64,000 bases of DNA from Azospirillum brasilense (GTDB taxonomy: Bacteria > Pseudomonadota > Alphaproteobacteria > Azospirillales > Azospirillaceae): the NCBI RefSeq assembly GCF_022023855.1, contig NZ_CP059455.1:1-64000 (forward strand), written 5' to 3'. Made by a program: the position numbers and the translations under genes. The notes beneath the pieces are model-generated. The model saw nothing but the letters and a program-made list of their open reading frames with translations. It was not told where the DNA came from and did no database searches. Numbering within the stretch: position 1 is the first letter of the stretch; the number at the start of each line of letters is the position of its first letter. Shown one piece after another: positions 1 to 64,000 of this stretch.

Positions 1-427
1 TCGCCAAGAATTTTAGGTAAGGGCAACACTCCGATCACTTCCGTTTTTATTCTGATTTTTTCGCAATTGCGAGAAGTTGCTTTCTGGAGCGAGGGGGTTG
101 AAGGGGTGTATCGCCTGCAAAGGACTGAGAAAAACCACAAATCACAAGGCGGATGCTGATGAGGTCACTGAGCAGCTCATCGTCCGTCCCGCTGGGAGCA
201 TGGAATCGGTCCGGCGCCCTTGCGACATCCCGCCGCGGCTCACGGCGTGAACAATGCCGCCGCACAGGATTGCCGCGCCATGCAGCACCCTTCGGCTTCG
301 AGAACCGCGTTCGAGGACACTCGGTCGTTCCATCCTATCCTTTTCCGCACTGGCCCAACGGTCCTGTTTGCGCTTCCACTGGTGTTGGACGCGTAACCTA
401 ACCGTGTAACGATAGCAGGGGGAGGTG
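1..427. other. Non-coding leader upstream of norC
   Basis: No convincing gene is seen on either strand; the short open frames have no ribosome site and no recognisable family. The stretch presumably holds the promoter of the nor operon. I looked for an FNR/NnrR-type TTGAT-N4-ATCAA dyad and did not find a good match, so regulation by that family is not supported by sequence here. The last bases form a strong purine-rich Shine-Dalgarno (positions 418-426). Confidence 0.5.
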
Positions 428-880
428 ATGGCCGAGCGGTTCACGAAATCAGCGGCGCGCAACATCTTCTACGGCGGGTCGCTCTTCTTCTTCGTCACCT
501 TCGTCGCCCTGACGATTCACAGCCACTACTACATTCGAATGACCAGCACGGACGAGGCCACGCTGTCCGACAGCGTCGCACGCGGCAAGCACGTGTGGGA
601 GAGGAACGCCTGCATCAACTGCCACTCGCTGCTTGGTGAGGGTGCCTACTTCGCCCCGGAGCTCGGCAACGTCTGGGTCCGCTACGGCGGGCGGGAGGAC
701 GCCGAAGGCGCGCGCACGGCGCTGATCGCCTGGATGCAGTCGCAGCCCAGCGGGGTCGAGGGGCGCCGCCAGATGCCGCAGTTCAACCTGACCGACGCGG
801 AACTCAACGACCTCGTCGACTTCCTCGAATGGACCAGCCGCATCGACACGCAAGGCTGGCCACCGAACCAAGCGGGCTGA
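428..880 (+). CDS. norC: Nitric oxide reductase subunit C (cytochrome c)
   Basis: Small membrane-anchored c-type cytochrome that passes electrons to NorB during reduction of 2 NO to N2O. An N-terminal hydrophobic anchor (about residues 13-32) is followed by a periplasmic domain with one haem-attachment motif CINCH (C62, C65, H66). The length of 150 aa is normal for NorC. GTG at 425 directly precedes ATG 428; the ribosome site GGGGGAGG (418-425) is very close to both, so the start is uncertain by one codon. norB begins 14 bases after the stop, and norQ and norD follow, so this is the first gene of a norCBQD operon. Confidence 0.95.
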   Translation: MAERFTKSAARNIFYGGSLFFFVTFVALTIHSHYYIRMTSTDEATLSDSVARGKHVWERNACINCHSLLGEGAYFAPELGNVWVRYGGREDAEGARTALIAWMQSQPSGVEGRRQMPQFNLTDAELNDLVDFLEWTSRIDTQGWPPNQAG

Positions 881-894
881 AGGGGAGGCATGGC

Positions 895-2244
895 ATGAAA
901 TACGCGACCCAACGCATCGCCTATTGGTACTTCGCCTGCGCGATGGCCCTGTTCGTCGTCCAGGTGCTGGTCGGCTCGCTCGCCGGGACCGTCTACGTCC
1001 TGCCGAACTTCCTGTCCGAGATCCTGCCCTTCAACATCCTGCGCATGATCCACACCAACGCGCTGATCGTGTGGCTCCTGCTCGGCTTTTTCGGCTCGGC
1101 CTATTACCTGATCCCGGAGGAGGCGGAGCGCGACATCGAGAGCCCGATGCTCGCCTACGCCCAATTGGCCATCCTGATGGTCGGCGCGCTGGGCGCGGTG
1201 GTCGGCTACACGCTGGGCATCCACGAGGGGCGCGAGTTCCTCGAACAGCCGCTGTGGGTGAAGATCGGCATCGTCGTCGCGGCGTTGATCTTCCTCTACA
1301 ACGTCTCGCTGACCGTGATCAAAGGCCGCAGGACGGCGATCACCAACGTCCTCCTGCTCGGGCTGTGGGGAATCGCGGTCTTCTTCCTGTTCGCCTTCTA
1401 CAACCCGACCAACCTCGCGCTGGACAAGCTGTACTGGTGGTACGTCGTCCATCTGTGGGTCGAGGGCGTGTGGGAACTGGTGATGGCCTCTGTCCTCGCC
1501 TTCCTGGTCATCAAGATGACCGGCGTCGACCGCGAGGTCGTGGAGAAGTGGCTCTACGCCATCGTCGGCCTCGCCCTCTTCTCCGGCCTGCTGGGCACCG
1601 GCCACCATTACTACTGGATTGGTGCTCCGGGTTATTGGCAGTGGATCGGCTCGCTGTTCTCCACGCTGGAGGTCGCGCCCTTCTTCGCCATGGTCGTGTT
1701 CGCCTTCACCATGGCCTGGAAGGGGCGGCGCGACCACCCGAACAAGGCCGCTTTCCTGTGGACGCTCGGCACCCCGGTGATGGCCTTCTTCGGTGCTGGC
1801 GTGTGGGGCTTCATGCACACGCTGTCCTGGGTCAACTACTACAGCCACGGCACCCAGGTCACCGCGGCGCACGGGCACCTTGCCTTCTTCGGAGCCTACG
1901 TGATGCTGAACCTCGCGATCATCAGCTACGCCCTGCCGAGCCTGCGCGGCCGCGCGCCTTACAACCAGGTGCTCAACATGTGGAGCTTCTGGATCATGAC
2001 CTCGGCCATGGCCTTCATGACCTTCACGCTGACCTTCGCGGGCGTCGTGCAGGTCCATCTGCAGCGCGTGCTGGGCATGACCTACATGGAGGTCCAGGAG
2101 CAGCTGGCCTTGTTCTACTGGATGCGCCTGGGTTCCGGCATCTTCGTGGTCATCTCGGTGCTCATGTTCGTCTATGCGGTGTTCGGACCGGCGCGCGGGC
2201 GGGTGCCCGCGCGCACCCAGCCCTCCGTCGCGCCGGCCGAGTGA
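895..2244 (+). CDS. norB: Nitric oxide reductase subunit B (catalytic)
   Basis: Catalytic subunit of cNOR in the inner membrane, a member of the haem-copper oxidase superfamily with a haem b3/non-haem FeB centre that couples two NO to N2O. The 449-aa protein is a chain of hydrophobic helices. Visible ligand motifs are IHTNAL (H53, low-spin haem), VHLWVEGVWE (His and Glu of the FeB site), the tandem His of GHHYYW, and HGHLAFFG near the C-terminus. ATG 895 is chosen because AGGGGAGG lies just upstream; an in-frame ATG at 829 falls inside norC. The stop TGA overlaps the norQ ATG by one base, which implies translational coupling. Confidence 0.97.
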   Translation: MKYATQRIAYWYFACAMALFVVQVLVGSLAGTVYVLPNFLSEILPFNILRMIHTNALIVWLLLGFFGSAYYLIPEEAERDIESPMLAYAQLAILMVGALGAVVGYTLGIHEGREFLEQPLWVKIGIVVAALIFLYNVSLTVIKGRRTAITNVLLLGLWGIAVFFLFAFYNPTNLALDKLYWWYVVHLWVEGVWELVMASVLAFLVIKMTGVDREVVEKWLYAIVGLALFSGLLGTGHHYYWIGAPGYWQWIGSLFSTLEVAPFFAMVVFAFTMAWKGRRDHPNKAAFLWTLGTPVMAFFGAGVWGFMHTLSWVNYYSHGTQVTAAHGHLAFFGAYVMLNLAIISYALPSLRGRAPYNQVLNMWSFWIMTSAMAFMTFTLTFAGVVQVHLQRVLGMTYMEVQEQLALFYWMRLGSGIFVVISVLMFVYAVFGPARGRVPARTQPSVAPAE

Positions 2245-3059
2245 TGGCGGAGGAGACGTCCTCCCAGCATGGGACGGCGGGCGGCGCCGTCCCCTTCTAC
2301 GCTCCCACCGGCAACGAGGTGGCGTTGTTCGAGCATGCCCACCGCAACCGTCTGCCGCTGTTGCTCAAGGGGCCTACCGGCTGCGGGAAGACCCGCTTCG
2401 TCGCGCACATGGCCGCAAGGCTGGGGCGTCCGCTCCACACGGTGTCCTGCCACGACGACCTGACCGCCGCCGACCTGACCGGCCGCTACCTGCTCAAAGG
2501 CGGCGACACGGTCTGGACCGACGGCCCGTTGACCCGCTCGGTGCGCGAAGGCGCGATCTGCTACCTCGACGAGGTGGTCGAGGCGCGCAAGGACGTCACC
2601 GTGGTGCTGCACCCGCTGACTGACGACCGCCGCCTGCTGCCCCTGGAGCGCACCGGCGAATTGCTGGAGGCCCCGGCGGCGTTCATGCTGGTCGTCTCCT
2701 ACAACCCCGGCTACCAGAACATCCTGAAATCGTTGAAGCCCAGCACGCGCCAGCGCTTCGTCGCCATCGAGTTCGGCTTCCCGAAGCCCGATGCCGAAAC
2801 CGGGATCGTCGTCCAGGAAAGCGGGCTGCCCGCAGACCGGGTCGCTCCGCTGGTGCGGCTTGGCAATGCCCTGCGCGCTCTCAAGGGGCAGGATCTTGAG
2901 GAAGGAGTGTCGACCCGGCTGTTGGTGTATTGCGCCTCCTTGATCCGCGACGGCATGCCTCGCGACGAGGCGATCCTGGCGTCGATGATCGAGCCGCTCA
3001 CCGACGACCCGGAGGTCAAGAAGGCGCTGCTTCGGGTCGCCGAACTCACGCTGGGATGA
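2244..3059 (+). CDS. norQ: NorQ, MoxR/CbbQ-type AAA+ ATPase for NOR maturation
   Basis: Cytoplasmic AAA+ ATPase of the CbbQ/NirQ/NorQ family that works with the VWA protein NorD to activate NO reductase, probably by FeB insertion. Walker A GPTGCGKT is at about residues 43-50 and the Walker B acidic run CYLDEVVEA near residue 105. At 271 aa it is full length for the family. It starts on the last base of the norB stop and norD follows after four bases, the usual norCBQD order. Confidence 0.95.
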   Translation: MAEETSSQHGTAGGAVPFYAPTGNEVALFEHAHRNRLPLLLKGPTGCGKTRFVAHMAARLGRPLHTVSCHDDLTAADLTGRYLLKGGDTVWTDGPLTRSVREGAICYLDEVVEARKDVTVVLHPLTDDRRLLPLERTGELLEAPAAFMLVVSYNPGYQNILKSLKPSTRQRFVAIEFGFPKPDAETGIVVQESGLPADRVAPLVRLGNALRALKGQDLEEGVSTRLLVYCASLIRDGMPRDEAILASMIEPLTDDPEVKKALLRVAELTLG

Positions 3060-3063
3060 TCGC

Positions 3064-4977
3064 ATGGCCTCCATCTGGGAACCCGAGGAGTTCGTCGGAG
3101 CCCTGTGGCACCGTCTGGTCGGTGACGCCGCGTCCTACCCGCGTCATCCCGACGCCGCGGTTCGCCTGGACGCGATGCGGGCGCGCCTCGGCGTGCTGTT
3201 TCGGGCGCTCGGCGGCCCCGGTGCCGTTCGCATCGCCGGGACCTCCGCCGAAACCTCCGGGCATCGCCTCGGTTTGAAGCAGCGTCTTGGTCTCGGGACG
3301 GAAAAGCTGGAGCGCGCCCGCTACGACGGCGTCACCCTCCAGCTTCCCGACCGCGTCGATGTCTTCCCCTCCCGCGAGGACAACGCGGCGCTCTACGAAT
3401 GGCTCGCCATTTTTTTCGTCCAGGCCGAACCGCCTCCGGCGATGCCCGACGACCCGCTGCAGGCCGACCTCGTCCGCCTGCGTTCGGCCCGTCGGGCCAC
3501 GCAACGGGCGCTCGATGAATGGCCGGGTCTGCGCCCGCTGCACGTCCGGCTCTGCCAAGCCATGCGCGCGGCCCGGCCCAAACGGCGGCTGCCCGGACAG
3601 GAGGCCGCCGTCGAGGCACTCGTTGGAACGCTCATCGGCAGCGGCGGCCCAGCCGATCCGGACCTGCTGGCCGCGGTCACCGACGCGACGGTCCCGCTCG
3701 ACCGCTTCCGCGCCGCCTCCGGCTATCGGCCCTTCCTGCCGGTGCCGCTGTGGGGCGAGGTGTCCGCACCACCGGAGGGCGCCGCTTCCCCCGAGACGGA
3801 TGAGGAGGGCGGCGCCGGGGCCGAAGGCGACGGCAAGCGCCGCAGGGCCAAGCGCCGCGACAACGACCAGACCCGGCGCGACGACCCGCTGATGCTGAAC
3901 CGCTTCGAGAAGATTCTCGGGCTGGCGGAGATGGTCAATCTCAATCGCAAGGTTGAGGACGACGACGAGGAAAGCGCGCGCAAGGCCGCGGAGGACTTGG
4001 ACGAGATCTCGGTGGGTCAGCACGAGCGCAAGGCGTCGACCAAGCTCAAGCTCGACCTCGATCTGGCCTCCGAGGACGCCGACGTCGCGCCATTGCGGGC
4101 GGAAATCACCTATCACGAGTGGGACTGGAAACGCCGTCTCTATCATCCCGACCATTGCCGCGTGATCGCCGAGCCGGCCGCGCTGGAGGGGGAGGAGTGG
4201 CGGCCCGACGACAACGCGCTGCGCCGCATCCGCCTGGTCCGCCGCCAGTTCGAGGCGATGCGGCCGCGCCGCCAAATGATGACCGGGCAGCCCGACGGTG
4301 ATGACCTCGACCTGTCGGCTCTGGTCCGCTCGGTCGCCGACCGGTGCGCAGGCGGCATCGGATCGGATCGGGTCTACACGGCGGTGCGCAACGTCGCCCG
4401 CGACCTGTCAGTGTGCGTGCTGGTCGACGTCTCGCTGTCCACCGACAGCTGCATCGAGGATCGGCGCGTGCTCGACGTCGAGAAGGAGGCTCTGCTGGCG
4501 TTGACGCACGGGCTGACCGCCTGCGGCGACGAGCACGCCATCCTCACCTTCACCTCGCACCGGCGCCACCGGGTGGACATGCGCACCGTAAAGGACTTCG
4601 AGGAGCGGTTGGACGCCCGCGTCGTGCGCCGCATCCAGGCGCTCAAGCCGGGCAGCTACACACGTATGGGAGCGGCGCTGCGCCACGCGACGGCCCTTCT
4701 CAAGGACCGCCCGCACACACACCGGCTTCTGCTGGTGCTGACGGACGGCAAACCGAACGACACGGACCATTACGAGGGCCGCTACGCCATCGAGGACACG
4801 CGCGTGGCGGTGCAGGAGGCGCGCCGTGCCGGATTGCGGCTGTTCGGCGTCACGGTGGACGAGAAGGGGCGCGATTACCTGCCCTACATCTTCGGCCCCG
4901 GCGCCTACGCCATCTTCCCGCACGCCGCCCGCCTGCCCGCGGCGCTGCCCGCCATCTACCGCCAGCTGACCGGCTGA
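3064..4977 (+). CDS. norD: NorD, VWA-domain protein for NOR maturation
   Basis: 637-aa partner of NorQ. The C-terminal third is a von Willebrand A domain with an intact metal-binding DxSxS motif (D455, S457, S459, in VDVSLSTDS) and a later LTDGKPNDTDHY stretch. The middle has a charged, probably disordered region with EEGGAGAEGDGKRRRAK-like composition around residues 245-270. Family knowledge: VWA/AAA+ pairs act as metal chelatase-like insertases; here the target is NorCB. It is the last gene of the tight nor operon, with 23 bases to the next gene. Confidence 0.94.
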   Translation: MASIWEPEEFVGALWHRLVGDAASYPRHPDAAVRLDAMRARLGVLFRALGGPGAVRIAGTSAETSGHRLGLKQRLGLGTEKLERARYDGVTLQLPDRVDVFPSREDNAALYEWLAIFFVQAEPPPAMPDDPLQADLVRLRSARRATQRALDEWPGLRPLHVRLCQAMRAARPKRRLPGQEAAVEALVGTLIGSGGPADPDLLAAVTDATVPLDRFRAASGYRPFLPVPLWGEVSAPPEGAASPETDEEGGAGAEGDGKRRRAKRRDNDQTRRDDPLMLNRFEKILGLAEMVNLNRKVEDDDEESARKAAEDLDEISVGQHERKASTKLKLDLDLASEDADVAPLRAEITYHEWDWKRRLYHPDHCRVIAEPAALEGEEWRPDDNALRRIRLVRRQFEAMRPRRQMMTGQPDGDDLDLSALVRSVADRCAGGIGSDRVYTAVRNVARDLSVCVLVDVSLSTDSCIEDRRVLDVEKEALLALTHGLTACGDEHAILTFTSHRRHRVDMRTVKDFEERLDARVVRRIQALKPGSYTRMGAALRHATALLKDRPHTHRLLLVLTDGKPNDTDHYEGRYAIEDTRVAVQEARRAGLRLFGVTVDEKGRDYLPYIFGPGAYAIFPHAARLPAALPAIYRQLTG

Positions 4978-5000
4978 ACGCTCAAGAAACAGGAGGCATC

Positions 5001-5675
5001 ATGCTCAGGATCATCCTTGCCGCCATCCTCGGAGCCGTCCTGGTGTCCGGCTCTCCCTGGGCGCAGGTCAACATCCGGCCGGACACTACGCCCCGCCTGC
5101 CGCCGCAACCGGGGCAGTCCCTGCCCGTCGAGGATGCGCATTTCCTCAAGGAGGCGGCCGCGGCCAGCCAGAGGCAGGCGGAGCTCGGGCGTCTTGCGGC
5201 GGAGAAGGGGCCGGACGAGGCGTTCAAGACTCTGGCCAAAGGAATTGCGGAGACCCACACCACTTTGGGCGAGTCCCTGAAGCGGCTTTCTTCGGCCCGC
5301 CCCCTGCCGCCGGCTGACCAGTTGAAGCCGGAGCGCGCTGACGCCTTCGGTGCCGCTGGGGCGGTGACCAACCCGGCGAACGCCCAGGAGGGCATGACGC
5401 CGGACGCCGTCAAGGCGCTGTCCGGGGCGTCGGGCGATGCCTTCGCCAAGGGCTACATTGAGGCGCAGCTTCGCATTCATGACCGCATCGTCGACCTCTA
5501 CCAGACCGAGGCGTCGAACACGCCGGACCGCGAGCTTGCCACCTTCGCGATCACCAGTCTGGTGTCCATCCAGAAGGACCGCGACGCCCTGCGGCAGATG
5601 GCCGGCCGCTTCGGGATCAGCGCTCCGGCCACGGGCCAGCCGGTCCAGTATGGCGATCCGACCAAGGCCCGTTGA
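5001..5675 (+). CDS. Periplasmic DUF4142 protein
   Basis: 224-aa exported protein. Residues 1-20 form a signal peptide (positive M-L-R start, then hydrophobic ILAAILGAVLVSG) with likely cleavage after the AQ of PWAQ. The mature part has the helical layout of the DUF4142 ferritin-like fold: FLKEAAAASQRQAELG, later EAQLRIHDRIVDLYQTEA and a final helix with RDALRQMAGRF. AGGAGG is five bases before ATG 5001. It lies 23 bases after norD, so it may be co-transcribed with nor; whether it has a role in NO metabolism is unknown. These proteins are often stress-related. Confidence 0.85.
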   Translation: MLRIILAAILGAVLVSGSPWAQVNIRPDTTPRLPPQPGQSLPVEDAHFLKEAAAASQRQAELGRLAAEKGPDEAFKTLAKGIAETHTTLGESLKRLSSARPLPPADQLKPERADAFGAAGAVTNPANAQEGMTPDAVKALSGASGDAFAKGYIEAQLRIHDRIVDLYQTEASNTPDRELATFAITSLVSIQKDRDALRQMAGRFGISAPATGQPVQYGDPTKAR

Positions 5676-5813
5676 GGCCGGCGGCCGCCATGGCGAACGG
5701 TGCGCCGCCGGTGACCGGGCAGTTTTCGTGCGTTTGCCCCTGGGCAAAGACGGCGACAACGCCTCATGTCATGATCCCCTCCGGTCATCATTCCAAGGAC
5801 AAGCGAGGCGGAC

Positions 5814-6092
5814 ATGACGGAAACGCAACCACAGCCGGCAGCGCTGCTCGGAACCCAGGTTGCCGAGGTGGACGGAGCTGGGGATCTCGTGTTTGACGCC
5901 GCGATCGTGGGGTCGCTCCTCGGCCTCGAACCGGGCGCCTTCATGGAAGAACTGAAGAAGGGCATGGTCCATCAGGTTCATGAACAGGGAACGGGTGTGG
6001 ACCATGGTCGGAGGCGGGTGACCTTCCGCTACCGGGCACGGCAATCGGTGCTGGTTCTGGACGCGCAGGGCCATGCACTTCATGTTGCATGA
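5814..6092 (+). CDS. Small DUF6522-like protein of denitrification clusters
   Basis: 92-aa soluble protein without signal peptide or membrane segment. Its core (VFDAAIVGSLLGLEP then FMEELKKGMVHQVHEQG, then a beta-rich RRVTFRYRARQSVLVLD) resembles, from memory, the small DUF6522 proteins that sit near nor/nir/hmp genes in Rhizobiales and Rhodospirillales. That assignment is not verified. AAGGACAAGCG lies upstream as a modest ribosome site. The preceding 138 bases contain no gene. Function is unknown; context suggests NO or nitrogen-oxide response. Confidence 0.7.
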   Translation: MTETQPQPAALLGTQVAEVDGAGDLVFDAAIVGSLLGLEPGAFMEELKKGMVHQVHEQGTGVDHGRRRVTFRYRARQSVLVLDAQGHALHVA

Positions 6093-6248
6093 GGTCGAGG
6101 TGGATGGGAGGGCGCGAAGAGCGCGGCCATGTGAGCGGCGTGAGCCCGGACGACGGGTCCGTCGATCAAGGACCTCTGTTCAACCCCACACGGCAACCCG
6201 ATCGTCGCGGCTTCACGGCGGTCGTCCCCTGACGATGCCAGGGTTGGG

Positions 6249-6533
6249 TCAGTAATCCCGATCCGGGTGATCGGACCAGTCGCCCAGATTCATCACGGCG
6301 ACAGCCATCGCCACACCGCCAAACGTTCCGCAAACCGAGCCGAAGAGCAGGATGAAACCGATCAGCCAGTAGTCGGAGCCAAGGAGCAGTGTACGGAGAC
6401 TGGCGACATCCAGCGCGAGAAGGCCGAGGCAAACGACAACGCCGGCCACGACCCCAATCGCCAGATGGGTCAATAGGAATGACACCAGATTATGCTTCTG
6501 CAAGAAAGCGGAGCGCCGTGGATTTCGAGGCAT
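6249..6533 (-). CDS. Small two-helix inner-membrane protein
   Basis: 94 aa with a basic N-terminus (MPRNPRRSAFLQKHN) and two clear hydrophobic helices, about residues 16-43 and 54-82, ending in an acidic tail DWSDHPDRDY. I do not recognise a named family. It lies between the DUF6522-like gene (convergent) and hmp (same strand, 107 bases upstream). An 8-bp inverted repeat GGCGCATG/CATGCGCC (6558-6591) lies just upstream of its start. A role in nitrosative stress is suggested only by its neighbours. Confidence 0.7.
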   Translation of the reverse strand: MPRNPRRSAFLQKHNLVSFLLTHLAIGVVAGVVVCLGLLALDVASLRTLLLGSDYWLIGFILLFGSVCGTFGGVAMAVAVMNLGDWSDHPDRDY

Positions 6534-6639
6534 TACAGTGACTCCCTGCAGAGCAAAGGCGCATGGTGGCAATTGGAAGGCAGCATGCGCCGCGCCCTTG
6601 GCGGTCCCCCTGAACTGAATCGGCGCACGCCCTGAAACC

Positions 6640-7866
6640 TCATACGGCAAGCAGTTCGTCCGCTGGGCCAAAGAACTCGTAATGGATGCTGCCCAATGGC
6701 ACACCCCGGCCGGCGAGGCCGCCGACCATAGCGCGCAGGAACGGTCGAGGGCCACACAGATAGTAGGCCGCCTCCTGCGTCGGGGTGTTGGCCACGATCC
6801 AATCCATGCTGATGAAACCTCGCTCATCGTAGTCGCGCCCCTGAACGTCGGCCGGGTCAGGGGCGTTGTAATAGGTGCGCAGCGTGATGTTGCGAGCCTG
6901 AGCGGCCAGTGCCCGGGAATGATCGCGCATCGCATGAACGCGGCCGTTCTCGGCGCCGTGGATGTACCAGGTCGGCCGGCCATCGCCGGAACCGACAATG
7001 CTCTCCAGCATGCTCATCATCGGGGTCAGCCCGACGCCGCCGCTCAGCAGAACGACCGGCCCGGCGGAAGCCTCGTCGAGGAAGAATTCGCCGGCCGGAG
7101 GCGCCACCTTCAGCACCGTGCCCGGCTTGACGTGATCGTGCAGCCAGTTGGAGGCCAGCCCCGCCGGCCTGCCCGAGCCCTCCTCCCGCTTGACGCTGAT
7201 GCGGTAGGACCGGGAATCCGGAGCGGAGGAGATGGAATAGTTGCGCTTCAGCACACCGGCTCCCGGCATATCCAGCGCAAAGGTCAGATACTGACCGGGG
7301 CGGTGGCGGATCACACCGCGCCCGTCCGCCGGAACCAGGATGAAGGAGCGGATGATGTCGCTCTCCGGCGTCACGCTCTCCACCGTGAAGTCGCGCCAGC
7401 CGTTCCATCCGCCCGGCGCCGTGGCGAGCCCGGCGTAGACGCTGGCCTCCCGCGCTTTGAGCACGTCCGCCAGAAACCAATAGGCCTCGCCCCAGGCGTC
7501 GAGGACCTCGTCGGTCGCGGCGTCGCCCAGCACGTCCTTGATTGCGCCGAGCAGGGCATCGGCGACATAGGGGTAATGTTCGGGCAGGATGTTCAGCCCG
7601 ACATGCTTCTGCGTGATCCGCTCCACCCGCGAGGCCAGCACACCCAGGTTGTCGATGTTGCGGCCATAGGCGATGATTGCCGCCGTCAGCGCCTTGGACT
7701 GCGACCCGGTCTCGCCATGATGAGATTGATTGAACAGGTCGCGGATTTCCGGGGTGCGGAACAATCGCTGATACATGCGGTCGGTGACCGCGGTGCCGCC
7801 TTTCTCCAGGACGGGAACCGTGGCCTTGACGATGTCGATGGTTCGGTTGCTGAGAGCCTCCGCCAT
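6640..7866 (-). CDS. hmp: Flavohaemoglobin, nitric oxide dioxygenase
   Basis: 408-aa cytoplasmic enzyme converting NO + O2 to nitrate with NAD(P)H. Domains in order: globin (about 1-140) with B10 Tyr (Y32) and proximal His in QKHVGLN (H88); FAD-binding barrel (about 150-260) with the RNYSIS motif that binds flavin; NAD-binding domain (about 265-400) with LLSGGVGLTPMMSML and a terminal FFGPADEL typical of the family. It is full length. The neighbouring nor operon suggests a shared NO-handling locus: Hmp under oxygen, NorCB without it. A strong palindrome lies 48-75 bases upstream. Confidence 0.97.
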   Translation of the reverse strand: MAEALSNRTIDIVKATVPVLEKGGTAVTDRMYQRLFRTPEIRDLFNQSHHGETGSQSKALTAAIIAYGRNIDNLGVLASRVERITQKHVGLNILPEHYPYVADALLGAIKDVLGDAATDEVLDAWGEAYWFLADVLKAREASVYAGLATAPGGWNGWRDFTVESVTPESDIIRSFILVPADGRGVIRHRPGQYLTFALDMPGAGVLKRNYSISSAPDSRSYRISVKREEGSGRPAGLASNWLHDHVKPGTVLKVAPPAGEFFLDEASAGPVVLLSGGVGLTPMMSMLESIVGSGDGRPTWYIHGAENGRVHAMRDHSRALAAQARNITLRTYYNAPDPADVQGRDYDERGFISMDWIVANTPTQEAAYYLCGPRPFLRAMVGGLAGRGVPLGSIHYEFFGPADELLAV

Positions 7867-7913
7867 GAATTGTCTCCGTGCTGCAATGGCGATTCAACCA
7901 TCCGCCAATTCAA

Positions 7914-7941
7914 CCGGTTCCGGCAAATTCCCCGGAACCGG
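7914..7941. promoter_or_regulatory. Perfect 10-bp inverted repeat upstream of hmp
   Basis: CCGGTTCCGG (7914-7923), an 8-base spacer, then CCGGAACCGG (7932-7941). The arms are exact reverse complements. The site lies in the 240-base gap between divergent hmp and the GAF histidine kinase gene. It could be an operator for either gene or an RNA hairpin in a leader. It does not resemble the usual NsrR or FNR sites that I can recall. Confidence 0.5.
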
Positions 7942-8106
7942 ACCGACCTCAAAAGGTTACGATTGCCCAGGCATAGGTCGTCAACGGCGCTGGAGTTCCT
8001 GCTGCGGAAGCGGCTTCCATGCGCTATATTTCGGGGTACGAAGCGCTCGTCCGCTTCTTCACGCCAAGGACTGTTGGCGTAACGAACCGCCTGGGAACCG
8101 TGGCTG

Positions 8107-9369
8107 ATGCCCGCTGCCGATACCGATGCCCTGCAACCGTCCGCCCTGCGCGATGCCGACCATCTGACGGCGCTCGTCGATCTCAACGAACGCCTGTTCT
8201 TTGCCCATGACCTGCCGGCCGTGGTCTCCATCCTCCGGGCGGCCGCGCGCCGCCTGACCGGCGCCGACGGCGTCACCATCGTGCTGCGCGATGGCGACCT
8301 GTGCCATTACGTTGAGGAGAACGCGATCAGCCCGCTGTGGAAGGGGCAGCGGTTTCCCATGGGCACGTGCATCTCGGGCTGGGCCATGCTGACCGGGCAA
8401 CCGGCGGTCATTCCGGACATCTACGCCGATCCGCGCATTCCACACGAAGCCTATCGCCCCACCTTCGTGCGCAGCCTCGTGATGGTGCCGGTCGGCGCGC
8501 CAGAGCCCATCGCCGCCATTGGTGCCTATTGGGCAGCGCGGCACACGCCCGACACGGGCACCGTCACCCTCCTGTTGGCGATCGCCCGATCGGCGGCCCT
8601 GGCGCTGTCCAACGTCCGCCTGCTTGAATCGTTGCAGGAGGCGGCCGAAGCCGCACGGACGCAGGCCAAGGAACTGGCGCGGGCCAACACGGCGCGCACC
8701 CGGCTCCTTGCGACGTTGAACCATGACCTGCGCCAACCGGTCCATGCCCTGACCCTCGCCACCCACGCCCTGTCGTCCCGGGTCACAGACCGCGGGGAAA
8801 TCTACGTGTCGACGATGAAGCACTGCCTGGGCGTGGTGAAGCGACTGATGGATGGCGTGCAGGATCTGGTGGGGATGGACGACGGCACGATCGCCGTCCG
8901 GATCGAAGACGTCCCGTTGGACGATCTGATGACGCACGCCACAGCGACGTTCCAACTGGCCGCCGCAGCCAAGGGGCTCGACTGGCGCATGGAAGGGAGT
9001 GGCAGAGGGGTGACGGTGCGCACGGACCGGCTGCTTGCGTCGCGCATTCTCCACAACCTTATCGACAACGCCATCAAGTACACCGACCGCGGGGAAATCC
9101 GAATTGTTTGCCGCACTGCCGGCGGCAAGGTATGGGTCGACGTCTCCGATACCGGCCGAGGCATCCCGGAGAGTTCCCTGGCCGACATTTTCGAAGAGTT
9201 CTACCGCATCGAAGCCGGAGATGAGGTCGTTGGCCTGGGCCTTGGCCTGTCCATCGTGAAGACGCTGGCGGATCACCTCGGCTATCCGATCACGGTGGAA
9301 TCCCGCCCAGGGGCGGGAACAACGATCAGCGTCGCCCTGCCAGTGGCTGGTTCTGTCGCACGTCCATAG
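8107..9369 (+). CDS. GAF-domain sensor histidine kinase
   Basis: 420-aa soluble kinase. An N-terminal GAF domain (about residues 20-170; [15 protein letters not shown] is typical) precedes a short coiled coil, a HisKA domain with the phosphoacceptor in NHDLRQP (H206), and an HATPase domain with N box [12 protein letters not shown]1 DTGRGIP and G2 GLGLGLS. There is no receiver domain and no membrane segment, so it should sense a cytoplasmic small molecule or redox cue. The HDLRQP H-box is shared with the three hybrid kinases in this window. Divergent from hmp, which could make it an NO- or O2-related sensor; that is inference. Confidence 0.9.
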
Positions 9370-9414
9370 GCGGGCGAGCGAGAGCCCTTGCCCGAGGGGG
9401 CACCGTGACCAGCG

Positions 9415-9730
9415 TCAGCGGCCAGCCACTAACCCGCTCGAAGGGGTATCGCAGAAATGCTGCTGGATGGCCGCGATGGCGCTCATGTCTGCAAGGAGAG
9501 CCGCGACGCAGTCCGGATTGAAACTTCCGGGCCGCCTGCTTCCAGAGGAAAGCCGCCGCGGCCTCGTTCGTCCACGCTCCCTTGTAGGGACGTTCCGACG
9601 TGAGCGCGTCGAACACGTCGGCGACCGCGACAATGCGCGCTTCCAGTGGAATGGCCACGCGGAAAGGCCGTTGGGATGCTCCCAGAACGCGCTTGGCGGC
9701 ATGATCAATGGGCATGCCCTTGCCGTGCAC
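9415..9730 (-). pseudogene. Remnant of an HD-GYP phosphodiesterase
   Basis: Read on the minus strand, three frames give consecutive pieces of the C-terminal part of an HD-GYP domain: WEHPNGLS (cf. WDGTGYPxGLxG), then [20 protein letters not shown] and RPYKGAW, then [20 protein letters not shown]. At least two frameshifts separate them, and the HD and GYP residues upstream are missing. It is a decayed cyclic-di-GMP phosphodiesterase or response regulator just downstream of a hybrid kinase that may once have been its partner. Confidence 0.75.
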
Positions 9731-9822
9731 AAAGCGAAGGCGTTTCCACAACGGCGTGATACGAGCAGGACGGCCTTTTCCAAACCCGATGCGGATCGAA
9801 CCAACTCAGCGACAAGGTTGGA

Positions 9823-12800
9823 TCAACTGCCGAGAAGCTCCTGCACAGCGGCAAGGAGTTGATTGGAGGCGACGGGTTTGCGGAGGAATGCCACACCGAG
9901 GGCCGTGGCGTGGCGTTCGCTGTCAGACCCCGTATCCCCGGTCAGAATGATGCCGGGTATCGGATGGCCAGCCTGTGCGCGGATGGAGGCGACGGCGTCC
10001 GTTCCGACTTCGCCTCCTCGCAGTCGATAATCCGCGACGACAAGGTCCGGCGCACGCGGCATGTCTCGCAGACCTTCGAGAGCCTGCGCCGCGGACCCGG
10101 CGATGACGACCTCGTAGCCCCACTCCATGAACAATGTCCGCAACCCGGAGAGCACGATCACGTCGTCATCGATCAGAACAGCCAAACGCCGTTGCCCGTC
10201 GGCCGTTACAACCGGCTTGGGCCGGGGCGGACTTGTCCCCGCGGCGCTCGCAAGGGGGACATCGACCGCAAAGGTCGATCCACGCCCCGGTTCGGAGCGT
10301 ACGGTCACCGGGTGATCAAGCAGTTGGGAGAGCCGCTGCACGATGGCAAGCCCCAGACCCAACCCTTGGCTCCGGTCGCGTTCCGGGTTGTTGACCTGAT
10401 GGAACTCTTCGAACACCCGACCCATCTGCTCGGCGGATATGCCGATTCCACTGTCGTGAACCTGGATGCTCACGCGGTCGGGAGCGATGTCGCAGACGAC
10501 CCGCACATAGCCTTCAGGGGTGTAGCGCAAAGCATTCTCGACCAGATTGCGCAATATGCGACCGAGCAGCACCGGATCGCTTCGCACCGCCAGAGTTGGT
10601 CCGGGGTCGGTGACATGGAGTTCCAGACCCTTGCTCGCCGCGATCGGTGAATAAGCGGCTCGCATCTCATCCAGCAGCGACGCAAGCGGCATGTCACGGA
10701 CCTGAGGCACAATCGTTCCGACATCCAAGCGAGAAACGTCGAGCAGGCTGTCGAGCAGGGCCTTCAACGTGTCCAAGGCACGCTCCAGGGCCATCAACGA
10801 GCGGCGGCCCCGGTCCTCGAGGGCATGAGACTGCAAAACGCCAGCGAACAGCAAAGCCGACTGGAGCGGTTGCCGCAAATCGTGGCTGGCGGCGGCCAGA
10901 AATCTGGACTTGGACTGGTTGGCTTCATCGGCCAGGGTCTTGGCATCCCGTAGAGCCTGCTCCATTGCCCGACGCTCGGAGACGTCCATGTTCATGCCGC
11001 TCAGGCGGACTGGACGACCGCTGCCATCATGTTCCGCCCGCCCCACTCCCAGTAACCAGCAGACCCCCTTTCCCGGATGCGAAATGCGAAACTCCGCCTG
11101 GTAAACCGGCCGCCGGCCTTCGAGCACGTCCTGCACGGCCTGCCGCAACACCGGGTGATCGTCCGCAACAACCAGGTCGTAGAACGCGGGTTCACTGGGG
11201 TGGAACGTCGTCGGATCGACACCCAACAGACGGTACATGCCGTCCGACCAGGTCACGACGCCAGTGCGGAGATCAAGATCCCACAGACCGGCGTTTGCGG
11301 CGTTCAAGGCAATGGCGAGATTACGTTCGCTCCGCTGCAAGGCCGCCTCCACGGACTTGCGCTCGGTGATGTCGATGTTCAGGCCGCTCATGCGCAACGG
11401 CGTGCCGTCCGTGTCGTAGTGGACACGTCCGGTGGATAACACCCATCGGACCGCCCCATCCGGGAGCATGATGCGGTATTCCAGTACGAGATAGGGCTTC
11501 CGCTCACCGAAGAGCTGCGCCTGAGCCGCGGCCGTGATGGTTTCGACATCGTCCGGTTTCACTGTACGGAGCCAGGACTCCAAGCAGGGAGCATCGCTCT
11601 CCGGGTCCAAGCCGAACAGGCGATAACTGCCCTCCGACCAGTGCCCGCGCCCAGTGCGCAAATCCCAGTCGAAACTGCCGGCCTGAGCCGACTGCAGGGC
11701 CAAGCTGAGGCGTTCGTTGCTTGCCCGAAGTTCCTCTTCGGCCATCGTCCGTCGGGAAATGTCCAACAGATGGACGGTCAGGCCCCTCGGGGTGGGAAAC
11801 GCTCGGAGCCAGAACCAGCGGCCGGTCTGCGGACCGCGGAATTCGACGTCCACCGGAACCCGTTCGGTCATGGCCCTGCGCAACTCATCCGCCAGTTGGC
11901 CTTCGGCGAGTTCGGGAAAAGCGTCCCACAGCCGCATGCCGAGCAGGTCGCGGCCTTGAGCGACCAGGGTCCTGGCCATGTCGTTGAGTCCGAGGAATCG
12001 CCAGTCCCGATCGAACTCGATGATGCCATCCACGGTGTTGGCCAGCAACACGCTGACTTTGCGGGCGGAGTGCTGGGCCTCTTCGCGCACTCTCAGAAAA
12101 CGGCGTATACCCCACAGGGCGCCGAGGCCCGTGGTCAGGAGCAGCCCAAGAAAGATGGCCACGGTCCAGAAGGTTGCGGTGTGGATGGGACGCATCGCCG
12201 TCGCTTTGTCGAGCCCGACGTGCAGATACAGACCCCGGGCACCCGACGTTGCCGGTGAATAGGCAAACACCCGTGGCCGACCGTCCATCCCCGCCAATTC
12301 AACCACACCTTTGGTCGCCTCGCGCAACAAAGCACCGAACGGTTCCGGCAACAAGCGGCCGGCCAGTTCCGGTGCGTCAGGGATGGTTGCGAGAACCGTT
12401 CCGTCACGGTCGGCGACAAGGAGACAGGTGTTGTCCGGCAAAGAGTCCTGTGTGAGGGACTCCCGCAGCCAAGCGGTGTCGAGAAGTGCCGCAATCACTC
12501 CATGATAATCTCCATCCTCCCGGCGATGGGCACGGGCGAAGGGAATGGCGGGTTGTCCCGTGATCGGCGATCGCATGGACTGGCCTGTGACGATGCCATC
12601 GGTGCTCGCCGCATCCTGGAGGAGCCGACCTGCAATCACCCGCCCCACCGTCATGGAGTCCGTCGAGCACCATACGGCACCGTTCGCGTCGGAAATTTCC
12701 ATTGCCATGTAGCTCGGATACTTGGCCCTGATCCGGGACATGACCTCCTGGCAGGCCGTGGCGTCCATACTCCCCACCCCCGCTTCGGTAAGAGCGAACA

Positions 12801-13017
12801 GGATGTGATGGATGTCCTGTATGATCCGTCTTTGTTCCGCGTCCACAAGGTCGAGAAAGTGGCTGGCATCCTGTCGAAGCTCGGCCTCACGGGCCGTATG
12901 AAGCTGCATGATCGGAAAGAGCTCGAACGCCAGCAACGGAGCAGCGATGAGCAGGAGGAATGACAGCAGGCGGTTGGCTTTTTTACGAGGCGCTCGCTTC
13001 TGTAAGGACTTCAGCAA
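9823..13017 (-). CDS. dCache-PAS hybrid sensor histidine kinase/response regulator
   Basis: 1064-aa membrane kinase. Order: TM helix (about 17-37), periplasmic double-Cache-like sensor (40-285), second TM (about 290-310), three PAS domains (325-430, 440-560, 570-690), HisKA with SHDLRQPLQ, HATPase with ENALRYTPEG and GLGLGLAIV, and a C-terminal receiver (LIDDDVIVL, phospho-Asp in VVADYRL, Lys in LRKPV). The start is TTG 13017 with GGAGACAGGA upstream; no ATG is better placed. Its sensor is clearly related to the kinase at 26392-28911 (shared DAGVGSM/DAGVGAM and SDANG..CST), so the two are paralogues. Signal unknown. Confidence 0.9.
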   Translation of the reverse strand: MLKSLQKRAPRKKANRLLSFLLLIAAPLLAFELFPIMQLHTAREAELRQDASHFLDLVDAEQRRIIQDIHHILFALTEAGVGSMDATACQEVMSRIRAKYPSYMAMEISDANGAVWCSTDSMTVGRVIAGRLLQDAASTDGIVTGQSMRSPITGQPAIPFARAHRREDGDYHGVIAALLDTAWLRESLTQDSLPDNTCLLVADRDGTVLATIPDAPELAGRLLPEPFGALLREATKGVVELAGMDGRPRVFAYSPATSGARGLYLHVGLDKATAMRPIHTATFWTVAIFLGLLLTTGLGALWGIRRFLRVREEAQHSARKVSVLLANTVDGIIEFDRDWRFLGLNDMARTLVAQGRDLLGMRLWDAFPELAEGQLADELRRAMTERVPVDVEFRGPQTGRWFWLRAFPTPRGLTVHLLDISRRTMAEEELRASNERLSLALQSAQAGSFDWDLRTGRGHWSEGSYRLFGLDPESDAPCLESWLRTVKPDDVETITAAAQAQLFGERKPYLVLEYRIMLPDGAVRWVLSTGRVHYDTDGTPLRMSGLNIDITERKSVEAALQRSERNLAIALNAANAGLWDLDLRTGVVTWSDGMYRLLGVDPTTFHPSEPAFYDLVVADDHPVLRQAVQDVLEGRRPVYQAEFRISHPGKGVCWLLGVGRAEHDGSGRPVRLSGMNMDVSERRAMEQALRDAKTLADEANQSKSRFLAAASHDLRQPLQSALLFAGVLQSHALEDRGRRSLMALERALDTLKALLDSLLDVSRLDVGTIVPQVRDMPLASLLDEMRAAYSPIAASKGLELHVTDPGPTLAVRSDPVLLGRILRNLVENALRYTPEGYVRVVCDIAPDRVSIQVHDSGIGISAEQMGRVFEEFHQVNNPERDRSQGLGLGLAIVQRLSQLLDHPVTVRSEPGRGSTFAVDVPLASAAGTSPPRPKPVVTADGQRRLAVLIDDDVIVLSGLRTLFMEWGYEVVIAGSAAQALEGLRDMPRAPDLVVADYRLRGGEVGTDAVASIRAQAGHPIPGIILTGDTGSDSERHATALGVAFLRKPVASNQLLAAVQELLGS

Positions 13018-13211
13018 TTCCTGTCTCCAAGGGCCGCCCTTTTCTTCCCTGGAGCATTATACAAAAATACACCGGTATGTGATTAGATAAAAATGCGGCC
13101 GCCTAAAGGATAGGCATCGGCGTATGCCTTGAGGCAGAGCTGTCAGTCCTATCATAAACCGTCTCTACTGCTTTCCCGCACTCCATCCGGAAAAACCCCT
13201 TCCTGTGAAAA

Positions 13212-13481
13212 TCAATTTTCACTCCTGCAGGCTCGCAGAACTTTTTTGAGCAATTGTTTTGCTTCCCAGCGCTGGATTATATTTCCATGGCGCAGCACCA
13301 TCTCGGCGTAATTCTTCGCCATAGAGGAAAAACACAGAATGCCTTCTTTTTGGGCAGCCTCGTCGGAGCATGCATACTGAGCCTGACGGAGGCATAAGTA
13401 AGCGGTCCGGCACCCATCGAGCGCTATGCTTGGCGGAAAATCGACCATCGTGCCGAGCCTCGTAGAAGTAATATTGAACAA
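13212..13481 (-). CDS. Possible small hypothetical protein
   Basis: 89-aa open frame in a less GC-rich stretch upstream of the hybrid kinase. The C-terminal half looks like a plausible helical protein (LRQAQYACSDEAAQKEG, then VLRHGNIIQRWEAKQLLKKV), with four cysteines. No ribosome site is obvious and I recognise no family. Base composition differs from neighbours, which would fit acquired DNA. It could equally be a chance frame in the 1-kb zone of decayed mobile DNA. Confidence 0.3.
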   Translation of the reverse strand: MFNITSTRLGTMVDFPPSIALDGCRTAYLCLRQAQYACSDEAAQKEGILCFSSMAKNYAEMVLRHGNIIQRWEAKQLLKKVLRACRSEN

Positions 13482-13710
13482 ATTTTGCGCAAGATAACCA
13501 GGATGGTGGCGAACGATTCAGCGTGATTCGCGTTTTCAGATGAGTGACCTCATGATTGCTACCTCTTGAGCTGCAACGCTGACCATCGCCCCGCCGCGAA
13601 CCGCTCGTGATGAGCAGCTGCCTGTGAAGGCGCCTATTCAACTCCGGCGCATCGGGTGGTTCCCGCGAAAGAGCGTCGCATGATCAGACCATAGGCACCA
13701 AGCGGTGGTC

Positions 13711-13872
13711 CGGCCAGGACTCGGACTCAAGAGCTATCACACCGCTCGGCAGACCATCGCCGGCGAACAGATCGTCGCCATAGTCCGTTACGGGCAGGTC
13801 GCCGCTGCTCCCATCAACACCATACCGGCCCCGTCGCCCTTCATCGAGGCCCTGTTCGGCGCGATCACCTGA
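13711..13872 (+). pseudogene. C-terminal fragment of an IS6-type transposase
   Basis: The frame reads GLKSYHTARQTIAGEQIVAI, followed by VRYGQV and ends FIEALFGAIT before TGA. GFKSxHxARRTIAGxE and a short hydrophobic end are the signature of the C-terminus of IS6/IS240-like transposases. The rest of the gene is absent. A different, intact IS6-type element lies 500 bases downstream. Confidence 0.65.
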
Positions 13873-14034
13873 CGGCGCCGATACCGCGGTCCCGCGTGCC
13901 CACCATCCGATGTGCGACCGAATCCGATGAAGTCCAGCTGCTTTTGACGACGATCAAGGCTGCCCGTTCTCCACGCTCGCAGCATCCATATCGCGCCCGA
14001 ACCACCAACCGATTCGACGGAAGCGACAGTGCCA

Positions 14035-14190
14035 ATGAATGAAGCCCAAATCGGACTGCTGATCGTCTCGCCGCTGCTGGTCGGCATGGTTGTACTGTTG
14101 TATCGCCAGGGTGTTATGACGCGAAGCGGCGCAGCGCTCGCCGCGCTGGCTTCAGTCGGCACGGTCGCGTGGCTCTTCTTTACTCAGTAA
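14035..14190 (+). CDS. 51-aa two-helix membrane protein (paralogue of the 49925 gene)
   Basis: Begins MNEAQIGLLIVSPLLVG and ends TVAWLFFTQ, with a central LYRQG loop: two transmembrane helices joined by a short basic turn. The ribosome site is weak. Support for it being real comes from an ungapped match with the 51-aa protein encoded at 49925-50080: same length, same start (MN), same LYR-G loop and VAW near the end, 15 identities in 51 by eye. Function unknown. The IS6-type element inserted about 170 bases downstream. Confidence 0.6.
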   Translation: MNEAQIGLLIVSPLLVGMVVLLYRQGVMTRSGAALAALASVGTVAWLFFTQ

Positions 14191-14357
14191 ATTGTATCCG
14201 TTTTCGAGATGACAACGACAGGGGGAATGGTGGTTGCCCTCGTCAGAACGCAAACACTGCCGATCGTCGTTGTGACCAGTTGTGGGAGGTGGTTAAAGCG
14301 GCGATGCCAGCGGAGATCTTCGCACCACCCTGGACAAACGGCTCAATGGGATTTGCG

Positions 14358-15190
14358 GGCACCGTCAACTTGTTGACCCCCAGTTGCCGGGGCGGGCCGT
14401 GCGGGGTATGGGACGGCATGACGACGCGCCCCGATCCCCGCTACGCCGGCTACCGCTATCCCGCCGAGATCATTGCGATGGCGGTCTGGCTGTACTTCCG
14501 CTTTCCGCTCAGCCTGCGGATGGTCGAGGAGCTGCTGGCGGCGCGCGGCATCACCGTGAGCTACGAGACGGTGCGCCAGTGGGCTCGGAAGTTCGGCCCC
14601 GAGATCGCCACCCGGTTGCGCCGACGGGCGCCGCGCCGGGGCGACAAGTGGCACCTCGACGAGGTGGTCCTGACCATCGGCGGCCGCAAACATCACCTGT
14701 GGCGGGCCGTCGATCAGGACGGCTTCGTGCTCGACGTGCTGGTCCAGAGCCGGCGCGATACCAAGGCGGCCAAGCGTTTGCTGCGCAAGCTGCTGAAGAA
14801 GCAGGGCCGGGCGCCGCGGGTGCTGATCACCGACAAGCTGAAGGCCTACGCCGCCAAGCGGGCGATCATGCCGGGGGTGGAGCACGGCCAGCACAAGGGA
14901 CTGAACAACCGGGTCGAGAATTCCCACCAACCCACTCGTCGGCGCGAACGGCAAAGAAAGCGCTTCAAAGACCCCGCCCAGGGCCAGCGTTTCCTCGCCA
15001 TTCACGACCCGATCGCCAACCTGTTTCATCTCCGCCGCGACCACAGTCCCGTCACTGACTATCGGAAGGCCCGCGCCCAGGCGTTCCAGGTCTGGGCCGA
15101 AGTCGTCGGCGCACCACTGGCGGCGTAATCCGCAGACGGTTGCCGCCCGCCGTCCTCGCTCTGCCCGGTGTTCGATAAGTTGATGGTGCC
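14358..15190 (+). mobile_element. IS6-family insertion sequence
   Basis: 833-bp element with one transposase gene. Ends are imperfect inverted repeats: left GGCACCGTCAACTTGTTGAC at 14358, right (reverse strand) GGCACCATCAACTTATCGAA from 15190, 16 matches over 20 bases. IS6-family ends typically begin GGC. The flanking 8-mers (14350-14357 GATTTGCG; 15191-15198 TCCGCACC) do not match, so no target duplication is left; this is common when IS6 elements form cointegrates or delete adjacent DNA. Confidence 0.85.
14418..15128 (+). CDS. IS6-family DDE transposase
   Basis: 236 aa, full length for IS6-type transposases. Order: N-terminal helix-turn-helix-like part (RYPAEIIAMAVWLYFRFPLS then VEELLAARGITVSYETVRQW), first catalytic Asp in WHLDEVVL, second Asp in LITDKLKAYAA, and Glu in NNRVENSHQPTRRRERQ. 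ATG 14418 is the first start consistent with the family N-terminus. It appears intact and potentially active. Confidence 0.92.
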   Translation: MTTRPDPRYAGYRYPAEIIAMAVWLYFRFPLSLRMVEELLAARGITVSYETVRQWARKFGPEIATRLRRRAPRRGDKWHLDEVVLTIGGRKHHLWRAVDQDGFVLDVLVQSRRDTKAAKRLLRKLLKKQGRAPRVLITDKLKAYAAKRAIMPGVEHGQHKGLNNRVENSHQPTRRRERQRKRFKDPAQGQRFLAIHDPIANLFHLRRDHSPVTDYRKARAQAFQVWAEVVGAPLAA

Positions 15191-15595
15191 TCCGCACCTT
15201 CTCCGATGGCGTGTAATTCCGCCGCCGCTCCGTTCCTGTCAGAACCTCGACCCGCTGATAAGCCATGACGTTTGCAACTCGTTTGCGTCCGCGCGATGAC
15301 GCGCCACGCAAACCTCAGACGCCGGCCCCTACTTTGCCAAGGCGGTGCTTACCGGAGGCGTACGAAGGTTGGGGTGATCCAGGAGATGATCACCGGCGCC
15401 ACCCGGTTTTTCGTGCCGCACGGCGGGCCGGGGGTGATGGCGAAGGTGATCCAGTTCCGGCCCGTGGTGGATGGGGGAATAGCGGGACGCTAAGCCCCGC
15501 TTCAAATTTGGGATACCGTGAACCGTCTCGCCAAACAGCTTTGCCTTACACGGCGGCTCGCCCCCGTTGGAAAGCCGCCGTGACAGTCTGCGCGC
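15191..15595. other. Gap without a supportable gene
   Basis: About 400 bases between the IS6 element and the haemerythrin-phasin gene. A frame ending at 15493 contains VMAKVIQFRPVVDGG but has no family or ribosome support. Nothing else is visible. Confidence 0.4.
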
Positions 15596-16675
15596 CTATC
15601 GCCGTGAGCGCAGACCGTTACCCTTTTCCTGTGCTCTCTCACCAGCGTCATGAGCGCTGCACGTCATGCCTTGCATGGCTCGCATGGCGATCTGGCTCAT
15701 TCGCTCGCCCACTTCCATCATGGCCTGCATGTTGTCCTGCACATATCGGCTCTGCACCTCTACGAGTTGCATCGGGGTGGCGCTATGCGCAAAAGCTTGA
15801 GACGCACGTTTGCTCGTTTCAACAGACTTGTTCATCCAATCCATCCAGGCATCAACCACCTCGCGGGTGGCGTCGGCGGTCGCCATCGGCAGGGCGGCCA
15901 TAGTCTGGATGGCGGCGCGAGACGGTAGCGCCGTATCGGCGTAGCTTCTGGCCGTGCGAGTCATGGTCGAGGCCGTCTGTTGTGCCGCCTGGCCGATGAG
16001 GCCCGCCGCTTGGCGCGAGGCTTCCGTAGCGACCTCAGCTCCGGCCTGCGTCAACGTCCCACCGGTCTTCAGCGCCTGCACGCTGCCCTCCGTCATCGCT
16101 TCCGCTGGGCGCGTCAGCGCGGCACTCGCTTCACGGATGCGTTGCCTTTCGGCCTCCGCTTCAGCCTCCACGCGCTCCGCCTCCTCGCGTTCGCGGCGTG
16201 CGGCGGCACGACGTTCTTCGGCTTCGTCGCGCTTGGCTTCTTCGATCCTGGCCCGGCCAGCCTCCAGCTTCTCGGTGACTGCCTGCGCTTCTTCCTCACT
16301 CAGCGCTTTGCGCACGGCCGGCAACAGCTCTTTGCGCTCGTCGCGTACGTGCTGCTGAAAGACCTTCTTCAGCGCCGTAACCTTTTGAGCGAAGCCATCA
16401 TCGTCCTTGGGCGTACGCTCCAGGTCGGTCAGCAGCGCGCGAACCTGCTTGTTGTCGTTGATTGCGTCCGCCACCAAGTCCTTGGTTTCTCTGTGTTTCT
16501 TTAGGACTGGGAAGAGATGTTGCTCTTCCAGACGTGCTTGAACTTCCAACTCTTCCTTCAACTCGGCCAGCAGCTTCTCGCGGGTTTTCACCGCGCCGCT
16601 GGAGGTGTCGGACAGTTTGGCGAACAGCTCGTTTGCCTTGGCGGGACTGTTTTGAAGCAATTGCGTGATGGTCAT
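15596..16675 (-). CDS. Haemerythrin-like/phasin fusion protein
   Basis: 359 aa. The N-terminal ~125 residues are helical with the spacing of an HHE cation-binding domain (EEQHLFPVLKKH, then VFQQHVRDERKELLPAVRKA). A long charged coiled coil follows (about 130-180, EEAKRDEAEERRAAARREREE). The C-terminal ~170 residues look like a phasin (WMDWMNKSVETSKRASQAFA, then EVQSRYVQDNMQAMMEVGER). Phasins coat polyhydroxybutyrate granules; haemerythrins bind O2 or iron, or sense NO. GGGAGG lies seven bases upstream of ATG 16675. The fusion is unusual and may tether an O2/NO-binding module to PHB granules; that is inference. Confidence 0.75.
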   Translation of the reverse strand: MTITQLLQNSPAKANELFAKLSDTSSGAVKTREKLLAELKEELEVQARLEEQHLFPVLKKHRETKDLVADAINDNKQVRALLTDLERTPKDDDGFAQKVTALKKVFQQHVRDERKELLPAVRKALSEEEAQAVTEKLEAGRARIEEAKRDEAEERRAAARREREEAERVEAEAEAERQRIREASAALTRPAEAMTEGSVQALKTGGTLTQAGAEVATEASRQAAGLIGQAAQQTASTMTRTARSYADTALPSRAAIQTMAALPMATADATREVVDAWMDWMNKSVETSKRASQAFAHSATPMQLVEVQSRYVQDNMQAMMEVGERMSQIAMRAMQGMTCSAHDAGERAQEKGNGLRSRR

Positions 16676-17024
16676 CGCATCCTCCCAACCTGTCGGTGCG
16701 TCACACTTGCAGAGCAATGTTGCATCGCAACAAAAGCCCAACTCGGGAGCCCTTCAAGAGTTCCCACCTCCAACGGAGGGCGTGCCTCCCTTCGATCGAG
16801 GGCGAGGAGTGGGAAAGACCCGTCGTCGTGCCCTCCATCAGGGACTCCACCATTCTGTCCCCACCGACTGCGGGCTCCCGCCGGCTATCAGCCAATGCAG
16901 GATCAGAAAAGGGATAGCTGAATGGCTCTGCCCATGACCTTCTCGAACGTTTAGGTAGTGAGCTGGTCCCCGTTTCCCGGACAGTCGGATAAGCTTGGTT
17001 CGCCCATCAGGAAGGACGGACCCG

Positions 17025-17309
17025 ATGACGGGGAAACGGAAACGGTATTCGGCGGAGTTCAAGGCGAAGGTGGCGCTGGAGGCGATCCGGGGCGAGCTGA
17101 CGGTGTCGCAGCTTGTCGCGAAGCACGGGGTGCACCAGACGCTGATCAACGCCTGGAAGAAGCAGGCCATCGAGGGGATGGCCGGGGTGTTCTCCGCCAA
17201 GGCGGAAGTCGCCGAAGCCAGCCATCAGGGCGAGGTGGAAAAGCTGCACGCGATGATCGGCCAGTTGGTCGTGGAACGCGATTTTTTGCGCAAGGCCTCC
17301 GGTCGATGA
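17025..17309 (+). CDS. IS3-family transposase OrfA
   Basis: 94-aa helix-turn-helix protein that recognises the IS ends: KRYSAEFKAKVALEAIRGEL, then VSQLVAKHGVHQTLINAWKKQ and a leucine-zipper-like tail LHAMIGQLVVERDFLRKAS. Full length. The run GATTTTTTGCG just before its end is a possible slippery site for the -1 frameshift that makes the OrfAB fusion in this family. The orfB ATG overlaps its stop (ATGA at 17306-17309). Confidence 0.9.
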   Translation: MTGKRKRYSAEFKAKVALEAIRGELTVSQLVAKHGVHQTLINAWKKQAIEGMAGVFSAKAEVAEASHQGEVEKLHAMIGQLVVERDFLRKASGR

Positions 17310-17665
17310 GCGTCGGCCGGAGGCGGGAGTTGATCGAGCCGGAGCATCCGCGGTTGTCGATCACCCGGCAGTGCAAGCTGGTTTCCATCAGCCGATCCAG
17401 CTACTACGGGCCGGCCAAAGGCGAGCCGGCCGCGAACCTGGAGCTGATGCGGCTGATCGACGAGCAGTTCCTGGAAACGCCCTGGTACGGCAACCGGCAG
17501 ATGACCCGGCATCTCCGTCGGCACGGCCACGAGGTCAATCGCAAGCGGGTTCGCCGCCTGATGACACGGATGGGCTTGCAGGCGGTCTACCAGCGCCCGA
17601 AGACGAGCGTGCCGCATCCCGAGCACAAGATCTGGCCATACCTGCTGCGCGACCTGACCATCGAC
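17306..17665 (+). pseudogene. IS3 OrfB, 5' part (interrupted by IS66)
   Basis: First 120 codons of the DDE transposase: LSITRQCKLVSISRSSYYG, then WYGNRQMTRHLRRHGHEVNR, RVRRLMTRMGLQAVYQRPKT and WPYLLRDLTID. The frame runs into the IS66 left end (VSGA then stop at 17680). The missing catalytic core resumes in frame at 25531 with [14 protein letters not shown]. Confidence 0.93.
17658..17665. repeat. Target duplication, left copy (CCATCGAC)
   Basis: CCATCGAC immediately before the IS66 left end; the same 8 bases follow the right end at 25523-25530. Eight bases is the normal target duplication of IS66-family elements. This proves a simple transposition into orfB. Confidence 0.95.
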
Positions 17666-17690
17666 GTAAGCGGAGCGTGATCGCACCGGA

Positions 17691-17908
17691 TCAGGCGTTG
17701 ACGGCCGGCTTCCAGTTCCACGGGAGCAGGTCGGCGACACGGCTGGCGGGATAGCCGTTCACCATGCGCTCCAAGATGTCGCGCAGGTAGGCGAACGGCT
17801 CGACACCGTTGAGCTTGCAGGTTTCTACCAGCGAGGCGATCACCGCCCAGCGGTGGCCGCCGCCTTCGGAACCGGCGAACAGGCTGTTTTTACGACTCAA
17901 GGCGATGG
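17691..17908 (-). pseudogene. IS66 TnpC, 3' part
   Basis: Encodes the TnpC C-terminus: IALSRKNSLFAGSEGGGHRW, then ETCKLNGVEPFAYLRDILER and a final LLPWNWKPAVNA. It continues the frame that stops at IRPVAIA in the 5' part (20485-21840), across element A. Confidence 0.92.
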
Positions 17909-17917
17909 TGTGTTCAT
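17901..17917 (-). other. Detached start of the element A HPLYG gene (SD, ATG, first codons)
   Basis: On the minus strand the recombinase stop (17932-17934) is followed by AGAAGAGGGGCACA then ATG AAC ACA CCA TCG CC. In the integrated state the frame ends after six codons (MNTPSP). If the element ends are joined at the shared 8-base core CCATCGCC, this ATG runs in frame into the headless HPLYG frame that begins at 20484, giving 165 codons including the stop. The GAGG motif has normal spacing to the ATG. Confidence 0.75.
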
Positions 17918-17931
17918 TGTGCCCCTCTTCT

Positions 17932-20004
17932 TCAAGTGTCTGGAAACATTGAAAGTTGATCCTCGGAAGCGAGGCGGCACGGTTCTCCCTTCCGCCCGAT
18001 GGTGGCAAGAACCCGTTGCTCCCGAAGGTCGGAGGCGCGGATCTGGTAGGGAGCGCCGGGCACCACCTGCTCGGCGACGATCAGCCCGGCATCCATAAGG
18101 CGCCGAAGTCGGTGGCGCGAGATGCCGAGCGCCGCGGCGGCCTCGTACTGGGTCAGCCATTCGCCATCCTTCTCGGCCGACCGGTAGGCGCGGATGCCAT
18201 GGACCCGGCGCAACGAGCTGACACGGTGCCCGGTCCAGGATTTCCCCTGCCCGGTGCGCATGCCCATCCGGTTCAGCTGCGCAGCGATGTCCGCATCCGA
18301 CCAGCGCGTCGCCATGCTGCGGATCACCGCCATCGCTTCCTCCGGCGTCCGGCAACCGTGCTCCCCGGTTTGCGGCTTGGTGAGACGCAGCTGCGAGTGC
18401 TGGCCCCCGCGCCAATGGATGGTGAGGATGACCTCGCGCGCCGCCTCGTCGACGTCGGCGATGATGTTGACGATCAATGTCCGCAGCAGCCGTTGACGCG
18501 CCCTGGTGGTCACCCCCGGCGCGTTCCAGGCGGCCTGCAGGTCGTCCGCCAGCCCGGCGAAGTCCGGCGCCGCGGGAGCCGGAACGGGAGCCGACACGGA
18601 CGCGACCCGCGCTTCGCACGCCTCGACACGCTGAAGCGCCGCCTCCCAGTTCTTTTCCAACTGCGCGGCGATCAGCCGATTGTCGGGATCGCAGGCGACA
18701 TAGCGCCGTTCCGCCAGCGTCGCCTCGTAGCGCGCCTTCTGAAGATCCAACTCCGCCATCCGCCGTCGTTCGGTCTGGTGCTCCATATGCCTCCGCTCAG
18801 CTTCCAGCGCGGCCTCGATCGCCATCGGCTCGACGGCTCGCAGAAGTTCGCCGGCGACCGCCTCGTCCACCCGGGAACTTCCGAACCCAAGGCATCGTGG
18901 CAGCCCGAGCATCTGGTTCGGGCGGTCGCAGCGATAGCCGGCTTGGCTCGGGCTGCGGCCACGGTAGGACACCGCCAGCCGTCGCCCGCACCGCGCACAG
19001 CTCAGGACGCCGACCAGCAAGGCGCGCCCGCCGCGCCCCGACTTCGCGCCGCCGACCCGGCCGTAGGCGTTGGCGGCGAGCAGCGTCTGGTTGCGCTCGA
19101 ACTCGTCCCAGTCCACGTAAGCCTCGTGGTGATCCTTCAGCAGAACCTCCCACTCTTCAAGCGGCTTGCCGTGGCCATAGCTCTTCCGCGCCCGCCCTTC
19201 GACGATTTCGGTGCGGTGCTGGCTCTTTCCGTAAACGTAGGCGCCGGCATAGAAGGGGTTCTTGAGCACACTGATGACATTGCGGTAGCGGATCGGCGTC
19301 CAGTCGAAGCTGATCAGTCTCTTGCCGTCAGACGGCCGCGGGAAGCAGACTCCTTCTGCTGCCAGCGACAGCAGGACCTGGCGCGCGCTGCCCAGCTCCC
19401 GGAAGCGGGTGAAGACGAGGCGGATCACCTCCTGAACCCGCAGGTCCGGATCGAATCCCAGACCGACCTCTCGGTGCCAGATGTAGCCGATCGGCACGCT
19501 GATGCGCAGTTCGCCTCGCCGCGCCTTGCTGCGGGCGGCATCAAGCATCCGGGTCCGCAGCACTCCCAACTCGAACTCGCTCATGCTGCCCTTCATGCCC
19601 AGCAGCAGCCGATCGTTCGGCCGCCCCGGATCGTAGATGCCGTCGAGGTCGATGACCCTGGCCTCGACGAGCCCGCAGAGTTCGAGCAGGTGGTGCCAGT
19701 CCCGGCCGTTGCGGGCGAGCCGGGAGGCGTCGAGGCACAGCACGGCGCCGATCTCGCCTGCACAGAGCGACGCCACCAGCCGCTCGAACCCGGGCCGCGC
19801 CATGGTGCCGCTGGCGGAGCGCCCGAGATCGTCGTCGATCACCTCGACCCGGCGGAAGCCTCGGCGCTTGGCCGCATCAACGAGTTCGTACTGCCGGCGT
19901 TTGCTCTCCAGGTTGGTCTGGACCTGCGCCGGGGAGGACTGGCGGACGTAGACCACGGCCTTGCGCTTGAGCACCGACGGCGGCAGGAGATCAGTGTTCG
20001 CCAT
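17932..20004 (-). CDS. Large serine recombinase of element A
   Basis: 690 aa. N-terminal resolvase domain (about 15-160) with nucleophile Ser in VYVRQSSPAQ and catalytic Arg in the EVIDDDLGRSASG and DASRLARNGRDW motifs; recombinase domain (about 170-290); zinc ribbon (CARCGRRLAV ... YRCDRP ... LPRC); coiled coil (about 400-500); C-terminal helix-turn-helix-like part (YEAAAALGISRHRLRRLMDA). ATG 20004 is preferred over 20028 because GGGAG lies nine bases upstream and MANTDLLPPS suits the family. About 35% identity by eye to the element B recombinase. It should integrate and excise element A. Confidence 0.93.
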   Translation of the reverse strand: MANTDLLPPSVLKRKAVVYVRQSSPAQVQTNLESKRRQYELVDAAKRRGFRRVEVIDDDLGRSASGTMARPGFERLVASLCAGEIGAVLCLDASRLARNGRDWHHLLELCGLVEARVIDLDGIYDPGRPNDRLLLGMKGSMSEFELGVLRTRMLDAARSKARRGELRISVPIGYIWHREVGLGFDPDLRVQEVIRLVFTRFRELGSARQVLLSLAAEGVCFPRPSDGKRLISFDWTPIRYRNVISVLKNPFYAGAYVYGKSQHRTEIVEGRARKSYGHGKPLEEWEVLLKDHHEAYVDWDEFERNQTLLAANAYGRVGGAKSGRGGRALLVGVLSCARCGRRLAVSYRGRSPSQAGYRCDRPNQMLGLPRCLGFGSSRVDEAVAGELLRAVEPMAIEAALEAERRHMEHQTERRRMAELDLQKARYEATLAERRYVACDPDNRLIAAQLEKNWEAALQRVEACEARVASVSAPVPAPAAPDFAGLADDLQAAWNAPGVTTRARQRLLRTLIVNIIADVDEAAREVILTIHWRGGQHSQLRLTKPQTGEHGCRTPEEAMAVIRSMATRWSDADIAAQLNRMGMRTGQGKSWTGHRVSSLRRVHGIRAYRSAEKDGEWLTQYEAAAALGISRHRLRRLMDAGLIVAEQVVPGAPYQIRASDLREQRVLATIGRKGEPCRLASEDQLSMFPDT

Positions 20005-20176
20005 CGTCACGCTCCCCGGTTCCGGCACCTGCGGCTTCCATCAGGAGAAGGGCCAATTGCACCACCGCCGCGGCGCGGTCGGCCGGGCTGATCGCCCGCA
20101 GCCTTGCGGTGTCGAAGGTCATGCTGAGCTGGCGCCGGGTCCTGGCCCGTCGTGTTGATGCTGACGGCGTCTTCAT
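19991..20176 (-). CDS. Element A small protein (~60 aa)
   Basis: 61 aa, basic N-terminus (KTPSASTRRARTRRQLSMTF) and a hydrophobic-helical C-terminal half (AAAVVQLALLLMEAAGAG). GGAGGAG seven bases before ATG 20176 is one of the best ribosome sites of the region. It overlaps the 3' part of the HPLYG frame and the recombinase start. It aligns loosely with the 59-aa protein of element B (RR..QLS..., L.LLLEA.GA). It may be a directionality or regulatory factor; no family is recognised. Confidence 0.7.
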   Translation of the reverse strand: MKTPSASTRRARTRRQLSMTFDTARLRAISPADRAAAVVQLALLLMEAAGAGTGERDDGEH

Positions 20177-20484
20177 GTCGCTCCTCCGGGACGATGATCG
20201 CATCGCCTGGAGAGCTTCGCCTGAATCCGCTGTCGCTCAGCTGACGCTGAAGGTTGATGATCGCTTCCACCGCGACCCGCGGCGTACCGAGTACCATGCC
20301 GGCGCAGATGACAGGGTCCAGCATCCATTCCGGCAACACCGTGATGATGCCGGGCGCCGCCTCGACGAAAACCAGATGGCCAATGGCGCGCGCCTCGCTC
20401 CACATCACCCGTACGCGACGGCCATACAGCGGATGCCAGCGGTAATGGACGTCAACATCCTGCCCGGCATGGGCACAATGGACG
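20007..20484 (-). CDS. Element A HPLYG protein, body without start codon
   Basis: The frame is open from the element end to TGA at 20007 and encodes VHYRWHPLYGRRVRVMWSEA, then GIITVLPEWMLDPVICAGMV and LGTPRVAVEAIINLQRQL. The HPLYG box and the LPxWM motif match the small proteins that accompany some serine recombinases (DUF5372-like, from memory). No ATG, GTG or TTG exists in this frame between the element end and the HPLYG box; upstream it runs into tnpC in the +1 frame. Joined to the ATG at 17917 it would be a 164-aa protein. Confidence 0.8.
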
Positions 20485-21840
20485 GGCGATGGCCACGGGC
20501 CTGATGCAGCGTTCGACCGTGTTGGTGTCCATCTCGACCCGGCCGTCGTCCAGGTAGACGCACAGCGCCTTCCAGCGGCCGAGCGCATAGCGGATCGCCT
20601 CGGCCAGCTTGGAGCGGCCCGGCAGGCGTGGGAGTTCCCGCTCCAGCCATGCCTTCAGCTCCGCCACCTGCGCCGCGGCCTCGGCTTGCCGGAGCTGCCG
20701 TCGCTCGTTGGCCGTGCGGCCGCGGATGCGCTCCTCGATCGCGTAGAGCCGGGCGATGCGGCGCAGCGCCTCCGCCGCGATCGGCGAGCCGTTCTCGGCC
20801 AGATCGTAAAAGCGGCGGCGGGCATGGCTCCAGCACGCCGCCAGCACCACCCGGTTGCCGGCGGCCAGCCGCTCGAACCCGGCATAGCCGTCCACCTGCA
20901 GCACCCCGTGGAAATCCCGGAGATGGCCGGCCGGGCGCTCGCCCTTGCGATCGCTGGTGTAGGCGTAGACCACGGCCGGCGGGTCTGTTCCCTGCCAGGG
21001 CCGGTCGTCGCGGGCATAAGCCCAGAACCGGCCGGTCTTCACCCGGCCGGTTCCCGGCGCCAGCGTCGGCATCGGCGTGTCGTCGGCGAACAGCTTGGTC
21101 GAGGCGAACACCGCCTTCGCGAGTTCCTCCTGCACGGTCTCCAGCCACCAGCACGCCTGTCCCGCCCACCCCGCGAGAACCGAGCGATCCACAGGAAAGC
21201 CGTTGCGGGCCAGGATCTGTGCTTGGCGGTAGAAGGGCAGATGATCGCAGTAGCGGCTGGTGATGATGTGCGCCAGCATCGCCGGCGTGGCCATGCCCTT
21301 GGCGGCCGGCTTTTCCGGGACCGGCGCCTGGTGCAGCGTGCCGCAGCCGCGGCAGGCGTATTTGGGCCGGCGGATGCGCAGCACCCGGACCTGGGCCGGC
21401 ACATAGTCCACCATCCGGGCGATGGTCTCGCCGGCCGCGTGCAGGGCGCCTCCGCAGCAGGGGCAGACACCGGCCCCGGCGTCCAACCCTTGCGGTTCCA
21501 CGATGATGTCGTGATGCGGCAGGTGATCGGGCCAGTCGCGGCCGCGCCCCTCCCGCTCGTTCGCCGGTTCCGGCGCGGTGTCCGGGCGGTCGGCGGCGAG
21601 TTTGGCCTCGACCCGGGCGATGTCCGCCTCCAGGTCGTCCAGCCCAAGGTCGAGTTGGTCGGGATCGAGCCGTTCGGAGCGCCGCCCGAAAACAGTGCGC
21701 TGCATCTGCCGGAGTTGCTGGCGCAGGGACTCCAACTCCGCCAGATTGGCTTTCTGGCGCTCCACGACCTCGGCCAAATCGCGCACCAGCTGCTGGAGCA
21801 GGGCTGGATCGGCGGGCAGGTTGTCGAGGTCGAAGCGCAT
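20485..21840 (-). pseudogene. IS66 TnpC transposase, 5' part (interrupted by element A)
   Basis: About 452 codons of TnpC: N-terminal coiled coil and leucine zipper (DPALLQQLVRDLAEVVERQK), CPCC zinc finger (GVCPCCGGAL, then YACRGCG), and DDE core with Asp in LFADDTPMPT, Asp in LQVDGYAGF and Glu in TNTVERCIRP. After IRPVAIA the frame enters element A and stops at 20452. Only the last ~70 residues are displaced, to 17691-17908. Confidence 0.93.
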
Positions 21841-21909
21841 GGCCGATGATACCTCAGATCACCGATCCAGGCCAGCCAAGCCCGTGGATTTCCTCAACTT
21901 TCCTCCCGT

Positions 21910-22110
21910 TTACCCCGCCGCGGTCGGCCGGGATACCGGCACCGTATGGCGCCATTCCAGCCCCTCCAGAAGCAAGGACAACTCCGCCGGCGTCAGCACC
22001 ACCGTGCCGCCCGGGGTCCGCGTCGTCGGCCAGACGAAACGGCCCCGCTCCAGCCTCTTGGCGAACAGGCACAGGCCGTTCTGATCGGCGTAGAGGATTT
22101 TCACGCGCCC
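21910..22110 (-). pseudogene. IS66 TnpB, 3' part
   Basis: Encodes RVKILYADQNGLCLFAKRLE, then RGRFVWP and TPAELSLLLEGLEW, the C-terminal half of TnpB (IS66 Orf2). Element B separates it from its N-terminal half (24714-24869). An ATG with a strong AAGGAGGG at the element B end (22134) reads in frame into it, so this half may still be translated as a fusion of about 74 aa. Confidence 0.9.
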
Positions 22111-22134
22111 ACCGAAGCGCGTGACATAGTGCAT
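22106..22134 (-). other. Detached start of the element B HPLYG gene (SD, ATG, first codons)
   Basis: After the recombinase stop (22143-22145) comes AAGGAGGG and then ATG CAC TAT GTC ACG CGC TTC GGT, ending in the shared core GGGCG. Joined at the core to the other element end, it continues GGG CGG ACT GAG in the HPLYG frame with no stop, giving 171 codons including the stop. In the integrated state the same ATG reads into the tnpB 3' half. Confidence 0.75.
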
Positions 22135-22142
22135 CCCTCCTT

Positions 22143-24233
22143 TCAGAGTCCCGGCAACCGCATCATCTCATCTCTATGATAATCAACGAGGTTTTTCGGG
22201 CGCCGCGCCTTTATCTCGTTCACGCCCGTTCGTACGGCATCCGTGTCCAGGGCGGCGACTGGGATGTGCCAAGGGGCTGAGGGGACAAGCTGCGTTGCCG
22301 GCAGGACCCCACGTTGGATAAGGCGGAGCACGGATGGGATGGAGAGACCGAGCCGCTTCGCTGTCTTGTCGGCCGTCATCGTCTCGGGACGGGGCACGGT
22401 CGGGTCGAAGTCGGGAATGGACAATCGCTCCCGCAACAGCCGAACCGCCATTGCCGTCCAGGTCTCTCCGGTTTCGGTCCGGCACTTTATGCGGTTCAGC
22501 GTCATCGAGATTTCGCGGTCCGGCCAATGGCCGCCAAGTTTTTTCACCACCTCCACCGCTCCTGGATTGCCGCCCTCCTGCCGACGGCCGGTTCTGGCCC
22601 GTGGCACGCGCAGTTCGGTATGCCGCCCCCCAACCCAATGGATCAGAATGACGGCCTCGTGCGCCGCGTCGTCGAGGTCGATCATCACTTCCTCCACGAG
22701 CAGCCGGGTCAGACGCTGCCGGGTTCGTGCATCCGCTGTCGGTGCATTCCAGGCGGCCGACAGATCATGAGCCAACTCCAGAAGAGCCGCCTTGTCCACC
22801 CTTGGGCGCGCCGCGGCGCGCGCCTCAGTCTCAGCGATCCGGCGTTCGATCTGCGCCACCCGTTCCAGAGCCGTGTTCCACCGCGCTTCCAGCTCTCTGA
22901 CGACATGGCGCTTTTCCGGCTCCACGAGGTCATACCGGCGAGCGGCCAGAGAGGCGTCGTAGCGGGCCGCCTCCAGTTCGCGCTCCAATGCCGCTCGCTC
23001 TTCCATTCCCGCCGCGGCCGCTTGGTCGGCGGCAAGCAGGGCCGCCTCCACCGCACGGGGAGAGACGGCTTCCAGCATTTGGGCCACGACCGCCCGGTCA
23101 ACGCGGATACCGCCGATGCCGACACACAGACCGACCCCGACATGGGCGTCGTCGCCCCGGCACTGGTAGCGGTGCGCATGTCCAGACTGCATGCCGTAGA
23201 ACACCCTCATCTTGCGGCCGCAGCGCCCGCACCGAACCAGCCCCGTCAACAGAGCCCGGCCACCCCGGCCAGCCTTGCGGGCGGCACGCTTCTGCATGTG
23301 GGCGTTTTCCTCCAGCATGCGCTGATGGTCCTCGAACTCGGCCCAGGTGATGTAGCCCTCGTGGTTGTCGCGCAGCAGGGTATTCCACTCAGTGCGCTCC
23401 CGCTTATGCCCGCTCGTCTTGCGGGCCCGTCCCTCGACGACCCGCGTCCGGTTGCCCCGCCGGCCGAACACGTAGGCGCCGGCATAGATCGGGTTCTGCA
23501 GGACCTGGATCACCGTGTGGTAGGCCGGCGGCTGCCAGAGGATCTTGCAGGCGGTGAGATTGCGCCGCACGACAGGGAGCGACAGTTCGGTGGCGCGCGC
23601 CCAGAGAAAGACCTGGCGGGCGCTGCCCAGTTCGCGGAACCTGCTGAACAGCATGCGGATGGCGCCGGCAACGCGCTCGTCAGGATCGATTTCGATCCGT
23701 CCGGCCTCGTTCCAGCAGTAGCCGGGCGGCAGCGTGAACCGCAACTCACCCCGCCGGGCCTTGCCATCCCGGGCTTCGATGCCGCGTTGGCGCAGCAGGC
23801 TGAGTTCGTACTCCGACATCGTTCCCTTCAGGCCGAGCAGAAGGCGGTCGTTCAGCAGCCTTGGATCATAGACACCGTCGGGATCGACGACCAGCGCCCC
23901 GGCCAGGGCACAGAGGTCAATGAGGTGGTGCCAATCCCGGCCATTGCGGGCCAGCCGCGAAGCCTCGATGCAATAGACCGCACCGACGGTACCGGCGCAG
24001 ACCGCCGCCACCAGCTTCTGGAATCCGGGGCGGGATTCGAGGCCGGACCCGGAGCGGCCAAGGTCCTCGTCGATGATCATGACATCGACAAACCCCGCCG
24101 TGCGTGCGGCGTCGGCCAAGGCATACTGCCACCGGCGGCTTTCCGTATGATTGATCAGCTGGCCGGGTGTGGACTGGCGGACATAGATCGCGGCACCGCG
24201 GCCAAGGTGATCAGCGGTGATCTTGGGGCTCAT
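22143..24233 (-). CDS. Large serine recombinase of element B
   Basis: 696 aa. Resolvase domain with nucleophile Ser in IYVRQSTPGQ, MIIDEDLGRSGSG and EASRLARNGRDWHH; recombinase domain (about 170-290); zinc ribbon (CGRCGRKMRV ... YQCRGDD ... GLC); coiled coil (about 390-490); a C-terminal part with a helix-turn-helix-like TAKRLGLSIPSVLRLIQRG. ATG 24233 follows AGGAGGGCGGCC and overlaps the HPLYG stop as ATGA. Same architecture as the element A enzyme but clearly diverged, so the two elements did not arise by recent duplication. Confidence 0.93.
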   Translation of the reverse strand: MSPKITADHLGRGAAIYVRQSTPGQLINHTESRRWQYALADAARTAGFVDVMIIDEDLGRSGSGLESRPGFQKLVAAVCAGTVGAVYCIEASRLARNGRDWHHLIDLCALAGALVVDPDGVYDPRLLNDRLLLGLKGTMSEYELSLLRQRGIEARDGKARRGELRFTLPPGYCWNEAGRIEIDPDERVAGAIRMLFSRFRELGSARQVFLWARATELSLPVVRRNLTACKILWQPPAYHTVIQVLQNPIYAGAYVFGRRGNRTRVVEGRARKTSGHKRERTEWNTLLRDNHEGYITWAEFEDHQRMLEENAHMQKRAARKAGRGGRALLTGLVRCGRCGRKMRVFYGMQSGHAHRYQCRGDDAHVGVGLCVGIGGIRVDRAVVAQMLEAVSPRAVEAALLAADQAAAAGMEERAALERELEAARYDASLAARRYDLVEPEKRHVVRELEARWNTALERVAQIERRIAETEARAAARPRVDKAALLELAHDLSAAWNAPTADARTRQRLTRLLVEEVMIDLDDAAHEAVILIHWVGGRHTELRVPRARTGRRQEGGNPGAVEVVKKLGGHWPDREISMTLNRIKCRTETGETWTAMAVRLLRERLSIPDFDPTVPRPETMTADKTAKRLGLSIPSVLRLIQRGVLPATQLVPSAPWHIPVAALDTDAVRTGVNEIKARRPKNLVDYHRDEMMRLPGL

Positions 24234-24390
24234 GGCCGCCCTCCTTTTTCTCCGTGCCCAGCCGGGCTCCGACGGCTTCCAGGAGGAGGTCCGCCAGGAC
24301 CTGCACGACCTCGTCCGGAACCACGAGACCCGGGAGCGGAACCGTGAGGGCAAGCGAGAGCTGGGATGTCGGCCGCGGTCGTCTGGTCAT
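24211..24390 (-). CDS. Element B small protein (59 aa)
   Basis: 59 aa: basic start MTRRPRPTSQLS, then a hydrophobic helix with VVQVLADLLLEAVGARLG and a charged end. GGAGGAGG lies upstream of ATG 24390. It overlaps the HPLYG frame upstream and the recombinase start downstream, exactly as in element A. Likely homologous to the 61-aa protein there. Function unknown. Confidence 0.7.
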   Translation of the reverse strand: MTRRPRPTSQLSLALTVPLPGLVVPDEVVQVLADLLLEAVGARLGTEKKEGGHEPQDHR

Positions 24391-24713
24391 CGGCAACCTC
24401 CTCCGTGGGTGAGTTGTCCGATGCTGCGCGATCGCTGGCCGAGCGCCGTAAATCCGAGAGAACTGCCGCCAATGCGCCAAGGGCAATGATTGTGGCCTGC
24501 GGCGGCCCCAAGGCCGCCATATCAAGGCAGGACGCCGCGTCGCACATCCAGGCCGGCAATTCCCGCGCCGTTCCGGGGCGCTCTTCGAGCCACAAGACAG
24601 GGTGGCCACCGCGTACTGTCCGGTTCACGACCCGCAGCGTCTTCCCGTACAGCGGGTGCCACGGGTACTCAACCCGCGCCGACTCGAAACTGTATGCTGA
24701 ATGACGCTCAGTC
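24230..24713 (-). CDS. Element B HPLYG protein, body without start codon
   Basis: Open from the element end to TGA 24230, encoding ESARVEYPWHPLYGKTLRVV, then ARELPAWMCDAASCLDMAAL and LGALAAVLSDL. The HPLYG box, LPxWMxD motif and following helix match element A. No start codon precedes the HPLYG box within the element; upstream the frame enters tnpB in its +1 frame. Joined to the ATG at 22134 it gives a 170-aa protein starting MHYVTRFGGRTERHSAYSF. Confidence 0.8.
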
Positions 24714-24869
24714 CGCCCCTTTTCCTCGGAAAATGTAAAGGTGGCCGCAGAACGGGTCTTTGCCGAGGGACTGCTGCACCAGCAGCGCCAGCCCATCGAA
24801 GCCGCGGCGCATGTCGCAGGGTTCCAACGCCAGGTAGATGCGCACACCGGCCGGGATCGACAGCATCAT
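24714..24869 (-). pseudogene. IS66 TnpB, 5' part (interrupted by element B)
   Basis: Encodes MMLSIPAGVRIYLALEPCDM, then RRGFDGLALLVQQSLGKDPF and HLYIFRGKGAD before the TGA just inside element B. This is the conserved N-terminal half of IS66 TnpB. Its ATG overlaps the tnpA stop, as usual in IS66. Confidence 0.9.
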
Positions 24870-25441
24870 GGACGCTCCAGCACGCTCACCACCCGGCGCA
24901 GCGCTTCGGCATCGACGTCCCGCCCGACCCGCAGGCGCCGTCCACCGGCCAATTCGATCTCGATCATGCCGGCACCGGATGGCGCCGGTGGCGTGAGGGA
25001 GAGAACCGGCGTGGCGTCCGCCACCTCCACCGGTGCAAAGAGGGGCGGCGGCTCGGCCGGGGTGAGCATCTGGCGGCGCCAGCGGAACAACAGGCTGGGA
25101 TCGACCCCGCGCCGGCGGGCGACCAGCGACACGCTTACGCCCGGCTCGCAGGTCTCCGCCACCAGTTGCTCTTTTTCCACCTGCGACCAGCGCCGCCGAC
25201 GGGGAGCCGCCTCGACGATCTCCATCATCAAGGGAGCGCTCGCCGTCATAGGGACAGCACCAGGACTATCCCTATGACCCGGAGCGCTCACCTCCTCCAC
25301 AGCGGCAAAGCGGCGCGACCACCGCCCCAAAGCCCACCGTCCAATTCCATGGGCCTCAGCATAGGCCTTCAGCGTCTGCCCGCTGACCTTCCATGCCTCG
25401 GCATGACTGCGCCAATAACTCTCCAGATCCTGGCCCGACAT
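24866..25441 (-). CDS. IS66 TnpA
   Basis: 191 aa, an intact IS66 Orf1 with a helix-turn-helix. N-terminus SYWRSHAEAWKVSGQTLKAY; central WSQVEKEQLVAETCEPGVSV then SLVARRRGVDPSLLFRWRRQ; C-terminal IEIELAGGRRLRVGRDVDAE, which is typical. It is the first gene of the tnpABC operon and the only one not interrupted. Confidence 0.9.
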   Translation of the reverse strand: MSGQDLESYWRSHAEAWKVSGQTLKAYAEAHGIGRWALGRWSRRFAAVEEVSAPGHRDSPGAVPMTASAPLMMEIVEAAPRRRRWSQVEKEQLVAETCEPGVSVSLVARRRGVDPSLLFRWRRQMLTPAEPPPLFAPVEVADATPVLSLTPPAPSGAGMIEIELAGGRRLRVGRDVDAEALRRVVSVLERP

Positions 25442-25522
25442 CCTCTTTCCCCGCTGATCTGTGACCAGCGGAATATTTCATGAACCAGGATCACGTCGGA
25501 GGTGTCGTCACGCAACGCTTAC

Positions 25523-25530
25523 CCATCGAC
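25523..25530. repeat. Target duplication, right copy (CCATCGAC)
   Basis: Second copy of the 8-base duplication flanking the IS66 element; joining 17665 to 25531 restores the orfB frame ([10 protein letters not shown]). Confidence 0.95.
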
Positions 25531-26028
25531 CGCCCCGACCAGGTGTGGTGCAGCGATATCACGTACATTCCCATGCGCCGCGGCTTCCTGTACCTGGTCG
25601 CCGTCATGGACTGGGCATCCCGCCGCGTTCTGGCATGGCGGTTGTCGAATACCATGGACGTCGAGTTCTGCATCGAGGCCGTGGAGGAGGCGATGGCACG
25701 GCACGGACGACCGGACATCTTCAACACTGATCAGGGCAGCCAGTTCACCAGCCCACGCTTCACCGGGCTCTTGACCGCGGCCGGCATTCGGGTGTCGATG
25801 GACGGGCGCGGCCGGTGGATGGACAACGTCTTCATCGAACGGCTGTGGCGATCGATGAAATACGAGTGCGTCTACCTCCACGCCTTCGAAACGGGCAGCG
25901 AGGCCAGGGCCGGGATCGGCCGCTGGATCGATTACTACAACGCCGACCGCCCGCACTCGGCGCTCGGCGGCAGAACCCCGGACGAGGCCTACCAGGGCAC
26001 ATCGGACCGGATCAGATTGGCGGCATGA
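25531..26028 (+). pseudogene. IS3 OrfB, 3' part
   Basis: Carries the whole DDE core: Asp in [19 protein letters not shown], Asp in [11 protein letters not shown] and Glu in WMDNVFIERLWRSMKYECVY, then WIDYYNADRPHSALGGRTPD. An ATG at 25480 lies in IS66 sequence and could give a 182-aa product with an intact catalytic core but no DNA-binding part. Confidence 0.92.
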
Positions 26029-26089
26029 CACGAACCTGAACCAAGCTTATTCCAACCGCAAATCTGTCCGGGAAACGGGGACCAGCTCA

Positions 26090-26341
26090 CAGTTCCCGGT
26101 TCTCGCGCTCCAGCGCCTTGATCCGCTCCTGTTCGTCCCTGCTCGGCCCCGGCCGCTTGCCCTGGTCACGTTCGGCCTGCCGGACCCAGCCGCGCAGTGT
26201 CTCCGCCGTGCAGCCGATCTTCGCCGCGATCGAACTGATCGCCGCCCACTGCGACGCGTGTTCACCTTCGTGCTCGAACACCATCCGAACCGCGCGCTCG
26301 CGGACTTCAGGAGCGTATTTGGGTGATGCTTGCTTCGTCAT
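26090..26341 (-). pseudogene. Truncated OrfA of a second IS3-type element
   Basis: Starts [20 protein letters not shown], continues [20 protein letters not shown] and [17 protein letters not shown], where it is cut by the 16959-26089 element. The expected continuation (RQANEILRKAS) is not present at the other side of that element, so the rest of this IS was lost. It sits just downstream of the hybrid kinase stop. Confidence 0.88.
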
Positions 26342-26391
26342 GTTGACCCCAGTCTCTCAAGAAACGGGGCCTCCGACAATCCCGGCGCGGT

Positions 26392-28911
26392 TCAAGCAGC
26401 CTCATTCAACTGTGTGCGCAACGTTTCGACCAAGAGCTTGGCCGAGACCGGCTTGTGCAGGATGAGAAGTCCATGGGCTGCCGCCTCACGCAAACTCTCC
26501 GTACCGGTTTCCCCGGTCAACAGGACCCCGGGGATGGCGTGCTGGCAGTAATCCCGTATCCGGGTGACCGCCTCCGTTCCCAGACGCCCTTGACCCAACC
26601 GGTAGTCAGCCAAGATGACATCAGGGCATCGTCCGGCAACGCGCAGGCGATCGATGGCCTGATCGGCACTCGACGCAACGACAACGGTGCAGCCCCAGTC
26701 TTTGAGCATCGCCTGCAAGGCCATAAGCACCATCACGTCGTCGTCGATGACAACGACAAGCCACTCCCGGCTTGGCCGTGCGGTCCCCGCCTCTTCGACC
26801 GGACCAGAGGGCAATGCGGCGGCTCCGCGCGGCACCGCAAAGGTGAACGTCGAGCCATGACCGACTTGGGATTGGACGTTGACCTGATAGCCAAGCAGGG
26901 TGGCGATCCGTTGCACGATCGCGAGGCCCAATCCGAGCCCCTGCTGCCGGTTGCGCTCGACGTTGGCAACCTGATGGAACTCGTCGAAGATGCGGTCGAG
27001 TTCCTCCGGTGGAATGCCAATTCCGGTGTCTTCCACCTCAATCCGGACGTGCTCCAGCTCCGGCACGCAGCGGACCGTGACACCCCCGCGCTCGGTGTAA
27101 CGCACCGCGTTCTCGATCAGATTGCGCAGCAGGCGCCCCAAAAGGACACGGTCGCTGCGGACCGTCTCGAAACAGTCGAGCATATGCCATGTCAGCCCCC
27201 GGCTCTCGGCGACCGGCTGGTAGGCCACTCGGAGTTCGTCGATGACGGTGTTCAAGGGGAAATCCTCAAGCGTGGCCTTCACCAAGCCGGCGTCAAGCTT
27301 GGACACGTCGAGCAGGCTGTCGAGCAACCCCTTGAGGGCATCCAGACTACGCTCCAGATGGACCAGTTTCTCCCGCCCCGACCCGTCGAGGTGCCGTTCC
27401 AAAGCCCCAACGAACAGGAACAGCGACTGCATGGGCTGGCGAAGGTCATGGCTGGCGGCGGCCAGGAACTTGGACTTCGCCCGCGAGGCTGCCTCGGCTT
27501 CCCGCTTGGCGGCATCCAGCGACCGCTTGGCCCGGCGCTCCTCCGTCACGTCACGGACAATGACGCCGACTGCAACGACCGCGCCGTCGGCCCCCTTTAG
27601 AGGGTAGAAGTCCTCGATCCAGTCGAGCTCGATGCCGGGGTGGCGATTCGTCGTGCCGTGCAGTTCAGCGCCGCGGACGGGTTCTCCGGTGTCGAGGACT
27701 TGGCGAAGCAGGGGCTCCGCCGTTTCGCGCAGGGACGGGACAACGTCCCATGCATGCCGTCCGATGTGGTCGGCGGCCGGCACGCCGTTCATCTCGGCCA
27801 GAGCCTCATTGACGCGGACGAAGTTCAGGGCGCGGTCGAACACGGCAAGGCCGATGGGGGCGGTGTGGTAGAGGCTTTTCAGCTCGTCAAATTGCCGGCG
27901 CTGAGCGGCTGCGGCCTGTTCGGAGCTGGTCTTGGCGCGCTTGAGTTCCTCCTCGGTGCGCTCGCGATAGCGCAGGTGACGGCGCAGCACCCATGACACC
28001 GCCAGGATCGAGCCCAGGAGCACGGTTGCGGAAATCAGCAGCGACCGTAGCATCGCGGCGTCGGCCGCCGCCATCCTGCCATCTCGATCGATATTCAAGA
28101 TGCTGCGGGTTTCCCTCACGCCGACTTCCGGCGGCGAATGGGCCGTAATCAGATGTCTGCCCCGGCCGTCATTGATGTCAGTCACCCCGCGTTGCGTTTC
28201 CGCGAGCAGCGGCTGCAGGAACTCTGGCAACCCTCCCGGTGGGGCGCTGCCTTCCGGAGCACGCGCGAACACCGTCCCCGCCCGGTCCGCGATCAACAGG
28301 CTGGCATGCGGAGGCAAGGGCTTGCGCTGCAGGAGATCTTCAAGCCAAGCGATGTCGATCACCGCGTTGACGGTTCCGGCAAACCGTCCGGCCTCATCCA
28401 TGTACCGTCTGACCAATGGGATCATCGGCTTGCCAGAATACTCTGATGGTCGGCTTAAGCCCTGAATGATCTCGTCAGTGATGTGGGCTTGTTGGAAGGT
28501 GGACCGATCCGCAATGGAATGACCGAGCGCCAAAGGTTCGGTGGAACATCGAATGACACCATTGGCGTCGCTAACGGTGAACATTAAGTGACGTGGGTAA
28601 TATGTTCTCAGACGCGCCAGGACAGTGGCGCATCGGGCCGGGCTCATCGCCCCGACCCCGGCGTCGATGAGCGCGCTCAACGCGCGGCTGGCTTCGCCGA
28701 AGACATGCTTCTGCTCGTCTTCGATGTTGATGAGCCAACGGTCGGCCTCTTCGTAAAGTTCGGCTTCCTGCTCGGTCCTGACGCTAAAAGCACTGGTGAG
28801 GATGACAGCGAACAGGGGGGCCGCGATCAGAAGCAGAAGCAGCGGGACCCACGTGGAGGCCTTTTCGGTCGTGACTAGGCCGAGCCACCTGTCAGTCGTC
28901 ACGAGAGGCAT
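26392..28911 (-). CDS. dCache-PAS hybrid sensor histidine kinase/response regulator
   Basis: 839-aa membrane kinase: TM (about 18-40), periplasmic double-Cache-like sensor (45-280), TM (about 290-312), coiled coil, PAS (335-450), HisKA with SHDLRQPMQ, HATPase with ENAVRYTERG and GLGLGLAIV, receiver with VIDDDVMVL, phospho-Asp in ILADYRL and Lys in LHKPV. Upstream in-frame codons to 29415 lack coding character; ATG 28911 with a CCGAAGGCG site is chosen. Paralogue of the kinase at 9823-13017. The last codons abut mobile DNA, but the receiver looks complete (ending TLRTQLNEAA). Confidence 0.9.
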   Translation of the reverse strand: MPLVTTDRWLGLVTTEKASTWVPLLLLLIAAPLFAVILTSAFSVRTEQEAELYEEADRWLINIEDEQKHVFGEASRALSALIDAGVGAMSPARCATVLARLRTYYPRHLMFTVSDANGVIRCSTEPLALGHSIADRSTFQQAHITDEIIQGLSRPSEYSGKPMIPLVRRYMDEAGRFAGTVNAVIDIAWLEDLLQRKPLPPHASLLIADRAGTVFARAPEGSAPPGGLPEFLQPLLAETQRGVTDINDGRGRHLITAHSPPEVGVRETRSILNIDRDGRMAAADAAMLRSLLISATVLLGSILAVSWVLRRHLRYRERTEEELKRAKTSSEQAAAAQRRQFDELKSLYHTAPIGLAVFDRALNFVRVNEALAEMNGVPAADHIGRHAWDVVPSLRETAEPLLRQVLDTGEPVRGAELHGTTNRHPGIELDWIEDFYPLKGADGAVVAVGVIVRDVTEERRAKRSLDAAKREAEAASRAKSKFLAAASHDLRQPMQSLFLFVGALERHLDGSGREKLVHLERSLDALKGLLDSLLDVSKLDAGLVKATLEDFPLNTVIDELRVAYQPVAESRGLTWHMLDCFETVRSDRVLLGRLLRNLIENAVRYTERGGVTVRCVPELEHVRIEVEDTGIGIPPEELDRIFDEFHQVANVERNRQQGLGLGLAIVQRIATLLGYQVNVQSQVGHGSTFTFAVPRGAAALPSGPVEEAGTARPSREWLVVVIDDDVMVLMALQAMLKDWGCTVVVASSADQAIDRLRVAGRCPDVILADYRLGQGRLGTEAVTRIRDYCQHAIPGVLLTGETGTESLREAAAHGLLILHKPVSAKLLVETLRTQLNEAA

Positions 28912-29260
28912 CGCCTTCGGTGCCGAGACAAGGCGACGTCGGATGGTCGTTGGGCATGTGGTGGCTTGATAGCGAGAAGTCCGAATGTCCCATGATCGTA
29001 TTGGGTCTCGTGGGTGACGTCGATCATTCAATGGGTATATGACGGGTCGACAGCGGCGCGGGAACGGAGATGGCGCTTCGCACTCAACAAACACGCAACT
29101 CGTGCATGCTGGCGCAGTCGTGGCTTGCCAAACGGCCATGGCCCGCTTCCAGAAGGTGCGGCGGGTACCCCGTCGCGTGCACCCGACGCTCCAGTCCGGC
29201 CCGACGTGGAGTTGCCCCGGCTCGGTGGCCACCATCTGACTTGCGCAGGAGGTGTTGACC
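28912..29260. other. Gap upstream of the hybrid kinase
   Basis: About 350 bases with no supportable gene. It should contain the kinase promoter. Its far end (about 29180-29260) looks like the terminal region of a decayed IS3-type element, judged by the orfA remnant that follows. Confidence 0.4.
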
Positions 29261-29357
29261 GATGCCGGAAACCCGTCCCCTTTCCGCCGGAATTCCGGCA
29301 GCACATGGTCGAGTTGGTCCGCTCTGGACGCGATCCAGCCGACTTTGCCCGTGAGTG
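29261..29357 (+). pseudogene. Remnant of an IS3-type OrfA N-terminus
   Basis: After GGAGGTGTTGACCG, ATGCCG is followed by a frame encoding KPVPFPPEFRQHMVELVRSG and RDPADFARE, the start of an IS3-family OrfA (cf. YPPEFRxxMVELVRAGRxPEELARE). One extra base after ATGCCG shifts the frame, and the gene stops after about 30 codons. The rest is absent. Confidence 0.65.
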
Positions 29358-29415
29358 ACGCTGTTGCACCGACCTGCAGGCTCCAACTCTCGCTGCCTCG
29401 GTGCAACAGCGTCAC
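29355..29415. repeat. Perfect 18-bp inverted repeat
   Basis: GTGACGCTGTTGCACCGA (29355-29372), 25-base spacer, then TCGGTGCAACAGCGTCAC (29398-29415). The arms are exact reverse complements. No T-run follows, so a rho-independent terminator is unlikely. It abuts the IS3 remnant and may be an IS end, a MITE-like relic or a cruciform. Confidence 0.8.
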
Positions 29416-29611
29416 ACGGCGGCACAGGTCTCACTAATCCTTGGAGCCACCGCAGAATCCAGCAGAGCCGCGAAGCTCACCAGAAGCTATGGGTTTCCCA
29501 AACGGACACGCCAAAAATCCCACAACATTTTCGAGGGTTAATCTGTTTAACTAAAAATAAATAGGAGATTTATAGATTGCGCTTTCTTTTTTCTCGAGAG
29601 GTGCTGGTGTT

Positions 29612-30022
29612 GTGAGTGTCATTTCAACACCTCAAGATTATTTCATTATTGTCATTGATCCGCATACGCAAGTATGCGAGGCCCTTCGCGCCACCCTAGA
29701 TTACTGGGGGTTCCAAGTGCTTCCAGTCAACACAATTAGAGAAGCAGAACACCAAATGCAAATCCATAACTTTATCCCACATGTTGTAATTATCGACCTT
29801 CCATTATCGGAAGCGGAGGGCGATATCAGCTTCGTTATGGGCATAGAAGAGTTCTTGGAGCGATGCGATCTTTCTATTCCGGTTATCACAATGACTGGAA
29901 ATGCTGACGACCAATACCGTGCTGCTGTAGAGGACAAAGGGTGGGCATATTTGCTAAAGCCATTCACAGCAAACGCGTTATTCTCTGCGCTGACTGCCAT
30001 TGCCGGTTGGCGCGTGCACTGA
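29612..30022 (+). CDS. Divergent single-domain response regulator (receiver)
   Basis: 136 aa, one REC domain: beta1 YFIIVIDPHTQV, phospho-Asp candidate D62 in VVIIDLPLSE, Thr in ITMTGNAD, and Lys in YLLKPF. The usual acidic pair after beta1 is D16-P17 rather than DD, which may weaken Mg2+ binding. GTG start with GAGAGG upstream. The gene and the 150 bases before it are clearly AT-rich compared with the window, with codons ending in A/T, so it was probably acquired. No output domain. Confidence 0.8.
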   Translation: MSVISTPQDYFIIVIDPHTQVCEALRATLDYWGFQVLPVNTIREAEHQMQIHNFIPHVVIIDLPLSEAEGDISFVMGIEEFLERCDLSIPVITMTGNADDQYRAAVEDKGWAYLLKPFTANALFSALTAIAGWRVH

Positions 30023-30071
30023 ATTAATGGTCGGTCCCGTTTAGGTTTGGTCTGTAACTTTTGAGGGAACC

Positions 30072-30185
30072 ATGAAGATGATGGCCCTTGCAGAATTCCC
30101 GGGCGCTACAACCCAACTATCCGGATGGCTGGGTCGGTTCTGGGGCGATTGCCTCGCACTGATTGGCTTCGGCTCACATTGCTAG
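30072..30185 (+). CDS. Possible 37-aa peptide
   Basis: GAGGGAACC then ATG opens a short frame, MKMMALAEFPGATTQLSGWL followed by GRFWGDCLALIGFGSHC and TAG. The ribosome site is good but there is no family or composition support. It may be a leader peptide or a chance frame. Confidence 0.25.
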   Translation: MKMMALAEFPGATTQLSGWLGRFWGDCLALIGFGSHC

Positions 30186-30275
30186 AACAGATACGGCAAG
30201 GCGCTATGGTCCACCATTTTCCGGTAAAGCCGTTATCGATACTATCCCGCATCACTACCCGATATACGATCATCG

Positions 30276-31115
30276 CTAGTCCAGGTTGCGGTCCAAGGTG
30301 ACGTAAGTGTAGGGCACCTGCACGTAGTTCAGCACGCCGCCCGTGTTGACATGCGGCGACAGCAGTTTGGTCAGGTTTAGCCCGAGGCCGATGTAGAGGT
30401 GCCGTTCCCGCTGGTCGACGGAGCCGGGCTGGTATTCGGCGTAGTTGCGGGCGTAGTAGCCGACGTGGAACTCCAAGTGCTTCAGCCAGGGGTTCTCGAT
30501 CGCGTCGAAGCCGTCCGCCTTCACCGCCAGCAGGTATTTGGTGCGCTGGTAGTCGGTGGTGATGTCCACCTGGCGCTTGCCGCTCGGGAATGGGTCGTAT
30601 TCGGCGCGGAAGTCTACCTTGCGCTTGATCTCCGGATATTCCCACAGCACGTAGCCCAGCGCCGCCCCCGCCACGTTGAACAGCATGTCCTGATAGGAAA
30701 AGCCGTAGTCGTCGCTGAAGGCGTCGCCGACCTCGATCAGCCCCATGACGCCCAGCGACGATAACGCGCCGTAGCGCGCCGCCTCGGTTCGGCTGTAGCC
30801 GAAGTGCTCGTAGCGGTTGGCGAACAGGTGGCTGATCGCATAGCCCGACCACGCGTGCCCCAGCTTGTCGGCCCCGCCTTCCGCCGTCGTTCGGCCAAAC
30901 CAGCCCTCATCCTGGAAGCGCGGCCCGGACGTTCCCCAGTCCCAAGACCAAGCGCCCCACCCCAGCGCCACCGCGCCGACGCCCACATTCAGCCAGAAGG
31001 TCTTATCCTCGCGGGTCCAATCCGAAAAATCCCCGCGGATCCAATCCGCAGACCACGCCCACCCTGGTCTGCAAATGAGGGCAAGCACAAGGAAAAGCCA
31101 AGCCAGACGTTGCAT
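30276..31115 (-). CDS. Exported DUF2279/YfiM-like protein
   Basis: 279 aa. Signal peptide at 1-22 (LAWLFLVLALICRPGWAWSA). The core DKLGHAWSGYAISHLFANRY, then YGALSSLGVMGLIEVGDAFS and DMLFNVAGAALGYVLWE matches the DUF2279 family of periplasmic or outer-membrane proteins; the C-terminal part has alternating beta-like strands (HLEFHVGYYARNYAEYQPGS, LYIGLGLNLTKLL). Likely envelope protein; substrate unknown. Its promoter would lie in the 31116-31427 gap. Confidence 0.82.
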   Translation of the reverse strand: MQRLAWLFLVLALICRPGWAWSADWIRGDFSDWTREDKTFWLNVGVGAVALGWGAWSWDWGTSGPRFQDEGWFGRTTAEGGADKLGHAWSGYAISHLFANRYEHFGYSRTEAARYGALSSLGVMGLIEVGDAFSDDYGFSYQDMLFNVAGAALGYVLWEYPEIKRKVDFRAEYDPFPSGKRQVDITTDYQRTKYLLAVKADGFDAIENPWLKHLEFHVGYYARNYAEYQPGSVDQRERHLYIGLGLNLTKLLSPHVNTGGVLNYVQVPYTYVTLDRNLD

Positions 31116-31427
31116 CCCGCCTCATCGCCAAATGGCACCACCCTCCACAAGTAGACCGGAGAAGATTTCGCATGTCCAGGGTTTGCGGCTTTGCCGCTGA
31201 TCGGCCAAAAAGCGAATTCTCTCTTGCACCGGTAGGTACTGAGCCAGCCGACAAAGTTCGTTTCATGCCTACGCCATCGATTGAGCGGTGCTCGGCCACG
31301 CCGGTTTGGCGCCAAGCAAACTCTTCGCCAACTCCACCGTCAATTCGTACTCAAATGGTCCAATTGTTCCCTGATCGGCTTCGTGCCCATGCTGATCCTG
31401 TCGCGCAATCCAGATGTCAGGACAGCC
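31116..31427. other. Intergenic stretch between divergent genes
   Basis: 312 bases between the DUF2279 gene and a receiver gene. No gene is supported. A small hairpin GCGGCTTTGCCGC (about 31184-31196) is present. It probably holds two divergent promoters. Confidence 0.4.
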
Positions 31428-31859
31428 ATGACCACGGTCTTGCTGATCGATGACGATCCCCTGATCCTCATGGCTTTGGAATGGCTCATGGTCGAATGGG
31501 GTTTCCACGTCGTTGCGGCTGGATCGCAAGAGGAGGCCTCAGAGAAGCTTGGGCAGAGCTGCCCACCTGCTCTCATGGTTGTTGACTGGCGGCTTCCGGG
31601 CAGCCGCACCGGCGCCGACGCGATCGCCTGCGTCCGTAGCCTGCTCCAACAGAACATCCCCGCCATCATCGTGACCGGCGAACCATCGAACAGATCAATG
31701 CGGAGCGTTGAGGATTGTGGCTGCTTGGTACTCCAGAAGCCGTTTTCGCCTGCGATGCTGAAGGCAGTTGTCGATGATGTTCTCGCTGGTGCCGAAAAAG
31801 CGGATCGCCGCCAAGCAACTAAGGCACCGTTATCTAAACGTACCATCAGATCCGAATGA
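31428..31859 (+). CDS. Single-domain response regulator
   Basis: 143 aa. REC domain with acidic pocket LLIDDDPL (D8-D10), phospho-Asp D53 in VVDWRLPG, Thr in IIVTGEP and Lys in LQKPFS. It closely resembles the C-terminal receivers of the hybrid kinases at 9823 and 26392, so it may receive phosphate from the same HDLRQP kinases. ATG 31428 follows AGGA at good spacing; an in-frame ATG at 31389 would add 13 residues of no known domain. Confidence 0.88.
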   Translation: MTTVLLIDDDPLILMALEWLMVEWGFHVVAAGSQEEASEKLGQSCPPALMVVDWRLPGSRTGADAIACVRSLLQQNIPAIIVTGEPSNRSMRSVEDCGCLVLQKPFSPAMLKAVVDDVLAGAEKADRRQATKAPLSKRTIRSE

Positions 31860-31921
31860 CCACCTCTTGACCGATGACGTGACGAAGCTATCGACATCTA
31901 TTGCAACGACCTATTGCTTCC

Positions 31922-32104
31922 TCAGCGCAACGGCGGTGGCAAAGAAGCTGGCCTCCACCGTAAGATGCTGCGCACCGCGTACAGAGCACTCTGATTGTCC
32001 TCAATGGAAAAGTAGCGGTGCAGTTCCGCAACGGCCGCCCATTCGCCGCCCTCCTCATACGCCCGGCAGATCGCCGCGCGTTCGTCCTCGCTCACCGTGA
32101 ACAT
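31922..32104 (-). CDS. Small hypothetical protein next to XRE regulator
   Basis: 60 aa: MFTVSEDERAAICRAYEEGG, then EWAAVAELHRYFSIEDNQSA and LYAVRSILRW. Helical, soluble. Its ATG lies inside the end of the upstream XRE gene (13-base overlap), which suggests coupled translation. Family not recognised; it may be the partner of the regulator. Confidence 0.6.
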   Translation of the reverse strand: MFTVSEDERAAICRAYEEGGEWAAVAELHRYFSIEDNQSALYAVRSILRWRPASLPPPLR

Positions 32105-32328
32105 GCCGCATCCTCTGCTTCGTTGCCGTCGTCGGCCGGGATGGCTTCCGCATCCACCCCGGCCTCGGCAAAGGCGCGGCGGAGGGAGGCGAGAACCGCC
32201 GCACTGGCGGGCTTCTTGCCACGCTCGAACTCACCAACAACGGTGGGGCTGCGCATGGCTCGATGCGCCAACTCCTCGATGGACCAGCCAAGCCTCCGGC
32301 GAGCTGTTTTGCACTGGGTGGGGGTCAT
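32092..32328 (-). CDS. XRE-family DNA-binding protein
   Basis: 78 aa, almost all a helix-turn-helix: PTQCKTARRRLGWSIEELAH, then RAMRSPTVVGEFERGKKPAS and VLASLRRAFAEAGV. Typical small phage- or transposon-type regulator. Followed with overlap by a 60-aa protein and preceded by a divergent-side gap to the resolvase gene (same strand, 37 bases upstream). Could regulate the adjacent resolvase. Confidence 0.82.
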   Translation of the reverse strand: MTPTQCKTARRRLGWSIEELAHRAMRSPTVVGEFERGKKPASAAVLASLRRAFAEAGVDAEAIPADDGNEAEDAACSR

Positions 32329-32365
32329 GACGCGATCTCGATCAAGGCTGGTCTCCGATGTAAGG

Positions 32366-33310
32366 CTATTCCACCGCAGTGCTAGGCTGTCCGTCCAGCA
32401 AGCCTTGCTCGCGGGCGCGGTCGAGCAGCGCCTTGACGCTCGACGGCGCCCAGGTCCGCGCCCCGGTCTTGGTGAGAACGCCTTGGCGTTCCAACTGTCG
32501 GCCGATGCGGGTGAGGGTCGGCTTTTCGCCGTCGGCGGCGTTGTGGATGGTCGCGACCAGCTCCACCAAGCGCTTGTCCTGGGCGATTGCCTTTTTGGCG
32601 CGGCGTGGTGCGGCCTTGAGCAGATCGGGTTCGGCCAAGCCGTCGGCGACCAGGCGGCGGACGGCGCGGATCAGCGCGTCGCGTGTCCAGGGCGCCGGGT
32701 TGTCGCCGGGGCGCTTCTTCACCGCGGTGTTGAGGACGTCGACGACACGGTCCCAGGGCTGGGCCGGCCGCAGGCGGCGCACGACGGGAAGGAACTCGCC
32801 GGCGCCAGCGGCCACCCGCTCGCTCCGGCGGTCGTCCCGCGCCCGGGCGACCCGCCGGCGGGTGAGCGGGTCTTTGGCGACCAGGCCGGGGTTGCCCGGC
32901 TGCTTGCCAACCGCCTTGGCCGCCCGCACGCCAGCCTTGGTGCGCTCGCGGATCAGGGAGCGTTCGAATTCGGCGACCGCCCCGAGAATCTGCAGGGTGA
33001 ACTTGCCCTGCGGGCTGCCGGTGTCGATGGGATCGCCGAGCGACTTGAAGGCCACCCCCTTGCGCTCCAGCGTGTCGATGACCGCCAGCAGGTGGGCGAG
33101 CGAGCGGGCCAGGCGGTCGATGCGCACGACGACCAGCGTGTCGCCCTTCTTCACCCGGGTCAGCACGGCCTTGAGCTGCGGACGCTCGCGGTCGGCGCCC
33201 GAGGCGTTCTCGCGAAAAATCTCGGTGCAGCCGAATTTCCTCAGATCGAGGATCTGCGCCTCGGTCGACTGGTCCTCGGTGGAAACGCGCGCGTAGCCGA
33301 TGAGCGCCAT
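32366..33310 (-). CDS. Serine resolvase/invertase-type recombinase
   Basis: 314 aa. N-terminal catalytic domain: YARVSTEDQS with nucleophile Ser, FRENASGADRERPQLKAVL, VVVRIDRLARSLAHLL and LTLQILGAVAEFERSLI-like E-helix (here FTLQILGAVAEFERSLIRER). The C-terminal part is longer than in Tn3 resolvases (about residues 190-314) and has a helix-turn-helix-like TLTRIGRQLERQGVLTKTG. It is divergent from tniA with a 187-base gap, so it may be the TniR resolvase of the adjacent tni transposon or an unrelated passenger. Confidence 0.88.
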   Translation of the reverse strand: MALIGYARVSTEDQSTEAQILDLRKFGCTEIFRENASGADRERPQLKAVLTRVKKGDTLVVVRIDRLARSLAHLLAVIDTLERKGVAFKSLGDPIDTGSPQGKFTLQILGAVAEFERSLIRERTKAGVRAAKAVGKQPGNPGLVAKDPLTRRRVARARDDRRSERVAAGAGEFLPVVRRLRPAQPWDRVVDVLNTAVKKRPGDNPAPWTRDALIRAVRRLVADGLAEPDLLKAAPRRAKKAIAQDKRLVELVATIHNAADGEKPTLTRIGRQLERQGVLTKTGARTWAPSSVKALLDRAREQGLLDGQPSTAVE

Positions 33311-33368
33311 GGGGCCTGCCTTTTCCTGTCCATGCGGCGCATCCGGCCCAGAGTTCGGTCATCAAGCC

Positions 33369-33497
33369 TGTCGCCGCAGAGTCATTGATGCGAAAAGTGG
33401 GTGAGGAATTCTGCGGTGGTTAAGCCCTTTCCTCAGAGCGGTTCATGCGAAAAGCAGAGCTATTCTGGTGAAAAGCCGAGAGTGGATCGGGTGAAAC
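33369..33497. repeat. Direct repeats upstream of tniA; candidate transposon end
   Basis: GATGCGAAAAG (33387-33397), CATGCGAAAAG (33444-33454) and CTGGTGAAAAG (33465-33475) are same-direction repeats just before tniA. TGTCGCCGCAGAGTCATTGA starts at 33369, and Tn7/Tn5053-type ends start with TGT. These look like transposase-binding sites at the transposon end next to tniA. No matching inverted end was found downstream of tniQ, and if the end is here the resolvase lies outside it. Confidence 0.5.
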
Positions 33498-35180
33498 GTG
33501 CAGAACCATCCACGCGGGGACCAGCCGCTGACGGGCGTGCCGGACGAGATCTGGGAGATCGCTCGAGAGCGTGAACGCGTGATCCGGCGGCTGGTCCTGG
33601 AGCCACCCGCCTACGGTGCCCGCAGCGAAGTGATGGCCGCAGCAGCGGCCGAATTGGGATTCAGTCCCCACCATCTCTATCGGCTGCTCAAAGCCTACGA
33701 AGCCGATCCCCGAACCCGGTCACTGGTGCCGAAGACGCCGGGTCCACAGGCCGGCGCCCGCCGGCTCGCTCTGCGCGTCGAAACGATCATCGAGGAGGAG
33801 ATCCAGACCCGCTACATGGATCTGCTCAAGCCGAAGAAATCACTCCTGATGAAGGGCATCCATGCCCGGTGCGCCGCCGAAGGGCTGGGCAAGCCGGCCC
33901 GTGAAACCGTTGAAGCCCGCCTGGCGGTCATCAGCAAGCGGGAGCAGACCAAGCGTCGCCACGGCCCCAAGAAGGCGCGCGAGGAGTTCAACCCGATCCG
34001 CGGATCGCTGGAGGCCGAACGCGCCCTGGAGATCGTCCAGATCGACCACACCCCGACCGACGTGATGGGGGTGGAGCCCGACACGCTGGAGGTCATCGGG
34101 CGCCCGTTCATCACCCTGGCGATCGACATCCGAACCCGGATGTACTGCGGTTTCTACCTGACCTTCGATCCGCCCAGCGCGTCCAGCGTGGCGGCCTGTG
34201 TCGCCCACGCGGTGATGAACAAGAGTGACTGGCTGTCGGCGCGCGGTCTTCCGGCCAAATGGCCAGTCGCGGGCCTGTGCGAGGTCATCCATGTCGACAA
34301 CGGCAAGGAGTTCCACTCCAAGGCCTTCACCCGGGCCTGCGAGGATTACGGCATCGAGGTGCGGTACCGGCCGCCGGGAACGCCGCACATGGGCGGCCAC
34401 GTCGAGCGGCGCATCGGCCACCTCATGCAGGAGCTGCACCTGCTGCCCGGCACCACCTTCTCCACCATCAAGGAACGGGGCATCTACGATCCGGCCGGCA
34501 ACGCCTGCCTCACCATCGCCGAGATCGAGTGGCTGGTGGCCAGCATCATCCTGGAGCATCACGCCAGCTTCCACGAAGGCATCGGCACGGCCCCGCTCGC
34601 CAAATGGACCGCCGACACGGAGGGGCGGACCTTCCGCACCCCGGCCGACCTGCGGACGTTCCACCGCGACTTCCTGCCGTTCGAGGATCGGAAGGTCCAG
34701 CGGGACGGCATCCACCTCTTCAACGTCCTCTACTGGCACGACGCGCTGACGCCCTTCCTTCACGACAACGCGTGGGTGACGGTCCACTACGATCCGGCCA
34801 ACCTGTCCAAGGTCTTCGTCCGGGGCGTGTCGGGGGAGTACCTGGAGGTGCCCTACCGGAACCTGCGCCGTCCGGCCATCTCCAAGTGGGAGCTGAAGGC
34901 GGCCACCCGCGCGCTGCGCCGGCAGGGACGGGCCGGCGTCGACGAGGCGATGATCTTCGAGATGGTGCTGGCGCGACGCAAGCTGGTCGACGAGGCCCGC
35001 GGCCGCAGCCGGCGGGCGCGGCTGGAGCATGCCCGCGGCGCCCGGCCGGGATCGGGACCGGCGCTGCCGGCCCCAAACCCGACGCGGACGATCGACGCGG
35101 AGTTCCAGGTCATCGCCGAGGACGCCGACGATGTTCCTCTCGACCTGCCCTTCTACGAGACCGAGGAGTGGGATGACTGA
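33498..35180 (+). CDS. tniA: TniA-type (Mu/TnsB-like) DDE transposase
   Basis: 560 aa. N-terminal DNA-binding helices (ARSEVMAAAAAELGFSPHHL), then an rve integrase core with Asp in EIVQIDHTPTDV, Asp in VIHVDNGKEFHS and Glu in MGGHVERRIGHL, followed by a Mu-C-like beta domain (WVTVHYDPANLSKVFVRG) and a basic C-terminal tail. Length fits TniA of Tn5053/Tn402-like elements. GTG start; tniB overlaps its stop by eight bases. Confidence 0.92.
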   Translation: MQNHPRGDQPLTGVPDEIWEIARERERVIRRLVLEPPAYGARSEVMAAAAAELGFSPHHLYRLLKAYEADPRTRSLVPKTPGPQAGARRLALRVETIIEEEIQTRYMDLLKPKKSLLMKGIHARCAAEGLGKPARETVEARLAVISKREQTKRRHGPKKAREEFNPIRGSLEAERALEIVQIDHTPTDVMGVEPDTLEVIGRPFITLAIDIRTRMYCGFYLTFDPPSASSVAACVAHAVMNKSDWLSARGLPAKWPVAGLCEVIHVDNGKEFHSKAFTRACEDYGIEVRYRPPGTPHMGGHVERRIGHLMQELHLLPGTTFSTIKERGIYDPAGNACLTIAEIEWLVASIILEHHASFHEGIGTAPLAKWTADTEGRTFRTPADLRTFHRDFLPFEDRKVQRDGIHLFNVLYWHDALTPFLHDNAWVTVHYDPANLSKVFVRGVSGEYLEVPYRNLRRPAISKWELKAATRALRRQGRAGVDEAMIFEMVLARRKLVDEARGRSRRARLEHARGARPGSGPALPAPNPTRTIDAEFQVIAEDADDVPLDLPFYETEEWDD

Positions 35181-36045
35181 CGCACACGGGCATCTGGGAA
35201 CCTCGGCGCGCGATGTGATCGGGCTGTCCCCCGAGGAACGGATCGCCCGGATGCAGAGCCGCCGCTTCACCGAGTACCCGCGCTGCCGCATGGTGCTCGA
35301 TCTGCTGAGCGACCAGGTCAACCAGCCGAGCGGCGTGGTGAAGCCCAACCTGCTGGTCTGGGGCGAGTCCGGACAGGGCAAGTCGACCATCATGAAAAAG
35401 CACCTGCGCGACCACCCGGCGGTCTTCGACAAGCAGACCGGCGTGCGGCGCGCGGCGGTGGTTGGCCTGGAAATGCCGCCGATGTGCGACGTCAAATGGT
35501 TCTACATCAAGCTGCTCGGCGCCATCGACGCGCCGGTCAGCGAATCCCGCAGCAGCCTGCCGGTCCTGGCGGACCGGGTGGTTGCCCTCTATCGCCTGAT
35601 GGGCGTTCGTCAGATCCTGGTCGACGAGGCGCACAACATGCTGATGGGCAGCGTGCGGCAGCAGCGCATGATGCTGGCGGTGATCCGGAATCTGTCCAAC
35701 GAGCTGGGCATTCCGCTGGTGCTTTTCGGCATCCAGGACGCCCGCGAGGCCCTGATGCACGACCGTCAGCTGACACGGCGTTTCCGTTTCATCGAACTGC
35801 CGATGTGGGGAGCCGGGGAGGAGTTCCAGTCCCTGGTCGGCAGCATCCTGCGCTCCTTGCCGCTGCGCCGCCCTTCGCCCCTGACGACGCGCGCGCTCAA
35901 GACTCTGCTGACCCACAGCGACGGCGGGACGGCCAAGCTGTTCGAAACCTTCATCGACCTCGGCATCGACGCCATCCGCTCCGGGGAGGAGCGCATCACG
36001 CCGGAGATGATCAAGGATTACGTCAGCCTGCCGGCCCTGGCGTGA
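35173..36045 (+). CDS. tniB: TniB-type AAA ATPase (TnsC-like)
   Basis: 290 aa. Walker A in LLVWGESGQGKSTIMKKHL, Walker B in QILVDEAHNMLMG, sensor in GIPLVLFGIQDA. The family regulates target choice and activates the transposase. ATG 35173 overlaps the tniA stop; its own TGA overlaps the tniQ GTG. The three genes are therefore translationally coupled. Confidence 0.92.
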   Translation: MTDAHGHLGTSARDVIGLSPEERIARMQSRRFTEYPRCRMVLDLLSDQVNQPSGVVKPNLLVWGESGQGKSTIMKKHLRDHPAVFDKQTGVRRAAVVGLEMPPMCDVKWFYIKLLGAIDAPVSESRSSLPVLADRVVALYRLMGVRQILVDEAHNMLMGSVRQQRMMLAVIRNLSNELGIPLVLFGIQDAREALMHDRQLTRRFRFIELPMWGAGEEFQSLVGSILRSLPLRRPSPLTTRALKTLLTHSDGGTAKLFETFIDLGIDAIRSGEERITPEMIKDYVSLPALA

Positions 36046-37559
36046 CCGGCGGGCCGCTGTTCACCACCGTGCCGGGGTTGCCGGTGGTGCCGCTCCCGGC
36101 CAAGGGAGAAGCTCTGAACAGCTGGATCTGGGCGATCGCACACATCTACGGGCTGACACCGGTGGCTTATCTTCGGCGGTTGGGCATTCCGCATCGCTGG
36201 GTGACCAAGGCGATCAAACAGGATCTGGTGATCCAGCCGATGCCGAGCGTGATGGAGCGGCTTCAGGCTGACACCGGGATGGCTCCGGACGTGGTTTGGG
36301 GCATGACCTTCGTTGGGCTGGACCGCGAACTGGAGAACGCCTGCCGACGCCACCACGCCCCTTGCGCAGCGTGTGTGAACGAAGCGTCCCGGCAGGCGGG
36401 GCGACCTGTTGAGTTGCTTCATGCGCGGGCCGCGTGGCGGATCGTCTGCCCCGATCATCTGCCCGACCCGAAGCCGATGGAGATGACGGACGGTCTCCCG
36501 CTGGCGGCCTTCCATGGCCAGGTGCGAACCATCATCAGGTTTCTCGACCGGGCGGCGTTCGATCCGCAGGCCTTTGAAGGCATCGTCGGCACACGGATGG
36601 CGCCAGCCTTCACGGTCACGGTCTTCCTGCGCTTCGTGTTTCTGCTGAACACGCATCTCAGCGTCCGCATCACCGAGTTCGATGAACTGCGTGACTGGGC
36701 GGGGTTCCGCATCCGGCGGGCCTTCACCCGGAACGCGGCCGGCGAACCGACGCGGCTTCCGCCGCCGGAACGGAACAATCCGGCCATCTCCCTGGTTCTG
36801 GCGTGGCAGCTCGTGACCGCTCCGCTCCGTACGCTGCTGGCCGGTCTGCACACCGTCAATCCGGTTCACCGCAAGACAGCACGGGACACAGGACAGCTCA
36901 TCGCCCTGGCCTGTCTCCTGCTGGAGTTTTGGCCGGGCGAGATGCTGACCCCGCTGTTGACTAGGCTCGCCTTGTCCCGCCAGGACTGGAACGGCGATGG
37001 CGGCCGCACCGGGCTGGCCATCGCCACGACCGCTCCGTGGAGCAACGACCCGAGCCATTCCGCGCGCTTGGCCGAGGCGCACTGGACGCACACCGCCTGG
37101 ACCCGCGTTCTGTTCTCCAATGCGATCTGGAACCGCCATCACCGGCGGGTTTCCCAGTTCCCGGTCGCCGGACCGTTCCGCGGGCGGTTGTTGGCTGCCA
37201 ACGGGCAAGCGGCGCCCCTGATCGGGGAGATCCGCCGCGAGGCGGGACAGAGCGGCCGGAAGAAACCTGCCGGTTTGGGGCGGTTCCAGGCAAAACCGGC
37301 GCCGGCGGTCCAAGAGGCGCACGCAGCGCCGCCGCAGCCGGTGTCGGTGCCCGCCGTCCCAACGCACATCGCCCAGGCTGTCCAGTTCGCCTTGGACGCC
37401 CATGGCCCCTTGCCGACCGGAAAGCTCAGCGTGCGCCAACGGCGTGCGGTGCTGCGCAAGCTGTCCGCCGCCGCGGTTCGATGCTTGAATCAAGAGGCGT
37501 GGTGCGGGTCCCCGGCGCCCCCCACACGACCCGCCACCCCATCCCTGAAGACGCGTTGA
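36042..37559 (+). CDS. tniQ: TniQ (TnsD/TnsE-side targeting) protein
   Basis: 505 aa. N-terminal TniQ domain with GEALNSWIWAIAHIYGLTPV and a zinc-finger region (CRRHHAPCAACVNEA, then WRIVCPDHLPDP). The long C-terminal part (residues 170-505) is less conserved and ends in a Pro/Ala-rich tail. Family role: target-site recognition for Tn7/Tn5053-like transposition. GTG 36042 overlaps the tniB stop. No CRISPR array or cas gene is nearby, so this is a conventional tni module. Confidence 0.85.
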   Translation: MTGGPLFTTVPGLPVVPLPAKGEALNSWIWAIAHIYGLTPVAYLRRLGIPHRWVTKAIKQDLVIQPMPSVMERLQADTGMAPDVVWGMTFVGLDRELENACRRHHAPCAACVNEASRQAGRPVELLHARAAWRIVCPDHLPDPKPMEMTDGLPLAAFHGQVRTIIRFLDRAAFDPQAFEGIVGTRMAPAFTVTVFLRFVFLLNTHLSVRITEFDELRDWAGFRIRRAFTRNAAGEPTRLPPPERNNPAISLVLAWQLVTAPLRTLLAGLHTVNPVHRKTARDTGQLIALACLLLEFWPGEMLTPLLTRLALSRQDWNGDGGRTGLAIATTAPWSNDPSHSARLAEAHWTHTAWTRVLFSNAIWNRHHRRVSQFPVAGPFRGRLLAANGQAAPLIGEIRREAGQSGRKKPAGLGRFQAKPAPAVQEAHAAPPQPVSVPAVPTHIAQAVQFALDAHGPLPTGKLSVRQRRAVLRKLSAAAVRCLNQEAWCGSPAPPTRPATPSLKTR

Positions 37560-37572
37560 TACCAAACCGCCG

Positions 37573-37735
37573 TCACGATCCTTGCGAGGACAGCATCACC
37601 GGAACGTTAAGCGGCGTGCCCGTCACAGTGGCCAACCCGGCGCCGGGGCCAACTCGAACAGGCTGATGGCGGTCGCCGCGGCAAGTTCGTAGACGTTGCT
37701 GGCGCCGATGAGCGCTGACGGGGCTGCGGCGCATT
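37573..37735 (-). pseudogene. Decayed C-terminus of an ACR3-type arsenite permease
   Basis: Two minus-strand frames give PSALIGASNVYELAAATAIS then LFELAP, and GAGLATVTGTPLNVPVMLSS. These match the end of ACR3/ArsB permeases (PSALIGASNFFELAVAxAIS, GAALATVVGVLxEVPVML). One frameshift joins them and everything upstream is missing. It sits right after tniQ, so arsenic resistance may have been a cargo or a target of the transposon. Confidence 0.65.
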
Positions 37736-37937
37736 CGGACAGGCGCACCGCCGTCTCCCGACAACCGGCCAGGATCTGCTTGCCAACGCCGGTGCCGGTT
37801 CCCATGTGGAAAACATCAAGCTTGCTCCGGGGCCTGTTATCTCCAGCCCCGGCCCCCGGTCTGGGTCTCTTTTCCCGAAGTGAATTTGATCCCCTCCCGA
37901 TGTCGGGCGGGGCACCACCAAACAAGGGAACAGGCCC

Positions 37938-38147
37938 ATGGCCATCGGCACCGTGAAGTGGTTCAACTCCACCAGGGGCTACGGCTTCATCCAGCCGGAG
38001 GACGCCTCGGCGAACGTCTTCGTCCACATCTCCGCCGTCGACCGTTCCGGCATCGGCCATCTCAACGAAGGACAGAAGCTGTCGTTCGAGGCCGTCCGCG
38101 ACCCGCGGCGGGGCAAGGTTCCGGCCGAGGGTCGGCGCGCGCTTTGA
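37938..38147 (+). CDS. Cold-shock domain protein
   Basis: 69-aa CspA-type RNA chaperone: GTVKWFNSTRGYGFIQPEDA contains RNP1 (YGFIQ), and NVFVHISAVDRSGI contains RNP2 (VFVHI). The C-terminal end (RDPRRGKVPAEGRRAL) differs from the usual end, but length is normal. AAGGGAACAGGCCC precedes ATG. Binds single-stranded nucleic acid in the cytoplasm. Confidence 0.92.
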   Translation: MAIGTVKWFNSTRGYGFIQPEDASANVFVHISAVDRSGIGHLNEGQKLSFEAVRDPRRGKVPAEGRRAL

Positions 38148-38796
38148 GCGCCGAGGCTGCCGAAATTCAACAGAAACGGCAACGGCCGGCGGACTTTGTC
38201 CGCATCGGCCGGAGGACCCTCATGACCACCCAACCTCCTTCGACCGGGACCACCCAGGTCGCCCGCCCCCGGCTTTGACCAGGCATGGGCGCCGGGATGG
38301 CCCCGTTTCACCCCGCGCGAGATCCGCCGGATCGCTCTCGACCCTCTGGGCTGAGCGCGTCTCACGCCGAACAGCCTCCACTCCAAGAACAGCCGGAAAC
38401 AGCGGTCCGATCCGCGACAACGGTGTCGGGAGCGCCCTGCGGGTTCTGGAAAGATGCAGCGCGAGGGGTTTTTTGATCGCGACCGCCGGTTCCACAGGCC
38501 GATCGGCGGCCTCAAGGTCGTCAGGCCCCATTCCGGAGCTTTACCGGACCAACCATTGGAGACGGGACACAGCCAACCCCTACGATGCGAACCCGGTCCG
38601 CGAAGGCCCGTGCATCAACCGGAACATCACGGCACGCACGGTGCGGCCCGTCACCGCCGTTTGACGACATGGCCGGCGGGACGTCGGTTCGCAAAGCCTG
38701 ACGGTCGGGGAGCGGAAACCGGTGCGGCCCGCTCAAACCGGCCGGCGCATGCCGTGCCAATCCAACGGGACCCGCCGCCACGACGAAGGCTTTCGG
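38148..38796. other. Gap without a supportable gene
   Basis: About 650 GC-rich bases. Open frames on both strands lack ribosome sites and recognisable domains. The end of the stretch should contain the promoter of the receiver gene at 38797. No RNA gene is recognised. Confidence 0.4.
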
Positions 38797-39186
38797 ATGA
38801 ACGCGCCGTCGACTCCTCCTGTTCACATCCTTCTGGTCGAGGACGAGGCTGTCGTGGCCATGGCCATGGAGGACACGCTGGTCTGTGCGGGGTTCCGTGT
38901 CACGGTCACGCACAACGGCCGGGACGCGCTGGAAGCCGATGCCAAGGACCGGGCCGATCTGTTGCTGACCGATCTCAGGATGCCCATCATGGACGGGAAG
39001 GTCCTGATCCAACGGTTGCGTGGCGGCCGGCCCGGTCTTCCCGTCGTGGTCGTGACCGGGACGCCGCCGGAGGACGGCGTGGCCAGCATTCAAAGGGGCG
39101 ACCCCGGTCGCATGCGGCTCCTTGTGAAACCAATTTCGATGGCGGACCTTGTCGTCGCCGTCCAGTGGGTGATCGAGCCGGCATGA
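38797..39186 (+). CDS. CheY-like response regulator
   Basis: 129-aa receiver: ILLVEDEAVVAMAMEDTL (acidic pair E15-D16), phospho-Asp D59 in LLLTDLRMPIMDG, Thr in VVVTGTPP and Lys in LLVKPI. The form matches receivers paired with HWE/HisKA_2 kinases. GAAGG is upstream of ATG 38797. It converges with the HWE kinase gene 66 bases away, so they are probably a cognate pair. Confidence 0.9.
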   Translation: MNAPSTPPVHILLVEDEAVVAMAMEDTLVCAGFRVTVTHNGRDALEADAKDRADLLLTDLRMPIMDGKVLIQRLRGGRPGLPVVVVTGTPPEDGVASIQRGDPGRMRLLVKPISMADLVVAVQWVIEPA

Positions 39187-39252
39187 TGCCTGCCGGACCC
39201 GCCGATCGTGCTCCTCACCGGAGCCTCGGCGTCGGTCCGGGCAGCGGTGTCG

Positions 39253-40404
39253 TCATCCCGGAAACGTGACCGTCACGGCGACACCGGAATCGTGGCCGAT
39301 GTCCATCTCGCCGTCGATCTGTTCGACGAGGGAGCGGACGATCCCATAGCCAAGGGCACCTTCGCGATCGCCGGACATACCCACTCCGTTGTCGCGCACG
39401 CGCAGCATCACATGGCTGGCGCCCGACCGCCGGGCCGTCACCTTGATGTGCCCCGTTCGAGACGACGGAAACGCGTGCTTCACGGCGTTGGTGACCAGTT
39501 CGTTCACCACCAGCCCCAGCGCGATGGCGTGGTTGGCCGGCACGTGAATGTCCTCGTCCGCCTGCGCCTCGATCCGGATGCCGGTGTTCGTGCCGGCCGC
39601 CGTCATCAGGGACGCGCAGAGATCCCTCAGGTAGGGAGCGAGGCCGATCCGGCTGGGGTCCCGGGATTTGCTGAGCAGATGGTGGGCCTGCGCCATCGCC
39701 CCCAGCCGCTCCTGCGTTTCCAGGAAGAGTGCCCTGACCGTCGGGTCCGCTTGCTGGTAGGCCTGGGTGATCAGCAGCGACGATGCGATGGCCAGGCTGT
39801 TCTTGGCCCGGTGGTCCACCTCGCGCAGCAGCACCCCGTTCTCCGCCAGAAGGCGGGACAGGCGCGCGTTGGCCGCCGTCAACTCCTGCGTCCGCTCGGC
39901 CACGCGCCGCTCCAGGTCCCGGGTGAGGTGCCGCAGTTCGTCCTCGGCGACGCGGCGGCGCGTGATGTCCAGGAAGGACAGGAAATGGTGGACGACCCGG
40001 CCGCTGGCATCGGCCCAACCGCCGACGAACAGCGCTGCCCACAGTGTGCCGCCGTCCTTGCGGTACTGCAGGACTTCCAGCGTTTCGTCGCGCTGCTCGG
40101 CAAGGGCCGCCTTGAACCGTTGGATCGTCGCGGGATCGGTGTCCGGCCCGTCCAGGAAATGCGGCTCCTGCCCGAGGACTTCGTCCATGGTGTAGCCGGA
40201 GATGTCCAGAAAGGCGTCGTTGGCGAAGATCACCGGATTGCCCGGCAGCGTTGCATCGGTGACGATCATCGGCATCCGCGTGACCGCAACCGCCCGGGCG
40301 AAGATTCCTCCCTGCCGCTGCACCGCGTCCACCTGCCGCTCCGCATCGGAGCGCTCCGTTGTGCCGGGCAGGTTTGGCCGGAAGCCGTTCATGATCGGCA
40401 GCAT
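39253..40404 (-). CDS. PAS (LOV-like) HWE/HisKA_2 histidine kinase
   Basis: 383 aa. PAS domain (about 45-150) with IFANDAFLDISGYTMDEVLG, a LOV-like core. The flavin-binding cysteine motif GxNCRFL is replaced by GQEPHFL, so light-driven adduct formation is not expected. Then a coiled coil, a HisKA_2 box REVDHRAKNSLAIASSLL with the phospho-His, and an HWE-type ATPase (ALGLVVNELVTNAVKHAF, RDNGVGM). No membrane segment. Converges with the receiver gene at 38797. Confidence 0.9.
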   Translation of the reverse strand: MLPIMNGFRPNLPGTTERSDAERQVDAVQRQGGIFARAVAVTRMPMIVTDATLPGNPVIFANDAFLDISGYTMDEVLGQEPHFLDGPDTDPATIQRFKAALAEQRDETLEVLQYRKDGGTLWAALFVGGWADASGRVVHHFLSFLDITRRRVAEDELRHLTRDLERRVAERTQELTAANARLSRLLAENGVLLREVDHRAKNSLAIASSLLITQAYQQADPTVRALFLETQERLGAMAQAHHLLSKSRDPSRIGLAPYLRDLCASLMTAAGTNTGIRIEAQADEDIHVPANHAIALGLVVNELVTNAVKHAFPSSRTGHIKVTARRSGASHVMLRVRDNGVGMSGDREGALGYGIVRSLVEQIDGEMDIGHDSGVAVTVTFPG

Positions 40405-40579
40405 GGCACGGGCATCGGACGGCGAAGCCCAATTTCAGCCGATCGAGCGGGTTTCCGCGACGCGTCCGGCCACCGTCCGTCCGCCAAGAAGTCACCCGTG
40501 TCGCACCTGGCTCCACCACCACGGTGCCGATGGCTGGCGGTCATCGGGCCGACGGGAACGGACATGGGTTCGCTCCGCT

Positions 40580-40777
40580 CTACGGGACGTCCGGGAACAC
40601 AAACCGCTCACGCACGCGGGACGCGATGCGCTCGTCGGTCACCGGTGGGCCATATCCGGCGAGTGCGGCGCGCATCATGTCGTTCACGCCGTCGCCGGGC
40701 CGTCGCGTCCAGAGCGCAACGTCGAAGGTGCAGCCGAACACCGTCTGGTAACGTCCCAGAAGTTCGCGGTCGATCAT
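40580..40777 (-). CDS. Small conserved-looking protein
   Basis: 65 aa: MIDRELLGRYQTVFGCTFDV, then ALWTRRPGDGVNDMMRAALA and RIASRVRERFVFPDVP. AGGAGGAATTCC before ATG 40777 is an excellent ribosome site. The ATG overlaps the stop of the upstream gene (ATGA). Family not recognised; part of a three-gene minus-strand operon with the DUF2188-like and pentapeptide genes. Confidence 0.75.
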   Translation of the reverse strand: MIDRELLGRYQTVFGCTFDVALWTRRPGDGVNDMMRAALAGYGPPVTDERIASRVRERFVFPDVP

Positions 40778-41106
40778 GGAATTCCTCCTGGTTCGCGCCG
40801 CCACGGCGCAAGCACCGCCGGGCGCGGCCGCTTGGGGCGTGGTTTCGGCGCCATGATCCGCAATGGCTCCACCCAGCGTGGGGGATAGCCGTCAGCCCCG
40901 AAGGACCAGACGATCCGCGCAATGCCGTCCACGGCGCGCAGCGACACACGGGCGTCGTGACCGTCCTTGCCGGCTTGATGCGCGGCCTGCACGGCGGCGG
41001 TCAGAGCGCCGTCCCGTCCGCTCGGGAAGGGACCGTACCGGTTCTTCTCCAGAAAAATGAACCAACCGGCTCCACGTTGCGTGACGAGATAGTGCGCACG
41101 CGCCAT
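40774..41106 (-). CDS. DUF2188-like small protein
   Basis: 110 aa: HYLVTQRGAGWFIFLEKNRY then GPFPSGRDGALTAAVQAAHQ and AGKDGHDARVSLRA. The GPFxxRxxA..AA...A...G layout resembles DUF2188 proteins (from memory). A basic Pro/Arg-rich tail follows. Its stop overlaps the next ATG. Unknown function. Confidence 0.7.
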   Translation of the reverse strand: MARAHYLVTQRGAGWFIFLEKNRYGPFPSGRDGALTAAVQAAHQAGKDGHDARVSLRAVDGIARIVWSFGADGYPPRWVEPLRIMAPKPRPKRPRPAVLAPWRREPGGIP

Positions 41107-41109
41107 GCC

Positions 41110-41643
41110 TCACTCCTCCCGCCGGTCCGGCAGGCGTGTGTCCGGATCACCCAGGGCGTTGGCGAGCTGATCGCCCATAAGGCCGGTTGCGGTCCGCAGG
41201 TCGGCACCGTGCAACCGCGCTCCCCACAAACTGGTTTCGGTGCAATCCGCGTCCGACAGGTCCGCGCCGGACAGGTCGGCATGATCAAGGTTCGCATTCC
41301 GGAGGTCGGCTTGACACAGGCGGGCCGCGCCGAGCCGGGCGTTCCACAACGAGGCCCGTTCCAGGCAAGCGCCGTCAAAGTTCGCGCCCGAAGCGTCGAC
41401 ATGGTCGAGGTCGGCGCCCCTCAGATCACAGCCATCGAGCCGCGCCCGGCGCAGGTCGGCGCGCCACAGCGACCGGCCGGACAGATCGGCATGGCGCAAG
41501 TCGGCTTGACGGCCCTCCTGCCCCACGCTCTCAAGCCACAGGCGGTGAGCGGCCAACACGGCGTCGAGTGCTTCGGCAGACGGCCGTACTCTCTCCGCCG
41601 GCGTGGATTCATGCCTGGCAGAGATGCGGAAACGCTCCGACAT
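41110..41643 (-). CDS. Pentapeptide-repeat protein
   Basis: 177 aa. Residues about 60-150 are consecutive A(D/N)Lxx repeats (ADLRHADLSG, RADLRRARLDGCDLRGADL, NANLDHADLSGADLSDADC), which fold as a right-handed quadrilateral beta helix. ATG 41643 is preferred, with AGAGGA eight bases upstream, over 41685. First gene of a minus-strand operon with two small proteins. Some family members protect DNA gyrase; nothing here shows that role. Confidence 0.88.
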   Translation of the reverse strand: MSERFRISARHESTPAERVRPSAEALDAVLAAHRLWLESVGQEGRQADLRHADLSGRSLWRADLRRARLDGCDLRGADLDHVDASGANFDGACLERASLWNARLGAARLCQADLRNANLDHADLSGADLSDADCTETSLWGARLHGADLRTATGLMGDQLANALGDPDTRLPDRREE

Positions 41644-41801
41644 GATGTTGTCCTCTCTGCGGGTGTGGTCGGGACCAGGATGCACCTGCCCGAGGGGGCT
41701 CGGTGAACGGGGGCCGAGTCGCAGCGGAACCGGAAGCTCAGCGAAGGGCCAACTTCAGAAAATCCGCCGCTTTTTCCTGGGCGTCCGTTTCGGTAGACTT
41801 T

Positions 41802-42008
41802 TCACGACGATGGCCGGCCTGCGGCATCCGCTCTCATTCGGCGGATTTCATGTGCGGCGTCGCGAGCTTGCCGCCCATTGGCCATTGCTTCATCGGCACG
41901 GATGCGAGCCTCTACAGCCGCGCTCAGGAGTTCTTCAGATCTGATCCTGGCCCGGCAAGCCATTGCCTGAAGGCGGATGGATTTTTCCCGGAGTTGTTGG
42001 AACTGCAT
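41802..42008 (-). CDS. Small helical protein
   Basis: 68 aa, nearly all helix: MQFQQLREKSIRLQAMACRA, then RIRSEELLSAAVEARIRADE and AMANGRQARDAAHEIRRM. AGAGAAAG lies upstream. It overlaps the tail of the gene at 41924-42301 in another frame, so one of the two annotations may be wrong at that end. Confidence 0.5.
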   Translation of the reverse strand: MQFQQLREKSIRLQAMACRARIRSEELLSAAVEARIRADEAMANGRQARDAAHEIRRMRADAAGRPSS

Positions 42009-42301
42009 CGGCAATCTTTCTCTGTTGCGTTCACTTCCACCAGGGCCGATGCAGACCCGACCTGGACACCCAAGGGGGTGCCTAGGTTTCCGGTTCCTCC
42101 GCTAGCCGGATCCTTGAACCGGGTCGGTTGAGCGCCGCACCGCAGGGCTGCCTGGCCGGAAGGCAACAAAGTTGTGGCGTCCCGGAAAACACGACGATGC
42201 TCCTGCCAGCGTCGTTCGGCGACCGTCCAAGGCAGGCGCTCACGCAGAACATCGGCACCCTCGGGTGCAGGTCCCGCGAAAACCATGAAGCGCGAATCCA
42301 T
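41924..42301 (-). CDS. Small hypothetical protein, possibly frameshifted at its end
   Basis: AAGGAGGGTGATC immediately before ATG 42301 is an almost ideal ribosome site. The first ~60 residues look coding (MDSRFMVFAGPAPEGADVLR then ERLPWTVAERRWQEHRRVFR). The later part is Ser/Gly-rich, unlike a protein domain, and overlaps the helical 68-aa frame. A frameshift after residue 60 is possible. No family recognised. Confidence 0.5.
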   Translation of the reverse strand: MDSRFMVFAGPAPEGADVLRERLPWTVAERRWQEHRRVFRDATTLLPSGQAALRCGAQPTRFKDPASGGTGNLGTPLGVQVGSASALVEVNATEKDCRCSSNNSGKNPSAFRQWLAGPGSDLKNS

Positions 42302-42358
42302 GATCACCCTCCTTCGATGCGGAAGCACCCTGCATCGCACGGGTCCGACCGGGAGCCA

Positions 42359-42778
42359 TCACCCGAGCCGTTCCCAGCATCGGCGTTCGGCCTCCAACTC
42401 ACTCTTCTCCGACCCGACGAAATCGACGCAGGAAATCAACCCGACGACCTGCCCGTCATGGACGACCGGCAAATGCCGGTACCCTCCGTCCTCCATCATC
42501 TAAAGGCCCGCGAGCGCGAGGTCCGTGGCGGGGATCGTGTCCGGATGCCGGGTCATGACTTCGGCTACGGTGACGCGCTCCGCATCCCGCCGCTCGGCGA
42601 CGACGCGGCGAACCACGTCCTGCTCGGTGAGGATGCCGTCCAGCCGGCCGGCGGTCATGGCGAGCACCACGCACTGCCGCCGCTCCTTCATCGCCACCGC
42701 CGCGGCGTGGACCGTGGCCGAGGGAGGCAGGATCACCGCGTCAGTGGCGGGCATCGCTTCGAAGATTCGGCGCGGCAT
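42359..42778 (-). pseudogene. CBS-pair protein interrupted by an in-frame TAG
   Basis: From ATG 42778: MPRRIFEAMPATDAVILPPS, first CBS motif (CVVLAMTAGRLDGILTEQDV), VAEVMTRHPDTIPATD, LALAGL, then TAG at codon 93 (42500-42502). The same frame continues MMEDGGYRHLPVVHDGQVVG and LISCVDFVG, the second CBS motif, to TGA 42359. The frame is otherwise perfect over 139 sense codons. So a single nonsense change (or a sequencing error) splits a normal two-CBS protein. ATG ATG follows the stop directly. Confidence 0.88.
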
Positions 42779-43454
42779 GGCGGGACTTCTCCACGGCGTT
42801 TGATGGGCAGGGTTCAATGGACAGGCATAGCGGCCATGGGGCCTCACAGGACCATCGGATTTCGGACGAGCGGGCCTGTTCCGGCGGAAACCACCAGCAA
42901 TTTCTTGGCGCTTCTGAAATAGTTAAAAACGATATGGGGTGCTTCAACCAAATTTCCAGGAAAAATACAGGGGGTCTTCTCCAAAGTATAGTCCAAATGA
43001 CTTTATTGCATTGTAACGCGGCGCAATACCATTCACCCCGGCATGGGGCGACGGCGTCGATGCTGTGACCACTGTGAATTTGAAAAAGGCGGCGTTTCCA
43101 ACGAGTCAGGCTTATGAATACATACCCGCTCCGCCGTTCCCAAAGTTGTCCGAAGTCCAGGGTGCAGCCCCGCTTGGAATGGCTCTCGGATCTTTGTCTC
43201 GAACCGAGATGTGATGCCAATGCGACTGTTGGCAACATTGGTGATGCACAAGCGCTCACTATGGAGCAAGCGGGAGCATCCGACCGCTCATTCCCGGTAC
43301 AAAAGGGCGGCAATCAGCCTTGAACGATTGATGCGGGCGGCCTGCTGGATGGATGCCGTCGTTGCCCGGCCCGTACTGGGGCAAGACTCCCGAACGCAAT
43401 CCAGGCGCCATCAACCTGCAACGTCGCGCAACCAGTTCCTGAGAGGCGCTGAAG
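42779..43454. other. Gap without a supportable gene
   Basis: About 680 bases, less GC-rich around 42900-43030. The small open frames have neither ribosome site nor family. It contains the presumed promoters of the CBS gene and of the DUF2147 gene. Confidence 0.4.
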
Positions 43455-43973
43455 GTGATCGGCACATTGAACCATGCGTTGAGCATTCTGCTTCTTTCGT
43501 CCTCAGTGACGTTGCAGGCAGGATTTCTGGTGCTTGCCACGATGTCGGGGGCGGTTTCGGCCACAGACCTGCACGGTGTCTGGCTGACGGAGGACAAGGA
43601 CGCCGCCCTCAAAATTTCTGAATGCGCTGGTCAGCTTTGCGGCCGAATTGTCTGGTTGGAGAGTTCGACGGAACCGGGTGGATCGCTTCGACTGGACCGG
43701 AACAATCCCGATCCTGCCAGGCATGCACAACGGATATGTGGGCTTGTTGTCATAACCGGCCTCAGATCCACCGGCGCCGATACGTGGGACGGGTCAGTCT
43801 ACAACCCGCAGGATGGCCGGACCTACCGCGGCACCATCACCGCTTTGTCGGATCAGACATTGAAAGTTCACGCCTATATCGGCCTGCCGATCTTCGGCAG
43901 AAGCCAAACTTGGACACGGGTGAGAAACTCGTCCGCAAACGATATAGAATACAACTGTCGCAGCGGCCGATAG
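43455..43973 (+). CDS. Periplasmic DUF2147 protein
   Basis: 172 aa. Signal sequence in the first ~35 residues (SILLLSSSVTLQAGFLVLAT ... VSA). Mature part: DLHGVWLTEDKDAALKISEC, GQLCGRIVWLES, then DGSVYNPQDGRTYRGTITAL and KVHAYIGLPIFGRSQTWTRV, the lipocalin-like DUF2147 pattern (G.W....v.i..C...lCG.I.wl...; G.i.dp..G..Y...). The start is uncertain: GTG 43455 overlaps its own GAAGG; a later start is possible. Confidence 0.82.
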   Translation: MIGTLNHALSILLLSSSVTLQAGFLVLATMSGAVSATDLHGVWLTEDKDAALKISECAGQLCGRIVWLESSTEPGGSLRLDRNNPDPARHAQRICGLVVITGLRSTGADTWDGSVYNPQDGRTYRGTITALSDQTLKVHAYIGLPIFGRSQTWTRVRNSSANDIEYNCRSGR

Positions 43974-44191
43974 GATTTACTCTTTAACAGGGCGCTATCC
44001 ACCCCTCATCCTTCTTCCGTGGCTCATGGGTTCATATGCCGGAATTGCCACGGTGCGAAGCTCATTTCAGCACCACGTCTTCCATGAAGCCCATCGCAGT
44101 CCCTTGATCAGCCTCGTTTGGAGGTGCAATGGCGATGAGGACGCCGCCAGGGCATACCCGATGCGGTCTGCCGACCATACGGAGCATGACC

Positions 44192-44335
44192 ATGATCCTT
44201 CAAACGCCCACACCCCCCGGCTCTACAACCTTTTGGAGCGCTGCAATGGGGTATTTTGTGCCGCCGCTGGTGATCCCGGTCGCCGTCGTGCTGGCGGTCG
44301 TTCTCTTCGTCTTGATTCATGGGCCCGTGGCCTGA
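44192..44335 (+). CDS. 47-aa single-helix membrane peptide
   Basis: MILQTPTPPGSTTFWSAAMG followed by a strong transmembrane helix VPPLVIPVAVVLAVVLFVLI. GGAG lies seven bases before ATG 44192. Next gene starts 31 bases downstream. No family recognised. Confidence 0.6.
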   Translation: MILQTPTPPGSTTFWSAAMGYFVPPLVIPVAVVLAVVLFVLIHGPVA

Positions 44336-44366
44336 ACCGCCCGTGGCCTGAACCGGAGGAATCGCC

Positions 44367-44609
44367 ATGCTCAGGAATGTCGAGAGGGAAGCCTTCGAAC
44401 GGTGCGTTGCCCACGTCACGCTCCGCCCGGACGATTTCAGAATGAAGGACCGCGTCGAGGCCCAGGTCGTCAGGGGCGGCACGGTCCAGTTCCACACCAT
44501 CACGGTGACCTATGCGCCGACCCGAACCTGCCGGGTCTACTATTCGTCGCTCCCCTCCGCCTGGTGCGGACCGTTCAGAAAGGATCTGGACGACGGGGTG
44601 TTCTACTGA
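44367..44609 (+). CDS. Small conserved-looking protein
   Basis: 80 aa: MLRNVEREAFERCVAHVTLR, then MKDRVEAQVVRGGTVQFHTI and TVTYAPTRTCRVYYSSLPSA. CCGGAGGAATCGCC before ATG is a strong ribosome site. Soluble, mixed alpha/beta. Family not recognised. It converges with the exported protein gene at 44649. Confidence 0.7.
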   Translation: MLRNVEREAFERCVAHVTLRPDDFRMKDRVEAQVVRGGTVQFHTITVTYAPTRTCRVYYSSLPSAWCGPFRKDLDDGVFY

Positions 44610-44648
44610 TCCGGCGATCAACCGGTGCAGGCCGTGAGGTGGCCCGTG

Positions 44649-44951
44649 TCACCGCCGGCGTTCGAGCGTGCCCTGGCGGCGTCCCTCGCCGTCTCGGATG
44701 ACCAGCTCACCATCGGAGAAGCCGCGCTCGACGCTGCCGATGTGGCGTCCGGCGTTGTCGCGCAGCACATGGCTTCCATCAATGTCCGCCTCGATACGCC
44801 CGATGGGCCGGTTTCCCCGGTCGCGGACGACGCCGGCGGCATCGACGTGATCCCCGGGGGCGAAGAGGTGCGTGGGGGTGCGCTCACCGGCCGCGGCGGA
44901 GACGACGCCAATGGCGAAGGAAAGAAAAAGGGCTATGACGGCGGGCTTCAT
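44649..44951 (-). CDS. Small exported protein with G-x-I-G repeats
   Basis: 100 aa. Signal peptide KPAVIALFLSFAIGVVSAAA. Mature part has three repeated beta-hairpin-like units: RDRGNRPIGRIEADIDGSHV, RDNAGRHIGSVERGFSDGEL, RDGEGRRQGTLERRR. GAGGAC is five bases before ATG 44951; longer starts upstream lack a signal peptide. Function unknown; envelope protein. Confidence 0.7.
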   Translation of the reverse strand: MKPAVIALFLSFAIGVVSAAAGERTPTHLFAPGDHVDAAGVVRDRGNRPIGRIEADIDGSHVLRDNAGRHIGSVERGFSDGELVIRDGEGRRQGTLERRR

Positions 44952-45064
44952 GGTGTCCTCAAGGGCAACGTTCGAGCCGCGGCCCTCCCTTATGTGGCGC
45001 TCCGCCCTCCATCTTGCGAGGGTGCGCACCGGACCCCGCGCATTTTGTCAGCCGCCCGGCGTCT

Positions 45065-45244
45065 TCAGTTCCGATTGGCGTGAAGATCGGTCACGTACCG
45101 CATCAGACACTCCGCCAGATACTCCGCCTCGGCGAAGGACAAACCACGCTGAACCGCCTCACAGACCAGTTCGCCGTTCACCACCGTGGTGTCGATGACC
45201 ATCCAGCCATCGAAATCAAAGCGAAGCCCATATTCTATCATCAT
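45065..45244 (-). CDS. Small hypothetical protein
   Basis: 59 aa: MMIEYGLRFDFDGWMVIDTT then VVNGELVCEAVQRGLSFAEA and EYLAECLMRYVTDLHANRN. Looks like a real soluble alpha/beta mini-protein with a helical end. Ribosome site is weak. It is divergent from the antiporter gene with about 100 bases between. Confidence 0.6.
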   Translation of the reverse strand: MMIEYGLRFDFDGWMVIDTTVVNGELVCEAVQRGLSFAEAEYLAECLMRYVTDLHANRN

Positions 45245-45348
45245 CCAATGGACATGGAGACGCGCGAGGGCACAGGCGACGGCGCAGACGAACACCTGCC
45301 GTCCGTACGGCCATGCATCGCACCGCCCGGGGCCGGACAAGGATCGCC

Positions 45349-47184
45349 ATGCCGCACGAGACGACATTCATCGCCACCATCGTCGTGGGCTTGGTTCTCG
45401 CCTTCCTGGGCGGCCTTCTCGCCAGCAAGCTCCGGTTGCCTCCCCTTGTCGGCTATCTGCTGGCCGGTGTCGCGGCCGGCCCCTTCACGCCCGGCTTCGT
45501 TGCCGACGAGGGGCTGGCATCCCAGCTTGCCGAGATCGGCGTCATCCTCCTGATGTTCGGGGTCGGCCTCCATTTCTCGATCAAGGATCTGCTCGCCGTC
45601 CGCGCCATCGCGATCCCCGGCGCCCTCGGCCAGATCGTGATGGCGACGGCGCTCGGCATCGGCGTCGCGCACATCTGGGGCTGGCCGTTCGGCGCGGGCC
45701 TGGTGTTCGGGTTGGCGCTGTCGGTCGCCAGCACCGTGGTGCTGCTGCGCGCCCTTGAGGAGCGCAACATCCTGGATTCGCCGAACGGACGGATCGCCGT
45801 CGGCTGGCTCATCGTCGAGGATCTCGCCATGGTGCTGGCGCTGGTGCTGTTGCCGGCTCTGGCGGGCGTGCTCGGCGGTACGCCGCGCGGCGCGGCGGAC
45901 GAAGCCGGCGGCGGCGTCCTGGCCGCGACCCTGGCGCTGACGCTGGGCAAGGTCGCGGTGTTCCTGGCCCTCGTGCTGGTGGTCGGTACGCGCGCCATCC
46001 CGTGGCTTCTGATGCAGGTCGCCCGGACCGGCTCGCGCGAGCTGTTCACGCTCTCGGTGCTGGCGACCGCGCTCGGCATCGCCTTCGGCTCGTCCGAGCT
46101 GTTCGGCGTCTCCTTCGCGCTGGGAGCCTTCTTCGCCGGCGTCGTCCTGAGCGAAAGCGATTTCAGCCATCAGGCCGCGGCCGACGCGTTGCCGCTTCAG
46201 GACGCCTTCGCGGTGCTGTTCTTCGTCTCGGTCGGCATGCTGTTCGACCCGATGATCCTGGTCCATGAGCCGTTGGCCGTGCTCGCCGTCATCCTGGTCA
46301 TCGTCCTCGGCAAGACGCTGGTGGCGTTCGGCATCGTGATGGCGTTCGGCTATCCGGCCTCGACCGCGCTCACCGTGTCGGCCAGTCTGGCGCAGGTCGG
46401 CGAGTTCTCGTTCATCCTGGCCGGCCTCGGGGTGACGCTCGGGCTGCTGCCGCCGGAGGGGCGCGACCTGATCCTCGCGGGCGCACTGCTCTCGATCACG
46501 CTCAACCCGTTGGTGTTCGCCGGCCTCGACCGTCTCTCCGGCTGGCTGCGCCGGAGGCCGGGCATGCTGGGCCGTCTCGAACGCCAGAGAAACGACAGAC
46601 TGTCCGTGCTGCCTCCGGCCCACGAAGGCCCGCGGGACCATGCGGTCATCGTCGGTTACGGACGGGTCGGCAGCGTCGTCGGCAAGGGCTTGAAAAGCCA
46701 GAACCTGCCGATCGTGGTCATCGACCAGAGCCGCCGGCGGGTCGAGGCGTTGCGCAAACGCGGCGTGCCGGCGGTCTATGGGGACGCGACGACGCCGGGC
46801 GTCCTGGAGGCCGCCGGCACCCGACGGGCGCGGCTCATCGTCGTCGCCACACCCCAGGGCTACCAGACACGGCGCGTCCTCGATCTCGCGCGCCGGATCA
46901 ACCCCTCCATCGACACGGCGGTGCGGACCCACAGCGAGGCGGAGGTCGCCCACCTGGAAAGGCAAGGCGTGGGTCTGGCGATCATGGGGGAGCGTGAACT
47001 CGCCTTCGGGCTGATGGACTACGCCCTGCGCAGTTTCGGTTCCTCGGACGACAAGGCGCGGGCCGTGGTCCAGGGGGTTCGGGTCGCGGGCGAGGGCGGC
47101 GTCTACGAGCGGCGGCACGGCGAGCCTTGGCGCGAGGCGCCGGAACTGCGCCAGCACCGCGACGAGGCCCCGCCACCCGATTGA
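45349..47184 (+). CDS. YbaL/KefB-type cation:proton antiporter with TrkA-N domain
   Basis: 611 aa. A CPA2 antiporter of about 12 membrane helices (residues 5-395; LRLPPLVGYLLAGVAAGPFT, LMFGVGLHFSIKDL, WLIVEDLAMVLALVLLPAL) is followed by a cytoplasmic TrkA-N domain with Rossmann motif VIVGYGRVGSVVGKGL and VYGDATTPGVLEAAG (about 430-560). Expels K+ or Na+ in exchange for H+ in pH or electrophile stress; the ligand on TrkA-N is probably NAD(H). ATG 45349 follows AAGGA; the upstream in-frame ATG 45313 is less well placed. Confidence 0.92.
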   Translation: MPHETTFIATIVVGLVLAFLGGLLASKLRLPPLVGYLLAGVAAGPFTPGFVADEGLASQLAEIGVILLMFGVGLHFSIKDLLAVRAIAIPGALGQIVMATALGIGVAHIWGWPFGAGLVFGLALSVASTVVLLRALEERNILDSPNGRIAVGWLIVEDLAMVLALVLLPALAGVLGGTPRGAADEAGGGVLAATLALTLGKVAVFLALVLVVGTRAIPWLLMQVARTGSRELFTLSVLATALGIAFGSSELFGVSFALGAFFAGVVLSESDFSHQAAADALPLQDAFAVLFFVSVGMLFDPMILVHEPLAVLAVILVIVLGKTLVAFGIVMAFGYPASTALTVSASLAQVGEFSFILAGLGVTLGLLPPEGRDLILAGALLSITLNPLVFAGLDRLSGWLRRRPGMLGRLERQRNDRLSVLPPAHEGPRDHAVIVGYGRVGSVVGKGLKSQNLPIVVIDQSRRRVEALRKRGVPAVYGDATTPGVLEAAGTRRARLIVVATPQGYQTRRVLDLARRINPSIDTAVRTHSEAEVAHLERQGVGLAIMGERELAFGLMDYALRSFGSSDDKARAVVQGVRVAGEGGVYERRHGEPWREAPELRQHRDEAPPPD

Positions 47185-47403
47185 CAGACATCGAAGCGGA
47201 GGGAAATTTGGAGTTTTGAGCGAATCCACCGCTGAGAAAATAAACGCCATGCCCCTCATTCAAGAAGACGAACCTTATAAAAATCCCTGCCATGAGATTT
47301 CTTTAAAAACCTATCATTCAACAAATCTCATCAGTGCGCCGCTGATTTTTCCCAAGTGGCCGCCATATACAGGAGCAGAACATAAAATTAATGGGAGGTT
47401 GAT

Positions 47404-47814
47404 ATGCCGTTGCGCCCTGAATACACCCTGCACCAATCCGATCTGAACGAGTTCCTGTCCGCCCCGCTGTGGGACGAGGAGAACGGAAGCCGCCTCAGCG
47501 TTCTGTCCGCGCTCGCGCGGCTCGGCATTGATCCTTGGGCCGAGGCGGCCCGCCTGGCGGCGCTGCCGAGGGACGCCGCGGCATCGGCGTTGGCCGTCAT
47601 CCTCCGCCGACTTCCGGCCCAACAACCCGAAGCCCCGGACGCCGTCGCGACGGCGGATCGCTTGGTGAGGCTACTGCCGGAAGGGGGGTCGGCCACGGCC
47701 CCGAACGGCGAGGTCGTCGACCGGAACCGCCGCACGGGCATCGCCACCCCCTGGTTTTTGCTTCTGCTCACGGCGGCGCTCGTCGCCTGGGGGATGATGA
47801 GCTTCTGGTCCTGA
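47404..47814 (+). CDS. Tail-anchored hypothetical protein
   Basis: 136 aa. N-terminal soluble part (LHQSDLNEFLSAPLWDEENG, then LSVLSALARLGIDPWAEAAR and LAALPRDAAASALAVILRRL) and one C-terminal membrane helix (TPWFLLLLTAALVAWGMMSF). GGGAGGTTGAT precedes ATG. The leader (47185-47403) is AT-rich. Convergent with phaC. Family unknown to me. Confidence 0.72.
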   Translation: MPLRPEYTLHQSDLNEFLSAPLWDEENGSRLSVLSALARLGIDPWAEAARLAALPRDAAASALAVILRRLPAQQPEAPDAVATADRLVRLLPEGGSATAPNGEVVDRNRRTGIATPWFLLLLTAALVAWGMMSFWS

Positions 47815-47849
47815 CCACCCGTCCGCGCCCGCGGGGAAGCGGGGCGGGC

Positions 47850-49868
47850 TTACTTTTCCAGGACATAGGTTCCGGGCGCGTCGGCGAGCGCCGGGTGCGT
47901 CGCGCTGCCCAGCGCCGGCGGCTTTCCCTTTCGACCCGACCGTTCAGCCAACCATGACGTCCAGTCCGTCCACCAGCTGCCGCTGTGCGCGGTGGCCTTC
48001 CCGCGCCACGCCTGCGCGGTCGCGCCGGGCTCTCCGGCATCGTTGGTCCAGTAGGTGCCCTTGCCGCCGGGCGGGTTGATGATGCCGGCGATGTGCCCGC
48101 TGGACGCCAGCACGTAGCGCACCTTGCTCCCCTTGAGCAGCTGCGTGACGCGCCACGCGGAGTCCCAGGGCACGATGTGGTCCTTCTCCGCGCCGACCGC
48201 GTAGACGTCCTGAGGGATGCGCCCGAGGTCGATGGCCTCGCCCTTGAGCCTGACCTTGCCCGGAGCGATCAGGTTGTTCTCGACATAGGTGTTGCGCAGG
48301 TACCAGCTGTGCGCCGCCCGCGCCATGCGGGTGCCGTCGCTGTTCCAATACAGAAGATCGAAGGCCGGGGGCTTGTTGCCCATCAGGTAGTTGTTGACGA
48401 CGTTCGACCAGATCAGGTCGTTGGAGCGCAGGAGGTTGAACATGTTGCTCATCTCCCGGCTGTCGAGGTAGCCGCGCTCCATCATCTGCTGTTCGATGAA
48501 GTCCACCGCCGGTTCGCCCATGAACACCGCGGTGTCGCCGACATGGGAGAAATCCTGGAGCGACACCATGAAGGTGGCGGCGTTAAACCGGGTGTCGCGC
48601 TTCGCCGCCAGCCAGGCGAGCGTAATGGCGAGCAGCGTGCCGCCGATGCAGTAGCCCATCACATTGATGGAGGTGGCCCCGGTGATGTCGCGCACCACGT
48701 CGGCGGCCTCCAGCGGGCCGAGGTCCATGTAGTCCTCGAAGCCGACACCGTCCATCGAGGCGTCCGGGTTCTTCCACGAGACCACGAACACCGTGAAACC
48801 TTGCTCGACCAGATGGCGCACCATCGAGTTCTTCGGCTGGAGGTCGAGGATGTAGTACTTGTTGATCCACGGCGGCAGGATGAGGAGCGGCACCGCATGC
48901 ACCGCCCCGCCCGCCGGCTGATACTGGATCAGCTCGATCAGCCGGTTGCGGTGGACGATCTTGCCGGGGGTCGTCGCCAGATTGCGCCCCGGTTCGAAGG
49001 CGGTGGCGTCCACCATGCTGAGGCGGCCCTCCCGCAGGTCCGAGAGCAGGTTGCGCGCGCCGTCGGCCAGGCTGACGCCACCGGTTTCCAACACCCGGCG
49101 CAAGGCGGCCGGGTTGGAGAACAGCAAAAGCGTCGGGCTCATGGCGTCGACGAACTGGCGGAGATGGAAGGTCAGCCGCCGCCGTTCGGCGTCGTCGAGG
49201 CCGTCGGCCTGCTCGCCCTGCTCCAGCAGCCAGTCGGAGGCCAGCAGGTACACCTCCTTGAGCGTCCGGTAGGCCGGGTTGGTGTGCCATTCCGGTGCGG
49301 CGAAGCGCTTGTCGCCGTGGGGCGCCGAACCCGATCCGGCGGTGTCCGTCCCTTTGCCGTCGGCCAGCCCCCACCAGCGGCGGCCTGCGTCGTTCCAGGC
49401 CTCCATCGCGGACGTCCAGACGCCCGCCTGGGCATCGGCGGCCCTGCGGAAGGTCCTGTCCGGGCGGCTGAGCGACTGCATCCACACGGTCCGGAGCGCG
49501 TGGGCGACCTCCGCCCAGTCGACCGGCACGATGGTGCGGAAGGGATTGGCGTTCCACAGGCCATCGATGGACCGAAGCACCGGGTCGTTGGCGAGGACGT
49601 CGTTGAGCCGCCGGGTTCCGGCGTCCAGCAGGGTGCCGGTGAGATCGTTGGGCGAAACCTGCCACCATGGCCTGACGGCTCCGCTCCAATCGCGGACGGC
49701 CCCGACGTTGGCCTCCAGCCAGGATGTCCAGAGTCCCAGCGCCATGTCGGGTCTCATGGACAGCCGGTCGTGATTGTCGTCCGTGCCGGTCTTCCGCTTT
49801 GTGGCTTCGCCGTCTCCACGGGATTGGTCGCGTCGGCGGCGATGTTCCGTTCCTCTGTCAGTGCCCAT
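47850..49868 (-). CDS. phaC: Poly(3-hydroxyalkanoate) synthase, class I
   Basis: 672 aa. Polymerises 3-hydroxyacyl-CoA into PHB at the granule surface. The lipase-like box is GYCIGG with catalytic Cys407; other motifs are LILPPWINKYYILDLQPKNS, WKNPDASMDGVGFEDYM and a catalytic His region SSGHIAGIINPPGGKG. N-terminal PhaC_N domain about 115-290. With start ATG 49868 (AAAGG upstream) it has an extra Arg-rich N-terminus; ATG at residue 38 (MRPDMALGLW) could be the true start. Phasins in this window would share its granules. Confidence 0.93.
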   Translation of the reverse strand: MGTDRGTEHRRRRDQSRGDGEATKRKTGTDDNHDRLSMRPDMALGLWTSWLEANVGAVRDWSGAVRPWWQVSPNDLTGTLLDAGTRRLNDVLANDPVLRSIDGLWNANPFRTIVPVDWAEVAHALRTVWMQSLSRPDRTFRRAADAQAGVWTSAMEAWNDAGRRWWGLADGKGTDTAGSGSAPHGDKRFAAPEWHTNPAYRTLKEVYLLASDWLLEQGEQADGLDDAERRRLTFHLRQFVDAMSPTLLLFSNPAALRRVLETGGVSLADGARNLLSDLREGRLSMVDATAFEPGRNLATTPGKIVHRNRLIELIQYQPAGGAVHAVPLLILPPWINKYYILDLQPKNSMVRHLVEQGFTVFVVSWKNPDASMDGVGFEDYMDLGPLEAADVVRDITGATSINVMGYCIGGTLLAITLAWLAAKRDTRFNAATFMVSLQDFSHVGDTAVFMGEPAVDFIEQQMMERGYLDSREMSNMFNLLRSNDLIWSNVVNNYLMGNKPPAFDLLYWNSDGTRMARAAHSWYLRNTYVENNLIAPGKVRLKGEAIDLGRIPQDVYAVGAEKDHIVPWDSAWRVTQLLKGSKVRYVLASSGHIAGIINPPGGKGTYWTNDAGEPGATAQAWRGKATAHSGSWWTDWTSWLAERSGRKGKPPALGSATHPALADAPGTYVLEK

Positions 49869-49924
49869 GGGAAAAGCCTTTCGTTCGTTTGGCCCAACGC
49901 CCGGTCCAACGCCCGGGGAACCCG

Positions 49925-50080
49925 TCACGGACTGGCGAGCATCCACGCCACCACGGCGGCGATGCCGATCAGCACGCCGCCCAACCCGGCCTCGCTGAGG
50001 CGGCCGCGCCGGTACAGGGCGACGGAAACCGCGATGACCGAGGCGGCGGCGATGAACAGGCCCGCCTGTGATTGGTTCAT
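49925..50080 (-). CDS. 51-aa two-helix membrane protein
   Basis: MNQSQAGLFIAAASVIAVSV, LYRRGRLSEAG loop, then VLIGIAAVVAWMLASP. Two membrane helices with a basic turn. GGGGAGAGG before ATG 50080 is a good ribosome site. Same length and layout as the protein at 14035-14190 (15 of 51 identities, no gaps). It lies upstream of phaC (same strand) and divergent from exoD. Confidence 0.72.
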   Translation of the reverse strand: MNQSQAGLFIAAASVIAVSVALYRRGRLSEAGLGGVLIGIAAVVAWMLASP

Positions 50081-50170
50081 GGCCTCTCCCCCCACCCCGC
50101 ACGTTTCACCCTTCCGAGCCGCTTGCCCGTCCCCATCTCCCGAGGGGTCGACCGTCCAAGGGGCATTCTC

Positions 50171-50764
50171 ATGATCGCGCGTGCGCCCACATCCGTGGTG
50201 CTGAACGGGGTTCTCGGCGAAGCGCCCGCGGAGCATGTGACGCTGGACTGGCTCATCGGAAGGCTCGGCCTCCGTTCCTTCGGTGTCATCCTCCTTCTCC
50301 TCGCGCTCGTCGGCGTGCTTCCGGGCGTGTCGGCCATGGCCGGCGTGCTGCTCACCATCGTCGCGTTCCAGATGATCCTGGATCGTCCCGGTCCCGCCTT
50401 TCCCCGCCGCATCGCCAGCCGCCATGTCGAGACCCGCCGGCTGGCCGCGATCATCGGCCGGACCGTCCCGGTGTTGCGCTACCTGGAACGCTTCATCCGC
50501 CCGCGCTGGGCCACCCCGTTCACGGCAACCAAGCGGGTGGTCGGCGGTGTCGTCCTGCTGCTCGGCGCGAGCCTCCTCATCCCTGTCCCCTTGAGCAACC
50601 TTCCCCCGGCGCTGCTCATCGTTCTGATCGCCTTCGCCTATCTGGAGGAGGACGGCGCGCTGCTCTGCGTCGCGCTGGTCGGCACGCTCCTTCTGTCCGT
50701 GATCGCCGCGGGAGCGGCCTGGCAGGCGATGAGCGCGGCCGGTTGGCTGCCGAGCGTGCTGTAG
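50171..50764 (+). CDS. exoD: ExoD-family membrane protein
   Basis: 197 aa. ExoD pattern: TLDWLIGRLGLRSFGVILLL, LALVGVLPGVSAMAGVLLTI, QMILDRPGPAFPRRIASRHV, then RPRWATPFTATKRVVGGVVL and IPLSNLPPALLIVLIAFA-like end (here IPVPLSNLPPALLIVLIAFA). Four to five membrane helices. In Sinorhizobium ExoD affects exopolysaccharide production and alkali tolerance. AAGGGG is upstream of ATG 50171. Confidence 0.9.
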   Translation: MIARAPTSVVLNGVLGEAPAEHVTLDWLIGRLGLRSFGVILLLLALVGVLPGVSAMAGVLLTIVAFQMILDRPGPAFPRRIASRHVETRRLAAIIGRTVPVLRYLERFIRPRWATPFTATKRVVGGVVLLLGASLLIPVPLSNLPPALLIVLIAFAYLEEDGALLCVALVGTLLLSVIAAGAAWQAMSAAGWLPSVL

Positions 50765-50824
50765 GAGATCCCCGCTCCCGACCGGGCCGAAGGATCATCC
50801 CGCGCATCATGCCCGCGGCGTCCC

Positions 50825-51100
50825 CTATGCGGTCGTCTCAGCCATGGCCGCGTCGGCCTGCTCGGCTCGTTCCAAGTCCAGGGGGGCGACCGTGATGGCC
50901 TGGGCGAGGGTCATTCCGCCGGCGCGCACCGGAAGCAGGATCACCGTCGCGACACGCCGATAGGCTGGGAAGGACAAGCCGTCGACCAGCTCCTCGTCGG
51001 TTTCAACAATGTAGGCTCCCGCCGGCTGCACGCCGTCGATCCCCTCCAATAGGAAGGGGTGCGAGAAGGTCACCGTTCTGCGGCTGGTGCGTGTGAGCAT
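50825..51100 (-). CDS. Small conserved hypothetical protein
   Basis: 91 aa: TRRTVTFSHPFLLEGIDGVQ, then PAGAYIVETDEELVDGLSFP and AYRRVATVILLPVRAGGMTL. I recall similar ~90-aa proteins in many alphaproteobacteria, without known function. AGGAGA is upstream of ATG 51100. Converges with exoD. Confidence 0.75.
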   Translation of the reverse strand: MLTRTSRRTVTFSHPFLLEGIDGVQPAGAYIVETDEELVDGLSFPAYRRVATVILLPVRAGGMTLAQAITVAPLDLERAEQADAAMAETTA

Positions 51101-51613
51101 CGGACGTCTCCTGGGGCTTGATCGGCGTGGTGCGAAGGGGGAGGAGATGCGGGAGGCGACGAGGGCCAACCTTCCGACATGGCGGCGTTCCAAGACCCGT
51201 TGTCGTCCGCCCTGGACCGCCGTTCGATGGAGGGAACCGCCGGACGGCCCTCGCCCCTCGCAGCGCCGTCCGGAATCGCGACCGATTTCTGGTCTTCATG
51301 CAAAATATTATTAATGAGATCGTCAATCATCATGTCCTCCGATCCGCAGCGATGAAATTTTCCTAAGTCGCCGCTTCGGTATTTTCATATAAGCAATGCC
51401 GCGAAGCTTTGGTGAGATTGCGGACGAAAATTCGGGACATGCCACTTTGTTTCTGCAGACAGACTCGGAAACGCGGCAATTTTTCTGAAATTCGGCGACG
51501 GGAGCGGTGACCGCAGCTGGGGCCAGTCGGCTTCACCCCACCGGATTGAGCCGGCCCAAGGCGCCTGCTCCTTCGGGGAGCAGGCGTTCGCTGGCAACAA
51601 TTGGCGCTTGGGG
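51101..51613. other. Intergenic stretch with one strong hairpin
   Basis: About 510 bases, AT-richer at 51290-51440. No gene is supported. Contains the promoter of the 91-aa gene and the terminator-like hairpin listed separately. Confidence 0.4.
51562..51586. terminator. GC-rich hairpin after the DUF2382 gene
   Basis: CGCCTGCTCC (51562-51571), short loop, GGAGCAGGCG (51577-51586): perfect 10-bp stem with a UUCG-type loop on the plus strand. It lies 28 bases beyond the DUF2382 stop on the minus strand. No clear T-run follows, so it may end transcription with Rho or stabilise the 3' end. Confidence 0.55.
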
Positions 51614-52375
51614 TCAGCGCTTGGTGGCGGGGCGGTCGCCGGTGGGCTTGACCTTCACATCGGTGCGCCGCGCCGAGGCTTCCACGGTCTTGTCGTGCTC
51701 GGTCGCCTTCTTGGACAGCACGACTTCCTCGACCACGCGCGCCTCCTTGGTCACCTCCGGCGTCTCGGAGGTGGCCGTCATCTCGACGGTCTTCTCCTCG
51801 AAGGCGGCGTCCGCCTCACGGGCGCCGAGAGCCCGGTCGGCCTTGTGACGTTCGACATCCACCTTTTCCTCGCGCAGCCGGACGGTCTCCCGAACCGGCG
51901 TCTCGGTCACCTCCGTCGTGACCTGCACCCCGCCTTTGCTGACACGGCGCTTGCCGATCTCCACCTGCTCTTCGACCACGGGAACGGTCTCCTCCTCCAT
52001 GTCCGTGCCGCTGCCCACCGTTCCTTTATCCGTCTTTCCGCTGTCCGCCTTCGCCGTTTTTTTCGACTGATGCGAGGAGGCGTCGGGCAGGTCGATGGCG
52101 CCGTTCTCGTCAAGAATGGCCTCCGCGGCATCCGCGTCCTGATCGGCGATGTCGGCCGCCACCAGGGTGTGGCCCTGCTTGATCGCGGCGGCGTACCGCT
52201 GCGCGATGTCCTTGGTGAAGCCGTGGCCCAGCAACTCCTGTGTCGCCTTGTCGGCGTTGCCGGCTCCGTCGAAGGTGTCGATGTCCTTCTCCCGGCAACC
52301 GGCCGCAATGAGGGCCTGGAAGGCCTTCTGGGCGGCGCGCGGCTCCTTGTACAGTCCTACGACGATGGTGCTCAT
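51614..52375 (-). CDS. DUF2382 (YsnF/AvaK) stress protein
   Basis: 253 aa. N-terminal general-stress-like half (STIVVGLYKEPRAAQKAFQA, then GCREKDIDTFDGAGNADKAT) and a C-terminal DUF2382 domain (VPVVEEQVEIGKRRVSKGGV, TETPVRETVRLREEKVDVER, EMTATSETPEVTKEARVVEE). DUF2382 proteins are stress-induced in cyanobacteria and Bacillus. One of four in this window, in two pairs of different sizes. Confidence 0.88.
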   Translation of the reverse strand: MSTIVVGLYKEPRAAQKAFQALIAAGCREKDIDTFDGAGNADKATQELLGHGFTKDIAQRYAAAIKQGHTLVAADIADQDADAAEAILDENGAIDLPDASSHQSKKTAKADSGKTDKGTVGSGTDMEEETVPVVEEQVEIGKRRVSKGGVQVTTEVTETPVRETVRLREEKVDVERHKADRALGAREADAAFEEKTVEMTATSETPEVTKEARVVEEVVLSKKATEHDKTVEASARRTDVKVKPTGDRPATKR

Positions 52376-52412
52376 GATGGTCTCCGTTGAAGTCAGATGA
52401 TGGCGAGGCCGG

Positions 52413-52811
52413 TCAGACCTCGGTGTCGGGCGGGGGGTGCATCCGTTCGATGATGATGTCTTGGCGGCGAACCGTGACCGTGTCGTCGAACCGGCGGGTG
52501 GCGGTGTCGCGGGTGATGCGCACCTCCTCCACCAGCTTCAGCCGCAAGGTCACGGTCGCGACCTCCTCGACGACCGAGATGATGGTCGTGTCGCCCTCCT
52601 GGCGGTCGGCGATCGGGTGATCGACGAACCGGTCGCACGGCACCCGCTCGATCCGGATGGTCTGCACCGACAGGTCGGCTTCGACCGGCTGCTCATGCTC
52701 GTGGGTGACGGTGTGGGCCTGGAGCGTTTCCGTGACCCGCTCACGCTTGCGGATGCTCACCTGCTCCTCGACCACCGGAAGCGTGTTCTGTTCGTTGATG
52801 GGCGCCTTCAC
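52413..52811 (-). CDS. Short DUF2382 protein
   Basis: 132 aa, DUF2382 alone: NTLPVVEEQVSIRKRERVTE, then EQPVEADLSVQTIRIERVPC and EEVRITRDTATRRFDDTVTV. GTG start at 52811 with GGAGGACCCCC upstream. Possibly an operon with the longer DUF2382 gene 37 bases downstream. Confidence 0.85.
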   Translation of the reverse strand: MKAPINEQNTLPVVEEQVSIRKRERVTETLQAHTVTHEHEQPVEADLSVQTIRIERVPCDRFVDHPIADRQEGDTTIISVVEEVATVTLRLKLVEEVRITRDTATRRFDDTVTVRRQDIIIERMHPPPDTEV

Positions 52812-52891
52812 GGGGGTCCTCCTGCCGCTGGATGGGGTGGCATCACCGTCCCCCGAACGATCGGCGGATGGTTGGACGGCTGCCGGGCGCG

Positions 52892-53470
52892 TCAGACCGG
52901 GTGCCGGTTCCGCTTGCGATCCGCCTCGTCTGCCGTATGGGCCGAAGCCCGGGCGATGCGGCCGTTGGCGTCGAGGAAGGCTTGCAGCCCGCCAAGCATG
53001 TAGCGGTTCCCGGCGAGCAGGATGTCGCTCGGGCTGCGCGCCCGGAGCATGTCGGTCATCATCTCGCTCTGGCGCTGGGCCGCTTGCTGCATGTACCGGA
53101 CGATCTCGGAGCACGCCGCCTCATAGCGCGAGGTCATGGCGTTGCCGAACCCCATGGCGGCCGTGAGGTTCTGTTCGGCAGGATGGGCCGCGTCCTGAAC
53201 CATGCGGCCAGCCAGTTCGCCACCGGCGGCGAATTGCTGGGCCGCCCGCTCGGTCGCCCGTTCGGCGGAGCCGCCGCCGGCTTGTGCCTTCCGGCCTTCG
53301 AAAGAGCGGGCCGACTGGTCGTGGGGCTGCCTGGCCTCGGGCTTGCCGGACCTCGTCGCCCCCTCGTCGCTGGCGCTGCGGATGCTGTGGGTTTTGGGGC
53401 TTTCCGTCTTCGCGGCTGCCTCGTCGCTGGCGCTGCGGATCGTGTGAACGGGGGACGTGCCGTCGGCCAT
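52892..53470 (-). CDS. Phasin-family protein
   Basis: 192 aa. C-terminal phasin helices (TSRYEAACSEIVRYMQQAAQ, then RQSEMMTDMLRARSPSDILL and RYMLGGLQAFLDANGRIAR). The N-terminal 50 residues contain a tandem repeat (HTIRSASDEAAAKTESPK / HSIRSASDEGATRSGKPE), also visible as repeated DNA at about 53365-53450. GGAG lies upstream of ATG 53470. Expected to bind PHB granules together with PhaC. Confidence 0.82.
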   Translation of the reverse strand: MADGTSPVHTIRSASDEAAAKTESPKTHSIRSASDEGATRSGKPEARQPHDQSARSFEGRKAQAGGGSAERATERAAQQFAAGGELAGRMVQDAAHPAEQNLTAAMGFGNAMTSRYEAACSEIVRYMQQAAQRQSEMMTDMLRARSPSDILLAGNRYMLGGLQAFLDANGRIARASAHTADEADRKRNRHPV

Positions 53471-53843
53471 GTTGAACTCCAATAACTGATCAATGATTGA
53501 TTGGGGGCCAGGGAGCAGGTGGGCTCGACCTGTTGTGTCCTGCATCTATATTATGACGCATCGCACAATAACAAGGATCTTGAAAAGGAATATACCAATT
53601 GGAACCAGAATTATCGATATTAAGAGAATGTGCATTGACAGGATTTCTGATAATTACAAGGCGCACGCAACCTGAATTTTTCATTTTCTCATGACTGCGA
53701 CGGACCTGGGAAAATACGTTGATCCTTTTTCTGGTCCGAGCGGGACGAAGCCGGTCAAGAAAGAAGGGAGCCCGCCACGCGCCGCGATTTCGGGCTCCAC
53801 GCCGCCGTTAACGGCGGTGGCCGGTCATCATTGCCGGTCGGTT
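53471..53843. other. AT-rich intergenic stretch
   Basis: About 370 bases, unusually AT-rich at 53560-53690. No gene is supported. It should contain the phasin promoter. An inverted repeat GCCGCCGTTAACGGCGGT (53801-53818) centred on GTTAAC is visible near its right end. Confidence 0.5.
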
Positions 53844-54773
53844 TTATCGAACGACGCGCTGGGTCACCCGCAGCCGGCGCTGCACGGCCAGGGAGCCGCC
53901 GACCGCCGCGGCAACGGCGCCGAGCAGCAGGACGGCAAAGCCGGCGAAGGAGGTCCGGGACGCCGCCGACGCACTGGCGTCCGCCGTGTCCTTGGCGGTC
54001 TGCACGGCCTTGTCGCGGGCCTGCTGCAGCTTGGCTTGACCGTCTTCGAAACGCTGGGCGGCTTCGTCGTGGCTGACCTTCATCTGGGCCGCCATGATGG
54101 TGATGATCCGCTCCTTGGCCGCCGCCGCCTCGCCGCCGCCGCCCGCATAGGTGACCAGTTCGGTCGCGATCACCTTCTGGGCGTCCTGCGGGCTCATCGT
54201 GGCCGGATCGGGGTTCGCCAGCTGCAGATACGCTTCGGCCTGTTGCCGAACCATGTCGGGGGATACTCCCGCCGCCTGGGCAAGCGGCTTGGCCGCGTCA
54301 CCGAGTCCGCTGCCCGCCGCCGAGGTCACGCTGCCCAAGGCCGAGAAGCCGCCACCGATGATCCCGCCGATGGCCGAGGTCAGCAGCCAGAACGTCACGA
54401 GGGTGGTGATCCCCCAGGTGACCAAGCCGTGCAGCATCCCGTCGAACCGGATCTCGACACCGGCCAGCCAGGCCGCGACATACCCGCCCGCGGCAATGGC
54501 GAGGCAACTGCTGATGACCCACCAGATGCCCGCTCCGATGCCAAGGCTGCTGGCGCTCGGGGTGCTTCCCGCGTTGGTTTCGACCGTGCCCAGGCCGATG
54601 CCGGCGCCCAGCAGGCTGAGCACGAGCTGGATGGCGAGGGCCAGGATCACGCCCCCGAAGATCGCCGCCCATGAGATGCGGCGGTGGATGTGCGAGTGCC
54701 CCTCCGTCGTGGTGGTGGTCTCGAGCACGCCCGAACCGCGAAGCGGCGGGGCGGCATAGGTGTCCGTTGACAT
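53844..54773 (-). CDS. Multi-helix membrane protein of the stress cluster
   Basis: 309 aa. A glycine-rich four-helix membrane part (about 30-160; ISWAAIFGGVILALAIQLVL, WWVISSCLAIAAGGYVAAWL), a soluble helical part with an Ala/Asp-rich stretch (VRQQAEAYLQLANPDPATMS ... DGQAKLQQARDKAVQTAKD) and a final membrane helix (FAGFAVLLLGAVAAAVGGSL). Similar proteins are annotated PhnA-like or YrzE in other alphaproteobacteria (from memory). Located among DUF2382 genes; function unknown. Confidence 0.75.
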   Translation of the reverse strand: MSTDTYAAPPLRGSGVLETTTTTEGHSHIHRRISWAAIFGGVILALAIQLVLSLLGAGIGLGTVETNAGSTPSASSLGIGAGIWWVISSCLAIAAGGYVAAWLAGVEIRFDGMLHGLVTWGITTLVTFWLLTSAIGGIIGGGFSALGSVTSAAGSGLGDAAKPLAQAAGVSPDMVRQQAEAYLQLANPDPATMSPQDAQKVIATELVTYAGGGGEAAAAKERIITIMAAQMKVSHDEAAQRFEDGQAKLQQARDKAVQTAKDTADASASAASRTSFAGFAVLLLGAVAAAVGGSLAVQRRLRVTQRVVR

Positions 54774-54852
54774 TGTGGTCGCTCCGGAAGAGGGCGTTCG
54801 AAGCCCCTCACAGGACCCCGAACGCAGGTTGGCAGGGGGAGCAGGGTTCGGA

Positions 54853-55692
54853 TCAAGTTTTGGCGACGGGCGGAGCGGTCGAAATTTTCTCGATTTCGAC
54901 ATCCTCGCGGCGCACGGTGTCCCTCACCGTCTCGACGCGCTCCGTCGCGTCCTTGCGCAGCACCACCTCTTCGGTGACCCGGGCGGTCTTGCCGACAACG
55001 GCCTCCTCGTCCGTCTCGGTCATCTCGATCGTCTTCTCGGTGAAGTCCGCCTCCCCGACCGGATGGTCGCCGGTCACCGCGCGGCGCTCGACCGTCACCG
55101 TCTCGTCGCGCAGGCTGACCTGCTCCTCGACCGGCGTTTCGACCACGAAGCGGCGGACGCGGGTCGTGCCGCGGTTCACCGCGCGCTTGCCGACCTGCAA
55201 CTGCTCCTCGGACAGTTGGATGCTGCCGCTCCCACTGCCGACCGCGTTGCTGCCCTCATTGACCGCGGCCATTCCGGCGGCGCCTTCCCGTGTGGGGGTC
55301 ACCGGTGCGGCCGTGACCGGTGACGTTGCGGTGCTCGTCGTCGTTCCCGACAGTCCGTAGGCGGACGCCCGCTCGTCGATGTCGGCCGGGCCGTGCCTCT
55401 CCAGGATTTCGCTCACCATCGTGGCGTGCTGCGCCGGAGTCCTGACGGTCACGACGGTCGAACCGCTGTCCAGGCTGCGGTCATAGACGGCGTTGTCATG
55501 ATCCGGGTCGCCGCCGAACAGGCTGGCCCAGAAGCCCGTCTCCTGGGCGGGAATCGCCGCGGCGGTTCCCGGTGCCTTGCGGGCGTGCCGGCTGATCGCA
55601 TCCGCCGGAACGTTGGCCGCCTTGAGGTCACGCACGGCGGCATCAGCCTGGGCGTCCGTGTCGAAAATGGCGACGATGGTTTCGTCCGTCAT
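54853..55692 (-). CDS. DUF2382 (YsnF) stress protein, long form
   Basis: 279 aa. N-terminal general-stress domain (ETIVAIFDTDAQADAAVRDL, then GFWASLFGGDPDHDNAVYDR and VTVRTPAQHATMVSEILERH) and a C-terminal DUF2382 domain (IQLSEEQLQVGKRAVNRGTT, ETPVEEQVSLRDETVTVERR, KTIEMTETDEEAVVGKTARV). Same architecture as the protein at 51614. 79 bases upstream of the membrane-protein gene; likely co-regulated. Confidence 0.88.
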   Translation of the reverse strand: MTDETIVAIFDTDAQADAAVRDLKAANVPADAISRHARKAPGTAAAIPAQETGFWASLFGGDPDHDNAVYDRSLDSGSTVVTVRTPAQHATMVSEILERHGPADIDERASAYGLSGTTTSTATSPVTAAPVTPTREGAAGMAAVNEGSNAVGSGSGSIQLSEEQLQVGKRAVNRGTTRVRRFVVETPVEEQVSLRDETVTVERRAVTGDHPVGEADFTEKTIEMTETDEEAVVGKTARVTEEVVLRKDATERVETVRDTVRREDVEIEKISTAPPVAKT

Positions 55693-55746
55693 GTCTGTCT
55701 CTCCTGGGGGGGGGTTGAGTGGGCTTGTTCTCTGAGCCGTCGCCCA

Positions 55747-56160
55747 TCAGCCGGAGTCGTCGCGCCGATCCGGCGGAATGCGGCTGATGTCGGCGTCCTG
55801 GCGGCGCAGAGTCACCGTTTCCCGGTGACGCTCGGTGACGCGGACCCGCCGCATGTGGATTTCCTCGCGGAGGACGAGCCGGCGTTCGATGACGATGACG
55901 GCCTCCTCCTCCACAACCGGAATGATCGTGAGGTCACCGTCCTTGCGGATGGGAGGCACGCGATCGACCACGCGGCCTACGGCCACGCGCTCAATGGCGA
56001 CCCGCTCATGGGTCAGCTCCTCGTCCACCAGCCGCTCGTTTTCGCGGGTGGTGACGGCAACCCGAACCGTATCGCCAACGGTGTCGCGGCGTGTGACCAC
56101 CACGTCCTCGGCGTGCAGAGGCACCACCGGGTCGCGGGGCGGGGTTGGAGCGGACGACAT
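55747..56160 (-). CDS. Short DUF2382 protein
   Basis: 137 aa, DUF2382 alone: DLTIIPVVEEEAVIVIERRL, then VLREEIHMRRVRVTERHRET and VTLRRQDADISRIPPD. Preceded by an extra N-terminal copy-like strand (LHAEDVVVTRRDTVGDTVRV). Same size class as the protein at 52413. Start ATG 56160, modest AAGG site. Confidence 0.82.
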   Translation of the reverse strand: MSSAPTPPRDPVVPLHAEDVVVTRRDTVGDTVRVAVTTRENERLVDEELTHERVAIERVAVGRVVDRVPPIRKDGDLTIIPVVEEEAVIVIERRLVLREEIHMRRVRVTERHRETVTLRRQDADISRIPPDRRDDSG

Positions 56161-56395
56161 GCAAAAGGCCTTGTCAAACGATGAGGAGGAAGTCTCGCGG
56201 AGGCTGGTGCCGCCCTGACGCCGGAGTCCGTTGACGCCGGGGTCCGTTCGCACCACGGCGAACCGGTCGACAGCCGCATGAGAAGGAACAGCCTCCGATC
56301 CGGGAAGTTGGCCGCTCCGGCGAATCCAATTCCGGTGAGCGGCTATGCACATCCGCACCGATGCCGACCGCGGTGAAAACAGGTTGTTTCCCGTA

Positions 56396-57325
56396 CTACC
56401 GGTTCGCCTTCCCATTTGACGACCGATCCACCCCTTCGGGAGACAGTGCCTGGGCAAGATTTCGAACGTGGCCGCCGATGTGGGTCAGGACGGTTCTGAT
56501 CCGGGGCGTATGGCGGTTGTCGCGGTGCACGACGAGCCAGATCGCGACGCCTGGAGGCGGCGATGGCGGCGTCAGGCGCCTCAGGCCGTTTTCCCGATCG
56601 GCGCGGAACCGCGCCAGACAGGCCAGCCCACCGCCCTGCGCGGCAGCCAGCACTGCGGCCTCGTGGCTGTTGGTCAGCAGCGCGACACGGGCGCGGGGGG
56701 CGAGATCGGCCAGCCAGCTGGTCTGCGCCGCCTCCTGGATGTCGTCGGTCTGGGTGATCAGGTGATGCCCCGGACAACCGGCCTGATAGTCCGGCTCACC
56801 CTGGCGATCCAGGTAGGCCGGCCCCGCGTAGAGGCCGAAGTCCAGGCTGCCGATCTTCCGGACGATCAGGTCGTGCAGTTCCGAGCGGGTCAGGCGGACG
56901 GCGATGTCCGCTTCGCGCATGGCGAGGCTGAGTTCGCGGGGGCTGGAGATCAGCTCGACCATCATCTCCGGATGGTCCGCGTGCAGCGCCGCGACGCAGG
57001 GCGCCAGGATCTGGGTGGCGACGGTTTCGGCGCAGGTGACGCGGACCAGACCGGCCAGACGGGTGTCGCGTCCCCCGACGTTGCGTTCCAGGGTGAGCGC
57101 CTCCGCTTCGAGCCGCTCCGCCTGGACACGGACCTCCTCGCCGGCCAGCGTCGGCAGATACCCGTCCGGCGTGCGGTTCAGCAGACGGACGCCGAGGCTC
57201 GCCTCCAGCGAGGCCAGCCGGCGGCCGACCGTCGATTGGGCGACCCGCAGGTCCCGTGCCGCCGCCGAAAGGCTGCCGGTGCGCGCCAGGGCCAGAAAGA
57301 ATCTCAGGTCGTCCCAATCGAGCAT
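56396..57325 (-). CDS. LysR-family transcriptional regulator
   Basis: 309 aa. N-terminal HTH: MLDWDDLRFFLALARTGSLS, AARDLRVAQSTVGRRLASLE, then RLLNRTPDGYLPTLAGEEV. Effector domain follows (LAGLVRVTCAETVATQILAP). Divergent from the OsmC gene, 146 bases apart, so it probably regulates osmC and itself. Ligand unknown. Confidence 0.9.
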   Translation of the reverse strand: MLDWDDLRFFLALARTGSLSAAARDLRVAQSTVGRRLASLEASLGVRLLNRTPDGYLPTLAGEEVRVQAERLEAEALTLERNVGGRDTRLAGLVRVTCAETVATQILAPCVAALHADHPEMMVELISSPRELSLAMREADIAVRLTRSELHDLIVRKIGSLDFGLYAGPAYLDRQGEPDYQAGCPGHHLITQTDDIQEAAQTSWLADLAPRARVALLTNSHEAAVLAAAQGGGLACLARFRADRENGLRRLTPPSPPPGVAIWLVVHRDNRHTPRIRTVLTHIGGHVRNLAQALSPEGVDRSSNGKANR

Positions 57326-57471
57326 GGACCCACCGCCAGGCGTGTTCGCCGTCCCGCCCGCCGGTGCCGGCCGAGATGGTCTCACCGCACAACCGCATCA
57401 ACCGCTCAACGGGCCAATCCGGCACCCGGCGCGGCGGGAAACCCGGCGCGACGAGAAGAAAGGACGCTGCG

Positions 57472-57984
57472 ATGCCCAAGCCCCCCTCCCGGACCGACGG
57501 GGAAAAGAGACATCCGGACGCCGTTCGGACGCTGCGGTGCCGGACCGTCGCCGAGGATCGCTTCCAGCAACGGAACCACATCCGCGATCTTCCGGATGGC
57601 CCGCCGGTCGGGGGCGGCGGCACCCCGACCCCGTCGGAGGCGCTGTTGGCCGCCCTCGGCTCCTGTCTGTCCGCCGGCATTCACGCCGACGCCGTCGCGC
57701 GCCACATCCCGGTGCACCGGCTGGAGCTGGTGGTCGAGGCGGAGATCGACAGCACGGCCGGATGGACCCTTGGCAACGCCGAACCGGGGCCGATCGGCTT
57801 CGAGGCGATCCGCGTGACCGTCCACCTGGACGCCGATGCCCCGCGCGACGTGCTGGCCGCTCTGGTCAGGCACGCGACGCTGTGGTCGCCGGTCGCCAAC
57901 ACCCTGCACAACCCCGTGCATCTGGACATCGCCCTGGCCGACGGCGCCCTGGCCGACGACGCCCCCGACACGCGTCCGGCCTGA
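57472..57984 (+). CDS. OsmC-family protein
   Basis: 170 aa. OsmC/Ohr fold: RTLRCRTVAEDRFQQRNHIR, GTPTPSEALLAALGSCLSAG with the peroxidatic-type Cys, LVVEAEIDSTAGWTLG, and RVTVHLDADAPRDVLAALVR. The second cysteine motif (CPVxNTL) reads LWSPVANTLHNP here, Ser instead of Cys, so thiol peroxidase activity may be lost or altered. AAAGGA precedes ATG 57472. Divergent from the LysR gene. Confidence 0.88.
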   Translation: MPKPPSRTDGEKRHPDAVRTLRCRTVAEDRFQQRNHIRDLPDGPPVGGGGTPTPSEALLAALGSCLSAGIHADAVARHIPVHRLELVVEAEIDSTAGWTLGNAEPGPIGFEAIRVTVHLDADAPRDVLAALVRHATLWSPVANTLHNPVHLDIALADGALADDAPDTRPA

Positions 57985-58013
57985 ACGTCTTCGGGCTTGA
58001 GCTTCCGGGGCCG

Positions 58014-61000
58014 TCAGGGGGTGGCGTCGCCGTCCGCTGCGTCGTCCGCCAACGCATTCCGCACGGCCGCCGCGAGATCCGGCGGGGCGATCGGCTTGTG
58101 CAGCAGGGAGAAGCCGCTGCGGCTGGCCTCCCGGATGCGTTCCGGCGAGGTGTCGCCGGTCAGGATGATCCCCGGCACGGCGAGTCCGAAAGCGTCCCTC
58201 AGATGCCTGATGGCATCCGCCCCGGTTTCCGCACCGGCGAGACGGTAGTCGGCGATGACCAGATCGGGCGGGCGCTGCCGGGTGAACAGCACCAATGCCG
58301 CCGCCCGGTCCACCGCGCCGAACACGTCGAACTCATACCGTTCGAGATACTGCCGGATGCTGTCGAGCACCACGGGGTCGTCGTCGATCACCAGCACACG
58401 CCGCCCGGCGCCGTCGAGCGGCGGTTCGGTGGCGGCCTCCTCCATCGCTTCGGCGTCGTCGGCGAGGGGAACGACGATTTCGAAGACCGATCCCCGGCCC
58501 GGATCCGATCGCACGCCGATCGGGTGGTGGAGCAGAAGGGCGAGACGGTCCACGATCGACAGGCCGAGGCCAAGCCCCTGGCGGCGGTCGCGGCCGAGAT
58601 TGCCGACCTGATGGAACTCCTCGAAGATCGCCTTGAGCTGCCCTTCGGGGATTCCCCGCCCGGTGTCCCAGACCTGGACGCGCACCGCGCCGCCGGCACG
58701 GCGGCATCCGATGAGGATGCGCCCGCGGTCCGTGTACTTCACGGCGTTGGCGAGGAGGTTCTGGAGGATGCGGCCCAGCAGCTTCGGGTCGCTGCGGACG
58801 GTGACGCCGGTGTCGACCGAACGCAGCGTCAGTCCCGCGGCGTCGGCGAGCGGCCCGAACTCCTCGACCAGGCGGCCGATCAGCGTGCGCAGCCGGAACG
58901 GCTTCGCCTGGACGTCGACCACGCCGGCGTCCAGACGCGACACGTGCAGGATCTCCTCCAGCATCAGGTGAAGGGCGGTCAGGGTGTTGCCCAGGCTGGT
59001 CAGCAGCCGCGCCGAGGCCGGCGGGAGATCCTGGCCGGACAGCAGGTGGTGGAACAGCACCGCGGCCTGCACGGGCTGGCGCAGGTCGTGGCTGGCGGCG
59101 GCCAGGAAACGGGTCTTGCCGGCGCTCGCCTGCTCCGCCACCGCCTTGGCGGCGTCCAGCGCCTGCCGGGCGCGGTTGCGTCCGGTCACGTCCTCGATGC
59201 CCAGCAGGATGAGCGGGCGCTCCGAACGGCTCAGCGGGCGGGCGTTGATCTCCAGCGCGCGCGGCCCCTCGGTGTCGTGTCCGGCGGTGATCTCCAGCGC
59301 CTCGATGGTGGAGCCGTCGGCGATCATCGCCTTCAGGCGTCTTTCCAGCGCGGCGTCCCGGAACAGCCCGTCGGCCAACGCACCCATCGGATGCCCCAGC
59401 GTCGCCTCCGGCGTGGTGGCGAACATGCGGTAGTAAGCCTGGCTGGCGGCCGCCACCGTCAGGCCGGCGTCGAGCACCAGCAGGGCCTCGCGCACGGTGT
59501 CGACGATGGATTCGGCGAAGTCGCGGGCGGTCCGCACCGTATCCTGGATGGCCGCCCGCTCCATGGCGAGGCCCAGGATGGTGGCGACGGCCTGCACGAA
59601 CTCCACGTCGTCTTCGTCGAACCGGTTCGGCTGACGGCTGTACAGCGCCAGGACGGCCGGCGCCGTCGTGCCGTCGCCGCCGAAGGCGACGCCGACGCCG
59701 CTGGCGATTCCGGGGGCGGGTGGACCGCCGGACACCCGCCGGTCGGTGGCGAAATCGCCGACGACGAAAGGCTGGCCGGACCGGAGGATCTGGCCGAGGT
59801 GCGACGAGGGATCGCCCGGAACCTCCCCGCGGGGCGCGGTCCCGGACTGGTCCCAGCCGCAGCCCTCCAGCATCCGCAACGTCCCGCCACCCCCCGAGGT
59901 GACGAAGATGCCGACGCTGTCGGCGCCGAACGTTTCGGCGATCAGGCTGGAGGCGGCCTGCAGCAGGGCGCCTATGGCCTCGTCGCCCAACGCCTTGCGG
60001 CCCAGGTCGGCGACCAGCTTCTGCTGCCGGACCCGCCCGGCGAGGATGGCGGCGGTGCGCTTCAGCGCCGTGACGTCGCTGAAGGTGATGACCGTCCCCT
60101 CGATCCGGTTGTCCTGCGTGCGGTAGGGATGGACCCGGCGCAGCAGCGTGTTGCCGCTCTCGGTCCGCACCTCGCGTTCCAGGGGCGACAGGGTGTCGAG
60201 GACCTTGCGGACATCGTCCATCAGTTCCGGATCGTTGAAATGGCGCGACACGTCGGTGATCGGCCGCCCGATGTCCGTCGGGATGAGCGAGAACAGGCGC
60301 GTCGCCGGGGCCGTGAAGCGCTTGATCCGCAGATCGGGCGACAGGAACAGCGTGGCGATGTCGGTGCTGGTCAGCAGGTTGGTCAGGTCGTTGGTCGCCG
60401 ATTCCAGCTCGTCGACCTTCTCGTGGAGCTGGCTGTTGAGCGTGCCGAGTTCCTCGTTCAGCGACTGCAGCTCCTCCTTCGAGGTTTCCATCTCCTCGTT
60501 GGAGGATTGCAGCTCCTCGTTGATCGACAGGATCTCCTCGTTGGCCACGCGCAGGGCCTCGTTCGACGCCTCCAACTCCAGAATGGTGGCGCTCAGGTCC
60601 TCGCGGGTCACCCTCAGCTCGTGTTCGAGCTGCTCGACGACGGAGGCTTCGACGGACGCCTGCAGGTCGTCGGCGCCCCCGCCGCCGGCCGGGGATGCCG
60701 GCTCCATCACCGCGTCCCGGACGAAGGTGACCAGCAGCAGGTCCTCCCGCGCCTGCGGCGGGCGGACCGGGGCCACGGTGACGGTGAGCAGGGACAGCAC
60801 GCCGCCCCGCGTCTGCCGGACCCTGCTGACGGTCACCCGCTGCCCCGACTCCAGGGCGCGCTTCACGGCGCCGCGCACCTTCAGGCGCAGGTCGCCGCGC
60901 ATCATGGCCATCAGGTCCTGCGGCATCTCCCCGGTCGGCAGGTCGAGGAAATCGCTGGTCGGGCCGTACAGGTAGAGGATGCGGTGCTGCTGGTCGATCA

Positions 61001-62645
61001 GCACGGCCGCGGGCGCATAGGCGAGCAGCAGCGCGTGCCGGGTGATCTCGGCCGGGCTGACCCGCGCCGTGACGGGCGGCACCGGGATCGTCCCCACCGG
61101 CACGCCGACGGTCCGCGGCAGGGCTGGGCTGTACCGGCGGCCGTTGCCGAGCTTGCGGTACAGGCGCCATTTCTTGGACAGCGGCGCGAACAGGTCGGTG
61201 CGGTGACCGATGGTCTCGGCCGATCCCAGGAAGAGGCCGCCGCCGCCGTCCAGGCCGAAATGAAACAGGTCGAGGATCGACCGCTGGACCTTCGGGTCGA
61301 TGTAGATCAGGACGTTGCGGCAACTGATCAGGTCGAGATTGGAAAAGGGCGGATCGCTGATCATGTTCTGAACGGCGAAGGTGACCGTTTCCCGCAGCGT
61401 CCGGTTGACCTTGTAACCGGCATCGACGCGGGTGAAGAAGCGGGCCAGCCGTTCCGCCGAGACATCGACCGCGATGGTTTCCGGGTAGACGCCGGTTCGT
61501 GCGACGTCCAGCGCGTGCACGTCGATGTCGGTGCCGAACACCTTGACGTCGCAGGATCGGTTCGCCGCCGCGCAGGCTTCCATCAGAAGCATGGCGATGG
61601 AGTAGACCTCCTCGCCGGTAGCGCAGCCGGGGACCCAGACCCGGATCGGCCGGTCGGAGCTGCGGCTTCGCACCAGCGGGCCGAGAATGACCTCGTTGAG
61701 GACGTCGAAGGCTTCCGGATCGCGGAAGAAGCGGGTCACGCTGATCAGGATGTCGCGCGACAGCTGCTCGACCTCGCCGGGATGGGTTCCCAGGAACTCG
61801 CGGTAGTGGCGCATGCTGTCGATCTGGTGGATGCCCATGCGCCGTTCGATGCGGCGCACCAGCGTGCGCGTCTTGTAGGCCCGGTAGTCGTGGCGGCTCC
61901 GCGCCCGCATCAGTTCGAGAATGTGGTCGAAGTCCTCCCCGTCGGATTGGGGGATTTCGGATCGGGAATCGTCGTCGTCCCCGCCGCCGTCGCGGACGTA
62001 GGGCTGGCGGACGTAGCGGAGCAGCGCCTCGGCCATCCGCTCCGGAGGCAGCACGTAATCGGCCAGACCGGTCGCGATCGCGCTGCTCGGCATGCCCTCG
62101 AACGCCGCCGTCGCGGGGTCCTGGACGACGACCAGACCGCCGCACTCCTTGATCGCCTTCAACCCGGTCGTGCCGTCAGCCCCCGACCCGGACAGCACGA
62201 CGCAGATGGCGCCCTGCGCCCATTCGGCGGCCAGGGACCGGAAGAAGACGTCGATCGGCAGCGCGGCCGCTTCGTTCGCCGCCGTGCCGAGGGCGAAGCG
62301 TCCCCGTGTCATGGACAGCATGCGGCCCGCCGGGGCGACGTAGATGTGGTCCGCCTCGACCGGCATTCCGTCTTCGGCCGTGCGGACCGGCAACGGCGTG
62401 GCCTTCTCCAGCAGATCGACCATCAGCCGTTCGTTGTTCGGCGTGCGGTGCTGAAGGACGACAAGGGCAAGCCCGCTCGCCTCCGGGACGGCCTGCAGCA
62501 GGGCGGTGATGGCTTTCAACCCGCCCGCCGACGCGCCGATCCCGACGACGGCGACCGGTCCGCCCGAACGCTTGACCGGCGTGGTTATCCCAGGACCGGT
62601 TTGCGCGTCGTCCTGCCCGGTGAGGTCGTTGGGAGCGGTCATCAT
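58014..62645 (-). CDS. CheB-CheR-PAS-GAF hybrid histidine kinase/response regulator
   Basis: 1543 aa in one protein. CheB methylesterase (about 28-215; GIGASAGG with S39, VLQHRTPNNE, VVLSGSGADGTTGLK), CheR methyltransferase (about 240-500; SVTRFFRDPEAF, GCATGEEVYSIAMLL), PAS, long coiled coil (about 650-740, EELQSSNEEMETSKEELQSL), PAS (IATLFLSPDLRIKRFTAPAT), GAF (GADSVGIFVTSGGG), PAS, HisKA with SHDLRQPVQ, HATPase ([20 protein letters not shown]) and receiver (VLVIDDDPVVL, VIADYRLAG, LLHKPI). No chemoreceptor or other che gene is near. Both catalytic Ser and SAM motif look intact. Confidence 0.93.
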   Translation of the reverse strand: MMTAPNDLTGQDDAQTGPGITTPVKRSGGPVAVVGIGASAGGLKAITALLQAVPEASGLALVVLQHRTPNNERLMVDLLEKATPLPVRTAEDGMPVEADHIYVAPAGRMLSMTRGRFALGTAANEAAALPIDVFFRSLAAEWAQGAICVVLSGSGADGTTGLKAIKECGGLVVVQDPATAAFEGMPSSAIATGLADYVLPPERMAEALLRYVRQPYVRDGGGDDDDSRSEIPQSDGEDFDHILELMRARSRHDYRAYKTRTLVRRIERRMGIHQIDSMRHYREFLGTHPGEVEQLSRDILISVTRFFRDPEAFDVLNEVILGPLVRSRSSDRPIRVWVPGCATGEEVYSIAMLLMEACAAANRSCDVKVFGTDIDVHALDVARTGVYPETIAVDVSAERLARFFTRVDAGYKVNRTLRETVTFAVQNMISDPPFSNLDLISCRNVLIYIDPKVQRSILDLFHFGLDGGGGLFLGSAETIGHRTDLFAPLSKKWRLYRKLGNGRRYSPALPRTVGVPVGTIPVPPVTARVSPAEITRHALLLAYAPAAVLIDQQHRILYLYGPTSDFLDLPTGEMPQDLMAMMRGDLRLKVRGAVKRALESGQRVTVSRVRQTRGGVLSLLTVTVAPVRPPQAREDLLLVTFVRDAVMEPASPAGGGGADDLQASVEASVVEQLEHELRVTREDLSATILELEASNEALRVANEEILSINEELQSSNEEMETSKEELQSLNEELGTLNSQLHEKVDELESATNDLTNLLTSTDIATLFLSPDLRIKRFTAPATRLFSLIPTDIGRPITDVSRHFNDPELMDDVRKVLDTLSPLEREVRTESGNTLLRRVHPYRTQDNRIEGTVITFSDVTALKRTAAILAGRVRQQKLVADLGRKALGDEAIGALLQAASSLIAETFGADSVGIFVTSGGGGTLRMLEGCGWDQSGTAPRGEVPGDPSSHLGQILRSGQPFVVGDFATDRRVSGGPPAPGIASGVGVAFGGDGTTAPAVLALYSRQPNRFDEDDVEFVQAVATILGLAMERAAIQDTVRTARDFAESIVDTVREALLVLDAGLTVAAASQAYYRMFATTPEATLGHPMGALADGLFRDAALERRLKAMIADGSTIEALEITAGHDTEGPRALEINARPLSRSERPLILLGIEDVTGRNRARQALDAAKAVAEQASAGKTRFLAAASHDLRQPVQAAVLFHHLLSGQDLPPASARLLTSLGNTLTALHLMLEEILHVSRLDAGVVDVQAKPFRLRTLIGRLVEEFGPLADAAGLTLRSVDTGVTVRSDPKLLGRILQNLLANAVKYTDRGRILIGCRRAGGAVRVQVWDTGRGIPEGQLKAIFEEFHQVGNLGRDRRQGLGLGLSIVDRLALLLHHPIGVRSDPGRGSVFEIVVPLADDAEAMEEAATEPPLDGAGRRVLVIDDDPVVLDSIRQYLERYEFDVFGAVDRAAALVLFTRQRPPDLVIADYRLAGAETGADAIRHLRDAFGLAVPGIILTGDTSPERIREASRSGFSLLHKPIAPPDLAAAVRNALADDAADGDATP

Positions 62646-63206
62646 GCCCTCAAGTCCGCCGAACGGGACCCGCGCCCCAAGACCTCGGCATTGTGCGTTT
62701 CCAGCTTGCGATTCGAACGACGCATCGATCGGCTGTCGGTATCCAAGCCGGCGGGAGCCGTCGACAAACGGGTTAAAGAGCCAGCATCGCAGAGATATTA
62801 GAATTCAGCGCGTCTTCGCTAGGAAAGTCAACAAGCGTACGTCGTATTTCCGAGGCATCGGTCGACTTTCTTGGGAATTATTTCTCGATCCATGAAGCAT
62901 TGGCGAGACGTCCAATGGTTGGCAAGATTTCCACGGGAGCGTCCCGCACCGACGTGACGTTTTTTACCCGAACCGGAAGGGCGATCATCGGCCCTGGCCT
63001 CGATGGACACTTGGCATGCCGCCGTTGCTCCCAACCGATACGGTGACGCGCCCGCCGCCTTTATATGGTACGCAATCCGCCGTGGACTGTTGTGGCATGA
63101 CCATCTCCCTTGGTCACATTCCTGGCACGGCCACCGGCTGCATCGCAAGCGCCGCCGGCGGACGGGGCCGTCGCCCGAAACCGGTTCCAGCGAAGCGAGG
63201 CCGCCT
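62646..63206. other. Divergent intergenic stretch
   Basis: 560 bases between the divergent giant kinase and the transporter gene. No gene or RNA is supported; composition is mixed, AT-richer at 62790-62900. It should hold both promoters. Confidence 0.4.
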
Positions 63207-64000
63207 TTGACCCTTGATCAGGTTCTGGCCGTCACGATCCTCATCGGGCTGGTGACGTTGTTCGTCTGGAACCGGCTGCGCTACGATCTGGCGGCGCTGC
63301 TCGGACTTCTCGTCGCGATGGCGGGCGGCGTTGTCCCGCCGGACCGGGCCTTCGCCGGGTTCAGCGATCCGGTGGTGGTGATCGTCGCGTCGGCGCTCGT
63401 CGTCAGTGCAGGGGTCGGCAAGTCGGGCGTGATCGGACGGGCCGTCAGGAATCTGGAGCCCCACATGCGGACGACCGGAATGCAGGTGGCGGTTCTGACG
63501 GGCAGTGTCGCCGTCCTATCCGCCTTCATGAAGAACATCGGTGCCCTGGCGATCTTTCTGCCGATCGCCATGCAGATCGCCCGGCGCAGCGGCACCCCGG
63601 CCTCCAAGCTCCTTATGCCGATGGCGTTCGGATCGCTGATCGGGGGCCTCGTGACGCTGATCGGCACATCCCCCAACATCCTCGTCTCGCGCGTGCGCGC
63701 CGAACTTACCGGCACGCCATTCGCCATGTTCGATTTCGCGCCGGTCGGCCTCGGCATCGTGATGATGGGCTTTGCCTTCCTGGTGATCGGCTGGCGGCTG
63801 TTGCCGGGCGGACGCCAGGGGGCGAAGCCGGCGGCGGCGGCCTTCAACGTCGATCCCTATCTTTCGGAGGTGCGCCTGCCGGTCACGTCGCCTCTGGTTG
63901 GGAAAACGGTGGCCGATCTGGAGGCCCTCGGCGAGGGTGGCGTCAGCGTGATCGCCATCATTCGCGAATTGGAAAGGCGCTACGTCCCCGCGGGGCATTG
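63207..64000 (+). CDS. SLC13/DASS-type anion transporter, 5' part (runs off the window)
   Basis: 264 codons visible, open to the window end. TTG 63207 with CGAGG six bases upstream gives LTLDQVLAVTILIGLVTLFV. Membrane helices with family motifs: LLVAMAGGVVPPDRAFAGFS, VVSAGVGKSGVIGRAVRNLE, SAFMKNIGALAIFLPIAMQI, SLIGGLVTLIGTSPNILVSR. From about residue 220 a TrkA-C (RCK_C)-like domain begins (YLSEVRLPVTSPLVGKTVAD). Likely Na+- or H+-coupled sulfate/dicarboxylate uptake. Confidence 0.88.
   Translation, partial: MTLDQVLAVTILIGLVTLFVWNRLRYDLAALLGLLVAMAGGVVPPDRAFAGFSDPVVVIVASALVVSAGVGKSGVIGRAVRNLEPHMRTTGMQVAVLTGSVAVLSAFMKNIGALAIFLPIAMQIARRSGTPASKLLMPMAFGSLIGGLVTLIGTSPNILVSRVRAELTGTPFAMFDFAPVGLGIVMMGFAFLVIGWRLLPGGRQGAKPAAAAFNVDPYLSEVRLPVTSPLVGKTVADLEALGEGGVSVIAIIRELERRYVPAGH

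Follow-up and report, generated by a model that had tools for sequence, protein, structure and literature searches.

Among the described systems closest to the locus studied here are the phasins of Azospirillum brasilense Sp7, for which the consulted part of the report (PMC6761214) lists six Phasin_2 proteins, PhaP1-PhaP6, of 142-283 aa, and PA2171 of Pseudomonas, which is reported in the consulted part of PMC13041383 to be a translation repressor that binds both ribosomes and FtsZ. For the regulator PhaR, the consensus TGCRNYGCASMA was obtained in Bradyrhizobium from PhaR footprints on two phasin promoters and from six more bound promoters, as given in the excerpt of PMC6201568 used here. A literature search combining phasin with hemerythrin or haemerythrin found no description of a fusion of the two, as judged by titles and the openings of abstracts, and nothing was found when phasin was combined with DUF2382 and stress; in the consulted part of a Herbaspirillum granule-proteome paper (PMC3783465), no mention of hemerythrin or FtsZ was found. 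Here, we describe such a fusion, a 359-aa protein encoded in A. brasilense. The window, i.e., the whole stretch of DNA analysed (64,000 nucleotides, contig NZ_CP059455.1), is part of a contig of 71,090 bases (C7) in a genome of 7.39 Mb and eight contigs. Since the listed Sp7 phasins are too short for a protein of 359 aa, none of them corresponds to this fusion, and given the six Phasin_2 proteins without the fusion in that part of the Sp7 report against eight Phasin_2 matches in the window's genome, the fusion protein appears to be an accessory phasin.

Translation of the window gave a single open frame for the fusion gene, with its ATG at 16675 directly preceded by GGGAGG, a Shine-Dalgarno-like sequence (Table 1). 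Pfam searches of the encoded protein placed a Hemerythrin domain (PF01814; 58.6 bits, E 1.2e-15, cut-off 25.3) in the N-terminal part and a Phasin_2 domain (PF09361; 32.3 bits, E 1.2e-07, cut-off 24.9) in the C-terminal part, both over the cut-off. An AlphaFold2 model, calculated from an 18-row alignment (A3) of the window protein and related-locus sequences, predicted a helical bundle for the head (helices 3-23, 29-59, 65-87, 93-111, and 117-124), one long helix along the charged part, and a pair of helices (253-296 and 301-351) covering the phasin match. The mean pLDDT of the model was 69.1 and its pTM 0.41, so the mutual placement of the parts is unreliable. When this model was compared with the PDB using Foldseek, zero matches were obtained at E 0.001 or better, the top one being the FBXL5 hemerythrin domain (E 0.16). 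VIA-align matched it to NMB1532 (Z 12.7) and hemerythrin 4xpx (Z 11.8), but unrelated four-helix bundles scored equal or higher Z than hemerythrins and designed four-helix bundles came first, and the fold match by itself is therefore not specific. An earlier note on this DNA had proposed that an HHE domain, a charged coil, and a phasin are joined here in one protein of non-standard arrangement. The open frame and both Pfam matches, including that of the phasin part, bear this out, and a mis-joined frame or a chance fusion was dismissed because other species and genera show the same two domains in this arrangement.

Table 1 Features of the fusion locus and its surroundings, with positions in the window
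Feature	Position	Strand	Basis
Fusion gene, 359-aa pseudo-hemerythrin/phasin protein	15596..16675	minus	Open frame, translation, homologues with the same layout
Hemerythrin-like four-helix bundle, residues 12-121; ligand position P11 just outside, Q46 and N75 inside	16313..16642	minus	PF01814, ligand columns, model helices
Long charged helix, residues 127-204, predicted coil joining head to phasin	16064..16297	minus	AlphaFold2
Phasin_2 domain, residues 252-335, two predicted helices	15671..15922	minus	PF09361; same stretch in genome search
PhaR-operator-like palindrome TGTTGC-GAT-GCAACA; TGCGATGCAACA matches TGCRNYGCASMA at 11/12	16718..16732	minus	Published consensus (PMC6201568)
ECF-type promoter motif GGAAC-N16-AGTT, 89 nt before ATG	16740..16764	minus	Conserved in 11/11 Azospirillum-type loci
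IS6-type transposase (DDE_Tnp_IS240), downstream of fusion gene, context	14169..15128	plus	Pfam; IS6 in the same place in TSH58
IS3-type transposase OrfA (HTH_Tnp_1), upstream of fusion gene, context	16995..17309	plus	Pfam; TSH58 has an IS3 at this position
Flavohaemoprotein gene (hmpA in TSH58)	6640-7866	minus	Pfam; beside two kinase-like frames
Large serine recombinase (Resolvase and Recombinase domains)	17932-20028	minus	Pfam
phaC frame	47850-50102	minus	Pfam
DUF2382 gene	51614-52375	minus	Pfam
Second phasin gene	52892-53545	minus	Pfam
352-aa frame, no Pfam match at E 1e-4	53844-54902	minus	Pfam
DUF2382 gene	54853-55692	minus	Pfam

To describe the distribution of the fusion, homologues were searched in 61 genomes, including 37 from the same genus. 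Matches with E below 1e-50 were found in eight same-genus genomes at ten places, the window's genome included, and in none of the 24 genomes of other genera. A scan of named genomes gave 17 loci in Azospirillum, Roseomonas/Roseococcus, Siccirubricoccus, Dankookia, a Rhodospirillales MAG, and Microvirga, and a scan of plasmids gave 14 records from Microvirga, Paracoccus, Rhizobium, Azospirillum, and Rhodobacter, of which eight were examined. Before counting, we removed L048, L052, L053, and L055 (the same loci as L058, L064, L059, and L060) and L104 (the same record as L047). The resulting family set contained 30 distinct alphaproteobacterial members, the window protein among them. When 385 genomes of the class were searched with the alignment of phasin-type members, a near-full-length match was found only in the window's own genome, a weak negative with the best five candidates scored for most genomes; almost all of the other matches were confined to one half, either head or phasin.

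PF01814 scored over the cut-off in 29 of the 30 members, and L108 gave no match at E 0.01. The C-terminus was less uniform, with Phasin_2 over the cut-off in 16 members, DUF2382 in 11, and neither in three. The weakest Phasin_2 member over the cut-off was L060 (25.0 vs 24.9 bits); L110 stayed under it with 22.8 bits, and the C-termini of L054 and L105 matched neither domain. Phasin_2 reached 57-70 bits in four phasin-type Microvirga relatives (maximum 69.8) and 25-37 bits in the remaining matching Azospirillum-type members, the score being modest in the window protein too. In Rhodobacter sp. CZR27 (L105:6995-8110), where no C-terminal Pfam domain was recognised, the last 60 residues look phasin-like by eye, and two YsnF/AvaK genes follow. 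In a maximum-likelihood tree of the heads, the 30 members grouped into a single clade (100/100) that excluded the 11 ordinary hemerythrins, with a long-branch warning for the outgroup rows and weak support for the deepest forks within the family. One DUF2382-type group sat with the Rhizobium and Paracoccus phasin-types (99/96), and the other with the Microvirga phasin-types and the Rhodobacter member (99/94). Since DUF2382-type members fall into two separate groups, the tail has been exchanged at least twice. Judged by these comparisons, the HHE-phasin fusion is a conserved family and not a one-off, and the exchange of phasin and DUF2382 behind a common head points to the head as the working part, with the C-terminus setting its location.

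The hemerythrin ligand columns were then read from an alignment of the 30 family members and the 11 ordinary hemerythrins, in which they correspond to window residues 11, 46, 50, 75, 109, and 113. A HMMER alignment to PDB 6q09 agreed with this mapping for the last five columns, column 11 lying beyond its reach. All 11 comparison hemerythrins, which were hand-picked from the homologue matches for easily read frames (the 30 family rows were not chosen by ligand), carry H, H, E, H, H, and E at the six columns; column 11 is no independent test for them, because they were cut at anchors containing the first His. In the window protein, Pro11, Gln46, and Asn75 stand in positions that are His in the comparison hemerythrins, so that three of the four His are replaced and only Glu50, His109, and Glu113 are retained. 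Across the family, column 11 is P in 27 members, S in two, and L in one; column 46 is H in nine, Q in nine, L in nine, and Y in three (non-His in 21 of 30); column 50 is E in 26; column 75 is N in 29 and I in one; column 109 is H in 23 (non-His in seven of 30); and column 113 is E in 16, D in ten, and G in four. His is thus missing at both column 11 and column 75 in 30/30 members. The fusion protein lacks the di-iron His/Glu ligand set of Hemerythrin HHE (PF01814), and with E50, H109, and E113 as all that is left of it in the window protein, a hemerythrin di-iron centre can hardly form, although a weak single-metal site in the head is possible. The check suggested by the earlier note, a predicted bundle with metal-binding His and Glu, thus recovered the bundle but not the metal ligands.

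The head is the best conserved part of the protein. In the 18-protein alignment, all 37 invariant columns lie within residues 8-125, and the C-terminus is variable and even replaced. P11, N75, and K13-A14-N15-E16-L17-F18-A19-K20-L21 are invariant, the last being a motif that differs from the ligand pattern. The position of these invariant head residues outside the ligand pattern suggests that they form a binding surface.

Upstream of the fusion gene, a palindrome resembling the PhaR operator was found, and upstream sites were scored against the Bradyrhizobium consensus with at most one mismatch allowed. Such a site is present in all 11 Azospirillum-type fusion loci, exactly in three (shuffles: 7.7% with at most one mismatch, 0.5% exact), and in the window's genome it precedes all seven other phasin genes, exactly in five. 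As controls we used open frames chosen by codon-position GC and not annotated genes, including some near-copy loci: among 40 other window frames, three had a site and none an exact one (one of the three is the second phasin gene, also counted among the seven), and among 193 neighbouring frames, 16 had a site, five of them exact. Of the five, those at L068, L073, and L106 belong to frames that lie next to the fusion gene and diverge from it, and one (L107) to an annotated phasin. We had predicted that PhaR-like sites mark phasin-type genes alone, and this failed, as DUF2382-type genes carry them too: the site is exact in six of 11 DUF2382-type genes, and only two of seven phasin-type genes outside Azospirillum come within one mismatch. 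In the scan that included the 193 neighbouring frames, L105, without a C-terminal Pfam match, was grouped with the 11 DUF2382-type genes. The PhaR-like site is thus characteristic of a large part of the family rather than of the phasin domain as such. A PhaR orthologue is encoded on contig C5 of the window's genome (PF07879 105.5 bits, PF05233 65 bits, both over the cut-off). A first scan with CTGCN3GCAG, which we take to be the Rhodobacter PhaR motif, had given sites with up to one mismatch in six of the 11 Azospirillum-type loci, the rate in shuffles being 11.5%; a literature search for this motif found none.

The PhaR-like palindrome lies just downstream of an ECF-type promoter motif. In all 11 Azospirillum-type loci (eight with near-copies merged), GGAAC-N16/17-[A/G]GTT stands 88-119 nt ahead of the start codon from which distances were measured; in L049, L054, and L064, this codon is probably later than the true start. 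Upstream identity between lineages of these loci is 36-58%, and 66-68% between L058 and the window group. GGAAC-N16/17-NGTT was found within 200 nt upstream in 0 of the 193 neighbouring frames, a range that excludes the Microvirga GGAAC-N16-CGTT sites at about -232, and in 0.4% of dinucleotide shuffles per locus. On both strands of the window, it occurs five times, close to the estimated chance; as a single occurrence is meaningless at that frequency, the argument is its conservation across loci. We take GGAAC-N16/17-CGTT to be the consensus of EcfG (PhyR-NepR) general stress promoters, and the window site, with AGTT at its -10 part, departs by one mismatch from CGTT and so falls short of an EcfG promoter. 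Exact GGAAC-N16-CGTT was found only in the Microvirga DUF2382-type loci, in five of five (L068, L069, L070, L073, and L106), 231-234 nt upstream, and three of these five also have a PhaR-like site with at most one mismatch near -200. In the window's genome, nothing scored over the cut-off for PhyR (25.4 vs 27), and the match for NepR was borderline. Elsewhere in this genome, on contig C2 (L114:3916-4948), an ECF-type sigma factor, which could regulate a stress regulon, is encoded beside a small protein whose NepR and zf-HC2 matches are borderline. A sigma-70 scan of 15300-17000 found no promoter-like site. Both upstream motifs were first spotted by eye in the same sequences, so the figures above are after the fact and the pattern is not a confirmed prediction.

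Contig C7 is probably an Azospirillum plasmid, judging by its size and its match to plasmid TSH58_p05 of Azospirillum sp. TSH58, which encodes a relative with 96.3% protein identity to the window fusion protein. The order on TSH58_p05 is hmpA, GAF kinase, PAS kinase, IS6, fusion gene, and IS3, and the window has frames matching hmpA and the two kinases in length and order, followed by IS6, fusion, and IS3 genes; Pfam confirmed the hmpA, IS6, and IS3 genes, while the kinases were matched by frame length and order. The fusion gene is flanked by the IS6- and IS3-type transposase genes, with no recognised gene lying closer on either side, and it may move with insertion sequences. The flavohaemoprotein gene shares the contig with the fusion gene, and no link between them was found. 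Some 31-39 kb from the fusion gene, the minus strand at 47850-55692 carries a PHB and stress cluster comprising phaC, a phasin, and two DUF2382 genes. Around the plasmid-borne relatives, DUF2382, YsnF/AvaK, AI-2E, OsmC, ferritin-like, or phasin genes are near the relative in four of eight regions, and the other four lack them.

The architecture, the ligand loss, the conservation of the head, and the conserved upstream motifs can be read directly from the sequences. On this basis, we consider it reasonably probable that the fusion protein is an accessory granule protein controlled by PHB and stress, whose metal-free head binds a partner protein. When PHB accumulates, PhaR would leave the operator TGTTGC-N3-GCAACA, and an ECF-type sigma factor would transcribe the fusion gene. 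The two phasin helices would lie on the granule surface, the charged coil would hold the metal-free head outward from the granule, and under stress the head would dock its partner.

The proposal of the earlier note, a di-iron hemerythrin module on PHB granules that senses or scavenges O2 or NO, could draw on the PF01814 match, on the retained Glu50, His109, and Glu113, and on the flavohaemoprotein gene of the same contig, but the ligand losses across the family make it very improbable, and a di-iron O2/NO sensor was dismissed. What survives of that proposal is the location: the protein is probably granule-associated, given the PhaR-like site, the PhaR orthologue, and phaC and a second phasin on the contig, while the metal module falls with P11, Q46, and N75. 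The same ligand loss would fit a head that is a decayed, inert hemerythrin on what is simply one more phasin, as would the patchy occurrence of an accessory gene found in eight of 37 same-genus genomes and on plasmids; we regard this as rather unlikely, because all of the invariant columns lie in the head, while the C-terminus varies or is replaced. The phasin-like part might instead be an alanine-rich helical region of a generic oligomerisation type, in a stress protein that is soluble and makes no contact with PHB. The modest Phasin_2 score and the relatives with DUF2382 or without a recognised C-terminal domain speak for this, the high Phasin_2 scores of the four Microvirga relatives and the PhaR-type site upstream speak against it, and we hold it to be unlikely.

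The best NCBIfam match of the fusion protein was NF053874, the PA2171 family (residues 3-147, 72.3 bits), and 18/18 members of alignment A3 matched this model at E 0.001. With PA2171 reported, in the part of PMC13041383 consulted, as a binder of ribosomes and FtsZ that represses translation, a PA2171-like head could bind ribosomes (and FtsZ), and the phasin could keep this inhibitor, or ribosomes that are idle, on PHB granules when cells starve. However, the score is far below the 190-bit cut-off, other hemerythrins of the window's genome also match NF053874, with 62 and 48 bits, and L074, which exceeds the cut-off (197.4 bits), keeps all six ligands and groups outside the fusion family in the tree. 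Straight membership of the PA2171 family was dismissed on the score and the tree position, and an assignment to the RIC/YtfE di-iron (iron-sulphur) repair proteins (TIGR03652) on 20 vs 204.7 bits. Given the match below the cut-off and the ligands and tree position of L074, ribosome docking is a minor possibility by analogy and not our chosen reading, and the fuller version, in which a metal-free head distantly related to the persister protein that binds ribosomes and FtsZ brings idle machinery of translation or division to the granules, is quite unlikely. If it were true, the granule would also serve as a dormancy depot that the PHB level (PhaR) and stress (ECF sigma) switch on together, and the same head would be re-targeted elsewhere where DUF2382 replaces phasin.

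The accessory granule protein with a partner-binding head thus remains our preferred reading, and it defines a testable family of probable PHB-granule proteins with a hemerythrin fold emptied of its ligands, a conserved docking head, and a targeting tail that can be exchanged. Should the head prove to bind a partner from the stress response or from translation, the role of PHB granules would go beyond carbon storage. The family also warns that a PF01814 match does not mean iron or O2 chemistry unless the ligands are checked.

Compared with HHE proteins (PF01814), the head is likewise a predicted four-helix bundle, but the iron ligands are replaced throughout the fusion family. NF053874 is the nearest named model for the head, and the fusion protein differs from the PA2171 family in its score of 72.3 against 190 bits and in its phasin part, which the 157-position model lacks. 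Like Phasin_2 phasins, the fusion protein scores over the PF09361 cut-off, has long helices, and is preceded by a PhaR-type site; unlike the Sp7 phasins in the consulted part of PMC6761214, it is 359 aa long with an N-terminal hemerythrin-fold head. Whereas the window protein has no match to DUF2382 (PF09557), its family is tied to these stress proteins through the 11 of 30 members in which DUF2382 replaces the phasin behind the same head.
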